Assembly (NCBI GenBank): GCA_028336925.1
Contig: JAOKVV010000004.1
Coordinates: 43,041 to 107,040 of the forward strand
Origin: Vicingaceae bacterium
GTDB lineage: Bacteria > Bacteroidota > Bacteroidia > Flavobacteriales_E > Vicingaceae
Reading direction: 5' to 3'
DNA: 64,000 nucleotides
The notes under the pieces were generated by a model. That model was not told where the DNA came from. It made no database searches and worked only from the letters and a program-made list of their open reading frames with translations. The position numbers and the translations under genes are program-made. This document shows positions 1-64,000 of this stretch, piece after piece (positions within the stretch are counted from its first letter, which is position 1; the number at the start of each line of letters is the position of its first letter).

Positions 1-418
1 CTCCTTCGCAAAATGGCTCTAAATCTTTTATTTCAGCGCTGTTAATTCTTACGATTCCTTCGATTTCATTCTTTAAACCTGTATTGTAAATTTTATCTAA
101 AAAAGGCATTTCTGTTTCGTCAGTGGCAACTACTACCTTACCACAAACATCATGATGTACATTAAATTCTTTAGAAAAACGAACCAACTCGTGGCGTCCC
201 TTAACACAATTTACTGCCTTTTTAGAACCAGGCTTATAGTATAAACCTGAATGAATTACTCCAGAATTATGACCAGTTTGATGACCGGCTAATCGATCTT
301 CTTTTTCAATGAGTAAGATTTGCAGATTGGGGTATTTTCTTTGTAACTGATACAAAGTTGCTGCTCCTACTATTCCTCCGCCTATGATGGCTATATCGTA
401 AATTTTCTCGTTGCTCAA
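1..418 (-). CDS. lhgO: L-2-hydroxyglutarate oxidase / FAD-dependent oxidoreductase (partial, runs off window start)
   Basis: Reverse-strand reading from TTG at 418: (M)SNEKIYDIAIIGGGIVGAATLYQLQRKYPNLQILLIEKEDRLAGHQTGHNSGVIHSGLYYKPGS; Rossmann GGGIVG plus the HQTGHNSGVIHSGLYY signature of LhgO. Confidence 0.85.
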   Translation of the reverse strand, partial: MSNEKIYDIAIIGGGIVGAATLYQLQRKYPNLQILLIEKEDRLAGHQTGHNSGVIHSGLYYKPGSKKAVNCVKGRHELVRFSKEFNVHHDVCGKVVVATDETEMPFLDKIYNTGLKNEIEGIVRINSAEIKDLEPFCEG

Positions 419-464
419 TGTGTTCTATTTTGAATCCCAAAATTAGGACTCTAATGTTTAAATT

Positions 465-1757
465 CTAAACCGCTTGAATATTTTTTTGTTTTGGAACTCT
501 CAATAATAAAAAGACGCCAATTATAAAATAAGCACCCAATGCAAAAATCGAGTTGCGCATTCCTCCTGTCATCCATTCAATAAGCCCAAAAGAGAATGTA
601 CCTATAACAATTCCAACTTTTTCTAGTACATCATAAAAGCTAAAATAGGATGCATGGTCTTTTGTTTCAGGCAGCAATTTTGCATAAGTAGATCGTGATA
701 GTGATTGAATGCCGCCCATTACAAAACCAACTATAGCTGCAATAATGTAAAACTCCATTGGCAAATGGATAAAATAAGCTCCTACGCAAACACCTACCCA
801 AATAACTAACGACACCATCAAAGCTTTTAAATTTCCAACTTTTCGGGATAGAAAAGAGAAAAAATATGACCCGCCTATAGCGATAAACTGTATAATTAGT
901 ACTGACACGATTAAACCCGTTTTAGCAGCACCATCAGCTCCCCAATTAATTTCTTTTGCTGCAAACAAAGTTGCCATAAGCATCACTGTTTGCACTCCCA
1001 TACTGTAAACAAAAAATGCCGCCAAGTATCTGCTGATTGAAGTTTGTTGCTTGATTTCATTGGCTACCTTTTTAAGTTCTCTCCAACCTCTCCATATTAA
1101 ATGATCTTCTTTTTCAGGAGGTGTTCCCACATGCTTGGGCAAACGCGCATAGGTAATCTGACTAAACCCTATCCACCAAATAGCAACCGAAACAAATGCA
1201 TACTTAGCAGGCATACCAAACACCATTATCCCAACCAAATTACCAATTAACAATATAGAACTACCCAAATAGCCTAAAGAATAACCTTTTGCAGAGATCC
1301 AATCATGGTCCTTTGGATCAGCAATAATGGGCAAATAAGAATTATAGAAAACAATGCTGCCCCAAAAACCAACACTTGCGGTCATTACCGGTAACATACT
1401 CCACTCTAAATTATTTACATCAAAGAAAAAAAGTGAAGCACAAGAAATTGCCCCCAAATAGCAAAAGAATTTTAAAAATGCTTTTTTGTTATCGATATAA
1501 TCAGCAACACCAGATAAAATTGGTGAGATAAAAGCTACTATCAAAAAAGCCATAGCACTTACGTAAGCATACAGCTCTGTGTTCTTAAATTGGTATCCCA
1601 AAAAAGTAACCAAATCAGAAGTTCCGTCGGGAGTAGTTGTGGTGGTAACCGCTTCGTAAAACATCGGAAATATAGCCGTTGTAATTACTAATGGATAAGC
1701 TGAATTGGCCCAATCATAAAAGGCCCAAGCATTAATTATTCTTTTATCTCCTTTCAT
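465..1757 (-). CDS. MFS transporter, UMF1-like family
   Basis: ORF with many TM segments; INAWAFYDWANSAYPLVITTAIFP N-terminus and GGIQSLSRSTYAKLLPE motif typical of the UMF1 family. Confidence 0.85.
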   Translation of the reverse strand: MKGDKRIINAWAFYDWANSAYPLVITTAIFPMFYEAVTTTTTPDGTSDLVTFLGYQFKNTELYAYVSAMAFLIVAFISPILSGVADYIDNKKAFLKFFCYLGAISCASLFFFDVNNLEWSMLPVMTASVGFWGSIVFYNSYLPIIADPKDHDWISAKGYSLGYLGSSILLIGNLVGIMVFGMPAKYAFVSVAIWWIGFSQITYARLPKHVGTPPEKEDHLIWRGWRELKKVANEIKQQTSISRYLAAFFVYSMGVQTVMLMATLFAAKEINWGADGAAKTGLIVSVLIIQFIAIGGSYFFSFLSRKVGNLKALMVSLVIWVGVCVGAYFIHLPMEFYIIAAIVGFVMGGIQSLSRSTYAKLLPETKDHASYFSFYDVLEKVGIVIGTFSFGLIEWMTGGMRNSIFALGAYFIIGVFLLLRVPKQKNIQAV

Positions 1758-1779
1758 AATGGTCTATTTACTTTGGCAC

Positions 1780-3603
1780 TTAGATAAAATCTAAATCCAA
1801 TTTCTTTTTCAAATCTAACAAATTAGGATTACGATCAATCATTTTCTGAAACTTTTCAGCATCTGTATAAGCCTTTCGTTCAGTTAAATCTCTATTGATA
1901 GAAACCACAATAGTTACTTCTGAATTTTTTAAACGTTGACGCATCATCTCATGCATATCAGGTCTAAAAATCATTACTTCCTCTTCTTGACTTTTATTTT
2001 CAACTAGCATCTGCAACAAATTACCTTCTCGCTTAGGCATTCTCTCTCGCATTGCAGAAGTAACTAGTGAGCTACCTTCCTTTCCTTCTTTCTCTATTTC
2101 AGCCATCAATTCAGCCCAAACCGCCTTTAACTCTTCATCAGAAAATTCAGTAGACATTTTGGGGCCAGACGCCTTTTGCGCTTTCTCTTGAGATTCTTCA
2201 ACTTTTGGCTTATCATTGAGCATAGCGCCCAACGAGGCCGAAACCGATGGAATTTTGCGTTTCCCTCCAAATTTAGTACCTATTTTAACCGGTGCAGGAG
2301 GAGCATTATGGGTATTGATAGGTTCTGTTGGAATTTGACTTTCCGGCGGAACAATTGAATTATTTACTTTTAAAGGTGGAGCTACTGCGTTTTGAGGAGT
2401 TACAGATGTAGCTTGAGTAGAATTGCCACTAATTACTGATTTAGAGGGTTTTAAATTCTCAACTACTTTGAATCCATCATTTTTTTTTTGAACCGTAGTA
2501 TCTAAACCACCGTTTGTAATCGAACAAAGCTGCATTAGGCAGAGCTCAATGAGCAGCCGTTGATTCTTGGCTGCTTTATACTGCAAGTCGGCTTGGTTTG
2601 CTAGCTGAATTGCCTGCATCAAAAAATGACCATCTGCCGCCTTAGACTGTTCTAGATATTTTTCTTTGATCGATGCCCCTACTTCGAGCAACTGAACTGT
2701 AATTGGATCTTTACTCACCATCAGGTTTCTCAAATGTTCGGCTAATCCGACAATAAAATTATGCCCATCAAAACCTTTGTTTAATACATCGTTGTAGACC
2801 ATTAAAACATCTGGAATTTTATTTCCAAGTAGCATTTCAGTTACTTTAAAATAATAGTCGTAATCAAGAATGTTTAAATTATCAATCACATGGGCATAGG
2901 TCATGTTGCTCCCGGAAAAAGAAACAATTTGATCAAACATAGACAAAGCATCTCTCAATGCTCCATCTGCTTTTTGAGCAATAATATGCAACGCATCTTG
3001 CTCGGCCTTTATCTCTTCTTTTTCAGCAATACTGCCCAAATGATGTGCAATATCTTCTACCTGAATTCGATTAAAATCAAATATTTGACAACGGGAAAGG
3101 ATTGTTGGAATAATTTTATGTTTCTCAGTAGTTGCTAAAATAAAAATAGCATGCTTTGGAGGCTCCTCTAATGTTTTTAGAAACGCATTAAATGCAGAGG
3201 TTGAAAGCATGTGAACCTCATCAATGATGTAAACACGATGAGATCCCAACTGCGGAGCAAAACGAACTTGATCTACTAAATTTCTAATATCGTCAACCGA
3301 GTTATTGGAAGCCGCATCAAGCTCATAAACGTTTAGAGATTGCCCCTCGTTGAATGACTTGCAAGACTCGCACTTATCGCAAGCTTCTGTAGATGCTGTT
3401 CTATCAAAACAATTGATGGTTTTCGCCAAAATACGCGCACAAGTAGTTTTTCCAACTCCTCGTGGCCCACAAAACAAAAATGCTTGGGCCAGATGACCTG
3501 TTTTTATTGCATTTTTTAAAGTATTGGTAATGGACTGTTGACCAACCACTGTATCAAAAGTAGCCGGTCTATATTTACGTGCTGAAACAACAAAATTCTC
3601 CAT
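1780..3603 (-). CDS. dnaX: DNA polymerase III subunit gamma/tau
   Basis: SARKYRPATFDTVVGQ, CGPRGVGKTTCARILAKTINC, zinc-binding Cys cluster, LEEPPKHAIFILATTEKHKIIPTILSRCQ. Confidence 0.96.
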   Translation of the reverse strand: MENFVVSARKYRPATFDTVVGQQSITNTLKNAIKTGHLAQAFLFCGPRGVGKTTCARILAKTINCFDRTASTEACDKCESCKSFNEGQSLNVYELDAASNNSVDDIRNLVDQVRFAPQLGSHRVYIIDEVHMLSTSAFNAFLKTLEEPPKHAIFILATTEKHKIIPTILSRCQIFDFNRIQVEDIAHHLGSIAEKEEIKAEQDALHIIAQKADGALRDALSMFDQIVSFSGSNMTYAHVIDNLNILDYDYYFKVTEMLLGNKIPDVLMVYNDVLNKGFDGHNFIVGLAEHLRNLMVSKDPITVQLLEVGASIKEKYLEQSKAADGHFLMQAIQLANQADLQYKAAKNQRLLIELCLMQLCSITNGGLDTTVQKKNDGFKVVENLKPSKSVISGNSTQATSVTPQNAVAPPLKVNNSIVPPESQIPTEPINTHNAPPAPVKIGTKFGGKRKIPSVSASLGAMLNDKPKVEESQEKAQKASGPKMSTEFSDEELKAVWAELMAEIEKEGKEGSSLVTSAMRERMPKREGNLLQMLVENKSQEEEVMIFRPDMHEMMRQRLKNSEVTIVVSINRDLTERKAYTDAEKFQKMIDRNPNLLDLKKKLDLDFI

Positions 3604-3630
3604 TCAATCCTTCTTCTGTATTTGGAAAAA

Positions 3631-3638
3631 CAAATATA
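3631..3638 (-). promoter_or_regulatory. Bacteroidota-type -7 element (TATATTTG) upstream of dnaX
   Basis: Reverse complement of caaatata matches TAnnTTTG, about 28 nt before the dnaX ATG. Confidence 0.45.
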
Positions 3639-3709
3639 TCATTATTCTTTTTTGGGTGGGTAGGTTGTTGAAAAGTTATAGAAGGAAATATTATAAAAGC
3701 CGGGGGCAT

Positions 3710-3751
3710 CTTTCCATTTGAGACGGGATGCATCGCGTCTCAGAAGGAAAG
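3710..3751. repeat. REP-like imperfect palindrome (CTTTCC-attt-GAGACGGGATGCATCGCGTCTC-agaa-GGAAAG)
   Basis: Inner near-perfect 22-nt palindrome 3720-3741 flanked symmetrically by complementary CTTTCC/GGAAAG arms; intergenic. Confidence 0.7.
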
Positions 3752-3895
3752 CGAATATTATCATTAAAAAACCACCCTAAAGTTGGCTTTTCTCTTTTCT
3801 TATTTAACGAGCTGCAAGTATTATGGATAATTACACACGGACTAAAAGTCTGCAGAAACGAAGTATAACGAACTCCATTTAAGCCCATTGTCTCT

Positions 3896-5137
3896 CTAAA
3901 AATCCCCATACAACAAATACTTACTCCTTACAACTTTTTGAAAGCGACTCAAATCGGCTTGCCAAGTAGCTCGAATTTCTTCGGCAGTCATTCCTGCCTC
4001 TATTTGGTGTTGCAGTTGTTTGGTTCCTGCCAATAATGCAAAAAAATTGGTGAAAAACTCACTCTTATTCGGATAGAAATTAAAGGCATCAATTAAATAC
4101 TGCAAATCCAATTGTCCGTTGTTTTTTAGCTCCAAAGATCGGGCAGAAAGCTCTCTACCGAAACACAATTCTCCATTTAACTTGGGCTCTTTAGCCCCAA
4201 ACATAGGCTTAGGCGTGAAGGCATAGGAATATAATCCAAAAGACGGATGCCCAAATAACTGAAATGGTTTCTCTGTGCCTCTTCCCACAGAAACTGGCGT
4301 GCCTTCAAAAAAGCATAAAGAAGGATATAGATAAATAGAATTCATATTCGGTAAGTTAGGAGAAGGCTTTTCAGGCAACTCATACCGCATTGTATGATCG
4401 TAAGCAGTCATTTTTACGACGTTCAAATCGCATTGAATTCCATTTTCTAGCCATTTTTCACCGTTAATCATTGAAGCATATTCACCCATCGTCATTCCAT
4501 GAACTACAGGAACAGGGTGTAAGCCAACGAAAGAGGTAAATTCTTTTTCCAATATTGGGCCATCAATATAATATCCATTCGGGTTTGGCCGATCCAACAC
4601 AATCAACGGAATATTATTCTCAGCACACGCCTCCATTACATAATGAAGCGTAGAAATATAAGTGTAAAATCGTGCACCTACATCCTGAAGGTCAAACACC
4701 ATCACCTCAACGCCTGAAAGCATGTCTTTAGATGGTTTCTTATCTTTTCCATACAATGAAAAAATCGGCAATCCAGTTTTTCCATCCAATGAAGAGCTTA
4801 CTTTTTCACCTGCATCTGCATCGCCTCTAAAGCCGTGCTCGGGACTGAATAGCTTGATAATTTCTACTTTCTTTGAAAGCAAAACATCTACTAAGTGGCT
4901 GCTCTTTATTAACGTAGCATGGTTACCAACTAATCCCACTTTTTTATTCGCTAATTGTGGTAAATAACTTGCTAAATTTTCAGCTCCTAAAGAAAATATA
5001 ACCGAACTATTTTCAGAAGCTTTCACAACATCATTTTTACCTACATTAACCTCGTTATTAGCACATGCCACTTGTAAAAAAAGTAAACTATAGAAAAAAA
5101 TCAGGTATAAAAATGGTCGTTTCTTAAATCGTTTCAT
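3896..5137 (-). CDS. DUF1343 family protein, exo-beta-N-acetylmuramidase NamZ-like lipoprotein
   Basis: KKVGLVGNHATLI, KLFSPEHGFRGDADAGEKV, GLPIFSLYG, VMVFDLQDVGARFYTYISTLHYVMEAC, DRPNPNGYYIDGPILE: DUF1343 signatures. Confidence 0.9.
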   Translation of the reverse strand: MKRFKKRPFLYLIFFYSLLFLQVACANNEVNVGKNDVVKASENSSVIFSLGAENLASYLPQLANKKVGLVGNHATLIKSSHLVDVLLSKKVEIIKLFSPEHGFRGDADAGEKVSSSLDGKTGLPIFSLYGKDKKPSKDMLSGVEVMVFDLQDVGARFYTYISTLHYVMEACAENNIPLIVLDRPNPNGYYIDGPILEKEFTSFVGLHPVPVVHGMTMGEYASMINGEKWLENGIQCDLNVVKMTAYDHTMRYELPEKPSPNLPNMNSIYLYPSLCFFEGTPVSVGRGTEKPFQLFGHPSFGLYSYAFTPKPMFGAKEPKLNGELCFGRELSARSLELKNNGQLDLQYLIDAFNFYPNKSEFFTNFFALLAGTKQLQHQIEAGMTAEEIRATWQADLSRFQKVVRSKYLLYGDF

Positions 5138-5145
5138 CTTATTAT

Positions 5146-5153
5146 TACATTTG
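5146..5153 (+). promoter_or_regulatory. -7 element (TACATTTG) upstream of the ABC permease
   Basis: Exact TAnnTTTG match 17 bp before the TTG start at 5170. Confidence 0.4.
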
Positions 5154-5169
5154 TAGCAAACACTTTCAA

Positions 5170-6393
5170 TTGAATTTCGAACTATTTACAGCCAGAAAAA
5201 TCCTCAAAGGTAGCAACGAAGGTAATCGTTTTTCGGCACCTATTATACGTATTTCAATTTTAGCCATCGCTTTAGGTGTAGCTGTAATGATTATTGCTAT
5301 GGCGATTGTAAATGGTTTTCAAACCGAAATTCGCAATAAAATTGTCGGATTTGGAGCACACACTTCCATTACTTCTTACAATACCCAGAATCAACTTGAC
5401 CCTAAACCAATTGACCGAAATCAAGATTTTCTGCCCAAAATTCAAAACCATGAAGCAGTCAATAACATTCAAGTATTTGCTTCGAAAGGTGGCATTATAA
5501 AAACTGAAAAAGACATTTATGGTGTAGTACTGAAAGGTGTAGGGAGCGATTATGACTGGTCTTTCTTTAATCAAAACCTTGTTGCTGGGCATAAAATCAC
5601 TATATCTGATACCAATAGAAATGATAGTATCTTAATCTCTGAGTACATTGCAAACAAACTATACTTAGCCGTTGGAGATGAAATTCGGATGTATTTTATA
5701 CAAGAACCTCCTAGAGTTCGAAAATTCTCAATTGCAGGTATTTACAATACAGGTTTTGGTGAAATGGATGAACTGTATGTGATTGGAGACATTCAACACA
5801 TCCAAAAATTAAATAATTGGTCTGATAACTTAGTAACAGGCTTTGAAGTTTCCGTAAATGATTTCGAAAAGCTAGATGAAGTAGATGAGTTTATCTACCA
5901 CAACATTGGATACAACTTCACCTCCACCAGCATTAAAACGGCCAGAGCTGATATATTTAACTGGCTTGACTTGCAAGACATCAACGTTTTAGTCATTATT
6001 ATACTTATGTTGCTCGTAGCGGGAATTAATATTATCTCGGCGCTTTTAATTATGGTTATTGAACGCACCAACATGATTGGAATTTTAAAAACCGTTGGGG
6101 CTAATAATTCAAGCATCCGTCGTATTTTCTTGTATAGCGCTACCTATCTAATAGGTGTTGGTCTATTTTGGGGTAACCTTATCGGGATTTCATTTTGTGT
6201 ATTGCAACAGCAATTTCAATTTTTCAAATTGGATGAAGAAGCCTATTACATTGATCGTGTGCCAATCGAAATCAATGTGATAGAAATAATTGCACTCAAC
6301 TTGGGAACATTAATAATAAGTGTGGCCATTTTGGTAATCCCCTCTTTAATCATTTCTAAAATTACGCCAGCTAAAGCGATTAAGTTCGATTAA
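5170..6393 (+). CDS. ABC transporter permease, FtsX/LolC-LolE-like
   Basis: TTG start; N-terminal TM and MacB-like periplasmic domain, C-terminal FtsX TMs, VIERTNMIGILKTVGANNSSIRRIF. Confidence 0.85.
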   Translation: MNFELFTARKILKGSNEGNRFSAPIIRISILAIALGVAVMIIAMAIVNGFQTEIRNKIVGFGAHTSITSYNTQNQLDPKPIDRNQDFLPKIQNHEAVNNIQVFASKGGIIKTEKDIYGVVLKGVGSDYDWSFFNQNLVAGHKITISDTNRNDSILISEYIANKLYLAVGDEIRMYFIQEPPRVRKFSIAGIYNTGFGEMDELYVIGDIQHIQKLNNWSDNLVTGFEVSVNDFEKLDEVDEFIYHNIGYNFTSTSIKTARADIFNWLDLQDINVLVIIILMLLVAGINIISALLIMVIERTNMIGILKTVGANNSSIRRIFLYSATYLIGVGLFWGNLIGISFCVLQQQFQFFKLDEEAYYIDRVPIEINVIEIIALNLGTLIISVAILVIPSLIISKITPAKAIKFD

Positions 6394-6443
6394 TAAGGTT
6401 AAAAATAGCTTGAATTTCGCTTCTATTTGGGTTAATTAAATGA

Positions 6444-6451
6444 TACTTTTG
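6444..6451 (+). promoter_or_regulatory. -7 element (TACTTTTG) upstream of cystathionine beta-synthase
   Basis: Exact TAnnTTTG match in a short intergenic gap. Confidence 0.45.
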
Positions 6452-6477
6452 TAATCGGTAAAAACGAAAGAAAGATC

Positions 6478-7842
6478 ATGAAATACTTCAATAATATCAT
6501 CGAAACAATTGGAAATACTCCACTTGTAAAATTGAACAAAACAGTAGAAGGTGTGCCTGCTTTAGTATTGGCCAAAGTAGAAACATTTAATCCAGGTCAT
6601 TCCATTAAAGACCGAATGGCTTTAAAAATGGTAGAAGATGCTGAAAAGTCAGGTGTTTTAAAACCAGGTGGAACCATTATTGAAGGAACCTCAGGAAACA
6701 CAGGTATGGGACTAGCCCTAGCAGCAATTGCTAAAGGGTATAAACTAATTTGCACCATGGCCGATAAGCAATCACAAGAAAAGATTGATATCTTAAGAGC
6801 AATGGGAGCTGAAGTTATTGTTACACCAACTAATGTAGCTTCAGATGACCCTAGATCTTACTATTCTGTTGCTAGAAAACTAAATGAAGACATTCCTAAT
6901 TCTTTTTACCCCAACCAATACGACAATTTATCAAACCGTACTGCTCATTATGAGCAAACTGGTCCTGAAATTTGGGAACAAACTGAAGGTAAAATCACAC
7001 ACTTGGTTGTAGGTGTTGGAACAGGTGGAACTATTTCCGGAACTGCCAAATACTTAAAAGAACAAAATCCAAATGTTAAAATATGGGGAATAGATACTTA
7101 TGGGTCAGTATTTAAGAAATATCACGAAACTGGTGAGTTTGACGAAAATGAAATCTATTCTTACTTAACAGAAGGTATTGGAGAAGATATTTTACCTGAG
7201 AACGTAGATTTTAAATTAATTGATAAATTCGAAAAAGTAAGCGATAAAGATGGCATGCTCATGACTAGAAGACTAGCCAGAGAAGAAGGTCTATTTATGG
7301 GGAACTCAGCAGGTAGTGCAGTTGCAGGATTGCTTCAGTTAAAAAATGAACTCACCCCTGATGATGTAGTCGTAGTTATTTTCCATGATCACGGAACCAG
7401 ATACGTAGGAAAAATCTTTAACGATGATTGGATGCGGGATAGGGGCTTCTTAGATAAAGAGAAAGCGAGAGCGCTAGATTTAATCAAAAATCATAAAAAC
7501 AAAACATTAGTTACTGTAAACGATCAGCACACAATTTCGGAAGTAATCGCAGTGCTTACGAAGTATAATATTTCTCAAGTACCTGTTAAAAACGAAGAAG
7601 GAGACTTTGTTGGATCAATCAACGATACAGAGTTATATGCTGCACTAATCAAAAACCCAAAAATGGGAGAAGATAAGGTCAGCTCTGTAATGGGTAAAGC
7701 CTATCCCTTTGTAGAAGCAAATGCAACCATCGAAGATGTTTCTAAACTAATCGATAAAAACTCACGAGCAGTTTTAATAAAGGATGCAGCAGGAATATCT
7801 CACATTATTACCATTCATGATGTGATTGATTCATTGAAATAA
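6478..7842 (+). CDS. cystathionine beta-synthase-like PLP enzyme with C-terminal CBS domain pair
   Basis: IGNTPLVKLNK, NPGHSIKDRMA, EGTSGNTGMGLA, VGVGTGGTISG, then CBS repeats (ISEVIAVLTKYNISQVPV...). Confidence 0.93.
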   Translation: MKYFNNIIETIGNTPLVKLNKTVEGVPALVLAKVETFNPGHSIKDRMALKMVEDAEKSGVLKPGGTIIEGTSGNTGMGLALAAIAKGYKLICTMADKQSQEKIDILRAMGAEVIVTPTNVASDDPRSYYSVARKLNEDIPNSFYPNQYDNLSNRTAHYEQTGPEIWEQTEGKITHLVVGVGTGGTISGTAKYLKEQNPNVKIWGIDTYGSVFKKYHETGEFDENEIYSYLTEGIGEDILPENVDFKLIDKFEKVSDKDGMLMTRRLAREEGLFMGNSAGSAVAGLLQLKNELTPDDVVVVIFHDHGTRYVGKIFNDDWMRDRGFLDKEKARALDLIKNHKNKTLVTVNDQHTISEVIAVLTKYNISQVPVKNEEGDFVGSINDTELYAALIKNPKMGEDKVSSVMGKAYPFVEANATIEDVSKLIDKNSRAVLIKDAAGISHIITIHDVIDSLK

Positions 7843-7853
7843 AATCATTTAAG

Positions 7854-8624
7854 ATGATTCAATTAAAAGATCAGATGGGGAGCTTGCTTAATTTTAAGCA
7901 GGCTCCTTTGTGTATTGTGTCGTTGGTTCCTTCTATCTCAGAGCTTATTTGGGATTTAGGTTTACACGATGAGTTGGTAGGTGTAACTAAGTTTTGCATC
8001 CACCCGGAAAATCTTCGAAAAGATAAAGCAATTGTAGGTGGCACCAAAAACGTAAAGATAGAACGTTTGTTGGCATTAAACCCAGATTTTGTAATAGCCA
8101 ACTTAGAAGAAAACACCAAAGAAGAAATCGAAATAATTTCTAAACTTATCCCTACTTACATAAGCGATATTAACACGGTAGAGCAAATGCTCCAGTTCAT
8201 CAATGACATTGGATTGATTTGTAATCGTGAAAAAGAAGCAGAAGAAATAGCTAAAAAAGTATCCGAAACTATGGCAGCAATTCCTTCAAAACCTAAAAAC
8301 AAAAAAGCCATTTATCTCATTTGGAATGAACCATTCATGAGTATCGGTGGCGATACGTTTATTTCTCACATTATGCAGCAAGTTGGATTTGAAAACTGCT
8401 TAAAAGAAATAGACCGTTACCCGACTCTTACCTTTGAAGATATTCAACAAATCTCTCCTGACGAAATTTGGCTTTCGTCTGAGCCATTTCCATTTAAAGA
8501 AGCTCACCAAAAAGAGTTACAAAATATATTTCCCTATGTTACAGTTCGCTTGGTAGATGGAGAAGCATTTTCATGGTACGGCAGCCGTATTTTTAAATTA
8601 AAAGATTACCTCTCCTCTTTTTAA
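7854..8624 (+). CDS. helical-backbone metal receptor / BtuF-like cobalamin-binding protein (no obvious signal peptide)
   Basis: RIVSLVPSISELIWDLGLHDELVGVTKFCIHP-type BtuF fold and HPE/NPDFVIANLEEN motifs. Confidence 0.85.
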   Translation: MIQLKDQMGSLLNFKQAPLCIVSLVPSISELIWDLGLHDELVGVTKFCIHPENLRKDKAIVGGTKNVKIERLLALNPDFVIANLEENTKEEIEIISKLIPTYISDINTVEQMLQFINDIGLICNREKEAEEIAKKVSETMAAIPSKPKNKKAIYLIWNEPFMSIGGDTFISHIMQQVGFENCLKEIDRYPTLTFEDIQQISPDEIWLSSEPFPFKEAHQKELQNIFPYVTVRLVDGEAFSWYGSRIFKLKDYLSSF

Positions 8625-8684
8625 TGAAACGCAATCAACTCTTCCCATAAAATTTTAATAACTTTATTCGAATTATTTAGACCA

Positions 8685-10964
8685 ATGTTCAACCGTTTTC
8701 ATTACATCGCAATCCTTATTTTCTTGCCGCTTTTTAGCTTCGGGCAAAAGGTAGGTGTAGTATTAAGCGGAGGTGGAGCAAGCGGAGCAGCCCATATTGG
8801 AGTACTTAAAGCATTAGAGGAAAACAACATTCCAATAGATTATATCACCGGAACCTCAATAGGAGCATTGGTGGGCGCGTTGTATGCATCAGGAAAAACA
8901 CCTAACGAAATTGAAGCGCTTTTTATATCCGATGATTTTATAAAATGGTCTAATGGGGTTACACTGGAAAAATATACTTTTTTCTATAAGGAAGAAGAAC
9001 CAAGCGCCGAAGTAGTTAATGTTGATTTTAATTTGGATACACTATTCGAAGCCAACCTCCCAGTTAGCTTTATCTCTTCGGTACCAATCGACTTTGGCCT
9101 AATGCAACTATTTGCAGCTCCATCGGCTGCTGCCAACTATAATTTTGATAGCTTAATGATTCCATTTCGGTGCATAGCAGCCGACATAACCAATGGAGCT
9201 GAATATCCATTTTACTCCGGTAATATAGCCACTGCAGTGAGAGCATCGATGGCTTATCCATTTTATTTATCGCCTATCAAGCACAATGGCAGTTTACTCT
9301 TTGATGGAGGGTTGTATAATAACTTTCCATCAGATATCATGTATCATGACTTTATGCCAGATTTCATCATTGGCAGTAATGTTTCTCGCAAGGATCCAAC
9401 ACCGATGGAAGATAATTTAGTGTCGCAAATAAAAAGTATGTTAAGTAAAGAATCAAACTACACTCTTGAATGCGCCGACGGAATTATCATAAAACCTGAA
9501 ATAGAAGAAATAACATTATTAGATTTCGATCAGAACTATAAAGCTATTCAAGAAGGATATAAATCAGCTCTAGCTAGCATCGACTCTATTAAACTTAAAA
9601 TAAAGGATTTTAGAAAACTAGAGGATTTAGATACCAAAAGAAAAGCATTTTTAAACAAGAACAAGGCTCTTAAATTTAGAAATGTCAGTATTTCAGGTAT
9701 TGACGAACAGCAGACTAACTATATCTTTAATAGAGCACTCAGAAAGAAACCTTATTTTGAATTTGATAAATTAGAGCAATCCTATATGCGACTTTTATCA
9801 GACAGAGGGATAAAGTCTATTTACCCCGATACCAAATTTGATACAGCGTCAGGGTATTATGACCTCAATTTGGATATAAAAAAGGAAAAAAGCTTCCAAG
9901 TAGAATTTGGTGGTATTATTGCTGCACGACCCATTAATACAGGATATGTTGGACTTCGGTACAATAGACTAAAAAAAACAAACTTGACATTAAGTGGCAA
10001 CACCTACTTTGGGAAACTACACAGTGCAGCTAAAATTGCAGGCAGAATTGAATTTCCAAACAGGCTTCCAATCTATACGGAAATTAGCTATACAGCAACA
10101 AAGTGGGACTTCTTTAATAGTTCTACCACCTTATTAGAAGATGTAAACCCCTCCTACTTGATTAATAATGAAAATTTTGTTGATCTAAAGTTTGGAACTC
10201 CAATAAGATTTAAAGGAAAATTTGAACTTGGGGCTACCTTATTTGAATTAGAAAATGAATATTACCAAAACAATAGTTTCTTAAGAACAGATACCGCTGA
10301 TATTAACTTATTTCGAGGATTTAGCCCTTACTTTAGTTATAGCAGAAATACATTAAATCAAAAGCAGTTTGCGAACTCAGGCAGCCAATTGGAACTGAAG
10401 GCTAGATGGGTATATGGAGATGAAAAAAATATACCAGGATCCACCTCCTTAGAAACAGAAAGTATTACAAAAAAGAGAGATTGGTTCGAATTGCGATTTA
10501 AATATCAAAATTATTTCTTCAACAAAAATAAATTTAAGTTAGGCGCTCAAATAGAATTTATTTCTACCAACCAACCTTTCTTTGATAACTATACCGCAAC
10601 AGTTTTAATTGCTCCTTCCTTTCAACCATTACCTGAAATGAGCACGCTATTCCAATATCAGTATAGAACTCATTCATACAGTGCTATTGGTCTAAAAACT
10701 ATTTATTCATTTACTAAAAAACTAGATTTAAGAGTAGAAGGGTATATTTTTCAACCCTATCAAGAAGTTATTGATAATTCTAAAAAAGCAGGATATGGCG
10801 AAATTCTGTCTACTCGAGATTTTATTGGGACCATAACAGCTGTCTACAATACCCGAATTGGACCAATCGCGGCATCGTTTAATTATTACGACAGCGCAGT
10901 AAACCAATATAAATTCCTATTGCACTTCGGCTATATATTATTCAACAAGAAAGCCCTAGAGTAA
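8685..10964 (+). CDS. patatin-like phospholipase with C-terminal BamA-type barrel
   Basis: Signal peptide; GVVLSGGGASGAAHIGVLKALEE, GTSIGALVGALYASG, DGGLYNNFP; C-terminal half rich in beta strands. Confidence 0.92.
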   Translation: MFNRFHYIAILIFLPLFSFGQKVGVVLSGGGASGAAHIGVLKALEENNIPIDYITGTSIGALVGALYASGKTPNEIEALFISDDFIKWSNGVTLEKYTFFYKEEEPSAEVVNVDFNLDTLFEANLPVSFISSVPIDFGLMQLFAAPSAAANYNFDSLMIPFRCIAADITNGAEYPFYSGNIATAVRASMAYPFYLSPIKHNGSLLFDGGLYNNFPSDIMYHDFMPDFIIGSNVSRKDPTPMEDNLVSQIKSMLSKESNYTLECADGIIIKPEIEEITLLDFDQNYKAIQEGYKSALASIDSIKLKIKDFRKLEDLDTKRKAFLNKNKALKFRNVSISGIDEQQTNYIFNRALRKKPYFEFDKLEQSYMRLLSDRGIKSIYPDTKFDTASGYYDLNLDIKKEKSFQVEFGGIIAARPINTGYVGLRYNRLKKTNLTLSGNTYFGKLHSAAKIAGRIEFPNRLPIYTEISYTATKWDFFNSSTTLLEDVNPSYLINNENFVDLKFGTPIRFKGKFELGATLFELENEYYQNNSFLRTDTADINLFRGFSPYFSYSRNTLNQKQFANSGSQLELKARWVYGDEKNIPGSTSLETESITKKRDWFELRFKYQNYFFNKNKFKLGAQIEFISTNQPFFDNYTATVLIAPSFQPLPEMSTLFQYQYRTHSYSAIGLKTIYSFTKKLDLRVEGYIFQPYQEVIDNSKKAGYGEILSTRDFIGTITAVYNTRIGPIAASFNYYDSAVNQYKFLLHFGYILFNKKALE

Positions 10965-10980
10965 ATCTCAAAGCTGAATC

Positions 10981-12261
10981 CTATTCATATCGCAACGACT
11001 CTATTGGGTCTAAATCTGCTGCTCTCTTTGCCGGATAAATACCGGCTACCACTCCAACAATTACGCAAAGAATTACTCCTAAAATCATCCAATCCCACGG
11101 AATAATAAAGCCTGCACCAACAAACCCAGCGACAACATTTCCAATAATGATACCCATAACAATCCCTACTGCTCCTCCAATTTGGCAAACAATAATGGCT
11201 TCCACTAAAAACTGCATAAGAATAAACCGACTACTAGCCCCAAGCGCCTTTCGAACCCCAATTTCTTTTGTGCGCTCAGTAACGGTTACTAGCATAATGT
11301 TCATCAATCCGATTGCCGCTCCAAGCAAAGTAATAAAACCAATTATATATGCTGAGAAGCTCACCATTGATAAATTTTCAATCAGCAAACTTGAAACACT
11401 GTCTGATCGTGTCACATCAAAAGACTCTTCTTCCTTAATGTCGTCGCCACGAACCACCCTAAAAGTTCCTTTTGCTTCTCCAATAGCGCCATCTAATTCC
11501 TCGGGAGATTCTACCATTGTGTTAATAAGGTAAGAGGTACTTGCTGAGGAAAAATATTGTCGTGCGTTTTGCAGTGGAATTAGCGCATTTTTATCAGCAC
11601 TGAAACCCATGCTACTCCCTTTCTCTTTTAAGACCCCAACTACTCTATACTTACTAGCACCTATAGAAATAATTTTGTCTATGGCTTCTTCCTTACTACC
11701 AAATAGAGTGGTTCGTATTTCATGACCGATAATTACGGCATGAGCTCCGGAATTGACTTCAGACAAAGAAAAGTTTCTACCCTCAGCTATTTCATAACCT
11801 GAAGTAATGGTATAGTTTTCGTCGCATCCAAAAACGAAAATATTGGGATTCGTTTTTTCCGATTTGTATTTCAACGTTGCTGTAGCAGTAGCCCGAGTGC
11901 TAATAGAAACGGTGGACGGATAAGAAAACTGCTCTTTAAAATCTTTTGCATTCTGAAAGTCGATAATAGGATAAACTTTAGCTCGTTTCCCTCTCTTACC
12001 CATTCTGATATTACTTCCTTCATTCTTTATAGAGAAAGTATTAGACCCCATGCTACTAAAATTACTGCTAATGGAACTTTTTATTGCATCTATTGAGGTA
12101 AGAATCCCGACTAAAGCACATATTCCAATTGCTATAATTAACACAGTAAGAACAGTTCGCAGCAATTGAGTTTTTACTGATTTAAAAGATTCCTTTATAT
12201 TTTCTAAAACGACGTCTTGCATGTCCCAAATGGATTTAATAACAATATTACTAAATATCAA
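10981..12261 (-). CDS. ABC transporter permease, MacB-like
   Basis: VTERTKEIGVRKALGASSRFILMQFLVEAIIVCQIGG, GIYPAKRAADLDPIESLRYE. Confidence 0.93.
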   Translation of the reverse strand: MIFSNIVIKSIWDMQDVVLENIKESFKSVKTQLLRTVLTVLIIAIGICALVGILTSIDAIKSSISSNFSSMGSNTFSIKNEGSNIRMGKRGKRAKVYPIIDFQNAKDFKEQFSYPSTVSISTRATATATLKYKSEKTNPNIFVFGCDENYTITSGYEIAEGRNFSLSEVNSGAHAVIIGHEIRTTLFGSKEEAIDKIISIGASKYRVVGVLKEKGSSMGFSADKNALIPLQNARQYFSSASTSYLINTMVESPEELDGAIGEAKGTFRVVRGDDIKEEESFDVTRSDSVSSLLIENLSMVSFSAYIIGFITLLGAAIGLMNIMLVTVTERTKEIGVRKALGASSRFILMQFLVEAIIVCQIGGAVGIVMGIIIGNVVAGFVGAGFIIPWDWMILGVILCVIVGVVAGIYPAKRAADLDPIESLRYE

Positions 12262-12364
12262 TTCTAGACCTATATTAAATGTGAAGAACGGTTTTAAAAA
12301 TGGTTGAAAATCGTTAAATTCGCAACCTTTAAATTAACTTTAATAACGCATTAACAGAAGAAAC

Positions 12365-14635
12365 ATGGCTTTTGATATAGAAATGATTAAAGCGGTTTAT
12401 GAAGTAATGGGAGAACGCATTGAAGCGGCTCGCAAAATTGTAAACCGTCCATTAACTTTAAGTGAAAAAATTCTTTACAGCCACTTGGACCAAGGTATTC
12501 CAACGGAAGAATTTCAACGTGGAAAATCTTACGTGGACTTCAAACCAGACAGAGTAGCTATGCAAGATGCGACTGCTCAAATGGCTTTGTTGCAGTTTAT
12601 GCAAGCCGGAAAAAAGAAAGTTGCTGTTCCTTCTACGGCTCATGCTGATCACTTAATCCAAGCTAAAATTGGTGCGGATAAAGATTTGCAAGAATCGCTA
12701 AACAAAAACAATGAGGTTTTTAACTTCTTAAGTTCTGTTTGTGAAAAGTATGGTATTGGTTTTTGGAAGCCAGGTTCAGGTATAATTCACCAAGTAGTAT
12801 TGGAAAATTACGCATTCCCTGGTGGAATGATGATTGGAACTGACTCGCACACAGTAAATGCAGGTGGACTAGGAATGGTTGCTGTAGGTGTAGGTGGTGC
12901 TGATGCGGTAGATGTAATGGCCGGTATGCCATGGGAACTAAAGTTTCCAAAATTAATTGGAGTTAAATTAACAGGCCGATTAAACGGATGGACTTCTGCT
13001 AAAGATGTTATCTTAAAGGTAGCAGGAATTCTTACCGTAAAGGGTGGAACAGGTGCTATTGTTGAATATTTTGGGGAAGGTGCTAGAAACCTTTCTTGTA
13101 CAGGAAAAGGAACCATCTGTAACATGGGTGCTGAAATTGGTGCTACGACTTCTACTTTCGGTTATGACGATTCTATGCGTCGATATTTGAAAGCTACTGA
13201 TAGAGCTGATGTAGTCGCTTTAGCTGATGAAGTTGCTGATCATTTGACCGGCGATAACGAAGTGTACGCAAATCCAGAAAAATATTTCGATCAGGTAATC
13301 GAAATCAACTTAGATACATTAAGTCCTCATGTAAACGGACCGTTTACGCCTGACTTAGCTACACCTGTAGCTGAAATGAGAGAAAAAGCAGCTAAGAATG
13401 ATTGGCCAACTGATATTGAGTGGGCTTTGATTGGTTCTTGTACTAACTCTTCCTATGAAGATTTAACGCGTGCAGCGTCTATCGTAGAAGATGCATTTAA
13501 CAAAGGCGTAAAACCAGTTTCTAAATTAGGAATTAACCCAGGATCTGAGCAAGTAAGATTTACAGCTGAGCGAGATGGATTAATGGATACATTTAATAAA
13601 TTTCCTTCAGTAACTATATTTACCAATGCCTGCGGACCATGCATTGGTCAGTGGGACAGAGCAGGAGCTGAAAAAGGAGAAAAGAACTCTATCGTTCACT
13701 CTTTTAACAGAAACTTCTCTAAGCGTGCTGATGGTAATCCAAACACTCATGCTTTTGTAACTTCTCCTGAAATGGTTGCAGCTATTGCCATTAGTGGAAA
13801 TTTAGGATTTAACCCAATTACCGATTCGCTAACGAACACAAAAGGCGAAAAAGTAATGTTGGCTGAGCCAAAGGGAATGGAATTACCTGACTTAGGCTTT
13901 GCAGTAGAAGATAATGGTTACCAAGCTCCTTCAGCAGATGGCAGTGCAGTAGTAATTAATGTAGCACCAGATTCAGACCGCTTACAATTATTAGAGCCTT
14001 TCCCAGCATGGGATGGTAAAAATATTAATGGTGCCAAGCTATTAATCAAAGCTTTTGGAAAATGTACAACTGATCATATTTCTATGGCAGGACCATGGTT
14101 GAGATATAGAGGTCATTTGGATAATATTTCAGACAACTGCTTGATTGGTGCTGTGAATGCATTTGGCAAAGCAACTAATGAAGTAGTAAATCAACTGTCA
14201 GGAGAAAAAGGTGCTGTACCTGCAACTGCTAGAGCTTATAAAGCGGCAGGTGTTCCTTCAATAGTTATTGGAGATCATAACTATGGTGAAGGCTCTTCTA
14301 GGGAGCATGCAGCTATGGAGCCACGTCATTTAGGTGTAGTAGCGGTAATTGTTAAGTCATTTGCTCGTATCCACGAAACCAACTTGAAGAAGCAAGGTAT
14401 GCTCGGATTAACATTTGCGACAGAAGCAGACTACGATAAAATTCAAGAAAACGATACCTTTAACTTTATTGATTTAGCAGATTTTGCTCCTGAAAAGCAA
14501 TTGACTTTAGAGTTAGTTCACGCTGATGGATCAAAAGAACAAATTAAATTAAATCACACCTACAATGCTCAGCAAATAGCATGGTTTAAGGAAGGTTCTG
14601 CATTGAATTTGATTAAAAAACAGAATAATGCTTAA
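12365..14635 (+). CDS. aconitate hydratase (mitochondrial-type)
   Basis: [67 protein letters not shown]. Confidence 0.97.
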
Positions 14636-14657
14636 TTATTGAGCTAAAATTTTTCTA

Positions 14658-14695
14658 AATCCCCATTTTCATCAAGAGAATGGGGATTTTTTATT
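14658..14695 (+). terminator. intrinsic terminator downstream of aconitase
   Basis: AATCCCCATT...AATGGGGATT perfect 10-bp stem followed by T run. Confidence 0.85.
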
Positions 14696-14768
14696 TGTTA
14701 AGAATGACGAATACGTTATCTTTATGGACTGGTATAATTATTGAAATAACAGATTCAAAAAAGATAAA

Positions 14769-15950
14769 ATGAAGAAAATACTCTACTCCATCGTTTCCTT
14801 AATAACTTTTGGAAGCTTCGCACAAGAAAATTTAGTCCCAAATCCCAGCTTCGAGCAAGTTGATGGAAAGATAAAAGAAGGTGGAAAAATTGAATTAGCA
14901 TACCCATGGGTTTCTGCTACAATAAAACCGGTAGATCTATATAGCGCAAATGCTAAGGCCGATGAGTTTTCAGTTCCCGAGAACGCATACGGAGAAGAAA
15001 AAGCACAAGATGGTAGTAACTATGTAGGAATAAACTTCTATGGTTACCGCGGAAGATCTCCTAAATCCTACCTACAAACTGAACTCAACGGAGAGTTGGT
15101 AGCAGGGAAAACTTATTGCGTAAAGTTTTTTGTTAGCTTTTCAGACCGCTCAAAATATGCTTCTAATAATATTGGAGCACATCTATCAACTGAAGCTATA
15201 AATTCATCTGATGAAGGAGATTTAAATTTTAAGCCTCAAATTATGAAGCTAAGAAACACTCCAGTAATTAAACAATTTGACTGGACTCCAATTTGCGGAA
15301 ATTATACCGCTACCGGAGGAGAAAAATACATTACAATTGGGAACTTCTTTAGTGAAGAAAACACAACTACAGAACGAGTAAAACAATCAAGGGAATTTAC
15401 AGGAGCACAAAAAATGGATGGTTACTATTTTTTAGATAACGTATCTGTAATCGATATGGAAGGACAGCCTGCAAGTACTTGTGTTTGCGAAAAAATTGCC
15501 GGAGGCTCATTAGAGACAGAATTCAAATCATTCTCCACCTCTGAGAAAGATAAGGCATCTAACAAAGGAGATATCATCATCCTAAATTCTGATGGAACAA
15601 AAGGCATCAATCAAGGAAATGAGTCTAGATTGGATGAAAATAGCAGCTTTTCATTACTTGACCAAGAGATAAACTTTGAGGCTAATTCTAAGGAGGCTAC
15701 TGCAGAGCAAGTTGCTACACTAGACCTTATCGTAGATTACTTGAAAAAGAATCCAAATCAAAAAATAAAAGCAATTGGACAAGCTAATAAATCGGAAACG
15801 AGCGCTGAAAATTTAGCTAAAGGAAGAGCCTTTGGAATTAAAAAATATTGCGACACGAAGGGACTAACCGAGAGAGTCGTTTTAGATTTTAAATTACATG
15901 ATGACAACAACCCAAACAATAGAAAGGTTACTTTCGAATTTGTAGATTAA
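14769..15950 (+). CDS. OmpA family protein with N-terminal carbohydrate-binding-like domain
   Basis: Signal peptide (MKKILYSIVSLITFGSFAQ), NLVPNPSFEQVDG domain, C-terminal OmpA-like AEQVATLDLIVDYLKKNPNQKIKAIGQANKSETSAENLAKGRA. Confidence 0.8.
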   Translation: MKKILYSIVSLITFGSFAQENLVPNPSFEQVDGKIKEGGKIELAYPWVSATIKPVDLYSANAKADEFSVPENAYGEEKAQDGSNYVGINFYGYRGRSPKSYLQTELNGELVAGKTYCVKFFVSFSDRSKYASNNIGAHLSTEAINSSDEGDLNFKPQIMKLRNTPVIKQFDWTPICGNYTATGGEKYITIGNFFSEENTTTERVKQSREFTGAQKMDGYYFLDNVSVIDMEGQPASTCVCEKIAGGSLETEFKSFSTSEKDKASNKGDIIILNSDGTKGINQGNESRLDENSSFSLLDQEINFEANSKEATAEQVATLDLIVDYLKKNPNQKIKAIGQANKSETSAENLAKGRAFGIKKYCDTKGLTERVVLDFKLHDDNNPNNRKVTFEFVD

Positions 15951-15970
15951 GACAAAACACAGTATTATTG

Positions 15971-16003
15971 ATGGTTGTAACCAATAGGTTGCAACCATTT
16001 TTT
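15971..16003 (+). terminator. intrinsic terminator downstream of OmpA-family gene
   Basis: ATGGTTGTAACC-aata-GGTTGCAACCAT (one wobble) then TTTTTT. Confidence 0.8.
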
Positions 16004-16014
16004 ATACCCACCTA

Positions 16015-18324
16015 ATGAAATCGACCACTCTCTTCAGTCTATTTTTTCTTCTTTCTCACATGCTCATTTCACAGAATGAGACATTAATAGATATCGATAA
16101 TTTTGACCAACTATTAATGGAGGTAGAACTCCAAGAAGCTATTAATGAAGCTAGAATTGCTAAAAAACTTTCTGAAGTTTTACGAATAGAATCACTAGAT
16201 GCTGCAGCTTTTGACCAAGCCGAATACAATCAGAAAAACAATAAAGAAGGCCACGACCAAGATGATGAGGACCAAAAAGAGGTAACTCAAAGAGTGCGAC
16301 ATTTTGGAGGTATGTTTTATGAAATGGGTGAATTAATTTACACTGCATCAATCGGAATACCTATAAAGGTAAAATCTGGCGCAACGCCGTTAACAATTAG
16401 CAGCTACGAACAGGCAGCTACCATAGCTATTGAGGTCTGGTTAAAAAATGAAAATACAAAAACCATTTTACTTGACAGCAGCTATTATTCATTGGGCGTA
16501 GCAGCTAGTTTCAATACAGAACGCAATGAAATTTCTATCATTTCCATACTAGCATCTCCACCATTTGAGTTAAAAGGAGAAAAAGACCGAGTTGATGAAT
16601 ACGCGTTAAAGGAATACAATAAAACTATTTGTGATGGCTTCGTACGAACAAACTCGTTTCTACCTGAGCTACTTTCAGATAAAATAATTATTGAAGATAA
16701 AACTATCTATTTAATCAATAATGATCGGGAAGTATTAAGTGAAATTTTGAGTGATGGAAGGGATGGCTTTGCAGTAGACTTAATTTCTGCTGAACAGTTT
16801 CATTGCAATGGAGGAAACGGACTATTTCCAAGTAACTTTCATGAGGGACTACTTTTAAGACCTATAAAGGGAGCAACTTTAAACTACAAAACTCCTGAAG
16901 GCGAATACTTAGATCGTATAAAACTAGGCGAATTACCTCAAACCTACTCTACAAAAACAACAAATATAAATTTAATACTGTTTAAGGATGCTGTAGTATG
17001 CAACTACATTCCATTCAATAAAATGGATGCCAAAAATTTACATTGGATAGAACCTGAATGGGAATTAGATATCTCAGAGCAAACAAATGGGCTTATGGTA
17101 GATGTTACCAGTTACCCGACAGAAAACATTTTCGAAATAAAAACCTTCATTGAATCATTAAAAACAAATAATACAAAAAACGTCGATATCAACATTGCAA
17201 GCAGCCCTGTATTAACTGCATCAATTGATTCTATTAAACTTACGCTAAACAAAGCCACCCAAGAAATCGTAGATAAAGTAAAACTAACTTTTATAAATAA
17301 CGAAAATACAATAGCTGACTTTATATCAAACCGAATGATTGCCTTAGAAATCAAAGATTTAAATGAGGATGAAAAATGGCAAGCGATAAGAGAAACAGAC
17401 GACCAGGAACTCATTGAGTTCATAAGAAGGAACCACCATACAACCATAACGGTTACAACAGAAGCCGAGTTGGCTAACTACACATCAGAAGAACTAAAGA
17501 CCAACTACCTAACAGCTTTAGAAAACAATAAACTAAATACAGCAAAAACACTTCAATCTGAGCAAATAAGAAGACTCAAATCGGGCGATGAATCTGCAAA
17601 GTCAGGATTAGCTACAAATAATATAAAGCAAACAAAAGAAAACCTAACCCTTATTTCAAATGCAACAATTACAAGCCTTGAAATTAATTCTGACAATCTT
17701 ATTAATAGAGAAATGGTCCGAAAGACACTATTAGGGCTTTACCTAATTGATAAAACAAATCAAATAATTGCATATAACCTATGTCTTTCCATTTTATACG
17801 CATGGGAATTAGGAAAAAAAGCACCCGTAACCCCAAGTGAATGGGAAGAATACTATAAATCGGCTAGCGCAAATGGGGTAATTGATTCTGAGAAATTGAA
17901 AAAATTAAGCACTAATTTTCATTTATTATCAGCTGATTATTATTACGACAAGGGAAATATTCGAGAAAGGAAAAAGAGTTTGGAATCTGCTTATGCCAAT
18001 ATAATTTCATCGAAAAGCACCCTAAAAGAATCGATCATGTATGCCCAATATTTCATGTTTCAACTTCAAATTAACTGGGCTGCAACGATATTAAAAAAAG
18101 AATTAAAACGAGGCTTTGATCTTGAAGTAGCTGAACAATTAGTAAGTTTAGCTTCCTACCCGTCTTCAGAAATTAGTCCTACTGAAATCAGCGAATTACT
18201 ACATGCTATAAACCTAGCAGATCATGAGAGGTTTTGCAAAATATTTAAAGACCAGAAAGCAAACTACCTATTTTTAAAAGATTCATTAATCAAAGTAGAT
18301 TATTGCCGTGATTGTATAAATTAA
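16015..18324 (+). CDS. large secreted protein of unknown function; possible N-terminal CAP/SCP-like domain
   Basis: Signal peptide; residues about 35-190 resemble CAP spacing (ELQEAINEARIAKKL... WLKNENTKTILLDSSYYSLGVAASF); helical, TPR-like C-terminus. Confidence 0.6.
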   Translation: MKSTTLFSLFFLLSHMLISQNETLIDIDNFDQLLMEVELQEAINEARIAKKLSEVLRIESLDAAAFDQAEYNQKNNKEGHDQDDEDQKEVTQRVRHFGGMFYEMGELIYTASIGIPIKVKSGATPLTISSYEQAATIAIEVWLKNENTKTILLDSSYYSLGVAASFNTERNEISIISILASPPFELKGEKDRVDEYALKEYNKTICDGFVRTNSFLPELLSDKIIIEDKTIYLINNDREVLSEILSDGRDGFAVDLISAEQFHCNGGNGLFPSNFHEGLLLRPIKGATLNYKTPEGEYLDRIKLGELPQTYSTKTTNINLILFKDAVVCNYIPFNKMDAKNLHWIEPEWELDISEQTNGLMVDVTSYPTENIFEIKTFIESLKTNNTKNVDINIASSPVLTASIDSIKLTLNKATQEIVDKVKLTFINNENTIADFISNRMIALEIKDLNEDEKWQAIRETDDQELIEFIRRNHHTTITVTTEAELANYTSEELKTNYLTALENNKLNTAKTLQSEQIRRLKSGDESAKSGLATNNIKQTKENLTLISNATITSLEINSDNLINREMVRKTLLGLYLIDKTNQIIAYNLCLSILYAWELGKKAPVTPSEWEEYYKSASANGVIDSEKLKKLSTNFHLLSADYYYDKGNIRERKKSLESAYANIISSKSTLKESIMYAQYFMFQLQINWAATILKKELKRGFDLEVAEQLVSLASYPSSEISPTEISELLHAINLADHERFCKIFKDQKANYLFLKDSLIKVDYCRDCIN

Positions 18325-18374
18325 TTTTACTTATAGTAGCTATAAATCTATTTCATAAATAGGTGTTAAAAATG

Positions 18375-18382
18375 TAAATTTG
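18375..18382 (+). promoter_or_regulatory. -7 element (TAAATTTG) upstream of isocitrate dehydrogenase
   Basis: Exact TAnnTTTG match about 56 nt upstream of the ATG. Confidence 0.45.
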
Positions 18383-18437
18383 CGCTTTAAACTCTGTTTA
18401 AAGAACAGTCAATTAATTACCAAAGTAAATCATTTCA

Positions 18438-20663
18438 ATGTCACAAAAGATTATCTATACAGAGACTGATGAAGCTCCGGCTTTAGCAACCTACTCATTT
18501 CTTCCTATAATAAAAACATTTACAAAAGCGGCAAACGTTTCAGTAGAAACTAGAGACATTTCTTTAGCAGGCAGGATTTTAGCTGTTTTCCCTGAATACC
18601 TAAAAGCTGAACAAAGAATTGGAGATGCGTTAGCAGAGCTTGGTGAATTGGCAAAAACTCCCGAAGCAAACATTATAAAACTGCCCAACATTAGTGCCTC
18701 GGTTCCTCAATTGATGGCGGCTATCAAAGAACTTCAAGGGCAAGGATATACCATTCCTAACTACCCAAACACTCCATCAACTGAAGAAGAGAAAAAGATA
18801 AAAGCAACTTATGATAAAATCAAAGGAAGTGCTGTAAATCCAGTTTTGCGTGAAGGAAACTCAGATCGACGAGCTCCTAAGGCAGTAAAGGAGTTTGCTA
18901 AAAGAAATCCACACAGAATGGGCGCTTGGTCTAAAGACTCTAAATCACATGTAGCAACCATGGGTAAAAATGACTTTGCTACCAATGAAAAATCAATAAC
19001 GCTTTCACAAGATGATGATGTAAAAATTATTCATGTAGCAAATGATGGAAAAGAAACTGTTTTAAAAGCAAGTACACCAGTTTTAAAGAATGAAATTATT
19101 GACACTACTTTTTTAAGTAAAAAAGCATTAATTGAGTTTTTAGCCGATCAAAAAGCAGATGCAAAAACACAAGGAGTTTTATACTCATTACACATGAAAG
19201 CTACTATGATGAAGGTTTCTGATCCCATTATTTTTGGGCATGCGGTAGAGAGCTTCTTCCCTTCTTTATTTGAAAAGTATAGTGCAGACTTTAAATCAAT
19301 CGGAGCCAATGCAAATGATGGTTTAGGTTCTATCATCAATAAATTAAATCAATTAGACACGTCTAAAAAAGCAGAAATCTTATCTGCAATCGACGTAGAA
19401 ATGAGTAATGGACCAGCAATGGCTATGGTTAATTCTGATAATGGAATTACCAATTTACATGTGCCGAGTGATGTAATTATTGATGCTTCTATGCCTGCTA
19501 TGATTCGAAGCTCAGGGCAAATGTGGAATGCTGCTGGCGAACAACAAGATACTAAGGCAATTATTCCTGATAGCAGTTATGCTAGTATTTATGACGAAAC
19601 GATCCAGTTTTGTAAAGAAAATGGTGCTTTTGACCCTACAACTATGGGAACAGTTCCCAATGTGGGATTAATGGCTCAAAAAGCAGAAGAATATGGCTCA
19701 CATGATAAAACATTTGAAATAGCTTCTGATGGAGTTGTAAAAGTTGTTGCTAAAGATGGTAGTTCTTTACTCGAGCATACCGTTGAAGCCGGAGATATCT
19801 GGAGAATGTGCCAAGTAAAAGATGCACCAATTGAAAATTGGGTAGAACTAGCGGTAAATAGAGCAAGAGCAACTGGATGGCCAACCATTTTTTGGTTAGA
19901 TGAAAATAGAGCACATGATGCTCAAGTGATTTTAAAAGTAAATCAGTACTTAAAAAATCATGACACAACCGGATTGGATATTCAAATAATGTCTCCGGCA
20001 AAAGCCACAAGATATACGCTAGCTCGAGTAAAGAGTGGAGAAAATACCATTTCAGTTACCGGTAACGTTTTAAGAGATTATTTAACTGATTTATTCCCAA
20101 TCTTAGAATTAGGAACTAGTGCTAAGATGTTATCTATCGTTCCATTAATGAATGGCGGTGGTTTATTTGAAACCGGAGCAGGTGGATCAGCACCTAAGCA
20201 CGTAGAGCAATTTTTGGAAGAAAACCACTTAAGATGGGATTCATTAGGTGAATTTTTGGCATTAATTGTTTCATTAGCTCATTTAGCTGAGAATAACAAC
20301 AATAAACAGGCTCAAATTCTAGCAGACTGCTTAGATGAAGCTACAGGTAAATTTTTAATGAATAGTAAATCTCCATCTAGAAAGGTAGGTGAATTAGACA
20401 ACAGAGGAAGCCACTTTTATTTAGCACTATACTGGGCACAGGCATTAGCAAATCAAGCTATTGATGAGGATTTTGCAACAAAATTCACCAACTTAGCTGC
20501 AGAACTTGAAGCAAATGAGGTTAAAATAGTAAGTGAGTTAAATAATGCGCAAGGGGTAGCTATTAACATGGAAGGATATTATCATCCAAACAAAGAATTG
20601 GTAGCAAAAGCAATGCAACCTAGTGCTACATTAAACGCTATATTAGCTAAAGGGATAAATTAA
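18438..20663 (+). CDS. icd: NADP-dependent isocitrate dehydrogenase, monomeric type
   Basis: [73 protein letters not shown]. Confidence 0.97.
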
Positions 20664-20683
20664 GAATTAGTTTTATTCATAAG

Positions 20684-20718
20684 AGAGGTTTAGTTTTTTT
20701 ACTAAACCTCTTTTTTTC
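20684..20718 (+). terminator. intrinsic terminator downstream of icd
   Basis: AGAGGTTTAGT-tttttt-ACTAAACCTCT perfect 11-bp stem plus T run. Confidence 0.88.
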
Positions 20719-20953
20719 TGGTAGACGTTTTTTTATAAAATATTCTCAACCCATCGTCACATCATAAATCCATACAAATCAATGAATTTATAAAAAAATC
20801 ATGCTCTCCAAATAGTAGCTGAATAAACTGTAGCTTTTATAAAAAAATCAATAATAATGAATTATCGACCTTTTTTTATAGCGCTACATTTAAGGTATTT
20901 TAATTCCTCTTGATTGCGGAGAATAAATACCTTTGTTTGAAAGCAACACTGAA

Positions 20954-21616
20954 ATGCAAAATATATATTGCCTGCCAGGCCTAGGCGCGGATCACAGACT
21001 ATTCAGCAAATTAAAAGTAGGTACGAACCTAATCCCAATCAAGTACATCAATGCTGAGACAGCAGATACTGCAGAAACCTACGCAGAGAAATTACTCGAT
21101 CAGATAAAAGAAGACAATCCAATATTAATGGGTGTGTCTCTTGGTGGAATACTAGCCATAGAAATAAGTAAACGAGTTCCGGTACAAAAATTAATTTTGA
21201 TTTCTACCATAAAATCTAAAAATGAACTTCCTCCCTATTTTTCATTACTAGACCACCTGCCTTTCGACATTTCTAAAACAGCTGCATGGTTTAAGAATTA
21301 TGGTGAGTTACTAAAACCATTTTACAACAAAATAAACAAGGAGGAGATGGATTTATTTAAGTCTATGCTCATTGCAACACCTGATGATTTTATTAACTGG
21401 GGAGTTGGTGCAGTTTCTCATTGGAAAAACGAAACAATAGAAACAGACCACATTCACATCCATGGCAGTTATGACCTAGTTTTTCCAACGAAATGGGTGA
21501 ATAATTATACGGAAATAAAGAGTGGGTCTCATTTTATGGTGGTCGACAAAGCAGACCAAATTAGCCCCATCATCAATGAACAATTAAAAAGCGTAAATGA
21601 AAAAAGCCTTTCTTGA
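20954..21616 (+). CDS. alpha/beta hydrolase
   Basis: MQNIYCLPGLGADHRLFSKL, GVSLGGILAIEIS nucleophile elbow, HIHGSYDLVFP. Start moved from TTG 20933 to ATG 20954. Confidence 0.82.
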   Translation: MQNIYCLPGLGADHRLFSKLKVGTNLIPIKYINAETADTAETYAEKLLDQIKEDNPILMGVSLGGILAIEISKRVPVQKLILISTIKSKNELPPYFSLLDHLPFDISKTAAWFKNYGELLKPFYNKINKEEMDLFKSMLIATPDDFINWGVGAVSHWKNETIETDHIHIHGSYDLVFPTKWVNNYTEIKSGSHFMVVDKADQISPIINEQLKSVNEKSLS

Positions 21617-21642
21617 TTGCGATGAAGCAACTAAGAAAGGCT
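21601..21642 (-). terminator. intrinsic terminator of tpx, overlapping the 3' end of the convergent hydrolase
   Basis: AGCCTTTCTT / AAGAAAGGCT perfect inverted repeat; on the minus strand followed by a T run. Confidence 0.75.
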
Positions 21643-21663
21643 AACATTTAGTGTTTTATACCG

Positions 21664-22173
21664 TTATTTTAAAGCATCTACTGCTTTCATTACGTTGTCA
21701 TAATTAGGCTCATGCGTAATATCACCTACCAGTTCCAAAAAGGTAATTTTATTGTTTTTATCGACAACGAATACTGCTCTAGCATGCAATCCTTTTAGTG
21801 GGCCTTCCGTCATGTCTAAACCATACGCTTTAGAAAATTCATGGTATCTAAAATCAGATGCATTAGTTACATTCTTAATGCCTTCAGCCTCACAAAAACG
21901 ATTCATTGCAAAAGGTAAATCTTTAGAAATAATTAATCCCTCTACACCCGTTCTATCTTTCAGCTGTGTATTAAACTGACGCGTTTCCATCTGGCATATA
22001 CCTGTGTCTAAACTAGGAACCGCAATTAATACTTTTACCTTGTTGTCTATTTCGGAAAGTGTTCCTTCTGATAAATCAGATTTTACATATTTGAAATCAG
22101 GAGCATTATCTCCTACTTTTGGAAGGTTTCCCGATAAATTTACAGGACTACCTTTAAAATTTGTTTGATCCAT
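21664..22173 (-). CDS. tpx: thiol peroxidase
   Basis: FKGSPVNLSGNLPKVGDNAPDF, VPSLDTGICQMETRQFN. Confidence 0.95.
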   Translation of the reverse strand: MDQTNFKGSPVNLSGNLPKVGDNAPDFKYVKSDLSEGTLSEIDNKVKVLIAVPSLDTGICQMETRQFNTQLKDRTGVEGLIISKDLPFAMNRFCEAEGIKNVTNASDFRYHEFSKAYGLDMTEGPLKGLHARAVFVVDKNNKITFLELVGDITHEPNYDNVMKAVDALK

Positions 22174-22342
22174 AGTTATGTTTTTTATCTTAACAATTAT
22201 ATGCTAATGTGGTTCTCGAATTTAACCAATAATAAATAACATTACTCAATCCGTAAGAATGAAAAATAAATAAAACCCATTTTATTAAAATAAATTATCT
22301 AATATTGTATAAACAAACTACTTAAACAAACCCCAAACACAA

Positions 22343-23209
22343 TTGAAAAAGCATTTCTTATTATTTTTTCTAAGCCTTACCTTAGTTACCCACCTATCCA
22401 AGGCTCAAAAAACTGCAGACACTTCACCCTCAGGAGATTCGAAATCACAGGGAATATCCGTATCACCTGCACACTTTCACCTTTCAATTGAACCAGGCGA
22501 CCAAAAAACAAAAAAAATTGCAGTAACAAATAACACAGATAAAACTCAATTATTCCAAGTAAAAGTTTATGACTTTAACATGAATGGTAAAGGAAAAAGT
22601 AGTTTTATCCCTAAGGGAGAAGGAGAATACTCACTATCTAAGTATATGAACATCTCACCAACATTTTTTGAAGTCGCGTCAGGAGAAAAAAAAGAATTTT
22701 CATACACTGTTTCAATACCTGATTCAGATGAAGGAAATAGAGCCGCATGGTCTGTAATTATGATAGAACAGGCGGAGCCTAAAAAAGAACTATCACCAAT
22801 AAAGAAAAGTGCAGGCACTATAGCTCTAGGTGTTATCCCAACTTATGCCTTTGGTGTTTACATTTATCAAAACCCACCAAATGTTTCAGTTAATAAAGTA
22901 GAGATTACCGACTTTGCTTTTACAACTGATCAAGGATCAAATTTTATCAACATTGAAACTAAGAATATCGGTGATGGAATTGCTTATTGTAACTCCTATG
23001 TTGACCTTATTAATAATGAAACAGGCGAACAGAGAAGATTAGAAGTAAAACGTTTTACAATAGTTCCTTCTTTAATCCGAGATTTTAAATTTCAATTACC
23101 AGAACTTCAAAATGGGAGTTACACCGCGATAGGAGTGCTGGATTTTGAAAATGCCGAAGAAATACAAGCAGCAAAAATGCAATTCACAATAAACCAACCT
23201 ATTAAATAA
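22343..23209 (+). CDS. periplasmic chaperone-like protein (DUF916/PapD-like Ig folds)
   Basis: TTG start; signal peptide; ISVSPAHFHLSIEPGDQKTKKIAVTNNTDKTQLFQVKVYDF and ISPTFFEVASGEKKEFSYTVSIPDSDEGNRAAWSVIMIE resemble fimbrial chaperone N-domains. Confidence 0.65.
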   Translation: MKKHFLLFFLSLTLVTHLSKAQKTADTSPSGDSKSQGISVSPAHFHLSIEPGDQKTKKIAVTNNTDKTQLFQVKVYDFNMNGKGKSSFIPKGEGEYSLSKYMNISPTFFEVASGEKKEFSYTVSIPDSDEGNRAAWSVIMIEQAEPKKELSPIKKSAGTIALGVIPTYAFGVYIYQNPPNVSVNKVEITDFAFTTDQGSNFINIETKNIGDGIAYCNSYVDLINNETGEQRRLEVKRFTIVPSLIRDFKFQLPELQNGSYTAIGVLDFENAEEIQAAKMQFTINQPIK

Positions 23210-23210
23210 A

Positions 23211-23999
23211 ATGATTAAAATGAAAAAACTAAATCTACTTCTCGCCAATATTCTTTTGATAGGTATTGGAGTATCAAATGCACAACTTATTGATGAAAAA
23301 GATGTAACCATAACTATGGACCTTCAACCGGTACTGCAGTTAGAAATGACTACATCGGACCAAATAGAATTTGTATTTGATGATATTAACGATTATTATG
23401 CAGGTATTACAAGATATGCAGCAACAGTTCTAAAAGTTAGTTCTACAGTAAGTTGGGATTTATACGCAGTAGGGAGATCTAATGGGAGCAATGGCCCAGA
23501 ATTTTGGGATCAACAAATCGATTATGGAAATAATAATGCTAATGCTATTCCTGATTTGCCATTATCATTATTAGAGCTTCGTCAAACACAACCAAATACA
23601 GGAGATGGAGCGGCAGTAGGTACATTCTCTGACTATTCTCAAGCGTTATCTGATGTAAATACTCCAAGCGCAGGCAATAGCTTATATGTAAATGCAGGTA
23701 CAAATACGCCTCCTACAACAAACGACAAATACATCGCAGGTCATGCAGGAACAACGGGTGTAGCAGGGGATGATTTTATGCCAGGCGGAAGCTACATGAC
23801 ACAAAATACGGTAAACTCAAACTATTACTATACAATTGATTACAGAATACTACCAGGCTTACCTGCAATTTTCCCAATGGCAGCTGATGCAGATGGAGCA
23901 ACATTTGAGGATTTAGAAACTGTAAATGGCGGTGGATCTTATGCAGAGCCAGGCGTATATACAATGTACGTGCAATATATATTATTAGAAGATCAATAA
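23211..23999 (+). CDS. small secreted beta-rich protein, putative fibre subunit
   Basis: Signal peptide MKKLNLLLANILLIGIGVSNAQ, beta-rich, C-terminus PGVYTMYVQYILLEDQ; immediately follows the chaperone-like gene. Confidence 0.55.
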   Translation: MIKMKKLNLLLANILLIGIGVSNAQLIDEKDVTITMDLQPVLQLEMTTSDQIEFVFDDINDYYAGITRYAATVLKVSSTVSWDLYAVGRSNGSNGPEFWDQQIDYGNNNANAIPDLPLSLLELRQTQPNTGDGAAVGTFSDYSQALSDVNTPSAGNSLYVNAGTNTPPTTNDKYIAGHAGTTGVAGDDFMPGGSYMTQNTVNSNYYYTIDYRILPGLPAIFPMAADADGATFEDLETVNGGGSYAEPGVYTMYVQYILLEDQ

Positions 24000-24009
24000 G
24001 AATCGTTAA

Positions 24010-24041
24010 AAGGAATCACTTAAAACGTGATTCCTTTTTTA
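24010..24041 (+). terminator. intrinsic terminator between the two subunit-like genes
   Basis: AAGGAATCAC-ttaaaac-GTGATTCCTT perfect 10-bp stem, then TTTT. Confidence 0.85.
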
Positions 24042-24059
24042 TCTATTAATCTAACATAT

Positions 24060-24671
24060 TTGAGAGCAAATTTACTCCTCTGTTCTATATCTTTATTCTT
24101 TACAAATTCACTTTACAGCCAAATACATTGTGGTTTAGTTGAAATTGAGCCAAACACAAGTATAAATAATTCAATAACGTTTGATAGTTTTCAGCGTTAC
24201 CAAGGAGGCTACACCATCAACAGTGCAGCTAGAATTAGAGTTAAAGTTGAAGATAAAAGTACACCTGATCCACTTTGCTCTTGGAGCCTTAGAATGATAG
24301 TGGACAATAATTCTGTAAGTGGAACTCCCATAGATGAATGGGAGGAGTTATACCTATATGGTTTAGGTAATAGTTCAAATCCGACAATTGATGCATTAGA
24401 AATTAGAGTAAGAAATGAATGCAGTACATCCCCTATAGATGGTGTATTTACTAATTTCAATAACGATCAGGATCTTATTGAAATAATTGCCCCATTACTA
24501 CCAATAACACCTGCGGGAAGTTGCACACTCAACGTGAATGGACCGGGGAGCTATCAAACTAATTATAATGAATTTAATTTTAATATTGATATTAGAGTAA
24601 AGCCAAATTTCACCTTCAATCCCGGGCTTTTTGAACTAAACATTAAGTTTATCTTAGAAGAAAACCCATAA
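24060..24671 (+). CDS. second small secreted protein, putative fibre subunit
   Basis: In-frame TTG at 24060 gives signal peptide MRANLLLCSISLFFTNSLYSQ; the GTG at 24027 lies in the terminator arm. C-terminus PGLFELNIKFILEENP parallels the preceding gene. Confidence 0.55.
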   Translation: MRANLLLCSISLFFTNSLYSQIHCGLVEIEPNTSINNSITFDSFQRYQGGYTINSAARIRVKVEDKSTPDPLCSWSLRMIVDNNSVSGTPIDEWEELYLYGLGNSSNPTIDALEIRVRNECSTSPIDGVFTNFNNDQDLIEIIAPLLPITPAGSCTLNVNGPGSYQTNYNEFNFNIDIRVKPNFTFNPGLFELNIKFILEENP

Positions 24672-24679
24672 TCCAAAAG

Positions 24680-27616
24680 ATGTCTTCTAGTAAATATACC
24701 CCTGTAATTAACTTACTAAAGCTAGTTTTAACTTTGCTACTTTCTGTTAATGCTATGAATAGCGTTGCGCAAGATAGCTTAATTAACAATCAAAATAAGT
24801 TAATTATAAACTTTAGAGACAGCACACAAGAATTAGTAAAAGGTCAATTAGTTACCAATGTTCTCCATATCATCAATCAAACTAATGAAACAAAAACTTT
24901 TGTATATGATATTTTACACCCTTCAGAGTGGACTCGACTAGATGACAAATTAGGGTACTCCTTGGAACAAGGTGATGAAATTTTCATTCCAATCATACTT
25001 ATCCCAAAACAAATAAGCAATACAAACACTGATATCTTCATCAATGCATATTTACTCGATGAGGAAAATCAACAAATTGGAAATGCTTACTTCTCCCTAT
25101 ATACAAAGAAGGAAGTTTCATGGGACGCTAGATCAATATCATCAGAAAGAATATACCTCAGGAATGGTGAAAAAAACACCACTATTAACTACCAGATCGT
25201 GAATACTGGAAATTTTGATCAGGAGATCATATTTTCCACAAATGCTTTAAGAAATAATATTATTTTAAAGGATAGTTCAGGAAGTAGACTCATAACTAAG
25301 CAACAAATAAAACTAAAAAGATATGAAGACACCATCTTTGACATTTCAGCCGAAGTCCTTCCTTTTATGGAAAGAAACTTTAAGAAAGTATCCGCTCTTA
25401 CTTATCAACCAAGTAGACTCACTGAGATAGAAAAATTTACATTATTCCTTCAAACAAATGAACCCAAACTTAAGGGGGAAAACCAATATTCTAGAAATAG
25501 TAAAATAGATATTTTGCGTTTAAACAGCCAAAAAGAAGTCAATCAATTTGGAGACAATCAATTGCCGCTAACAGTTGAAGCAAATATTCAAAATGTGTTA
25601 TCTGAATTCTCATTTATGAATATAAATGCAAGGGGTTTTAAACAACTTAATAAAGATGCTAGCTTATCCTATTTTGCTCAGCTCAACTACAATGAATCTT
25701 ATTGGAATAGTCAATCAATTATGAATTCGCCTTGGTATGTTGGGTATTTTGATGAAAGAAAAACCATTGAAATCGGAAATATATCAGGAAATATTAATGG
25801 TATTAATAATTTTGGAAAAGGCTTTAAAGTTTCCTACAAATATTTTGAAAATCAGAAATCAACAGTATACTATTTAAGAAACCCAACATTAGTTGGACCT
25901 TCACAAAACGAGTCTGTTGGTATAGAACATGAATCTAGGATTAATAATAACTTTAAAGTAATTGCAAAACTTGGTAGAAATATAAATCGAATAAGTGGCA
26001 ATGAAATTAATGCCTATTCAATTAGTCCAACCTTTACAATAAATAAAAACCATTCAATTAACTTACTTGCAACAATTACAGATAGACAGAAAATTGGATT
26101 AAGAAACACAGAAATTGGAAGCCTTTTTGGAGGTAGCTATTCAACTAACTACTTAGAAAAAAGAGCTAATTCTTCAATTACGTTTAGATTTAATGATAGA
26201 AAATTTAGCTCAGGCGGTTTTTCTAGAACGATTATTAATCAAAGAACCAGGTATACTATTAATAAAAAATGGAACTTTTTTATTAATAATAACTATCAAA
26301 AAATAGATTCAAGAAAGCAACTAAACACAAGTGTACCTCTACAAGAATATTTTTTCAATAATTTCTTTTTCTCAACAACAAGCAAAAATGGTACTTGGCA
26401 GCCAGGAGGATATTATAACGTAAACAATGTTCGCTTAAATAAAACACATAGTAGAGGAGTTTCATTTAGATATGCGACCTATAACTTTAAAAAAAATTCT
26501 CTAGTATCCCTTTTATTTAAAGCCGGATATAATGACCCGGTTGATTTTATAGACATCCCGAATTATTTCAACTTTGAATTTACGAGTATACTCAGATATA
26601 AAGTTTGGAATATCACTACCAGATATCATTATGGGGCACAGTCTATACCTGAATTACTTAATATGAGAGAGCAAAATTATACCGCTCAAAAACTAAGACT
26701 TTCAGCCAACAATCAATACCAATTTAAGAACCCAAAATATCTTTTTGAGAATACCTTATCCTATAATTTTACAAATCGCTTTAATAGCCATAACATTGGT
26801 CTATTCCCGCAAATCTTTTACTTTACTAATAATGGATATAGATTTGGATTAATGGTAAACTATAATCTAAGATCTAATAATTATTCTTCTTTATTTGATA
26901 ATTACCAGAATAACTCTATTGGAAGCAGTAATGACTTAGGAAATGTAACACAATCTACATTTAACCTTTCAATAAACATCAAAAAAGATTTTGGTATCCC
27001 ACTACCATTTTTAAAAAGCACCTCATCAACTGCAAAATTTAAAGTATTTTATGACTTAAATGGTAATGGACAATATGATGAAAATGAAATTTCAATTGAA
27101 AACACCGTACTTAGAATAAATGAATATGAAATAATTACTGATGAAAATGGTGAAGCGGGATTAACTAACTTGTCGTTTGGAACTTATCAACTAGGAATCA
27201 TTAGTTTAGATAAAATAAAAGGTTGGTTTCCTGAAATAGAAGATAGTATAGAGATATTCAATAGTAGAGTTATTTATGTGCCTTTCGTAAAAGGAATAAA
27301 AGTAATAGGAGAAGTTAATATTGATCAACAAAAGATAAGTATCGCAGATGAAAAGGATCAAATTAACCTTGAAAGAATCAAAATTACCGCCAATGGCAGA
27401 AGCGTATACAATACCTTAACCGATTCTGAAGGAAAGTTTGAATTTTATTTACCTGTTGGCCGTTATACTTTAACATTAGACGAAAGCATATTAGGTGATC
27501 GATTTAAGCTCGTAGAAAATAATATTGCAATAACACTAACTAAAAATAAAGAGGGATTATATTCCTCCTTTTATATTTTAGAGAAGAGAAGAAACATAAA
27601 TATTAAGACCTTTTAA
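24680..27616 (+). CDS. usher-like outer membrane protein with C-terminal SdrD/CNA-like domains
   Basis: 978 aa; signal peptide; N-terminal Ig-like region, long aromatic/Asn-rich alternating beta region (barrel-like), FYDLNGNGQYDENEISIENTVLRINEYEIITDENGEAGLTNLSFGTYQLGI. Confidence 0.55.
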   Translation: MSSSKYTPVINLLKLVLTLLLSVNAMNSVAQDSLINNQNKLIINFRDSTQELVKGQLVTNVLHIINQTNETKTFVYDILHPSEWTRLDDKLGYSLEQGDEIFIPIILIPKQISNTNTDIFINAYLLDEENQQIGNAYFSLYTKKEVSWDARSISSERIYLRNGEKNTTINYQIVNTGNFDQEIIFSTNALRNNIILKDSSGSRLITKQQIKLKRYEDTIFDISAEVLPFMERNFKKVSALTYQPSRLTEIEKFTLFLQTNEPKLKGENQYSRNSKIDILRLNSQKEVNQFGDNQLPLTVEANIQNVLSEFSFMNINARGFKQLNKDASLSYFAQLNYNESYWNSQSIMNSPWYVGYFDERKTIEIGNISGNINGINNFGKGFKVSYKYFENQKSTVYYLRNPTLVGPSQNESVGIEHESRINNNFKVIAKLGRNINRISGNEINAYSISPTFTINKNHSINLLATITDRQKIGLRNTEIGSLFGGSYSTNYLEKRANSSITFRFNDRKFSSGGFSRTIINQRTRYTINKKWNFFINNNYQKIDSRKQLNTSVPLQEYFFNNFFFSTTSKNGTWQPGGYYNVNNVRLNKTHSRGVSFRYATYNFKKNSLVSLLFKAGYNDPVDFIDIPNYFNFEFTSILRYKVWNITTRYHYGAQSIPELLNMREQNYTAQKLRLSANNQYQFKNPKYLFENTLSYNFTNRFNSHNIGLFPQIFYFTNNGYRFGLMVNYNLRSNNYSSLFDNYQNNSIGSSNDLGNVTQSTFNLSINIKKDFGIPLPFLKSTSSTAKFKVFYDLNGNGQYDENEISIENTVLRINEYEIITDENGEAGLTNLSFGTYQLGIISLDKIKGWFPEIEDSIEIFNSRVIYVPFVKGIKVIGEVNIDQQKISIADEKDQINLERIKITANGRSVYNTLTDSEGKFEFYLPVGRYTLTLDESILGDRFKLVENNIAITLTKNKEGLYSSFYILEKRRNINIKTF

Positions 27617-27699
27617 GATTGATGTTACATCGAAAATTGTAACTATTTTCTTTAAGTATTAATTCTCTCCTAAAGTTACAAATCTTAAGTTTTAAAATA

Positions 27700-27735
27700 C
27701 ATTGAAATGGCTGTCGGAGGAGCCCCAATTCAATG
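27700..27735 (+). other. intergenic hairpin
   Basis: CATTGAA...TTCAATG 7-bp outer arms with complementary interior (ggct/agcc) in a 450-bp non-coding gap. Confidence 0.4.
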
Positions 27736-28064
27736 ATTAAACTTTTATGGTAGCTGATAAGGAAAGAAAAATAACTTGCATTTTTAATTGGTCTAAACAT
27801 ATCTCCCTTTACCTTAAACAAAATTTCAAGGAATATTAGCTAAATTCAAAACCGATTGTGGTAAATAAATCAATCAAATAACTGCATAGAAGTCTATTAA
27901 TTGAACCAATTTATCGCTGAGATTACTTAGATAGTTAAATCGACCTTTTGCTTTAATATGAAAAGACTATTAAGTCCTTCTTGTTGATAAGTATCACTTA
28001 AGAAGTATTTGTTACTAATCAATTAATTCTATTTTTATCTTCAAGAAATCCTAATACAAGACCA

Positions 28065-30695
28065 ATGTTTAGAATAATAGTATCCTCTCTATTAATTATC
28101 CTTTGCTTCAATAGCAATCTATATGCTCAAAAAACGTTCAGTAAAAAAGAAGAAAAATTACTAACACAAAAAGGAGAAGCTTATTACAATGATGAATATT
28201 ATCTAAAAGCTGCAAAAATATTTGAGCAGCTAAATAAGTCAAATCCTAAAGATTTGTATTATGAATTAATGGTTGGAATCTGTTACAGCTTCCTAAACAA
28301 CAAAAAGGAAAGCGCACTAGATATTCTCCTAACGGTAAAAAGCAAAAACCCTAATTACAACGAAGTCAATTTCTTTTTAGCTAGGGCTTATGCAGTAAAT
28401 CACCAATTTGATCAAGCGATCACGTGGTTTAATAAGTACCTCTCCAATCCTGATCTTTTGCCAGAGGATAGAGATAAAGCAAGATTACATATTGCCAATT
28501 GTAATAACGCGAAAGGAATTGTACCTGATAGTTTAGCGTTGGTCATTGAGAACATTGGTCCTCCAATTAATACAAAATATGAGGAATATGTCCCAATTAT
28601 TACGCCTGATGAACGTATATTAATTTTTACAGATCGCGGAGAAAAAAGTTTAGGAGGAAAAATGGATCGTTCCGGCAATTTTGATCCAAAAGGTGAGTAT
28701 TATGAAGACGTTTTAATTTCTTATAAATTAGGAGATAAATGGACTGATCCCAAAAGCATTGGCAGCAATATCAATTCGAGCAAACACGATGCTAGCATTG
28801 CTATATCAGCTAGTGGAAACAAGCTATTTACCTATAGAAGTAGCAATAAAAATGAAGGTGATATATATCTCAGTGAACTTAAGAAAGGAATGTGGACTAC
28901 ACCATCAGTCTTAAACTCTGAAATAAACTCTGAATCATGGGAAGGAAGTGCAAGCTTAACAAGTGATGAGAGAACATTGTACTTCACAAGTGAGCGACCA
29001 GGGGGTTATGGAGGTAGAGATATTTACAAAGCCGTGTTAAAACCAAATGGCCAGTGGGGAAATGTAATGAATCTTGGACCAAAAATTAATACTAAATATG
29101 ATGAAGATGCTCCATTCATTCATCCGGATGGAAGAACCTTGTATTTCAGCTCTAAAGGTCATAATAGTATTGGAGGTTATGACATCTTTTACACTTACTT
29201 AGATGAAAATGAATGGGACGCTCCCTCAAATGTAGGCTATCCTGTAAATACCATCGAAGATGACCGATATTATGTATTAACCGCAGATGGGTCTAAGGGA
29301 TATTATTCATCAGCAGGAAAAGATGACTCTTATGGCGGAAATGATATTTATGTAGTGAGCCCAGGGCACTTTGGTACACGACCAATCCTAGCATTAGTAG
29401 TAGGAGTTACAAAAGTAGACGGAAGAGAGGCTCCTGCAAAAATTATTGCAACTAATTTAGAAACAAATGAATACGAAAATAGTACTGTTTTAGATGAAAA
29501 AACTGGCCAGTTTATGATTTCTCTAATTCCAGGAAAAAAATATCGAATTGCTATCGAAATTGAGGGAGCAAAAACTACTTATGAATATATTGATGTTGAA
29601 TCTGTAGAAACATTCGTGCAGGTAAATCACAACATAGATTTATACACTGATGAAATACCTTTAACTGAGAAAAATATTTTAGAAAACGAAAAATCACAAG
29701 GCAGTTCATTACAAGACAAACTTAATGAGCAGATTATGCGTGTAAAGGAATTTGCAAGTGATAGTATAGAATATTCAAAAATTGATTTAAACAAACGTAT
29801 TTCTAAATTAGAAAAATACAATAGAGAGGTAAGGGAAGCATCACAAAAAGACAAATTATCAAGTGGTGGGTTAGAAGCTGCGAATACAAAACCAATAGCC
29901 GGTCTTTCTTTTAAAGTAGAGTTAGGCGCTTTTAAAGACACAAATGAATTTGACTTGTTGCAATTTACCAAATATGGTAAGATTTCAAGAACTCTATATC
30001 CCGATGGATTTTTTCGATATACTTTTGGTCCTTTTGAAACGCTAAAGGATGCTGAAAACTTTCGAGAAATGCTAATAGAAAAAGAACCTGAAACAGCTGA
30101 TGCTTTTATTACAGTTTTTGTTTTTGGTCAAAGAAAAACAGTTGAGGAGTTTACTGAGGAATATACCCTTTTTGGACTTGAACCTATTGAGAACGCTCTA
30201 TCTAAATCAGAAATTAATAGCCCCCCTATTAAGAATATTGATAATCTACCACAAAAGGAAGATGGAAATTTATTACAAAATATAGAGCTGAGAACCGACC
30301 CATGTGACAATTATACCCTAGATGCTTTTACAGCATTTATTTTAAAAGATATAAAAGTCGAAGCGAACTACAATCGTTTATTAGAATTAGTAGGATCAAT
30401 ATGTCACCCCGATTTACATTTTGAAGTTCAAATTGGTGCATACAGAAAGCCAAATAATTTTAAATATGATCACTTATTATCTTTCGGCGATCCGTTGATT
30501 AGAAACTACCAAGATGAAATTACCAGATTTACACAAGGTGATTTTAAACCCTTTGGACAGGCAGAGGTATTGAGGCAACAAATTATCTCGAAAGGAACAA
30601 AAGATGCATGGATTACTCCATTTTACAAAGGAAAGCGTCTGTTGATGCAAGACTTGGTGAAAGGAACGTATGAAAATGCTCTAGGACTTAACTAA
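28065..30695 (+). CDS. TPR / PD40 (WD40-like) protein with two SPOR-like C-terminal segments
   Basis: TPR-like N-terminus, repeated LYFTSERPGGYGGRDIYKA / LYFSSKGHNSIGGYDIFYT PD40 motifs, then FKVELGAFKDTNEF and FEVQIGAYRKPNNF. Confidence 0.75.
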   Translation: MFRIIVSSLLIILCFNSNLYAQKTFSKKEEKLLTQKGEAYYNDEYYLKAAKIFEQLNKSNPKDLYYELMVGICYSFLNNKKESALDILLTVKSKNPNYNEVNFFLARAYAVNHQFDQAITWFNKYLSNPDLLPEDRDKARLHIANCNNAKGIVPDSLALVIENIGPPINTKYEEYVPIITPDERILIFTDRGEKSLGGKMDRSGNFDPKGEYYEDVLISYKLGDKWTDPKSIGSNINSSKHDASIAISASGNKLFTYRSSNKNEGDIYLSELKKGMWTTPSVLNSEINSESWEGSASLTSDERTLYFTSERPGGYGGRDIYKAVLKPNGQWGNVMNLGPKINTKYDEDAPFIHPDGRTLYFSSKGHNSIGGYDIFYTYLDENEWDAPSNVGYPVNTIEDDRYYVLTADGSKGYYSSAGKDDSYGGNDIYVVSPGHFGTRPILALVVGVTKVDGREAPAKIIATNLETNEYENSTVLDEKTGQFMISLIPGKKYRIAIEIEGAKTTYEYIDVESVETFVQVNHNIDLYTDEIPLTEKNILENEKSQGSSLQDKLNEQIMRVKEFASDSIEYSKIDLNKRISKLEKYNREVREASQKDKLSSGGLEAANTKPIAGLSFKVELGAFKDTNEFDLLQFTKYGKISRTLYPDGFFRYTFGPFETLKDAENFREMLIEKEPETADAFITVFVFGQRKTVEEFTEEYTLFGLEPIENALSKSEINSPPIKNIDNLPQKEDGNLLQNIELRTDPCDNYTLDAFTAFILKDIKVEANYNRLLELVGSICHPDLHFEVQIGAYRKPNNFKYDHLLSFGDPLIRNYQDEITRFTQGDFKPFGQAEVLRQQIISKGTKDAWITPFYKGKRLLMQDLVKGTYENALGLN

Positions 30696-32109
30696 AAAAT
30701 CGATCATTAAAATTGAGCAGGTAAAGCTTAGAAGTAGCTCGGGTCATAGCTGTATATAACCAACGCATATAACCTACATCTACCATTTCTTCTGTTAAAT
30801 ATCCTTGATCTACAATCACGTTTTTCCACTGCCCACCTTGAGATTTATGGCAAGTGATGGCATAAGCGAATTTTATTTGAAGTGCATTAAAATACGGGTT
30901 CTTTTTTAAGAGCTCGTATTTTTTTTGTCTACTTGGCTCATCTGCATAATCTTCCATTATGGTATCAAACAATCGCTGAGAATCTTCAGGCAATAATGCA
31001 GGACTTTCAGAAGCTAAAGAGTCTAAAAGTAACTTTACTTCTACAGGCTGCTCATCCGGGTAATCGACTAACCGAATAGTGGCATCTACAAATCGAAATC
31101 CATATAATTCTTCCGTATTACCTAAGCGCAGTATCTCGGCTATATCTCCATTGGCAATAAAACCAGCTTTTGACTTTTCGTCTAGCCAGAAATAATTATT
31201 CTTTACGATCATGATGTATTCACCTGTAGCAATCTCGTCTTCCATCCATCTTATTCGTTGGCGGATTTCTCCATTAAACAAATTGGCTCGTTTATTGGAC
31301 CGACAGATAACAATAGTGTCATCCTCACCATCGTTAGAATAAGCCGTATTTAATACATCTTCTAAATCTTCGCCCGTAATTTTAATAACATCGGCATATG
31401 GATCTACTTCAAATAGAATTTCCATTACATTACCCATCAATGCAGCTCTTAATTTGGTCGCATTATAAAGAATACCAGATTCCTCTTTCTGCCTTACTAC
31501 CTCCTTTAATTCTGCCCCTTTTAAATCAATTGGGTAGTTTAGCTTAAGCTGTTTAGGTTCCAGAGCGGGGCTTATATCCATTCCTACAGGCGGCAATTGG
31601 GCGATATCCCCAATAAATATGAGCTTGCAGTTATGTCCACTAAAAACGTACTCCATCAAATCATCCAGCAAACTGCGACTAGCAACAAATTTACCGGCTG
31701 ATAAACCACCAACATCAGAAATCATAGAAGCCTCATCAACTATAAAAATTGTATTCTGACTTTTATTCACAGCTAATGTAAATCTAGCGATACCATCAGC
31801 ACCTGGTTTTATTTGATAGATGGCTTTATGAATAGTAAATGCTCTTTTACCTGAGAAGTTAGAAAGTACTTTAGCCGCCCGCCCGGTAGGTGCCAGCAAC
31901 TGAGACTGCAATCCAATCTTAGGTAATGATCTAACCAAAGCACCTACAGTGGTGGTCTTCCCTGTTCCTGCGTATCCTCGGATAATGTAAACCCAGTGAC
32001 CATTTTGTTTGGTAACAAACCGACTCATCCGATCAATTAAGACCATTTGATCATTAGTAGGCGCATGCCCCATCTGTGAAATAAATAAGTCGGTAAAGGA
32101 GTTAGACAT
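30688..32109 (-). CDS. RecD-like ATP-dependent DNA helicase (UvrD_C_2 family)
   Basis: IIRGYAGTGKTTTVGALV Walker A, IFIVDEASMI Walker B, FAYAITCHKSQGGQWKNVIVD, RWLYTAMTRATSKLYLL. Confidence 0.92.
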   Translation of the reverse strand: MSNSFTDLFISQMGHAPTNDQMVLIDRMSRFVTKQNGHWVYIIRGYAGTGKTTTVGALVRSLPKIGLQSQLLAPTGRAAKVLSNFSGKRAFTIHKAIYQIKPGADGIARFTLAVNKSQNTIFIVDEASMISDVGGLSAGKFVASRSLLDDLMEYVFSGHNCKLIFIGDIAQLPPVGMDISPALEPKQLKLNYPIDLKGAELKEVVRQKEESGILYNATKLRAALMGNVMEILFEVDPYADVIKITGEDLEDVLNTAYSNDGEDDTIVICRSNKRANLFNGEIRQRIRWMEDEIATGEYIMIVKNNYFWLDEKSKAGFIANGDIAEILRLGNTEELYGFRFVDATIRLVDYPDEQPVEVKLLLDSLASESPALLPEDSQRLFDTIMEDYADEPSRQKKYELLKKNPYFNALQIKFAYAITCHKSQGGQWKNVIVDQGYLTEEMVDVGYMRWLYTAMTRATSKLYLLNFNDRFFS

Positions 32110-32192
32110 GAAAACTTTTAACTTGCTAAAGAGATGATAAAGGTAAGAGAACTATTAATGATTTATTAATTTTAACTGACCATAAAAAATTG

Positions 32193-32200
32193 TAGTTTTG
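32193..32200 (+). promoter_or_regulatory. -7 element (TAGTTTTG)
   Basis: Exact TAnnTTTG match upstream of the 32274 gene. Confidence 0.4.
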
Positions 32201-32273
32201 TAGAGCTTTGAAAAAAGCTTTCTGCCTACCTTTAGCAGTCAAATTCATTATAACAGATAAATACATTTAGGAA

Positions 32274-32855
32274 ATGAAAATCGCGATTCAAGCATTACTT
32301 TTAGTGGCAGCAGTTGTCCTTGCATACCTTGTTTATGATAGTGTTAATAGCAGAATAGTATTCGAACAGAAACTAGCAGAGCGCCAAAGTGTAGTGGTAG
32401 AAAAACTAATCAACATTAGAACAGCACAAACTGAGTTTAAAGCAGAGAAAAAACGTTATGCGAAAACATTTGATGAATTATTCAACTTTGTAAAATATGA
32501 TTCCCTTTCGTTGATAAAAGCGATTGGTACTGTGCCAGATTCATTAACAGAAGCACAAGCAGTAGAAATGGGAATCGTAAGCAGAGACACTACAATGATT
32601 GCTGTTATCGACACGGTATTAAAAGGAATTAATATCGATTCATTGAAATTCATTCCTTTCTCAGAAGGTGAAGTTTTTAAAATTGATGCGTCGAAAATTG
32701 AAAAGAATAAAGTAAGTGTAAACGTATTTGAAGTTTCAGCAAAATACGGTCAATTCTTAAAAGGGTTGAATACGAAAAATGAGAATGTTGATTTAGATAA
32801 AGACCTAAAAGTGGGTTCTATGGAGGACCCAACAACTAGTGGAAACTGGGAATAG
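32274..32855 (+). CDS. conserved membrane-anchored protein of unknown function
   Basis: Single N-terminal TM then coiled, soluble region; overlaps the DUF3822 gene by 17 bp. Confidence 0.75.
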   Translation: MKIAIQALLLVAAVVLAYLVYDSVNSRIVFEQKLAERQSVVVEKLINIRTAQTEFKAEKKRYAKTFDELFNFVKYDSLSLIKAIGTVPDSLTEAQAVEMGIVSRDTTMIAVIDTVLKGINIDSLKFIPFSEGEVFKIDASKIEKNKVSVNVFEVSAKYGQFLKGLNTKNENVDLDKDLKVGSMEDPTTSGNWE

Positions 32856-33720
32856 TAAGATTATGACAGGAATTCACGAACCTGTATTTTATCAATTCGA
32901 TCAGTCAAGAACTGAAGAATCAAAAAATAATTACCATCTATCGCTACAAATTGGCATAGATGGTTTTTGTTTTGCCCTCTTTCATTTACAAGAGCGAAAG
33001 TATATTGGCATTGGCGAATACGCAATTAAAAACAATTCTACCATTAAACTAGAAGAGCTCATTCAATCCATACTCGAAAGTGATACATGGTTGAAAGGTA
33101 GTTTTAAATCAGTGTCTGTTAGTCTTGAACAACCAAAGAACACCCTAATCCCTTCTGCTCTTTTTGACGAGAATCAGTTAAATAATTACTTATCAATTAA
33201 TACAGGAAAGCATCAAATAGAAGGAGCCACATTTGATTTGTTATTGCAAACGGAAACAGTCAACTGCTATGAAGCAGATAAAGATCTTTGCAAACTGATT
33301 TCTAGATACCACCCAGCAGCTTCTTTCAGTCATCAAACTTCTGTATCAATTGAATCTGCAGCACAGACAGCTTACAAAGGTTCAACTATCCACCTTCAGT
33401 TTAACCGCACAAGTATAGATTTAACTGCATTTAAAGAAGGGAAGCTGCAACTTCAAAATAGATTCAATTACAAAACCTCTGAAGATGTTATCTATTACTT
33501 ACTATATGTGATGGAACAATTAAGCATGAGTCAAGAAGAAACACTACTATCCATCTCAGGGAATATCGTTAAAGACAGTAATGTTTATCAATTACTATAT
33601 AAATATATCAAAGAAATTAAGTTAGTAGAGCTACCGACTCATGTTGACTATTCTCAACCGCTCCGACTAGTCGAACCACATCAATACTACCTTTTAATAC
33701 AACAATATCTGTGCGCATAA
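32839..33720 (+). CDS. DUF3822 family protein (actin-fold-like)
   Basis: SLQIGIDGFCFALFHLQERKYIGIGEY, TSEDVIYYLLYVMEQLSM; position immediately before rsmD-coaD. Confidence 0.8.
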   Translation: METGNSKIMTGIHEPVFYQFDQSRTEESKNNYHLSLQIGIDGFCFALFHLQERKYIGIGEYAIKNNSTIKLEELIQSILESDTWLKGSFKSVSVSLEQPKNTLIPSALFDENQLNNYLSINTGKHQIEGATFDLLLQTETVNCYEADKDLCKLISRYHPAASFSHQTSVSIESAAQTAYKGSTIHLQFNRTSIDLTAFKEGKLQLQNRFNYKTSEDVIYYLLYVMEQLSMSQEETLLSISGNIVKDSNVYQLLYKYIKEIKLVELPTHVDYSQPLRLVEPHQYYLLIQQYLCA

Positions 33721-34244
33721 TAAGTGGAATTTATAAGGGAAAAAGGCTTTCTGCCCCAAAGAATTTACCTGTAAGGCCAACAACGGACTTTGCTAAAGAG
33801 GGATTATTTAACATTCTAAATAGCCGAATAGACTTTGAAGGCATTTCTGTTTTAGATCTTTGTGCAGGTACAGGAAATATTTCATTGGAATTTGCTTCGA
33901 GAGAGGCTAGTTTAGTTACCTCTGTTGACCAAGATAGAGGCTGTATAAACTTTATTAGAAAAACTGCTGAGGAATTAAATTTCAATCAAATTAGAGTTAT
34001 TCGAGGAGATATTTTTAGCGTAGTTAAAAAATCACTCGGAGAATACGATGTTATTTTTGCTGATCCTCCTTTTGGTATAAAAGGAAGTAAAGAGCTGCCT
34101 GATGAAATTATAAAAAGCACCCTATTAAAGCAAGATGGAATCTTTATAATGGAACACCCAAAAGACATCAATTACGAACAACATGAAAATCTTGTTTTAA
34201 CTCGTAAATTTGGGAATGTTCACTTTAGTTTATTCCAACATTAA
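33711..34244 (+). CDS. rsmD: 16S rRNA (guanine(966)-N(2))-methyltransferase RsmD
   Basis: GTG start; MRIISGIYKGKRL, RPTTDFAKEGLFNIL, LDLCAGTGNISLE, ADPPFG. Confidence 0.93.
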   Translation: MRIISGIYKGKRLSAPKNLPVRPTTDFAKEGLFNILNSRIDFEGISVLDLCAGTGNISLEFASREASLVTSVDQDRGCINFIRKTAEELNFNQIRVIRGDIFSVVKKSLGEYDVIFADPPFGIKGSKELPDEIIKSTLLKQDGIFIMEHPKDINYEQHENLVLTRKFGNVHFSLFQH

Positions 34245-34256
34245 AAAATAACGACT

Positions 34257-34709
34257 ATGAAAATAGCAGTATTTCCAGGTTCATTTGACCCAATCACATT
34301 AGGGCACATTGATGTCATTGAACGATCGTTACCTTATTTCGATCAAGTTATTATAGCTGTTGGATTTAATAGTACTAAAACTAGTGGTCTCTTCTCTGTA
34401 GAAAATCGATTAAAGCAAATTTCGGCTGCTACCAAGCACTTATCCAACATCACTGTGGTTTCTTACGAAGGGCTTACCATCGATTTTTGTAAGAAAAACA
34501 AGGCAACAACCATTATTAGAGGACTGAGAAACACGGTAGATTTCGAGTTTGAAAAGTCAATAGCTCAAATGAATAAAAATTTAGCTCCAGAAATTGAGAC
34601 CCTGTTTCTATTTACCGATCAAAAACTAGCGGCAATAAATTCATCAATTGTGCGTGATATAATTCGAAATGGTGGAGATGCAAATCAGTTTCTCCCGTTT
34701 GAACTTTGA
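34257..34709 (+). CDS. coaD: pantetheine-phosphate adenylyltransferase
   Basis: MKIAVFPGSFDPITLGHIDVIERS, TIIRGLRNTVDFEFE, SSIVRDIIRNGGD. Confidence 0.97.
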   Translation: MKIAVFPGSFDPITLGHIDVIERSLPYFDQVIIAVGFNSTKTSGLFSVENRLKQISAATKHLSNITVVSYEGLTIDFCKKNKATTIIRGLRNTVDFEFEKSIAQMNKNLAPEIETLFLFTDQKLAAINSSIVRDIIRNGGDANQFLPFEL

Positions 34710-34719
34710 TTTTTCTATT

Positions 34720-36090
34720 ATGCGATTATTACTTTTACTAATCACTTCACTTATTTTTGTAACTAGCTATGCTAATGAAACAATCATAAAAGGTAACATT
34801 AAAAATTTTGAAGACAAAACGATTAGACTTACAGCTATTAGCGACTACTTTACCAATACTGAAGTAAAGCTTGCAACGAAAACAATTAAAAATGGAACTT
34901 TTCAGTTTTCAACAACTGTCGAAGGTGTAGTGCAAGTAAAGCTAACAATCGAGGATAAATCTACCCAACTATACATTGAAGAAGGAAAAGTATATAACAT
35001 CAGCTTAAGCTTTGACGAAGAGTGGAATAGAAATAAAATTTACGACAAAGAATTAAGTATTGCTTTTAGCTTTCCTCAAACGGATGATGTAAACCAATTA
35101 ATCAAAAAGTTTAATGGTGAATATTCTGATTTTTTTGAGAAAAATGCAGTGCTTTTAGCAAGAAAACAAGGGGAGAAATCTGTAGAAGAATTTGTAGCAG
35201 CAGTTACCAATAAAACAGTTTATAATTCCAACCAATTTGTAAAAACTTATGTAGAATATACCTGTGCAGGGCTTAAAGATGCTGCATACTTTAGTAAAAG
35301 TAAACTTAATGCGCAATACTTAAATAATCGCAAAATAAACTACGACAATAAAGAATATGTCTATTTCTTTAATCAGTTTTATGACAATAAGTTTAAGCGA
35401 TTAATTTTAGGAAGTAAAGGTTCTGAGTTTTTAAAACTTCTTACACTTGAGAATAATACCCCACAAGCCATCAAGTTAATTCAAAGTGAGCTAAAAAATG
35501 AAAGTACCATCTTTGCTGAATTATTTTTAATAAAAGGGATTTACGACGTTTATTTTGAGGGTATTTTCAATCAAAAAAGTGCGTTAAAAATATTGACAGA
35601 AGTTAGCAAAAACGGAAAATCAAAGGAAAACAAGCATATAGCAAGTAATATTCTTACTATGCTAAGTTTTTATGGAAAGGAAATAAAAGCTCCTACTTTT
35701 GAACTTTACAACCATAAAGATGAACTGATCAGTTTATCAGAATATAACGGAAAATATGTTTATTTGAACTTTTGGGCTTCTTGGAACATTATTTCTGTAA
35801 AGCAAATGCAAATTATTCGTGTATTGCAGCAGCGACATGGAGAAAAAATCGCCTTTATTAGCATTAATTTAGACGATAATAAAGCTGATTATAAAGCAGC
35901 TGTAGATCGATTTAAATTCAACTGGACGACGCTACATTATGGAAACGACTTTACGGTAAAAGAAAATTATCAAGTAAAAACAATTCCTTCTTATGTTCTT
36001 ATTGGTCCGGATGGAACTATCATCAGTAATGAAGCTATAAGACCTGACGACTCAGGGGCAGAGTTATTTCTTCACAACCTCACTAAATAA
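34720..36090 (+). CDS. TlpA-like thioredoxin-domain protein
   Basis: Signal peptide from ATG 34720 (MRLLLLLITSLIFVTSYA); C-terminal YVYLNFWASWNIISVKQMQ thioredoxin fold lacking CxxC. Confidence 0.82.
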   Translation: MRLLLLLITSLIFVTSYANETIIKGNIKNFEDKTIRLTAISDYFTNTEVKLATKTIKNGTFQFSTTVEGVVQVKLTIEDKSTQLYIEEGKVYNISLSFDEEWNRNKIYDKELSIAFSFPQTDDVNQLIKKFNGEYSDFFEKNAVLLARKQGEKSVEEFVAAVTNKTVYNSNQFVKTYVEYTCAGLKDAAYFSKSKLNAQYLNNRKINYDNKEYVYFFNQFYDNKFKRLILGSKGSEFLKLLTLENNTPQAIKLIQSELKNESTIFAELFLIKGIYDVYFEGIFNQKSALKILTEVSKNGKSKENKHIASNILTMLSFYGKEIKAPTFELYNHKDELISLSEYNGKYVYLNFWASWNIISVKQMQIIRVLQQRHGEKIAFISINLDDNKADYKAAVDRFKFNWTTLHYGNDFTVKENYQVKTIPSYVLIGPDGTIISNEAIRPDDSGAELFLHNLTK

Positions 36091-36691
36091 GACTTTCGAG
36101 TAATTTTTGAATTGAGGCATAAGTATTTGCTGTTACCTTTTCTAACTTTTTAGGATTAATCCATTCTACTTTTTCTATTCCTTCTTCAGTTTGTGGAACT
36201 AATTTTTGTCCATCAACACCAGACATTTTATACCAATAGGTCGGTTTTAAAACCACCTCATCATTCATCCAATAGATGTGATAGGTAGTCGGCAATCCTT
36301 GACCTAACCTTGCGTTTAACAAGCCACACTCCTCCTCTACTTCACGCACTGCAGCTTCCTGAATTTCTTCATCCTTTTCTACTTTTCCTTTAGGTAAATC
36401 CCATTTACCATTTCTGAAAATAAAAAGCCATTCCCCTATTTGGTTTTCTACAATTCCCCCTGCAGCCGGTACTACTTTTAAGGTGGCATGCAACTCATTC
36501 CAGATTAAATCTAAATCGGCTACTAACAAGATAAAATGCTCTGAATTATGCACATCTTTAAGTCGATCGACAATCGACAACACTTGACTCAAATCACTTA
36601 TATATAAATTATTATACGGAAGAAAAAAATTATCAACTTTTGATTTTTGTTGAAAAGTAATAGAAGACTGATTGATAAAAACTTGATACAT
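36083..36691 (-). CDS. NUDIX hydrolase
   Basis: GKWDLPKGKVEKDEEIQEAAVREVEEECGL Nudix box; start taken at MYQVFINQSS (CAT 36689-36691). Confidence 0.92.
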   Translation of the reverse strand: MYQVFINQSSITFQQKSKVDNFFLPYNNLYISDLSQVLSIVDRLKDVHNSEHFILLVADLDLIWNELHATLKVVPAAGGIVENQIGEWLFIFRNGKWDLPKGKVEKDEEIQEAAVREVEEECGLLNARLGQGLPTTYHIYWMNDEVVLKPTYWYKMSGVDGQKLVPQTEEGIEKVEWINPKKLEKVTANTYASIQKLLESLI

Positions 36692-36694
36692 TTG
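36687..36694 (+). promoter_or_regulatory. -7 element (TACATTTG) 4 nt before the pyrE ATG
   Basis: Exact TAnnTTTG match; overlaps the divergent NUDIX start codon. Confidence 0.45.
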
Positions 36695-36698
36695 CAGT

Positions 36699-37340
36699 AT
36701 GAATGTTACGAATAACACAGCCTTAAAAGTGGCTGAATTTCTATTGCAAATAAAAGCAATTAAGTTAAATAATGCCGAGCCGTTTACATGGGCTTCAGGC
36801 TGGAAATCGCCAATCTACTGCGATAATAGAAAAACACTATCCTACCCACCAATCAGAACCTACATACGTCAACAATATGTTGATAAGATTAGAGAAGCTT
36901 TTGGTTCACCAGATATAATAGCAGGAGTAGCCACAGGTGGAATAGCCCAAGCTGCTCTTATCGCTCAAGAAATGGACCTTCCAATGATTTATGTTCGCTC
37001 ATCATCAAAAGGACACGGACTACAAAACCAAATAGAAGGTGCTATAGAAAAAGGACAAAAAGTTGTAGTAATAGAAGATCTTATTTCTTCAGGTATGAGC
37101 AGCCTTAAAGCAGTTGATGCTTTAAGAGAATTTGGAGCAGAAGTAGTTGGTATGGTTGCAATTTTTACCTATGGTTTTGATGTAGCAAAGAAAAATTTTG
37201 AAGATTATAAATGTCAATTAGAAACTCTCACTGACTATGAACATTTATTAGAAATTGCGGTAAGCACAACTTACATCAAAAAAGAAGACGTAGAATCATT
37301 AAAAGAATGGAGAGCAAATCCATCCGTTTGGAAACAATAA
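36699..37340 (+). CDS. pyrE: orotate phosphoribosyltransferase
   Basis: FTWASGWKSPIYCDNRKTLSYP, VVVIEDLISSGMSSLKAVDALRE. Confidence 0.95.
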   Translation: MNVTNNTALKVAEFLLQIKAIKLNNAEPFTWASGWKSPIYCDNRKTLSYPPIRTYIRQQYVDKIREAFGSPDIIAGVATGGIAQAALIAQEMDLPMIYVRSSSKGHGLQNQIEGAIEKGQKVVVIEDLISSGMSSLKAVDALREFGAEVVGMVAIFTYGFDVAKKNFEDYKCQLETLTDYEHLLEIAVSTTYIKKEDVESLKEWRANPSVWKQ

Positions 37341-37346
37341 GAAACT

Positions 37347-37748
37347 ATGATTATAGAAACAACGACAGTAAATACTGCAAATAGCCAAGATGCAGTTTAC
37401 ACCTTTTTAGCCGATTTAAATAATTTAGAGCAGTTAATGCCTGAAGGTAAAATCGAAAATTGGAAATCAGATGTAGACAGTTGTCAATTTGGAATTAAAG
37501 GAATGGCAACTATTGGTTTAAAAGTAATTGATCGTAAGCAGACGAATGAAATCAACATTGAATCATTTGGTAAAGCGCCTTTTAAATTCAAACTAAACAT
37601 ACACATAGAAGAAGTGGATGCGAATAATGCGCAAGCTAAAATGATTTTTGATGGAGATGTAAATCCATTTATGAAAATGATGGTAGAAAAGCCATTGACT
37701 AACTTCTTTAATATGCTAACAGCTAAGGTTGGCGAGCTTAAATTATAA
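37347..37748 (+). CDS. SRPBCC family protein
   Basis: Small START-like domain protein (VYTFLADLNNLEQLMPEGKIENWKSD). Confidence 0.8.
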   Translation: MIIETTTVNTANSQDAVYTFLADLNNLEQLMPEGKIENWKSDVDSCQFGIKGMATIGLKVIDRKQTNEINIESFGKAPFKFKLNIHIEEVDANNAQAKMIFDGDVNPFMKMMVEKPLTNFFNMLTAKVGELKL

Positions 37749-38493
37749 ACTTAAGCTCCTTCATTCCATAAACTTCTGTCTGCCCATCACCATTCTCAAG
37801 ACAAAGATTTCCAAGCGAATTCACTTGAATTATTTTTCGGAGAATTCGCTTTTCTTTTACTTCAAAATGTGTCCATTTATTGTAAAATAGTAGTTTTCGA
37901 TAGTATTCTTCGTCAATAATTTGGTAAGCACCTTCCTTTAACTTCATATACCAAAACTCTAAATTATTGAGCAATTTATTGAGTATTAAAGATGTTTCCA
38001 TTACCTTTCCAAAGAGAAGCCTTAAGGAAGTGGCAGAATCATCGTAAACACCAAAATCTAACTGATTTACATTTAATCCGATTCCTACTATGGATGATTC
38101 CAAACAGTAACCTCTTAAGTTATTTTCAATTAAAATGCCACATACTTTTTTATCCCCTACATAGATATCGTTTGGCCATTTAATTTTTGCATTTGTAATT
38201 GTGATTTCATTCAGAAAAGAAACAATGCCTAACGCCACCACTTTACTCAAGTAAAATTGCATTTCTAAAGGTAAAGCTGTGGGTGTAAGAATAAGGCTAA
38301 AGAGTAAATTCTGTCCCTTTTCAGAATACCAAGAAGTGCCCATTTGCCCGCGACCTTTGGTTTGAAAGTTTGCAGTAATTATAGCACCCTCAAGTACTTT
38401 TTGATTTTTTAACAAGTCTTGAGCATGGATATTAGTTGAATCAACTTCGTCAATTTCTATTAGTTGGCGTCCAAAGAATTGTCTATCTATCAT
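37738..38493 (-). CDS. birA: biotin--[acetyl-CoA-carboxylase] ligase
   Basis: EVDSTNIHAQDLL, TANFQTKGRGQMGTSWYSEKGQNLLFSLIL, KWPNDIYVGDKKVCGILIEN. Confidence 0.93.
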   Translation of the reverse strand: MIDRQFFGRQLIEIDEVDSTNIHAQDLLKNQKVLEGAIITANFQTKGRGQMGTSWYSEKGQNLLFSLILTPTALPLEMQFYLSKVVALGIVSFLNEITITNAKIKWPNDIYVGDKKVCGILIENNLRGYCLESSIVGIGLNVNQLDFGVYDDSATSLRLLFGKVMETSLILNKLLNNLEFWYMKLKEGAYQIIDEEYYRKLLFYNKWTHFEVKEKRILRKIIQVNSLGNLCLENGDGQTEVYGMKELKFII

Positions 38494-38576
38494 AAAACAA
38501 AGGATTTGTAATGAGCAATATTAAGCGTTTCTCAACATTAATTCGTTACTTTTGTTCCATTAATTTAAACACAAGA

Positions 38577-38954
38577 ATGGCTAAAAAAACGATCATAGAC
38601 GAATCGCAATTATTGACTGACAACATAGTAAGAGCAATACAAGAAAAAAAGGGTGATAACATAGTATGTTTGAACCTTAAAAACATAGATGCTGCAGTAA
38701 CTGACTTCTTTGTAATTTGTGACGGAACTTCAAATACTCAAGTCTCAGCAATCAAAGATTCTATAGAAAAAGAAGTACGTGAAGCGTTAGGCGAAAAAGC
38801 GTGGCATGTAGAAGGAACGGATAATGCAGAATGGATTTTGATGGATTACGTAAACGTAGTAGTACATATTTTCCAAAAAGAAACAAGAGGCTTCTTTAAC
38901 ATTGAAGGCTTGTGGGCGGATGCAGAAACAACTAACATCCCATCGATTAACTAA
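38577..38954 (+). CDS. rsfS: ribosome silencing factor
   Basis: DFFVICDGTSNTQVSAIKDSIEKEVREALGEKAWHVEGTDNAEWILMDYVNVVVHIF. Start 38577 preferred: a TACTTTTG -7 box lies at 38547-38554, inside the longer ORF. Confidence 0.93.
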   Translation: MAKKTIIDESQLLTDNIVRAIQEKKGDNIVCLNLKNIDAAVTDFFVICDGTSNTQVSAIKDSIEKEVREALGEKAWHVEGTDNAEWILMDYVNVVVHIFQKETRGFFNIEGLWADAETTNIPSIN

Positions 38955-38990
38955 GAAGACTTTTCAATTTCAATATTTATTTCTAGCGAA

Positions 38991-41054
38991 ATGGCGAATA
39001 ATAAAACTCCGAAAGGAAAACAATCTAAAAAACAATTTAATTTTTACTGGATTTATGTCACTATAGGTGTTCTATTGATTGCATTAAATCTATTTAGCTA
39101 CAGCTCAGGTTCACAAAAAGTAACTTGGGATAAGTTTGTGAATGAAATGCTAAGGGAGCAAGAAGTTAGCCGCTTAGTAGTAGTAAATAATGAACTTATT
39201 GTAGAAATATTTTTAACGAAAGAAGCTTTAGAAGCTGAGAAATACAAAGATTTAAAAAAGGGAACGTTTAGCAATTCTGGTTCTCCACAATTCTATCTAT
39301 CAATCGGTTCAGTAGACCAATTTAGCCGCGACTTAAACAGAGTGCAAGAAGATTTGCCTGAAACAGCTCAAGTGAATCCTGAGTATGATCAACGTAAAAA
39401 CTGGACAGGTGAAATTTTGAGCTGGGTCCTTCCAATCGTTATTATGATTGGACTTTGGGTGTTCATCATGAAAAGAATGTCAGGCGGAACAGGTGGCCCA
39501 GGTGGACAAATATTTAACATTGGAAAATCGAAAGCAACGCTATTTGATAAGGAAAAGAATGTAAAAGTTTCTTTTAACGATGTAGCAGGATTAGATGAAG
39601 CGAAAGTAGAAATTCAAGAAATCGTTGAATTCTTAAAAAATCCAAAGAAATACACCGAATTAGGTGCAAAAATTCCAAAAGGAGCATTATTGGTAGGCCC
39701 TCCGGGAACAGGTAAAACTTTATTAGCAAAAGCAGTAGCAGGTGAAGCTCAAGTGCCATTCTTTAGTCTCTCAGGTTCAGACTTTGTAGAAATGTTTGTA
39801 GGAGTTGGAGCATCTAGAGTTAGAGATTTATTTAAGCAAGCCAAAGAAAAAGCCCCTGCAATTATCTTTATTGATGAAATCGATGCAATAGGTCGTGCAA
39901 GAGGAAAAGGTGCAGCTCAAGGTGGTAATGATGAACGTGAGAATACGTTGAATCAATTACTAACAGAAATGGATGGTTTTGGAAGTAATTCTGGAATTAT
40001 TATTTTGGGTGCTACTAACCGCGCAGAAATATTGGATCGAGCATTGCTTCGTCCGGGTCGATTTGACCGTCAGATTTCTGTAGACTTACCTGAATTAAAT
40101 GAGCGAAAGCAAATTTTTAAAGTTCATGTAAAGACTCTTAAGATTGATAATACAGTTGATATTGAGTTTTTATCTAAGCAAACTCCAGGTTTTTCAGGAG
40201 CTGATATCGCTAACATTTGTAACGAGGCAGCTTTAATAGCAGCGAGAAGAGATAAGAAAGCAATTGATCAGCAAGATTTCTTAGATGCGATAGACCGAGT
40301 AATAGGTGGATTAGAGAAGAAAAATAAGATCATCACCAGCGATGAGAAAAAGGTTATTGCATTCCATGAGGCAGGTCACGCAGCTGTAAGTTGGTTAGTA
40401 AAATTTGCCAATCCTTTAGTAAAAGTAACCATAGTGCCTAGAGGAAGATCTTTAGGAGCAGCATGGTATTTGCCAGAAGAAAGACAGATTACGACTACAG
40501 AACAGTTAATGGATGAAATGTGCGCTGCATTAGGTGGTAGAGCAGCTGAGGAGATAATCTTTGGTAAAATTTCAACAGGTGCATTGAGTGATTTGGAGAA
40601 AATTACCAAGCAAGCCTATGCGATGGTTTCTATTTATGGCTTAAATGATAAAGTAGGAAACATCAGTTATTATGATTCTACAGGCCAAAATGAATACAGC
40701 TTTAGCAAACCTTACAGTGAAAAAACTGGTCAATTAATCGACGAAGAAGTAAGTAAAATGATTGAGGCTGCTTATGTGAGAACCAAAGGTATCTTACTGG
40801 AGCGTAAAGAAGAATTGACTAAATTAGCTGAATTACTACTAGAAAAAGAAGTTATTTTTAAGGAAGATGTCGAAAATATTTTTGGAAAGCGCCCGGTAGA
40901 ATTTGATGTGGAGCGAGTAGAAAAATTAAAGCTAGAGCAAATAATTGCTGATAAAGAAACTTCAAGACAATTAGCGCAAGAGGCAGAGGAGAAAAAGGAA
41001 GCAGAAGAGAAGAAAAAGGAAGAAGAAACTGCTGAGGCATCAAAGAAAAGTTAA
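38991..41054 (+). CDS. ftsH: ATP-dependent zinc metalloprotease FtsH
   Basis: [21 protein letters not shown] motif, HEAGHAAV zinc site. Confidence 0.98.
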
Positions 41055-41067
41055 TTAAAACATCACT

Positions 41068-41283
41068 ATGACTGATAATTGGATTAAAATCTTCGGAGCA
41101 GCGCAGGCGTTCATTGTGGAAATGTACAAAGGCATGCTCGAAGAAAATTCAATTAAATCGGTTCTTGTCAATAAAACTGACTCGATGCATCTGCATTTAA
41201 ACAATGCAGATGTAGAGTTATATGTTCAGAAAGAAGATGTTTTAAAGGCGAAACGACTAATCGAAAAAAATCAGTTTGAATAA
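41068..41283 (+). CDS. DUF2007 domain-containing protein
   Basis: AQAFIVEMYKGMLEENSIKSVLVNKTDSMHL...VELYVQKEDVLKAKRLIEK. Confidence 0.85.
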   Translation: MTDNWIKIFGAAQAFIVEMYKGMLEENSIKSVLVNKTDSMHLHLNNADVELYVQKEDVLKAKRLIEKNQFE

Positions 41284-42106
41284 TTTTACCCAACGTGCAT
41301 TAACAGGAATCATCTTTGTATTGGTTCTTTTAGGAGCAATTGCCTTAAGTGAATACGCATCTGCAATTCTTTTCTTCTTCATTATATTACTTGGAACTAG
41401 AGAATTCTATAGTTTTTTTCAAACAGAAGATGTCGCGCCTCAAAAAACAACAGGTATTGTAAGTGCATTAATTTACTTTATTCTTACCGTTTTTATCAAT
41501 CAAGGGCAACTTGGGAGCACAGCACTTTTTGCGCTTGTTCCAATCACATTCTTCATCTTTCTAAAAGAACTGTATAGAAATAAGCCCACACCAATAGCAA
41601 ACATATCTTACACATTGCTAGGCATTATATACGTGGCACTGCCGATGACATTGCTATATGAGTTATCATTTATAAACGACAATCAATTTGGTGGAGAGTA
41701 CAATTATCAAATTGTATTGGGTTTCTTCTTTTTACTTTGGGCAAATGATACAGGAGCGTATCTAGTCGGCAGAAAATTGGGCAGAACTAAATTATTCGAG
41801 CGAATCTCTCCAAAGAAAACATGGGAAGGCTCTATTGGCGGAGGACTAATGGGTTTAGGAATAGGCTACATGAATGCACTGCTATTCCCCGATTTGTCAT
41901 TAATAAATTGGTTAGTTGTTGCTCTAATAGTATTAATTTTTGGCTCATTGGGCGATTTAGTAGAATCGATGTTTAAAAGAAGTTTAAACATCAAGGATTC
42001 AGGGAAACTACTTCCGGGCCATGGTGGCTTATTAGATCGATTTGATGGCATATTTATAGCCGCTCCAATAGTTTATACCTACCTGCGATTTATATTTGCA
42101 ATTTAG
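41276..42106 (+). CDS. cdsA: phosphatidate cytidylyltransferase
   Basis: TTG start overlapping upstream stop; WANDTGAYLVGRKLGRTKLFERISPKKTWEGSIGG, SLGDLVESMFKRSLNIKDSGKLLPGHGGLLDRFD. Confidence 0.96.
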   Translation: MNNFTQRALTGIIFVLVLLGAIALSEYASAILFFFIILLGTREFYSFFQTEDVAPQKTTGIVSALIYFILTVFINQGQLGSTALFALVPITFFIFLKELYRNKPTPIANISYTLLGIIYVALPMTLLYELSFINDNQFGGEYNYQIVLGFFFLLWANDTGAYLVGRKLGRTKLFERISPKKTWEGSIGGGLMGLGIGYMNALLFPDLSLINWLVVALIVLIFGSLGDLVESMFKRSLNIKDSGKLLPGHGGLLDRFDGIFIAAPIVYTYLRFIFAI

Positions 42107-42138
42107 TATCTTCACAACCGAATATTTTATAATAAATC

Positions 42139-42798
42139 ATGACATTTCATAAAGAAGGTTACCCAAGCATTATATTGGTACTTATTGTATCTGCGATAAT
42201 TAATTATTTAACGCATACTTTCTTAAGTGACTATCCATGGGCAACTTATTTAGGATACACAGTTTCTACTTTTCTAATTATCGTAATTCTTCAGTTTTTT
42301 AGAAGCCCAAACATTAAGGTTACACCAAACGATAATCACATTATTTCTCCTTGCGATGGAAAAGTGGTGGTAATTGAAGAGGTTCAAGAAACAGAATTTA
42401 TCAATGAAAAAAGAATTCAGGTTTCTATTTTTATGTCGCCGATTAATGTGCATAACAACAGATACCCAATAGCAGGAACATTAAAGAATTTTAAATATCA
42501 CCCTGGTAAGTTTTTGGTAGCTTGGCATCCAAAATCTTCTACAGAAAATGAGCGAACCTCAGCCTTGGTTGAAGATTCTAAAGGAAGAAGCGTATTGTTT
42601 CGTCAGATTGCAGGTGCATTGGCTAGAAGAATTGTATTCTACGGTAAAGAAGGAGATAAAGTAGAACAAGGATCTGAATGTGGATTTATTAAATTCGGCT
42701 CTAGAGTAGATTTATTTTTACCGATTGGCACCAAAATTAATGTAGCATTAGAGCAGAAAGTAACAGGAGGAATTGATGTAATTGGTGAATTTCAGTAG
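42139..42798 (+). CDS. psd: phosphatidylserine decarboxylase family protein
   Basis: SPCDGKVVVIEEV, IFMSPINVHNNRYPIAGTLK, GFIKFGSRVDLFLP. Confidence 0.93.
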   Translation: MTFHKEGYPSIILVLIVSAIINYLTHTFLSDYPWATYLGYTVSTFLIIVILQFFRSPNIKVTPNDNHIISPCDGKVVVIEEVQETEFINEKRIQVSIFMSPINVHNNRYPIAGTLKNFKYHPGKFLVAWHPKSSTENERTSALVEDSKGRSVLFRQIAGALARRIVFYGKEGDKVEQGSECGFIKFGSRVDLFLPIGTKINVALEQKVTGGIDVIGEFQ

Positions 42799-42823
42799 TC
42801 ACAGAATATAGTTTATTTGAAAG

Positions 42824-42850
42824 GGCTTTGGAAAACCGAAGCCTTTTTTC
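42824..42850 (+). terminator. intrinsic terminator downstream of psd
   Basis: GGCTTTGG-aaaa-CCGAAGCC (one wobble) then TTTTTT. Confidence 0.75.
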
Positions 42851-42980
42851 TTTTGCTACTATTTTTAACCGCAAAGGGCGCAAACCTGTCCGACCTCTGG
42901 CGGAAGTTTTCACAAAGGGCGAAATGGAAAATTTCACTTGCCTTGATGAGCGATTTCAAATTTACCTCTCCTGCTTGCTT

Positions 42981-43012
42981 TTGTCGTGTTAAGCGGAGTC
43001 GAAACACAACAA
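42981..43012. repeat. hairpin with AAGCGGAGTCGA loop
   Basis: TTGTcGTGTT / AACACaACAA arms (one mismatch/wobble) around loop AAGCGGAGTCGA. Confidence 0.6.
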
Positions 43013-43075
43013 AACCCTAAAAATTAAACACATAAAAGCTCTCGCTATAATAAGTAATACTCCAAAAACTTTGCC

Positions 43076-43099
43076 TATCCAACGACTCCGCTCAGGATG
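43076..43099. repeat. second copy of the core in inverted orientation (CGACTCCGCT) inside a short hairpin
   Basis: CGACTCCGCT at 43083-43092 is the exact reverse complement of AGCGGAGTCG at 42992-43001; flanked by ATCC/GGAT. Confidence 0.6.
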
Positions 43100-43151
43100 A
43101 CAAAGAATAATACAAATGAGCTTGGGGATTTAAATCAACTTTAAAGAACTA

Positions 43152-43847
43152 CTATAATATCCCTTTCAGCTCTATCAGACCTTTGATATGATGAGTTGGT
43201 TTTATAATCGATTTCTTTGGAAAATCAGCTAAGTAAACACTGTCCATTCCTGCTTTTTGAGCGCCAACAATATCGGCTTCAAAATCATCGCCGATCATAA
43301 TGCTATGTTTTGCTACTGCCCCACTTCGATCAAATGCATGCGTAAAAATATCTTGATGTGGTTTCGCTTTTCCATACAATTCTGAGATGATCACTTCTTT
43401 AAAAAACTGTTCAATTCCTGAGTTTTTTAACTTGACGAATTGAGCTTCCTTAAATCCGTTGGTAATGATATGTAAATGATAACGATCATTCAAGTATTCT
43501 AATGTAGTAAGCGCATCTGGTAATAAATGAGGTTTTACGCTGCATGTTTCTACATAACGATCATTAAACTTTAAGGCCATTTTTTCATCATCAATATGAA
43601 AGTGCTGCAAGGCTAAATGAAAACGCAATTGACGCAATTCGTCCTTAGTCACTTTTCCTACACGATAACGTGCCCATAAATCATGGTTTACCACTCTGTA
43701 AACTCCAATAAACTCATCAAAACTTGGTACATTTTTATGTGCCAACTCAAATTCGTGGTACAAATCGTGAATGGTTTCTAAAGAGTTTCGCTCAAAATCC
43801 CAAAGTGTTCGATCTAAATCAAAGAAAACGTGATCGTAGTTTGCCAT
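43152..43847 (-). CDS. YjjG-like noncanonical pyrimidine nucleotidase (HAD family)
   Basis: HVFFDLDRTLWDFERNS, ITNGFKEAQFVKLKNSGI, GDDFEADIVGAQKAGMDSVYL. Confidence 0.9.
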   Translation of the reverse strand: MANYDHVFFDLDRTLWDFERNSLETIHDLYHEFELAHKNVPSFDEFIGVYRVVNHDLWARYRVGKVTKDELRQLRFHLALQHFHIDDEKMALKFNDRYVETCSVKPHLLPDALTTLEYLNDRYHLHIITNGFKEAQFVKLKNSGIEQFFKEVIISELYGKAKPHQDIFTHAFDRSGAVAKHSIMIGDDFEADIVGAQKAGMDSVYLADFPKKSIIKPTHHIKGLIELKGIL

Positions 43848-43848
43848 C

Positions 43849-44502
43849 TTACTCCTTTTCGCCAAATGCTAAATCACCTGCATCTCCCAAACCAGGAACG
43901 ATATACGATTGAGCAGTTAACTCTTCATCCAAAGCAGCTAACCAGATAGTCACGTTATTAGGTAGGTTTCTTTTAGCATATTCTAAGCCTTCTGTACTTC
44001 CAATAACAGCAACAATATGAACGTGTGATGGCTTACCTTTAGCTAATAATGATTTATAGGCTAAAACCATTGAAGCTCCTGTTGCCAACATAGGATCTGA
44101 AAGAATCAATGTCTTTTTCTCGATAGAAGGACACGCCAAATATTCTAATTCAATATCAAAACTACCATCTTTATGATGCTTCCTATAAGCAGAGATAAAC
44201 CCGTTTTGAGCTGCATCAAAATAGTTTAACAAACCTTGATGCAAAGGCAAACCTGCTCTTAAAATAGTAGCAATTATAGGCTGCTGTTTAAAAACAAACT
44301 CATTTGAAACACCCAGGGCGGTTTGTACTTCCTTCTTTTCATAAGACATAGTCTTACTAATTTCATAGGCAAATATCTCTCCCACTCGCTCCAAATTTCT
44401 TCTAAAACGCATGCTATCTTTTTGAATATTTACATCTCTGATCTCAGCCATAAATTGGCTTGCGATAGACAATTCCTTATCTAATAGTTTAACCTTTGCC
44501 AT
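43849..44502 (-). CDS. upp: uracil phosphoribosyltransferase
   Basis: PIIATILRAGLPLHQGLLNYF, LILSDPMLATGASM, VPGLGDAGDLAFG. Confidence 0.94.
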   Translation of the reverse strand: MAKVKLLDKELSIASQFMAEIRDVNIQKDSMRFRRNLERVGEIFAYEISKTMSYEKKEVQTALGVSNEFVFKQQPIIATILRAGLPLHQGLLNYFDAAQNGFISAYRKHHKDGSFDIELEYLACPSIEKKTLILSDPMLATGASMVLAYKSLLAKGKPSHVHIVAVIGSTEGLEYAKRNLPNNVTIWLAALDEELTAQSYIVPGLGDAGDLAFGEKE

Positions 44503-44578
44503 GTGAAATTATTTTTTACAAATATGCCTATTTTATTTATTGGATACCCTATGATTATAAGATAAATGACGGTTTTAT

Positions 44579-45883
44579 TTACTTTGTTGCTGTTTCGAGT
44601 AGATAACTATAAATCGCTTTCCATCCTACCCAAATATCCTCATCAGAAAGGCTCTCATTGTGCCATAAACTAATAAATGTTCCATCTACCGCCTTAACCT
44701 CATTCACCATTTCATCTATCGCTTCCTTAGCTTCTTCTAAGGTGTAATCATAATAAAATTTAAGACTCGCATCCATAATTGCAAACGGAAAAACCTTTAA
44801 TTCAGTAGCCGTTTCTAGGTCTAAATCATAAAATAAATGGGGTACACAAATACTTGCTCTAAAGCCGATAGTTGCTGCATATCCCATAGAATAATCCTCC
44901 TGAATATCAAAATGGATTAAATTTCTGTAGGTATCTGGCAGGGTAAGCTTTAAAAAGTGCTGCCGACTTTTGGTTACGTCACGCTTTAATACTCCGGCCA
45001 ATCGCTTAATCTCTTTTTCTAATTTATCTACATTTTGATTAGAAATAAAGCCTGGATGAATTCCTATATCGGCTACATCTGCAGTAGATTTAATTAAATA
45101 TTGAAATTTCCGACTTTCAAAAGGCACATTCTTATCGTTCAATCCATAATCAGCCACTAAGAAAAAGTAGATAGGACGAACATTAAACTGCTCGTGAACA
45201 TGATTCAAATGATCAAACGTATCATACGGGTCGTGCTTTAAACCAAAAACTACTTTTTGTTGCTGCGCCAGTTTCTTAAACTGAAACTTCATTCCCAATT
45301 TAGCCGCGGCTCCCAAAGTTCTAACTATTCCCTTCTGGCGATAAGCATACGCATTATCTACATCCAAGGTGGGAATAAAATGATAACTCCTTTTATCAAA
45401 TTTCAAATCTGGATAAACTAATAACAATTTACCTTTCAATCTTTTTGCCCATAAATTAACGAGTGGCCGTTTAATAAATCGGTTCTTTACCGCTATACTT
45501 TCTTTTGGATCAAATCGATCATATAAATCACGAATGTGTGGCAAATACTCTTCGTATCTAGAAACTAGATAAAAGGATAAAGCAAACAAATCAAAAGGAA
45601 ATAATGACGTCTCTTTTGTTTTAAAGAAAGCGGGCAAACCATCTACTTCGATCACTTTTAGCTCCTGTTCCTCTATACCAGTTTGAAAAAGAAAATCGAC
45701 TGAAGTGAGATGAACCTCATCATCCAATGGGCGAAAGCAATACGACATTTTTGGTCCTTCATATAACCTAAACTGATCTTTATCATCAGTAATAATGACC
45801 TTTAAGCCAAGGATATTCGACAAGACCAAATCGAGTGTATACTTCACTCGATTGGTAATTTTATGGGTGTAAATTAATATCAT
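44579..45883 (-). CDS. polysaccharide deacetylase family protein
   Basis: HFIPTLDVDNAYAYRQKG, DIGIHPGFISNQNVDKLEKEIKRL, SRQHFLKL. Confidence 0.85.
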   Translation of the reverse strand: MILIYTHKITNRVKYTLDLVLSNILGLKVIITDDKDQFRLYEGPKMSYCFRPLDDEVHLTSVDFLFQTGIEEQELKVIEVDGLPAFFKTKETSLFPFDLFALSFYLVSRYEEYLPHIRDLYDRFDPKESIAVKNRFIKRPLVNLWAKRLKGKLLLVYPDLKFDKRSYHFIPTLDVDNAYAYRQKGIVRTLGAAAKLGMKFQFKKLAQQQKVVFGLKHDPYDTFDHLNHVHEQFNVRPIYFFLVADYGLNDKNVPFESRKFQYLIKSTADVADIGIHPGFISNQNVDKLEKEIKRLAGVLKRDVTKSRQHFLKLTLPDTYRNLIHFDIQEDYSMGYAATIGFRASICVPHLFYDLDLETATELKVFPFAIMDASLKFYYDYTLEEAKEAIDEMVNEVKAVDGTFISLWHNESLSDEDIWVGWKAIYSYLLETATK

Positions 45884-46582
45884 TTAGAGTAAGCCTTCAT
45901 CTGCGAAGCTAAGGTACTTATTGTCGGCAAAAATTAAGTGGTCTAATATGGGAAGATCGAGAATTATCCCAGCTTCTTTTATCTTTTTGGTCAATTGCTT
46001 ATCAGCTTCACTTGGTTTTAGGTTGCCCGATGGATGATTATGACAAAGAATAATTGAAGACGCTAATTTATCAATGGCCATTTTAAATACAATCTTGGCA
46101 TCCACTACTGTTTGACTCACACCACCTTTGCTGATGTTTACTTTTTCAAGTATCTGGTTACCCCGATTTAATAGCAATACCCAAAACTCTTCGTGAGGTA
46201 AATCATCCATTACTTCTCGCATATAGTCAAACACTACACTGCTGTGAGTTATTTTCACTCGTTTTATGGGGTCGCTTTCTTTTCTTCTTTTCCCTAATTC
46301 TAATGCAGCCGCTATGGAAATAGCTTTGGCTTCTCCTATTCCATTAAATTTTTGAAGTTCAACGACACTTACCTTTCCCAACTGATTCAGATTGTTTGAG
46401 GCAGATGATAGAATCCGTTTAGATAAATCAACAGCAGACTCATCCCTACTCCCGGAACCAATCAATATGGCTATTAATTCTGCATCACTCAAAGTAGTTT
46501 TACCTTTTATTAGTAATTTCTCTCTTGGGCGATCTTCTTCTGCCCAAGCTTTTATTCCTAAATGCTTATCGATGTCCTCCAT
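45884..46582 (-). CDS. radC: RadC family DNA repair/JAB protein
   Basis: PREKLLIKGKTTLSDAELIAILIGSGSR, LCHNHPSGNLKPSEADKQLT. Confidence 0.96.
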   Translation of the reverse strand: MEDIDKHLGIKAWAEEDRPREKLLIKGKTTLSDAELIAILIGSGSRDESAVDLSKRILSSASNNLNQLGKVSVVELQKFNGIGEAKAISIAAALELGKRRKESDPIKRVKITHSSVVFDYMREVMDDLPHEEFWVLLLNRGNQILEKVNISKGGVSQTVVDAKIVFKMAIDKLASSIILCHNHPSGNLKPSEADKQLTKKIKEAGIILDLPILDHLIFADNKYLSFADEGLL

Positions 46583-46625
46583 ATAGGTTAAAGATAAGGG
46601 AATAAATTATTTAAAGAAAATAGAG

Positions 46626-46661
46626 CAAAAAAAGCATCCCTCCTTTCGGAAGAATGCTTTT
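46626..46661 (-). terminator. intrinsic terminator downstream of purL
   Basis: Minus strand AAAAGCATTCTTCC-gaaa-GGAGGGATGCTTTT then T run. Confidence 0.8.
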
Positions 46662-46684
46662 ACTTTTTTATCTATTTAGCCGAA

Positions 46685-48922
46685 TTAGCTATTCAATCTA
46701 TTCTCTAAAGCTGTTTCAAATTGGTGTTTCGCATCCGCTACAGTACCAAATGAATCTCCATCGATTAGCATTTCTTTTCCTACTACTGTACCAAGGAAGG
46801 TATACTCTAAACCTGAAGCTACCATATGCTCTACAAACTCATCTTGATTGTCGGGGTTGATAGACGCCACGACTCTACTCTGAGCTTCGCCGAATAAGTA
46901 AGCATCTTTTCTAAAGTCGCTATCTGTTTCAACAGAGAATCCAAATCCATTTGGCATACCTGCCTCTAATAAAGTAATGAATAAACCACCATCTGCAACA
47001 TCATGCGCTGAGTTTAACATACCTGCTTGAATCAACGTATTTACCTGATTCTGCAATGCGTGCTCCTCATCCAAATTAAAGTATGGAGAAGGTGATTGCT
47101 TTACTTTATGGTAAGAATATAAATATTCAGATGAGTTGATGTCGTTTTGAGCTCCACCAATCATATAAATTAAATCTCCTTCATTTTGAAAAGCCAAAGA
47201 AGTAATGAATTTCTTATCCGTAACAATCCCCATCATACCTATGGTAGGAGTTGGGAATACTGGCACATCTTTTCCATTCTGCATACTCTGGTTGTAGAAA
47301 CTCACGTTTCCGCCAGTTACAGGAGTTTTGAATTTCTCGCAACTCTTTTTCATTCCTTTGATAGCTCCTACAAACTGCCAGTAAACTTCTGGGTTGTATG
47401 GGTTACCAAAATTCAAACAGTTGGTAATTGCTGATGGCTCACCACCTGAACAAACAATGTTTCTAGCTGCCTCTGCTACTGCAATAGCACAACCTTCTTC
47501 AGGGTTGGCATTTACGTATCGCGCATTACAATCTACGGTGAAAGCCAACGCTTTATTCAATCCTTTGATGTTTACGATACCTGCATCAGTCGGTTTATTG
47601 GTACTCATATTAATCGTTCCTACCATTGAGTCGTATTGCTCAATTACCCACTTTTTAGAAGCGATGTTCGGATGATTAATTAAGAAGTAAGCCACTTCTT
47701 TTAAGTCTTTTGCCTCCTCCACTGATTCTATCTTAAACTTTTGAGATTCTGCAAAATAAGCAGGCTCCTTGTATTCTCTTTCATAAATTGGAGCTCCACC
47801 GCCCAATACTAAAGACTCAGCAGGCACATGAGCAACTAATTTACCACCCATATAGTACTCTAATTGTCCGCCTTCGGTTACTTCACCGATTTGCTCACAA
47901 TTCAAATCCCATTTATCAAAAATGGCTTCTACCTCAGCTTCTCTTCCTTTCTTCACTACTACCAACATACGCTCTTGAGACTCTGACAATAAAATCTCAA
48001 ATGGCTTCATCCCTTCTTGGCGTGTAGGTACTTTATCTAAGTCAATGGTCATCCCGAATCCTTCTTTTCCACTCATTTCTGATGTAGAACACGTAATTCC
48101 GGCTGCACCCATATCTTGCATTCCGATAATTGCATCGGTTTCAGCTAATTCTAAAGAAGCTTCCAACAATAATTTCTCTTGGAATGGATCACCAACTTGT
48201 ACCGCTGGCAAATCATTTGCTGACTCTTCAGTAATATCTTTAGAAGCAAATGCTGCTCCGTGAATTCCATCTTTACCGGTAGCAGAACCAACTATATAAA
48301 CTGGGTTACCAACTCCGTAAGAAGTCGCAGAAATCATTTTATCTGCTTTCATAATTCCCGCAGACATTGCATTTACCAATGGGTTTGTATTGTAGCACTC
48401 ATCAAAGAATACTTCACCACCTACTACCGGAATACCAAATGCATTACCATAACTTCCAATTCCTTTTACCACACCTTTCATCAACCATTTAGTTCGATCA
48501 GAATCAATAGAACCAAAACGCAATGAATTTAATTGAGCAATCGGACGAGCTCCCATGGTAAAGATATCACGGTTGATACCACCTACACCAGTCGCCGCTC
48601 CTTGAAAAGGCTCCAATGCTGAAGGGTGGTTATGTGACTCAATTTTGAATGCACACGCTAATCCATCGCCTATATCTACTAAACCTGCGTTTTCTTCACC
48701 AGCTTCGGCCAACATATGCGGACCTTCCTTTGGTAATTTCTTTAACCAAGTAATGGAGTTCTTGTAAGAACAGTGCTCCGACCACATTACAGAGTAAATA
48801 CTTACTTCTGTAAAGTTGGGCGTGCGTCCCAATATTTGCTTGATTTGTTCAAATTCTTCAGGTAGTAACCCTAATTCAATTGCCGTTTCTACGGTTGCTT
48901 CGTTCAATGTATTGTCTTCCAT
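46685..48922 (-). CDS. purL: phosphoribosylformylglycinamidine synthase subunit PurL
   Basis: [93 protein letters not shown]. Confidence 0.97.
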
Positions 48923-48948
48923 TTTTTGAAGATGTGGTTAGTAAGCTG

Positions 48949-48956
48949 CAAAAGTA
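48949..48956 (-). promoter_or_regulatory. -7 element (TACTTTTG) upstream of purL
   Basis: Exact TAnnTTTG match on minus strand. Confidence 0.45.
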
Positions 48957-49036
48957 AAATTTTGATTCCCATCTACCAACCTAATTAATGCATATTTTTC
49001 ACCAATCGTTTACTATTTTAAACATTCATTTAGTAC

Positions 49037-49044
49037 TACTTTTG
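49037..49044 (+). promoter_or_regulatory. -7 element (TACTTTTG) 4 nt before ATG 49049
   Basis: Exact TAnnTTTG match. Confidence 0.45.
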
Positions 49045-49048
49045 AATC

Positions 49049-50347
49049 ATGACTTTAGCAATACAAATTAGTGTATTTTTAGCGTTTCTAGTTTGGTTCA
49101 TTTACCTCATCAAACGGCTTAAATTCTTTCAGTTAGAAGGCATCAGGTCAATTTATCTGGTATTCGCATTCCTGCTTAAAGTTATCATTGGAACAGGACT
49201 TTGGGCACTTTACACCTACCACTACACCGATCGGGCTAATGCTGATATTTATAAATACTTCGATGATGGCCTCCATCTATTTAATCAGTTAAAAGGAAAG
49301 CCCCTATTGGCTGCTAAGTGGTTTTTCGGTTTTGAAAACCAAGAAATAACAGAAATCTTAAAAGGAACCATGAACTGGTCACGGGAGTATAATTTTGGCG
49401 TATTGAATGATAACCGAACCATGATTCGATTTAATTTTTTAGTCAACTATCTTTCTTTTGGTTTTATTCACTTGCACACCCTTTTCATCAATTTTCTTTC
49501 ATTCGTGGGGCTTATCGCGCTGTATAAAGTTGTCAATAAACAATTGACCTTGCCAAAATCAGCTTTACTGTTTGCTCTTTTTCTCATCCCATCTGCACTT
49601 TTATGGGGCTCGGGAATTTTAAAAGAAGGATTCCTGCTCTTTTCATTGGGCATATTCGTTTATGGCTTCTTTAATTGGCTCGATGAATTTTCAACTAAAA
49701 ATAACCTTCTATTATTCATTGGAACTGGCTTAATGCTCATCATCAAACCCTACGTTTTCCTATCAATAATTCCTTTTGCCATTGCTGCTGCAATCACCAA
49801 ACGACTTAGCGTAAAACCGCTATTGGCTTACTTAGGAGTTGTACTAATCGGATTTGCGATTATTGTTGTTGTTCAGCTATTGGGCATTTTTGATTTATTT
49901 GATTTATTGCAGCAAAAACAAACGGCATTTTATAATGTAGCCATGATGAATGAGGCGGGAAGCGTAATTTCTGCTCCTCCTATTCAAACGCCATTAATGG
50001 CCATTTTTGCCATTCCGGAGGTGCTTACTACCGTTTTGTTTCGGCCATTTATTACAGAAATCAATTCCATCCTTTATGCACTAGCTGCGGCTGAAAATTT
50101 ACTTCTTCTAGGCCTAATTACCTTGATGATTTTCTTTTTCAAACACCCAACTCGCAAGCAGCTCAACTTTGCATTTTTTGCACTTTTTTTCACGCTTATT
50201 TTAGGAACTTTAATTGGATGGACAACTCCAATTTTAGGCGCTGTAGTTCGATATAAAGTCCCATTTTTGCCTTTTATATTTTCGCTCATTTTTTCATGTA
50301 TTGATTTCAATAAAATCAATCACAAATTCAACCTATCTATCCGATGA
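49049..50347 (+). CDS. polytopic membrane protein of unknown function
   Basis: 432 aa with many TM segments; glycosyltransferase-39-like topology but no diagnostic motif recognised. Confidence 0.7.
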   Translation: MTLAIQISVFLAFLVWFIYLIKRLKFFQLEGIRSIYLVFAFLLKVIIGTGLWALYTYHYTDRANADIYKYFDDGLHLFNQLKGKPLLAAKWFFGFENQEITEILKGTMNWSREYNFGVLNDNRTMIRFNFLVNYLSFGFIHLHTLFINFLSFVGLIALYKVVNKQLTLPKSALLFALFLIPSALLWGSGILKEGFLLFSLGIFVYGFFNWLDEFSTKNNLLLFIGTGLMLIIKPYVFLSIIPFAIAAAITKRLSVKPLLAYLGVVLIGFAIIVVVQLLGIFDLFDLLQQKQTAFYNVAMMNEAGSVISAPPIQTPLMAIFAIPEVLTTVLFRPFITEINSILYALAAAENLLLLGLITLMIFFFKHPTRKQLNFAFFALFFTLILGTLIGWTTPILGAVVRYKVPFLPFIFSLIFSCIDFNKINHKFNLSIR

Positions 50348-51975
50348 AGAATCTGATAATCGTTCTAACAACTTTACTTTTTATGACTTCTTGCTATAAA
50401 TCAGAAACAGTCGATTTAATTATTCATAACGCCACCATTTACACCATGGACGAAGCTAATTCTATGGCGGAAGCAATGGCAGTGAAAGATGGAAAAATTA
50501 TTGCCATCGGACCAGAGAATCAAATCATGAATAAATACTTTGGCGAGAAGACCATTGATGCCGGCACTCGGCCGGTTTACCCAGGTTTCAACGATGCGCA
50601 TTGCCACTTTTTTTGGTATGGCCGTTCTTTTCAAGAAGTAGATTTGACAGGCGCTAAAAGTTGGGATGAAGCCATACAGCGAGTAGCAGATTTCGCCAAA
50701 GGAAAAGAGTTAAAATTCATTGGTGGAAACGGATGGGATCAAAACTTATGGGAAGGACAAACTTTTCCAAGCAAACATAAATTAGACAGTCTATTCCCGA
50801 ATACGCCAGTATTATTAAAACGGATAGATTCTCATGCGGCTATAGCTAATCAAGCTGCGTTGGATTTGGCAGAAGTAACAGAAAGCACCAAAACAGAAGG
50901 TGGAATCTTTAAGCAAGAAAATGGAAAACTGACAGGCCTTTTAGTCGATATGGCGATTACCTATGTAGAGCAAAAATTACCGCGTTATTCGGATGAAGAG
51001 GATAAAAAATCATTGCTAACTGCTCAGGAAAAATGTTTTGAAAAAGGATTAACGACAGTTGCCGATGCCATGCTAGAAAACAAGATGATTCACCTCATCG
51101 ATGACCTACAGAAAGAAGGCAAACTAAAAATGCGCATCTATGGCATGGCAACTCCTTCTGAAGAAAATTTAGCCGAATATTTATTGGATTCTGCCTACAA
51201 AACAGACCGTTTACACATTGGTGCGATCAAATTTTTTGCAGATGGTGCATTGGGTTCTCGAGGTGCTAAACTGATTGAGCCGTATTCTGATGATTCTACC
51301 AACTCAGGTTTATTCCTGAACGATTCTACCTATTTGCAAGAAATGGCGCATAAAATTTACGAATCGGGATTGCAGATGAACACCCATTGCATTGGAGATG
51401 ATGCCAACCGATTGATGTTGAAAATTTATGGAAATGCCTTAAAGCAAGTAAACGACCGACGATGGAGAATCGAGCATGCACAAATCGTTCATCCTGATGA
51501 TGTGGAACTGTTTCGCAAATACACCATTATTCCATCGGTGCAACCAACACATGCCGTTTCGGATATGGATTGGGTAGAAGACCGCTTGGGAGCAGATCGA
51601 TTGAAAAGTTCTTATGCATTTAAAACCTTGCTTTCACAGAATGGATTATTGCCATTGGGAACAGATTTTCCGATTGAAAAAATAGACCCATTATTGACCT
51701 TTTACACCGCAGTTGCTCGAAAAAATACAAAAGGACTTCCTGAAAATGGATTTTTGCCTGAAGAAATCTTAAGCCGATTAGAAACCTTAAAAGGAATGAC
51801 TATTTGGCCGGCAATTGCCAGTTTTGAAGAAAATGAAAAAGGTAGCTTGGAAGTGGGTAAGTACGCCGACTTTATTTTAATGGACAAAGATATCATGACC
51901 ATTGAAGAAAGTGACATTTTAAAGACTAAGGTGATGTATACAGTTATCGGTGGTGAGGTGGTTTATGGGAATTAA
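50344..51975 (+). CDS. amidohydrolase, YtcJ-like lipoprotein
   Basis: Lipobox MTSC; NATIYTMDEANSMAEAMAVKDGKIIAIG, PGFNDAHCHF, GTDFPIEKIDPLLTFYTAV. Confidence 0.92.
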   Translation: MKNLIIVLTTLLFMTSCYKSETVDLIIHNATIYTMDEANSMAEAMAVKDGKIIAIGPENQIMNKYFGEKTIDAGTRPVYPGFNDAHCHFFWYGRSFQEVDLTGAKSWDEAIQRVADFAKGKELKFIGGNGWDQNLWEGQTFPSKHKLDSLFPNTPVLLKRIDSHAAIANQAALDLAEVTESTKTEGGIFKQENGKLTGLLVDMAITYVEQKLPRYSDEEDKKSLLTAQEKCFEKGLTTVADAMLENKMIHLIDDLQKEGKLKMRIYGMATPSEENLAEYLLDSAYKTDRLHIGAIKFFADGALGSRGAKLIEPYSDDSTNSGLFLNDSTYLQEMAHKIYESGLQMNTHCIGDDANRLMLKIYGNALKQVNDRRWRIEHAQIVHPDDVELFRKYTIIPSVQPTHAVSDMDWVEDRLGADRLKSSYAFKTLLSQNGLLPLGTDFPIEKIDPLLTFYTAVARKNTKGLPENGFLPEEILSRLETLKGMTIWPAIASFEENEKGSLEVGKYADFILMDKDIMTIEESDILKTKVMYTVIGGEVVYGN

Positions 51976-52041
51976 TGATTTGAATAAAAGAAACATACAG
52001 AACTAATAATAGAACTTCGAGTAAACTATCATTTTTTCATT

Positions 52042-52057
52042 TGTAATAATTGTTACA
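52042..52057. promoter_or_regulatory. 16-bp near-palindrome TGTAATAATTGTTACA
   Basis: Dyad with one mismatched pair, upstream of the T9SS kelch-like gene. Confidence 0.3.
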
Positions 52058-52112
52058 CAAGTAACCAAGATTGGATAGTAGTTTTACGTCTCAACAATAA
52101 AACACCCAACAA

Positions 52113-53741
52113 ATGAATTTCATTAAGTTACTTTCCATTTCTACTGTATTTTTTTTATCAAGTTTAGGTTTTTCGCAAACAGCCCCATTTCAAATAAGTA
52201 TCGAGCCAATAACAATTCCAGGCCTTGGAGGCATTCAATCCTTTGCATATGGACAACATAATGGCAAGTGGCTCATAGTTGGAGGTCGCTTAGACGGATT
52301 ACATCAGAGGCAGCCTTTCGCTGCTTTTGATATCGCAGGTCATAACAACCAAATAATTATTGTTGACCCTGTTAATCAACAAAAATGGTCTGCACCTTTA
52401 ACTTCACTTCCTGTAGCCATTCAAGAGCAGTTAAGCTCTACCAATATGCAATTTTATCAAGAGGGCGATTATCTATATTGCATAGGAGGTTATGGATACA
52501 GTTCGACTGCAGGAGATCACACCACCTACAGCAACTTAACAGCCATAAAGGTTTCTGATGTTATCAACGCGGTCATTAATAATACCAGCTTCACCAATTT
52601 CTTTAGACAAATTACAGATGCGCAATTTCAAGTAACAGGTGGAAGTTTGAAGAAGATAGACAGCACCTATTATTTATTGGGAGGTCAAAAATTTATAGGA
52701 AGGTATAACCCAATGGGACCTTCACACGGACCAGGATTTATTCAAGAATACACTAATTCGATTAGAAAATTTAACATATCAGACAATGGCACAACGATTA
52801 CGATCAGTCATTTAAGTCCATTTGTAGATGCAGCAAACCTGCACCGAAGAGATTATAATGCTAAAGCACAAATCCTACCGAATAGAGCTGAAGGAATTAC
52901 CCTATTTTCAGGCGTTTTTCAGCAATCAGCAAACTTACCATTCTTGAGTTCTGTAACAGTAGATGCTAATTCATATGCAGTAGACAGCGCATTCCAACAG
53001 TACTATAATCATTACCACTGCCCTACCCTACCATTCTATTCTGAGCTTGAAAACGAAATGCATACCGTATTCTTTGGCGGAATAGCGCAGTTTTATGACA
53101 GCTTAGGTGTTTTAGTTCAAGACAATAATGTGCCTTTTGTTAACACGATAGCAAGAGTTACGAGAGATTCTGCAGGGAATATGGCTGAATATAAATTACC
53201 AATAGTAATGCCAGCTTTATTAGGTTCAGGGGCAGAATTTATTCCCAACACTACCTTTCCCAAATATAACAATGGAGTATTAAAATTAGACAGCCTGACT
53301 ACTGATAGTGTGTTGATCGGTTATATTTTTGGAGGAATTAGCAGTACACAACCCAACATTTTCTTCATCAATAATGGAACTAAAAGCTCGGCTAGCAATC
53401 AGCTCTTTAAAGTATATGTAAAAAAGCCTAGTCCGTTGTCTGTTGATGACTTAAACCTATCAAGCGTAAGTCTGCTTAACCTTACCATCTACCCAAATCC
53501 AAACGATGGAGAACTGAACATTCAGTTCAATTTATTAAGAAAAGAAGACGTTTCTATTTCTATCCTAGATGCAAAAGGATCATTGATTGATAAGATTGCT
53601 CTGCCCAATTCAAATTCAGGAGAGAACGAATTCAAAAAGAATATCACTGATTTAACCCGTGGTAGCATATACTTCATTACTGTAGAAACTTCGACTGAGA
53701 AGATTACACATAAGTTAATTGTTAAAAATAAAAGACATTAA
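52113..53741 (+). CDS. secreted kelch-like protein with type A T9SS sorting domain
   Basis: Signal peptide; C-terminus LTIYPNPNDGELNIQFNL...GSIYFITVETSTEKITHKLIVKNKRH. Confidence 0.88.
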   Translation: MNFIKLLSISTVFFLSSLGFSQTAPFQISIEPITIPGLGGIQSFAYGQHNGKWLIVGGRLDGLHQRQPFAAFDIAGHNNQIIIVDPVNQQKWSAPLTSLPVAIQEQLSSTNMQFYQEGDYLYCIGGYGYSSTAGDHTTYSNLTAIKVSDVINAVINNTSFTNFFRQITDAQFQVTGGSLKKIDSTYYLLGGQKFIGRYNPMGPSHGPGFIQEYTNSIRKFNISDNGTTITISHLSPFVDAANLHRRDYNAKAQILPNRAEGITLFSGVFQQSANLPFLSSVTVDANSYAVDSAFQQYYNHYHCPTLPFYSELENEMHTVFFGGIAQFYDSLGVLVQDNNVPFVNTIARVTRDSAGNMAEYKLPIVMPALLGSGAEFIPNTTFPKYNNGVLKLDSLTTDSVLIGYIFGGISSTQPNIFFINNGTKSSASNQLFKVYVKKPSPLSVDDLNLSSVSLLNLTIYPNPNDGELNIQFNLLRKEDVSISILDAKGSLIDKIALPNSNSGENEFKKNITDLTRGSIYFITVETSTEKITHKLIVKNKRH

Positions 53742-53860
53742 TAAACTATTTAACACTTCAATTGAGTTGTATGATGAAAGGGCTTTTAAGTAATGCTTTT
53801 TCAAGACTTTTTAGGCATTATTTTAATGCCTAATTTTAACACAAATAAAAATCAACAACT

Positions 53861-54379
53861 ATGAAAAAAATCAACATTTTAGCAATGGCTCTAGGTTTAT
53901 TTGCTGCTTCTTGCGGCGATGCTCCAAAAGCAACGGAAGAAAATGAAATGACACACGATGAAATGCATGACCATGATGGACATGACCATGACCACGATGC
54001 AATGACAGAGAAGGCCGCAGATGCTGAGCCAGCAGCTATTCCTGAAGGAGCGCGCGTATTTTTCGCCAATTTAGAAGGTGGACAAAAAGTAACTTCTCCT
54101 TTTATCGTGCAATTTGGTATTGAAGGAATGGAAGTTGAACCTGCAGGCGATTTAAATGAAGGCAAAGGCCATCATCATGTGATTATTAATGGTACTGCTA
54201 TAGATAGAGGCACAATGGTTCCGGCTGATTCGCTAAACATCCACTACGGAAAAGGCCAAACAGAAACTGAATTAGATTTACCTGAGGGTGAGCATACATT
54301 AACCATGCAATTTGCTGATGGATACCACCAAAGTTATGGTGAGCAAATGAGCGCTACCATTAATGTAATTGTAGAGTAA
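53861..54379 (+). CDS. DUF4399 domain lipoprotein with His/Asp-rich N-terminal linker
   Basis: Lipobox LFAASCGD; THDEMHDHDGHDHDHD; FFANLEGGQKVTSPFIVQFGIEGMEVEPAGDLNEGKGHHHVIING. Confidence 0.9.
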   Translation: MKKINILAMALGLFAASCGDAPKATEENEMTHDEMHDHDGHDHDHDAMTEKAADAEPAAIPEGARVFFANLEGGQKVTSPFIVQFGIEGMEVEPAGDLNEGKGHHHVIINGTAIDRGTMVPADSLNIHYGKGQTETELDLPEGEHTLTMQFADGYHQSYGEQMSATINVIVE

Positions 54380-54398
54380 TAAAAACTAAATAACAAAT

Positions 54399-54440
54399 AA
54401 GCCGCAAGGAACATTCATTATGTGTTTTTTGTGGCTTTTT
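54399..54440 (+). terminator. intrinsic terminator downstream of DUF4399 gene
   Basis: AAGCCGCAA / TTGTGGCTT (one wobble) followed by T run. Confidence 0.65.
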
Positions 54441-54448
54441 TATGCTCT

Positions 54449-56173
54449 TTAACGAAGAAGTGTTAAAGTTCCCTTTCGATTATATTTTCCGGAAATCAAG
54501 TACACATAAGTACCCGACTGAACATCTGCTCCTTTATATTCTCCATTCCACTCAAAATAACAGTCATTTGATTCAAATAGCAATTCGCCCCATCGATTGA
54601 AAATCAATATTTTTATGTCAAATGGTGTATTAAAAGTCAATTTAAATTCATCGTTTACGCCGTCTCTGTTTGGTGTAAACACATTAGGAACAAATAGATC
54701 ACCACCATCAGCTGACACTGTAATTAATTTCACTTCCTTGCTCTCACAACCATTAGTTCCGATCACTCTTAATGTTACTTGATAAGTTCCAGGTAAAAAT
54801 GTGTGAATTGGATTCTGTTGAGAAGAGGTATTACCATCTCCGAAGTCCCAAGAATATTGATTGGTTGCATTACCATTGGCTGTAAAAGTAAATTTCAAAC
54901 TGTTGATCGGATCGCTAGTAAATGTAAAATCAGCATTAACCTTAATCACATTTACAGTAGCGTCTACTATAGTATCGCAACCACTCGGATTAGGCTTTAT
55001 ATATCTAATGGTAGTAGCATTTGAGATGGAAAGCCCATTTACAATTACAGCTTCTCCATCACAGATAGTATACGACTCTGTAATTATAATCGGACTATTT
55101 ACAGCTATAGTAATAGTATGAATACTGTCACATCCACCGGATAAAACGGTAGTGTCTGCATAAACACCCGAAGTAGAAATTATTTGTCCGTTAAAATTAT
55201 AAGTCTCCCCTTGGCATAAATCAATGTTTGCTGCCGTATTTATGGCTCCATTAATAGTAAGAATAGTGGTTAGTAAGGTATCACAGCCACCTGTAGTGCT
55301 GCTGATCGTATCCAAATAGGTTCCTGCAACAAACTGATATGCGCCCTGTAAAAAAACTGAATCACCCTGACAAATAGAAATCGCAGCACTTTTTTGTTTA
55401 AAGTTATCGACATTAACAGTATATACAACAATGCTATCACACTTATTAAATGCAGGAAGTGTATCCCTATAAGTTCCCGATTGTTTTACATACCTTCCAT
55501 TTATGAGCACACTATCACCTTGGCAAAATGACAAATTAATAGTTTGTTGTGTATTAAAAGGATTAAAACTATTCCCTCCGCTCAAACAACTAACTGAGCT
55601 AACGGTCCATCCCAGCACGTTTACCGAAGAAGACGATGGCCATGAGTTATTAGAAAACCCATTAGTAGATGTATAACGAATACAGTTATCACTATTCCTA
55701 GTTATTTTATTTTTAAATAACCCCTTAGAGGTACCATCTATTTTAGGAGCTACATCAATTCCAAAACAATTAATCATATCTACAAACTGCGAGCTCATAT
55801 GATTAGTCGCGGCCGGCCCTATAGTAATTGCAACACCGTCATTATCATTAGTTCCAGCAGTAATATTTGTCAAAACAATTGTATTTGAGCAAGGCATGGT
55901 AAAATCAGAAGGATTATTGGCTATGGTTATGGTTTGATTGGAAGCCAAACTGCCTGATAGCTGCTCACTCGCAACAAAGGTTGATGTCCCATTTGTAAAA
56001 TAATGAAAATAATAATTCGAGAGGTTAATGGAGCGAGAGGTCGGATTATAAACTTTAATCGCAAATCCTGAACCAGAACTCCAGTCGACAAATTCGGTGA
56101 TTATTAAATCATTTAATTGGGCTTTCAGCGTTACTGAAAAGAATAGTAGAAAAGATAAAAGTAGTTTGCTCAA
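54449..56173 (-). CDS. secreted protein with CxG-type tandem repeats, PKD domain and type B (CHU_C) sorting domain
   Basis: Repeats such as ICQGDSVFLQGAYQFVAGTYLDTISSTTGGCDTLLTTILTI; PKD YSWDFGDGNTSSQQNPIHTF; PNVFTPNRDGVNDEFKLTF...FNRWGELLFES. Confidence 0.92.
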   Translation of the reverse strand: MSKLLLSFLLFFSVTLKAQLNDLIITEFVDWSSGSGFAIKVYNPTSRSINLSNYYFHYFTNGTSTFVASEQLSGSLASNQTITIANNPSDFTMPCSNTIVLTNITAGTNDNDGVAITIGPAATNHMSSQFVDMINCFGIDVAPKIDGTSKGLFKNKITRNSDNCIRYTSTNGFSNNSWPSSSSVNVLGWTVSSVSCLSGGNSFNPFNTQQTINLSFCQGDSVLINGRYVKQSGTYRDTLPAFNKCDSIVVYTVNVDNFKQKSAAISICQGDSVFLQGAYQFVAGTYLDTISSTTGGCDTLLTTILTINGAINTAANIDLCQGETYNFNGQIISTSGVYADTTVLSGGCDSIHTITIAVNSPIIITESYTICDGEAVIVNGLSISNATTIRYIKPNPSGCDTIVDATVNVIKVNADFTFTSDPINSLKFTFTANGNATNQYSWDFGDGNTSSQQNPIHTFLPGTYQVTLRVIGTNGCESKEVKLITVSADGGDLFVPNVFTPNRDGVNDEFKLTFNTPFDIKILIFNRWGELLFESNDCYFEWNGEYKGADVQSGTYVYLISGKYNRKGTLTLLR

Positions 56174-56310
56174 ACCTTAATTAATTTATTTAAGTACAAA
56201 AGTAAGACTACATTCGTTAAGGTAATATAAAAAATGCATTATTTATCAGCTCTTTAAAATTAAAATTAAAAAATTACGTACGTATTTATACATAATCAAA
56301 AAAAATGTTT

Positions 56311-56420
56311 TACATTTGAATTGTAATCAGGAATGGTTACAGCCTTTCTAGAGGTTCATAATTCAGTAGTAGTTTTTTAGGGAATGGGAAAAGCGGATCG
56401 TAGATTCGCTTTTTCTATTT
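56311..56420 (+). ncRNA. candidate small RNA with its own -7 element and intrinsic terminator
   Basis: TACATTTG at 56311-56318, about 70 nt of non-coding sequence, AAAAGCG-g-ATC-gta-GAT-t-CGCTTTT hairpin (56389-56414) with flanking T run; no ORF reported here. Confidence 0.5.
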
Positions 56421-56520
56421 TATGTAAAATCCTCTTTTTTCAACCTTCGATCACCTTTTAGGTAAAAAACATCATTTTCTTCTATCAAAAAGTTAAGTTT
56501 GTTCTCAAATTTAAATCACC

Positions 56521-58566
56521 ATGAAGAAAATATACTTACTACTTCCTGCAGCTTTTTTAATGGCGTGTGGGCAAGCTCCAAAAGAAGAGAGCGCAATAGA
56601 GGCTGCTATACCAAATGGCTTTGAACTTTCAAACTTAGATACTACCGCAGCTCCTTGCGATAACTTTTACCAATATGCAATAGGCGGATGGTTAAAGGAT
56701 AACCCAATCCCTTCGACTGAAAGCCGGTGGAGCAGTTTTAACGTAGTTACTGAAGGCAACAACACTCGACTAAGAGCTATCTTAGACGAATACTCAGCGT
56801 TAACTGACACAAAAAAAGGAACCAAAGAGCAACAAATTGGTGATTTCTACAAAAGTGCAATGGATACCACTAAGCTTACTGAGCTCGGTGCAACTCCAAT
56901 CACTCCATACATGGAGCAAATTGCTGCGGTAACATCAAAAGAAGAATTAATTCATTTGGCTGCTAATTTTAGCACAATGGGTGTAGGTTCAATGTTTGGA
57001 ATGTACATCGGGCAAGATGACAAAAACAGTGCAGCCTACATTACCCACATTTACCAAAATGGACTTACGTTACCTGATAGAGATTATTACTTAAAAACAG
57101 ACGAAAAGTCAAAAAGTATAAAAGCAGCTTACGATGAGCATATTCAAAAGATGTTTACACTTTTAGGTGATGATGAAGCAACAACTACAAAGAAGGCTGA
57201 AACGGTAATGAAAATTGAATCTGCTTTGGCTGAAATTTCGATGAGCCGAGTGGAAAGAAGAGATCCTGACAAAACATACAACAAGTTTACTTTTGCTGAT
57301 TTCAAAACCGAATTCAAGGGTATTGATTGGGATGGCTATATCGGAACGATGGGCTTATCGAATGTAGAAGATATCATTGTGGGACAACCTGAATTTATAA
57401 AAGGAGCCATATCATTTTTAGACGAATTCTCCATTGAAGAGTGGAAAACATACATGCAATGGCATTTAGTGGATAACATGGCTTCTTATTTAGGTGATAA
57501 TTTTGAGCAGCAAAACTTTAGCTTCTTCGCGACTACTTTAAGAGGTACTAAAGAAATGAAGCCAAGATGGAAAAGAGCTTTAGGTACTGTAAACGGTAGC
57601 TTAGGTGAATTATTAGGAAAGGCTTTTGTAGAGCGTCATTTCCCGGAAAAAAGCAAAGCTGAAGTAAGCCAAATGGTAGAGAATTTAAGAGCTGCTTTTA
57701 AAGTTAGAATTGAAAACCTGACCTGGATGGGAGATTCTACAAAAGAGAAAGCATTAGAAAAACTAGCTTCTTTTAATAAGAAAATTGGTTACCCAGATAA
57801 ATGGACAGACTACAGTAGCGTAGAAATCACTGATAACTTTGCGCAAAATATCATCAATGCACGAAAGTTTAACTTTCAGGATATGATAAGCAAATTAGGA
57901 AAGCCAGTAGATAAAGGCGAATGGTACATGAGCCCTCAAACGGTAAATGCTTACTACAGTTCTTCTCAAAATGAAATTGTATTCCCAGCAGGAATTTTAC
58001 AGCCTCCTTTTTATGATAAAGATGCAGATGCAGCGATTAATTATGGTGGAATTGGCGCTGTAATCGGACATGAATTTACACATGGTTTTGATGACCAAGG
58101 TAGCAAGTATGACTCAGAAGGAAACTTGAAAAACTGGTGGACAGAAGCAGATCGAGTTGCTTTTGATGAGCGCGCGAACAAAGTAGTAGAGCAGTTTAAT
58201 AACTTTGAAGCGTTAGATAGCGTATTTGTGAATGGTAAATTGACTCTAGGTGAAAATATTGCTGATTTGGGTGGTTTAATTTTAGCTTATCACGCTATGG
58301 AGAAATCATTTGAAGGCAAAGAAGCTCCAGGTAAAATAGATGGTTTTACGCAACAACAACGTTTCTTTTTAGGATGGGCTCAAGTATGGCACATGAACAT
58401 GACGGAAGAAGAGTTAAGAAACAGAATTATTACTGATCCTCATTCTCCAGGCGAGTACAGAGTAAGAGGTCCATTAGCGAATCTTACTGAATTTAGTGAG
58501 GCATTTGGTTGTGAAGCTAACAGCCCAATGGTAGCGCCAGATTCTACTAAAGCAGTTATTTGGTAA
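56521..58566 (+). CDS. M13 family metallopeptidase (neprilysin-like lipoprotein)
   Basis: Lipobox LMACG; PCDNFYQYAIGGWLKDNPIP, VIGHEFTHGFDDQG, ENIADLGGL. Confidence 0.96.
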   Translation: MKKIYLLLPAAFLMACGQAPKEESAIEAAIPNGFELSNLDTTAAPCDNFYQYAIGGWLKDNPIPSTESRWSSFNVVTEGNNTRLRAILDEYSALTDTKKGTKEQQIGDFYKSAMDTTKLTELGATPITPYMEQIAAVTSKEELIHLAANFSTMGVGSMFGMYIGQDDKNSAAYITHIYQNGLTLPDRDYYLKTDEKSKSIKAAYDEHIQKMFTLLGDDEATTTKKAETVMKIESALAEISMSRVERRDPDKTYNKFTFADFKTEFKGIDWDGYIGTMGLSNVEDIIVGQPEFIKGAISFLDEFSIEEWKTYMQWHLVDNMASYLGDNFEQQNFSFFATTLRGTKEMKPRWKRALGTVNGSLGELLGKAFVERHFPEKSKAEVSQMVENLRAAFKVRIENLTWMGDSTKEKALEKLASFNKKIGYPDKWTDYSSVEITDNFAQNIINARKFNFQDMISKLGKPVDKGEWYMSPQTVNAYYSSSQNEIVFPAGILQPPFYDKDADAAINYGGIGAVIGHEFTHGFDDQGSKYDSEGNLKNWWTEADRVAFDERANKVVEQFNNFEALDSVFVNGKLTLGENIADLGGLILAYHAMEKSFEGKEAPGKIDGFTQQQRFFLGWAQVWHMNMTEEELRNRIITDPHSPGEYRVRGPLANLTEFSEAFGCEANSPMVAPDSTKAVIW

Positions 58567-58590
58567 CCCAAGCAATTGATTATAATTATC

Positions 58591-58626
58591 AACTCCTTTT
58601 CGATTCTTCGGAAAGGAGTTTTTTTT
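58591..58626 (+). terminator. intrinsic terminator downstream of M13 peptidase
   Basis: AACTCCTTTTC / GGAAAGGAGTT stem plus T run. Confidence 0.85.
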
Positions 58627-58703
58627 GATTACAGAATAACTTAATGATGACAAACCCACCTTTTAATTACAGACTATATCTATCAAAAAAGTAAATTCGC
58701 CAA

Positions 58704-59492
58704 ATGAATCAGCTGCATGCTATTTATCATTTTATCCGCCATTTAATAGTTTCTAATAAACGAGGACACGGTGTGCACTCCCCTTTTGTGTATCAATTTG
58801 TGAAAAACGTAATTGATAACCAAGCGCAATATTATATTTTTCAAGACATTGAATCATTACGTGCCAAATTATTATTAACCGATCAAGAAATCGCGGTAAC
58901 GGATTTAGGTGCTGCCTCAAGAACCACCAAAAAAAGCAAACGTAAAATTAATGCGATTGCCAAAAGTGCGCTAAAGCCCAAAAAACAAGCACAGCTATTA
59001 TTCCGCATAGCTAATTACTTTCGCCCAAAAAATAGCATTGAATTAGGAACCTCATTTGGCTTAAGCTCACTGTATTTATCTCAATGGAGTGCTAAAAATC
59101 AACTCACTACCATAGAGGGCTGTCCCAATATCGCAAAAGTGGCACAGCTCAATTTTGATAAACTCAATGTAAAAAATATTACTTCTTTGGTTGGTGATTT
59201 TAACCACCACCTCCCTACTCTTCTCAAGCAATTGAAGACCGTTGATTTAGTCTACTTTGATGGGAACCATAAGGAAGAAGCTACGCTAAACTATTTTGAG
59301 ACATGCGTTCCATTCTCTCATAACAATAGCGTATTTATCTTTGATGATATTTATTGGAGTAAAGGGATGACTAATGCTTGGAAAAAGATAAAAGCTGATT
59401 CACGGGTAACTTTAACCATCGATACTTATTACATTGGACTGGTATTTTTCAGAAAAGAACAACCAAAAGAAGATTTTACCGTTTATCATTAA
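58704..59492 (+). CDS. class I SAM-dependent methyltransferase
   Basis: RGHGVHSPFVYQFV, SIELGTSFGLSSLYLS, VDLVYFDGNHKEEATLNYF. Confidence 0.88.
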   Translation: MNQLHAIYHFIRHLIVSNKRGHGVHSPFVYQFVKNVIDNQAQYYIFQDIESLRAKLLLTDQEIAVTDLGAASRTTKKSKRKINAIAKSALKPKKQAQLLFRIANYFRPKNSIELGTSFGLSSLYLSQWSAKNQLTTIEGCPNIAKVAQLNFDKLNVKNITSLVGDFNHHLPTLLKQLKTVDLVYFDGNHKEEATLNYFETCVPFSHNNSVFIFDDIYWSKGMTNAWKKIKADSRVTLTIDTYYIGLVFFRKEQPKEDFTVYH

Positions 59493-59542
59493 GTTGATTG
59501 AGATCGATTAGATTTCAATAAATTTGAATCAAATACCACGCT

Positions 59543-60250
59543 ATGGATCCAATTATTCAGATAAATAATCTCACCAGAAACTTCAAATTAGGTACAGAGC
59601 TGATTAAAGTTCTTAAAGGGCTAACTTTTGAGGTACAAAAAAATGAATATGTAGCATTAATGGGTCCATCGGGTTCCGGAAAGTCTACTTTAATGAACAT
59701 TATTGGGTGCTTGGATACTCCTACTGGTGGTGATTATATCTTAAACAACAAAAATGTAAGCAAGCTCACCGACAATGAATTGGCTGAGATTAGAAACAAA
59801 GAAATTGGTTTTGTATTTCAAACATTTAATCTACTTCCACGATCTACCGCTTTAGAAAATGTAGCATTACCGCTAATTTATGCTGGCAAAAACACTAAAG
59901 ATCGAAAAGAGATCGCCACAAATATGCTGACACAAGTTGGGCTAAGCGACCGATTAGACCACAAGCCCAACGAACTATCGGGAGGTCAGCGGCAGCGTGT
60001 GGCAGTGGCTAGAGCCATGGTTAATTCACCTTCTATTATATTGGCCGATGAGCCAACAGGGAATTTGGATACTAAAACATCTTATGAAATAATGGCCTTA
60101 TTTGATGATATTCACAAAAAAGGGAACACCATTATTTTGGTAACACATGAAGAGGATATTGCACAACATGCTCATCGAATTATTCGATTAAGAGATGGAG
60201 AAATAGAGTCGGATATCAAAAACGAAAACATTACTTTAGCGAGCCATTAA
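59543..60250 (+). CDS. ABC transporter ATP-binding protein (LolD/MacB-type)
   Basis: [44 protein letters not shown]. Confidence 0.95.
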
Positions 60251-60295
60251 ACAAAGCCAACAAAAAGGTTGTTTGAAGTACTAAAGATTAATAAA

Positions 60296-60844
60296 ATGAA
60301 AGTTTACACGAAAAAAGGTGATAAAGGAATGACCTCACTAATCGGAGGCACACGTGTTCCAAAACACCATTTACGCATAGAATCATACGGTACTGTTGAC
60401 GAATTAAACTCCTACATTGGGGTAATCCGCGATCATAAAATTGGGGAACACCCAACAGCCATTTTAATAGAAATTCAAGATCGATTATTTACCATAGGCT
60501 CCTTGTTAGCGGCTGATCCAGAAGGTTCAAAAATGAAATTACCTGAATTATCTGCATCAGACATTGAGTTTTTAGAAAATGAAATCGACAAAATGGATGA
60601 AGAGCTTCCACCCATGCGAAACTTTGTTTTGCCTGGAGGAAACCAAGCCATTAGCTTTTGCCATGTAGCACGATGTGTTTGCAGAAGAGCAGAACGAATT
60701 ACGGTCCATTTGAGCGAAGAATCTCCTGTAGATAAAACCATTATGCAATACCTAAATCGACTTTCTGATTATCTCTTTGTTTTGTCACGATATCTGACGA
60801 AAAAAATGGGTGCGCCAGAAACTCCTTGGGTTCCTCGACAGTAA
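60296..60844 (+). CDS. cob(I)yrinic acid a,c-diamide adenosyltransferase (PduO type)
   Basis: MKVYTKKGDKGMTSLIGGTRVPKHHLRIESYGTVDELNSYIG, RCVCRRAER. ATG at 60296 preferred over TTG 60269. Confidence 0.95.
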   Translation: MKVYTKKGDKGMTSLIGGTRVPKHHLRIESYGTVDELNSYIGVIRDHKIGEHPTAILIEIQDRLFTIGSLLAADPEGSKMKLPELSASDIEFLENEIDKMDEELPPMRNFVLPGGNQAISFCHVARCVCRRAERITVHLSEESPVDKTIMQYLNRLSDYLFVLSRYLTKKMGAPETPWVPRQ

Positions 60845-60930
60845 AAAATGGCTTATAACCGCCTTATTTTATTGAAATTAAATAAATAGTAATGATTTTA
60901 AAAAAATGTAATTTTTAAGAACTAAAAAAT

Positions 60931-60938
60931 TACATTTG
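60931..60938 (+). promoter_or_regulatory. -7 element (TACATTTG) upstream of the DUF2795 gene
   Basis: Exact TAnnTTTG match 23 nt before ATG. Confidence 0.45.
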
Positions 60939-60961
60939 CAAAAATCAAAAATTAGAAGATT

Positions 60962-61183
60962 ATGTACTGGACGCTTGAACTTGCTTCGAATTTAGAAGAT
61001 GCTCCATGGCCTGCAACCAAGGATGAGTTAATTGACTTTGCCATTAGAACTGGTGCTCCACTAGAAGTGGTAGAGAACTTACAAGTATTGGAAGATGAAG
61101 GTGAGTCTTATGAAACCATTGAAGATATTTGGCCTGATTATCCGACTAAAGAAGATTTCTTCTTTAATGAGGATGAATATTGA
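60962..61183 (+). CDS. DUF2795 domain-containing small protein
   Basis: YWTLELASNLEDAPWPATKDELIDFAIRTGAPLEVVENLQVLEDEGE. Confidence 0.85.
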   Translation: MYWTLELASNLEDAPWPATKDELIDFAIRTGAPLEVVENLQVLEDEGESYETIEDIWPDYPTKEDFFFNEDEY

Positions 61184-61201
61184 TAAATTAAGAACATCTA
61201 T

Positions 61202-61238
61202 AACCCCGTTTTAATATACTTGAAACGGGGTTTTTTTC
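61202..61238 (+). terminator. intrinsic terminator between the DUF2795 gene and secA
   Basis: AACCCCGTTT / AAACGGGGTT perfect 10-bp stem plus T run. Confidence 0.88.
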
Positions 61239-61285
61239 TGGTTACATTAACCACTGATAACAAACAAAAAGCGCATTAATTTAAC

Positions 61286-61293
61286 TACTTTTG
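61286..61293 (+). promoter_or_regulatory. -7 element (TACTTTTG) upstream of secA
   Basis: Exact TAnnTTTG match 35 nt before ATG. Confidence 0.45.
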
Positions 61294-61327
61294 GAGGTAG
61301 ATTTTTTAAGAAGAAGAGAATATATAT

Positions 61328-64000
61328 ATGTTAGGTTCAATCAATAAGTTATTCGGAAAAATACTAGGAAATAAATCCGATAGAGATATTAAATCATTAG
61401 CGCCATTAGTTGAAAAGATTAAGGCTGAGTATGCAAAACTTAGTAGCATATCAAATGATCAACTAAGACAAATGACGGTCGATTTTAAATCAACCATCAG
61501 AGCAGCTTATCAAGTAGAGCAAGATAAAATCAATCAGCTTAAGGCAGAAATAGACCACTTAGAGGATGTTGACAAAAAAGAAAATCTCTATAAAGAAATA
61601 GACGAGTTAGAGAAAAAAGTAGTCGACCAAATAGAAGCGACTCTTTTAGAGATTTTGCCACAAGCATTTGCTGTGGTAAAGGAAACCGCTCGACGATTTA
61701 CAGAGAATGTAAAAGTAGAAGTTAAGGCGAATGATATGGACCGTAATTTTGCTGCAAAGCGAGACAGCATAGAAATAATAGGCGACAAAGCTCTTTGGCA
61801 TAACAAATGGGATGCAGCGGGTACTGAAGTAGTTTGGAACATGATCCACTACGATGTGCAGCTAATTGGAGGTATTACACTTCACCAAGGTAAAATTGCT
61901 GAAATGGCAACAGGTGAAGGTAAAACGTTGGTTGCAACGCTTCCTGTTTACTTAAATGCATTAGCAGAAAGAGGTGTTCACTTAGTTACGGTAAACGACT
62001 ACTTAGCAAAACGAGATAGCGAATGGATGGGACCATTATTTGAGTTCCACGGAATGACTATCGATTGTATTGATAAGCATCAGCCAAATTCGGACGAAAG
62101 AAGAAAAGCCTACTTAGCCGATATTACCTACGGAACAAATAATGAGTTTGGTTTTGATTACTTGCGTGATAACATGGCAAGAACTGCAGATGATTTAGTT
62201 CAGAGAAAGCACCATTACGCTATCGTGGATGAAGTCGATTCGGTATTAATTGATGATGCAAGAACGCCATTGATTATTTCTGGACCTACTCCAAAAGGAG
62301 ATATTCATGAGTTTTATGAATTAAAACCGCGTATTGAAAAATTACATGCTGCACAGAAAAAATTAATCACCACTTTATTAGCCGACGCAAAGAAAGCTTT
62401 TCAAAGTGATGCCAATTTTGAAGGAAAAGAAGGCAAGAAAAAGGAAGAAGAAGCGAGTATGGCTTTGCTTCGTGCATTTAGAGGTTTACCAAAGAATAAG
62501 GCATTAATTAAATTTTTATCTGAACCGGGAATTCGAGCTAAACTGCAAAAAGTAGAGAACTATTATTTGCAAGATCAAGGTAAGGAGATGCACATTGTTG
62601 ATTCTGAATTATTTTTTACGATTGATGAGAAAAATAATACCATCGAGTTATCTGAAAAAGGATTAGATCTTATTTCATCAGAATCAGGCGATGATAAAGA
62701 GTTTTTCATTCTACCAGATATTAACTTATCCATAACAGACTTAGAAAAGCAAGCCATTTCTGATGAAGAGAAATTGGCTAAAAAGGAAGTGATTATTCAA
62801 GATTACTCGGTAAAAGCTGAGCGAATTCATACCATTAACCAATTACTGAAAGCCTATACTTTATTTGAAAAAGATACGGAATATGTGGTAATGGATAATA
62901 AGGTTAAAATCGTAGATGAGCAGACAGGTCGTATCATGGATGGCCGAAGATATTCTGACGGACTTCACCAAGCGATAGAAGCAAAAGAAAATGCAAAAGT
63001 AGAAGCAGCTACTCAAACTTATGCGACCGTAACCCTTCAGAATTATTTTAGAATGTACAACAAACTGTCGGGAATGACAGGTACAGCGGAAACGGAAGCT
63101 GGAGAATTCTGGGATATCTATGAATTAGATGTAGTGGTAATTCCTACTAATCGCCCAATTGCAAGAGATGACCGAGAAGATTTAGTGTACAAAACAACTC
63201 GTGAAAAGTACAACGCAGTAAGTGAAGAAGTGGTTCGCTTAGTAGCTGAAGGCCGACCGGTATTGGTAGGTACTACTTCAGTTGAAATTTCTGAATTATT
63301 GAGCAGAATGCTTAAAATGAAAGGAATTAAACACCAAGTATTGAATGCAAAGCTTCACCAAAAGGAAGCAGACGTAGTAGCAGAAGCTGGTAAAACTGGC
63401 GCTGTAACTATTGCAACCAACATGGCAGGTAGAGGTACGGATATTAAGCTGAGCCAAGAGGTAAAAGATGCCGGTGGACTTGCGATTGTAGGTACAGAGC
63501 GTCATGAATCTAGACGAGTGGATAGACAATTAAGAGGTCGTGCAGGTCGTCAAGGAGATCCTGGTAGTTCTCAGTTTTATGTTTCTCTGGAAGATAACTT
63601 AATGCGTTTATTTGGTTCTGATAGAATTGCCAAATTAATGGATAGAATGGGAATTGAGGAAGGTGAAGTAATTCAGCATTCAATGATTTCCAAGTCGATA
63701 GAAAGAGCTCAAAAGAAAGTAGAAGAAAACAACTTTGGTGTGCGTAAGCGATTACTGGAGTATGATGATATCATGAATTCTCAGCGTGAAGTAATTTACA
63801 AGCGAAGAAGAAATGCTTTATTCGGTGAGAGAATTAGTGTAGATATCGCAAATATGATGTACGACACATCAAATTCATTGGTAGGTGAAAACTTAGAGAT
63901 GCGCGATTTTGACAATTTCAAAATGGACGTAATTCGTAATTTCTCTATTGAATCTCCTGTGGATGAAAAAGGGTTTATTCAGGCGAACAATGATGAATTG
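61328..64000 (+). CDS. secA: preprotein translocase subunit SecA (partial, runs off window end)
   Basis: ATG at 61328 ([22 protein letters not shown]); [83 protein letters not shown]. Confidence 0.97.

Follow-up and report, generated by a model that had tools for sequence, protein, structure and literature searches.

A probable chaperone-usher-like gene cluster in Bacteroidota encoding a homologue of the filament proteins TLP-1 and TLP-2

Chaperone-usher systems (PapD/FimC with PapC/FimD; EcpB/EcpC in the alternate type) are encoded by operon-like clusters that group chaperone, subunits and usher, and in classical pilus operons a stem-loop follows the major pilin gene. Their ushers form an outer-membrane barrel of about 24 strands with a plug, and their pilins have an incomplete Ig fold and an N-terminal donor strand. 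The known fibres of Bacteroidota are the type V (FimA/Mfa1) pili. Gram-positive WxL clusters combine one WxLIP with two further proteins, one small and one large (PMC10599100). The filament proteins TLP-1 (PDB 9ikj) and TLP-2 (PDB 9ikk) are known only as cryo-EM structures, and each deposit consists of 16 copies of one chain. To judge from the TLP name, these deposits are probably CryoSeek pond-water filaments, which remain unidentified. CryoSeek pond-water filaments have not been conclusively identified by proteomics or metagenomics, according to a 2026 review (PMC12967142).

A gene cluster encoding a TLP homologue is found in the DNA of a Vicingaceae bacterium (assembly GCA_028336925.1, contig JAOKVV010000004.1, positions 43,041 to 107,040). 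This stretch of 64,000 nucleotides is denominated the window, and all coordinates refer to it. The features are:

22343..23209, + strand, chaperone gene (288 aa; two Ig-like domains, PapD/WxLIP type)
23211..23999, + strand, S1 gene, major fibre subunit (262 aa; homologue of the cryo-EM filament proteins TLP-1/TLP-2)
23286..23345, + strand, N-terminal strand of mature S1 (residues 26-45, LIDEKDVTITMDLQPVLQLE), candidate donor strand; the donor role is inferred
24008..24038, + strand, stem-loop (12 bp, T-rich tail) directly 3' of the major-subunit gene
24027..24671, + strand, S2 gene, minor subunit related to S1 (214 aa; tip role inferred)
24680..27616, + strand, gene for the usher-like outer-membrane protein (978 aa)
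24782..25471, + strand, N-terminal Ig-like domains of the usher-like protein (residues 35-264), distantly chaperone-like
25472..27019, + strand, putative beta-barrel of the usher-like protein (residues 265-780), aromatic/Asn-rich; inferred
27032..27613, + strand, C-terminal SdrD/SpaA/CarboxypepD-like beta-sandwich domains (residues 785-978), in place of usher CTDs

The four ORFs (22343-27616) are separated by gaps of 1, 27 and 8 nt, and the first starts at a TTG codon, which is found at the aligned position also in the related locus L001. All four proteins open with a signal-peptide-like stretch ending in A/S-x-x|Q (SNA|QLID in S1, LYS|QIHC in S2). The initial annotation had described four consecutive same-strand genes with apparent signal peptides, and the ORFs confirm it, the signal peptides having been recognized by eye only, without a predictor. 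The TLP deposits contain the fibre protein alone; here its homologue is accompanied by a chaperone, a second subunit and an usher-like gene, and is assigned to a group of organisms. The locus has in common with chaperone-usher systems a related chaperone, the operon logic with all components in one cluster, pilins with an N-terminal strand, and a strandless or two-domain tip candidate. It differs because its usher-like and pilin families are not recognizably related by sequence to the known ones, and because the usher-like protein has a chaperone-like Ig N-terminus and an SdrD/CarboxypepD C-terminus. Type V pili, also extracellular fibres and from the same phylum, are set apart by the lack at this locus of lipoprotein signals and family matches, and by the presence of a dedicated chaperone and an usher-like protein.

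S1 aligns with TLP-2 (E 2.9e-44 as single sequence, 1.3e-61 as profile) and with TLP-1 (E 5.4e-43 and 1.8e-59, respectively). Identity to TLP-2 is 39.6% over 230 residues, and the alignment begins immediately past the signal peptide; the L002 relative of S1 reaches 43.7% identity in the same comparison. As judged by these alignments, S1 is homologous to TLP-1 and TLP-2 along the whole mature length, being about 40% identical, and the subunit role originally proposed for the small proteins fits this membership in a family of deposited filament chains. The likeness includes the N-terminal strand, which lies in the most TLP-like part of S1 (57% identity in the first 65 columns), and an alternating strand is present at the N-terminus of nearly all pilin rows of the alignment. 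The strand is listed as a candidate suited to donor-strand exchange, the exchange itself being inferred. Among the proteins of the module, S1 shows the strongest conservation, with dN/dS values of 0.03-0.08.

S2 is homologous to S1 (97.6%), and lacks the N-terminal strand seen in S1. Having no strand to donate, S2 is probably the tip subunit, which remains an inference. Its start is uncertain, because the GTG codon given as start overlaps the stem-loop. In most relative loci the usher neighbour is a two-domain protein with a C-terminal pilin domain (99.4%), an organization resembling that of FimH. No Pfam model, pilin-family and WxL models included, matches S1, S2 or the pilin family, and profile comparison revealed no similarity of the family to the K-12 pilins. 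No lipobox Cys was spotted by eye in S1 and S2, and none of the NCBIfam T9SS tail models matches them, as expected from the earlier failure to see a T9SS C-terminal domain. That the sandwiches of the small proteins are incomplete is inferred from sequence only.

All seven TLP-type loci in which the gap can be read (window, L001, L002, L012-L015) have a stem-loop 3' of the pilin gene, as do several other loci. The element is present in most loci, and its sequences are unrelated from locus to locus. Its position is that of the stem-loop in classical pilus operons. It is probably an attenuator or an mRNA-protecting hairpin, regulation being inferred.

The same four genes are found in the same order in L001, L012, L013 and L014, and L015 holds the last three, the first being cut off by the contig end. 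The ushers are 80% (L001), 43% (L012), 41% (L013 and L014) and 38% (L015) identical to that of the window. As the same genes recur in the same order in these loci, the set is more than a chance assembly. The module is thus found in other genera with unchanged order and different flanks; lack of conserved order would have refuted the initial annotation. A downstream PD40/TPR/SPOR gene was left out of the module, because absent after it in L012-L015. In 12 further Bacteroidota loci identified by the usher profile alone, a chaperone homologue and pilins are found next to the usher in 12/12 cases. Among 396 genomes, each of the 17 full-length ushers has its counterpart among the 17 top chaperones, in a one-to-one pairing distributed over 14 genomes; three pairs belonged to neither profile. 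Chaperone and usher distances are correlated (r 0.954). The two genes are co-inherited, and gene order is conserved.

The first protein, described from the start as chaperone-like with two Ig folds, is by profile and by modelled fold a PapD-like periplasmic chaperone, its fold being closest to WxLIP. The family matches the seven E. coli K-12 chaperones at 95.9% in profile comparison, with both domains aligned, and reversed and column-shuffled controls gave 0.1-0.9%. TLP-type chaperones taken on their own do not match the K-12 chaperones in profile comparison (1.2%); it is their relatives that provide the link. In Foldseek searches the best hit of the window chaperone model is WxLIP (5.7e-11), followed by FimC (3.0e-6), CfaA, Caf1M, PapD, CsuC and EcpB. 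How the two domains of this model are placed with respect to each other cannot be relied on (pLDDT 65, TM about 0.3). The protein passes the Pfam WxLIP_PGBD cut-off (30.3 vs 27.3 bits) and stays below that of PapD_N (13.3 vs 23 bits), which is exceeded by a related protein of L072. The nearest solved relatives, by sequence (E 3e-4) and also by fold, are the Enterococcus faecium WxLIP structures 9i25/9i1y. Thus Pfam, PDB sequence search and Foldseek all point to the WxLIPs of Gram-positive clusters, from which the locus differs for the absence of a WxL domain, the outer-membrane context and the usher-like partner. By eye, the alignment features a site resembling PapD R8, which is Arg in most relatives (SPPRLYF) and His in the window (SPAHFHL), and no clear equivalent of PapD K112; in PapD these two residues hold on to the C-terminus of the pilin. 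A search of the same genome for classical PapD was negative. The chaperone profile also hit synaptotagmin C2 domains, at chance level only, and these matches were discarded.

The 978-aa protein is regarded as an usher-like outer-membrane protein. This role is the least secure part of the reading, because no FimD/PapC similarity was found; barrel and export are inferred. The chaperone profile matches the N-terminus (92.8%). Residues 265-780, already singled out as an aromatic/Asn-rich stretch resembling a barrel, contain 15.7% aromatic residues, 15.3% Asn and no Cys, and composition and alternation fit beta structure; a barrel is not proven. Lag analysis reveals beta alternation and cannot distinguish a barrel from sandwiches, a simple strand-counting score does not separate barrels from other proteins, and an AlphaFold model made from three sequences only (window, L001, L002) is uninformative on the barrel (pLDDT 29). 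The SdrD/CNA-like domains suspected at the C-terminus are borne out by Pfam, SpaA scoring 25.9 bits (cut-off 23.1) and SdrD_B and CarboxypepD_reg falling just below their cut-offs. No match to the Usher family PF00577 (FimD/PapC/CooC) was found in the genome, and the E. coli control was detected. Profile comparison of the usher-like family gave 1.2% with K-12 ushers, a profile from 20 diverse members showing no barrel similarity, and 4% with alpha ushers; true alpha and classical ushers match each other at 95%. These comparisons, like those of the pilins, agree with the absence of FimD/PapC and FimA resemblance noticed at the outset. The pooled usher set gave only a weak C-terminal signal, which did not exceed 70% and covered about 110 columns (EcpC-type ushers). 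A match of CooC_C (CS1 usher C-terminus) in a relative was dropped as a link to alpha ushers, since this model also matches many other large Bacteroidota proteins, and is unspecific.

The locus is with high probability a chaperone-usher-like pathway building a TLP-type surface filament, although no filament has been seen from this organism. All four proteins would be exported by Sec-type signal peptides (assigned by eye), and the PapD/WxLIP-like chaperone would cap each pilin, S1 and S2, in the periplasm. The complexes would be received by the N-terminal Ig-like and C-terminal beta-sandwich domains of the usher-like protein, and the subunits passed through its barrel. S2, with no N-terminal strand to donate, would exit first as tip. 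S1 would polymerize behind it, the N-terminal strand of each S1 entering the subunit ahead, and may be kept in excess by the stem-loop that follows its gene.

The 978-aa protein may instead be a highly diverged true FimD/CooC member, and the locus an ordinary chaperone-usher system missed by profiles. This is unlikely, yet deserves consideration, as the protein is of the same size class and likewise has a middle region between N-terminal domains and C-terminal sandwiches, and the weak EcpC-type similarity is accompanied by weak TcfC and CooC_C Pfam matches in relatives. It is opposed by the failure of PF00577 to match anything in the genome, by the missing barrel similarity and by the poor specificity of CooC_C. 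An improbable arrangement is a WxL-type surface complex, in which a WxLIP-like adaptor stays on the surface with S1 and S2, while the 978-aa protein serves as an anchor resembling a porin and does not act as a gate for secretion. The WxLIP_PGBD match, the E. faecium relatives and the similar gene content of WxL clusters would suit it, but no outer-membrane partner figures in the descriptions of WxL clusters, S1 and S2 have no Pfam WxL match, the homologues of S1 include filament chains deposited in the PDB, and the chaperone family also has a full-length PapD-type match, with the L072 relative passing the PapD_N cut-off.

Filament formation by an S1 homologue does not need an usher per se, and S1 and S2 might be secreted proteins of a matrix or S-layer that assemble by themselves, the neighbouring genes acting otherwise. 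This is very improbable, because the subunit genes strictly co-occur with those of the chaperone and the usher and lie next to them, and the only strand missing from S2 is one that a tip subunit can dispense with. A type V (FimA/Mfa1) pilus or a T9SS cargo operon would represent the usual surface-fibre and secretion routes of Bacteroidota, but is hardly tenable and largely refuted already by the lack in S1 and S2 of lipobox Cys (by eye), pilin-family Pfam matches and T9SS tails. The chaperone-subunit-subunit-usher assignment, and with it the early reading of a chaperone-usher-like surface fibre system, is supported by chaperone family, S1-TLP homology, conserved order, and the joint travelling of chaperone and usher.

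With the chaperone-usher-like reading, filaments so far represented by cryo-EM structures alone receive a genetic address. The reading places TLP filaments in one phylum, Bacteroidota, and provides a pointer to their assembly. A chaperone-usher-like route is suggested in this phylum, with an usher unrecognized by any Pfam or NCBIfam model, and PapD-type chaperones are tied to Gram-positive WxLIP proteins. As a tentative extension, a second, unannotated chaperone-usher pathway may span GTDB Bacteroidota, combining a PapD/WxLIP-type chaperone shared with the proteobacterial system, an independently derived usher and pilin folds of its own (TLP type; DUF4402 in outlying loci), and may be the one that makes the pond-water TLP filaments.

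The initial annotation had described four consecutive same-strand genes, and all four were recovered as ORFs at the positions it gave:

22343-23209, +, ORF, chaperone gene (288 aa)
23211-23999, +, ORF, S1 gene, major-subunit candidate (262 aa)
24027-24671, +, ORF, S2 gene, minor subunit (214 aa)
24680-27616, +, ORF, usher-like gene (978 aa)

Intergenic gaps measure, in order, 1, 27 and 8 nt. The module is flanked on one side by a divergent thiol-peroxidase-like gene, 169 nt away, and on the other by 448 nt preceding an unrelated gene. Read by eye, all four N-termini are signal peptides ending in A/S-x-x|Q, and none features a lipobox. Pfam matches are confined to WxLIP_PGBD in the first protein and, in the fourth, to C-terminal domains of SpaA/SdrD/CarboxypepD type; no NCBIfam match exceeded cut-offs. 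Downstream, positions 28065-30695 encode a TPR, PD40 propeller and SPOR-like protein. This gene is retained in L001, a Vicingaceae locus, beyond one inserted gene, does not adjoin the module in loci L012-L015, and probably encodes an envelope protein outside the fibre system.

S1 matches the chains of two cryo-EM filaments, TLP-2 (PDB 9ikk; E 2.9e-44 as single sequence, about 1e-61 as profile) and TLP-1 (9ikj; 5.4e-43 and about 2e-59, respectively), each entry consisting of 16 copies of one chain. TLP presumably stands for Tsinghua Lotus Pond, a filament set from CryoSeek. S1 and TLP-2 are 39.6% identical over 230 residues, and 57% in the first 65 columns. Since the alignment begins at the first residues past the predicted S1 signal peptide, the mature N-terminal strand is kept in the solved chains. 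S1 from L002, a Sphingobacteriaceae MAG locus, is slightly nearer to TLP (43.7% identity), and wider-family pilins still match weakly (E 0.004) when all TLP-type rows are excluded. S2 is homologous to S1 (97.6% in profile comparison) and lacks the N-terminal strand. Under donor-strand exchange every subunit except the one at the tip has to supply a strand, and S2 is for this reason read, by inference, as the putative tip.

A stem-loop (24008-24038, -14.6 kcal/mol) follows the S1 stop codon. Stem-loops of unrelated sequence are found at the same place in L001, L002 and L012-L015, and comparable ones come after the pilin gene in L005, L049 and L052-L055; none was found there in L048, L051 and L059. 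As a terminator scan found such sites no more frequent than in shuffles, the case rests on recurring position, not on any single site. Pilus operons employ such elements to provide the major subunit in excess. Among the four proteins S1 has also evolved most slowly (80% identity between the window and L012, against 43% for the usher). Synonymous sites in S1 are near saturation, so the slow change reflects constraint and not recent transfer. From classical pili we would expect the reverse, a subunit gene (here 23211-23999) less conserved than the usher gene (24680-27616).

The chaperone family (19 members) matches seven E. coli K-12 chaperones, EcpB and FimC among them, over both domains (hhalign 95.9%, E 5.5e-9), and reversed and column-shuffled controls gave 0.1-0.9%. 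These values are pairwise, obtained without a database, so the controls outweigh the E-value. TLP-type chaperones alone do not significantly match the K-12 set (1.2%), and match the rest of their family at 100%. An AlphaFold model of the window chaperone (three rows, pLDDT 65) has two beta-sandwich domains. Foldseek against PDB ranked Enterococcus faecium WxLIP first (5.7e-11), and the best 50 matches include FimC, CfaA, Caf1M, PapD, CsuC and EcpB; TM-scores near 0.3 make the domain arrangement unreliable. By sequence and fold, the nearest solved relative of the 22343-23209 product is Gram-positive WxLIP (PDB 9i25/9i1y). This suggests that WxLIP and PapD-type chaperones share an origin.

The three regions first described for the 978-aa protein were also recovered:

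residues 35-264, Ig-like N-terminal region, distantly like the chaperone (92.8% by profile)
residues 265-780, aromatic- and Asn-rich middle region, by composition
residues 785-978, SdrD/SpaA/CarboxypepD-like region, by domain models

Profile comparison revealed no similarity of this family to K-12 ushers, although alpha and classical ushers detect one another at 95%, which places it outside the known usher family by sequence. In the pooled set only a weak C-terminal signal to EcpC-type ushers emerged (70% over ~110 columns). An usher-like function is inferred from place, size and layout, and the outer-membrane barrel is likewise an inference. The usher-like protein at L070:5200-8919 ends in a SPOR domain (E 1.7e-8), and that at L002:7953-11369 has an unassigned C-terminal extension of ~150 residues; a role in peptidoglycan anchoring is possible.

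L001 hosts the same four genes (79-95% identity to the window). A search of the source organism's taxonomic order located the usher in 6/46 genomes, the source genome included. The order chaperone-S1-S2-usher is kept in L012, L013 and L014, and L015 features the last three genes up to the contig end. Because neighbours differ among these four loci, the module is regarded as a discrete, patchily distributed unit. In L002 the order is S1-S2-usher-FKBP-chaperone; the intervening 533-aa protein (11380-12981), with FKBP-like repeats recognized by eye, is possibly a folding helper for subunits.

Searching with the usher profile added 12 loci from other Bacteroidota, each with a full-length relative (~930-975 aa). 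In all 12 a chaperone homologue adjoins pilins, as detected by a chaperone profile made before these loci were known. The most frequent layout comprises an AraC-type regulator, at least one pilin, the chaperone, a ~340-aa protein and the usher. FimH-type tip adhesins consist of an N-terminal domain followed by a C-terminal pilin domain; the ~340-aa protein shares this layout, its C-terminal part being a pilin domain (99.4% in profile comparison) preceded by a separate domain. In L056:8687-15817 five similar pilin genes, interspersed with unrelated genes, lie upstream of the chaperone, and fibre variation by gene copies is possible.

Across 396 genomes, 17 full-length ushers (748 bits or more, the runner-up scoring 56) pair one to one with the 17 top-scoring chaperones (280 bits or more, runner-up 127), in 14 genomes. 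Most pairs had gone into the profiles; the three that had not are adjacent as well. Chaperone and usher distance matrices correlate (r = 0.954, 0/2000 permutations), as expected for partners inherited together. Weaker chaperone and usher-like matches, counted by hand from profile searches, lie side by side in 13 further genomes, and in the eight loci inspected small secreted proteins accompany a chaperone and a lengthy usher-like ORF. In these outlying Bacteroidota loci (GTDB sense; L065-L072, genomes G289, G410, G004, G339, G288, G320, G329 and G153) the chaperone adjoins an usher-like ORF of 920-1340 aa. L066, L070 and L072 contain DUF4402 or DUF4402-like proteins, which may be a fibre subunit family, and the L072 chaperone exceeds the PapD_N cut-off.

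The CryoSeek pond-water filaments have not been conclusively identified, as proteomics and metagenomics gave no matching sequences (2026 review, PMC12967142). No description of this gene set was found in the literature, later subscription-journal and preprint work being outside the scope of the search. We regard the four-gene system as a variant within the chaperone-usher kind, a gene set that is now linked to a filament structure previously without a source.
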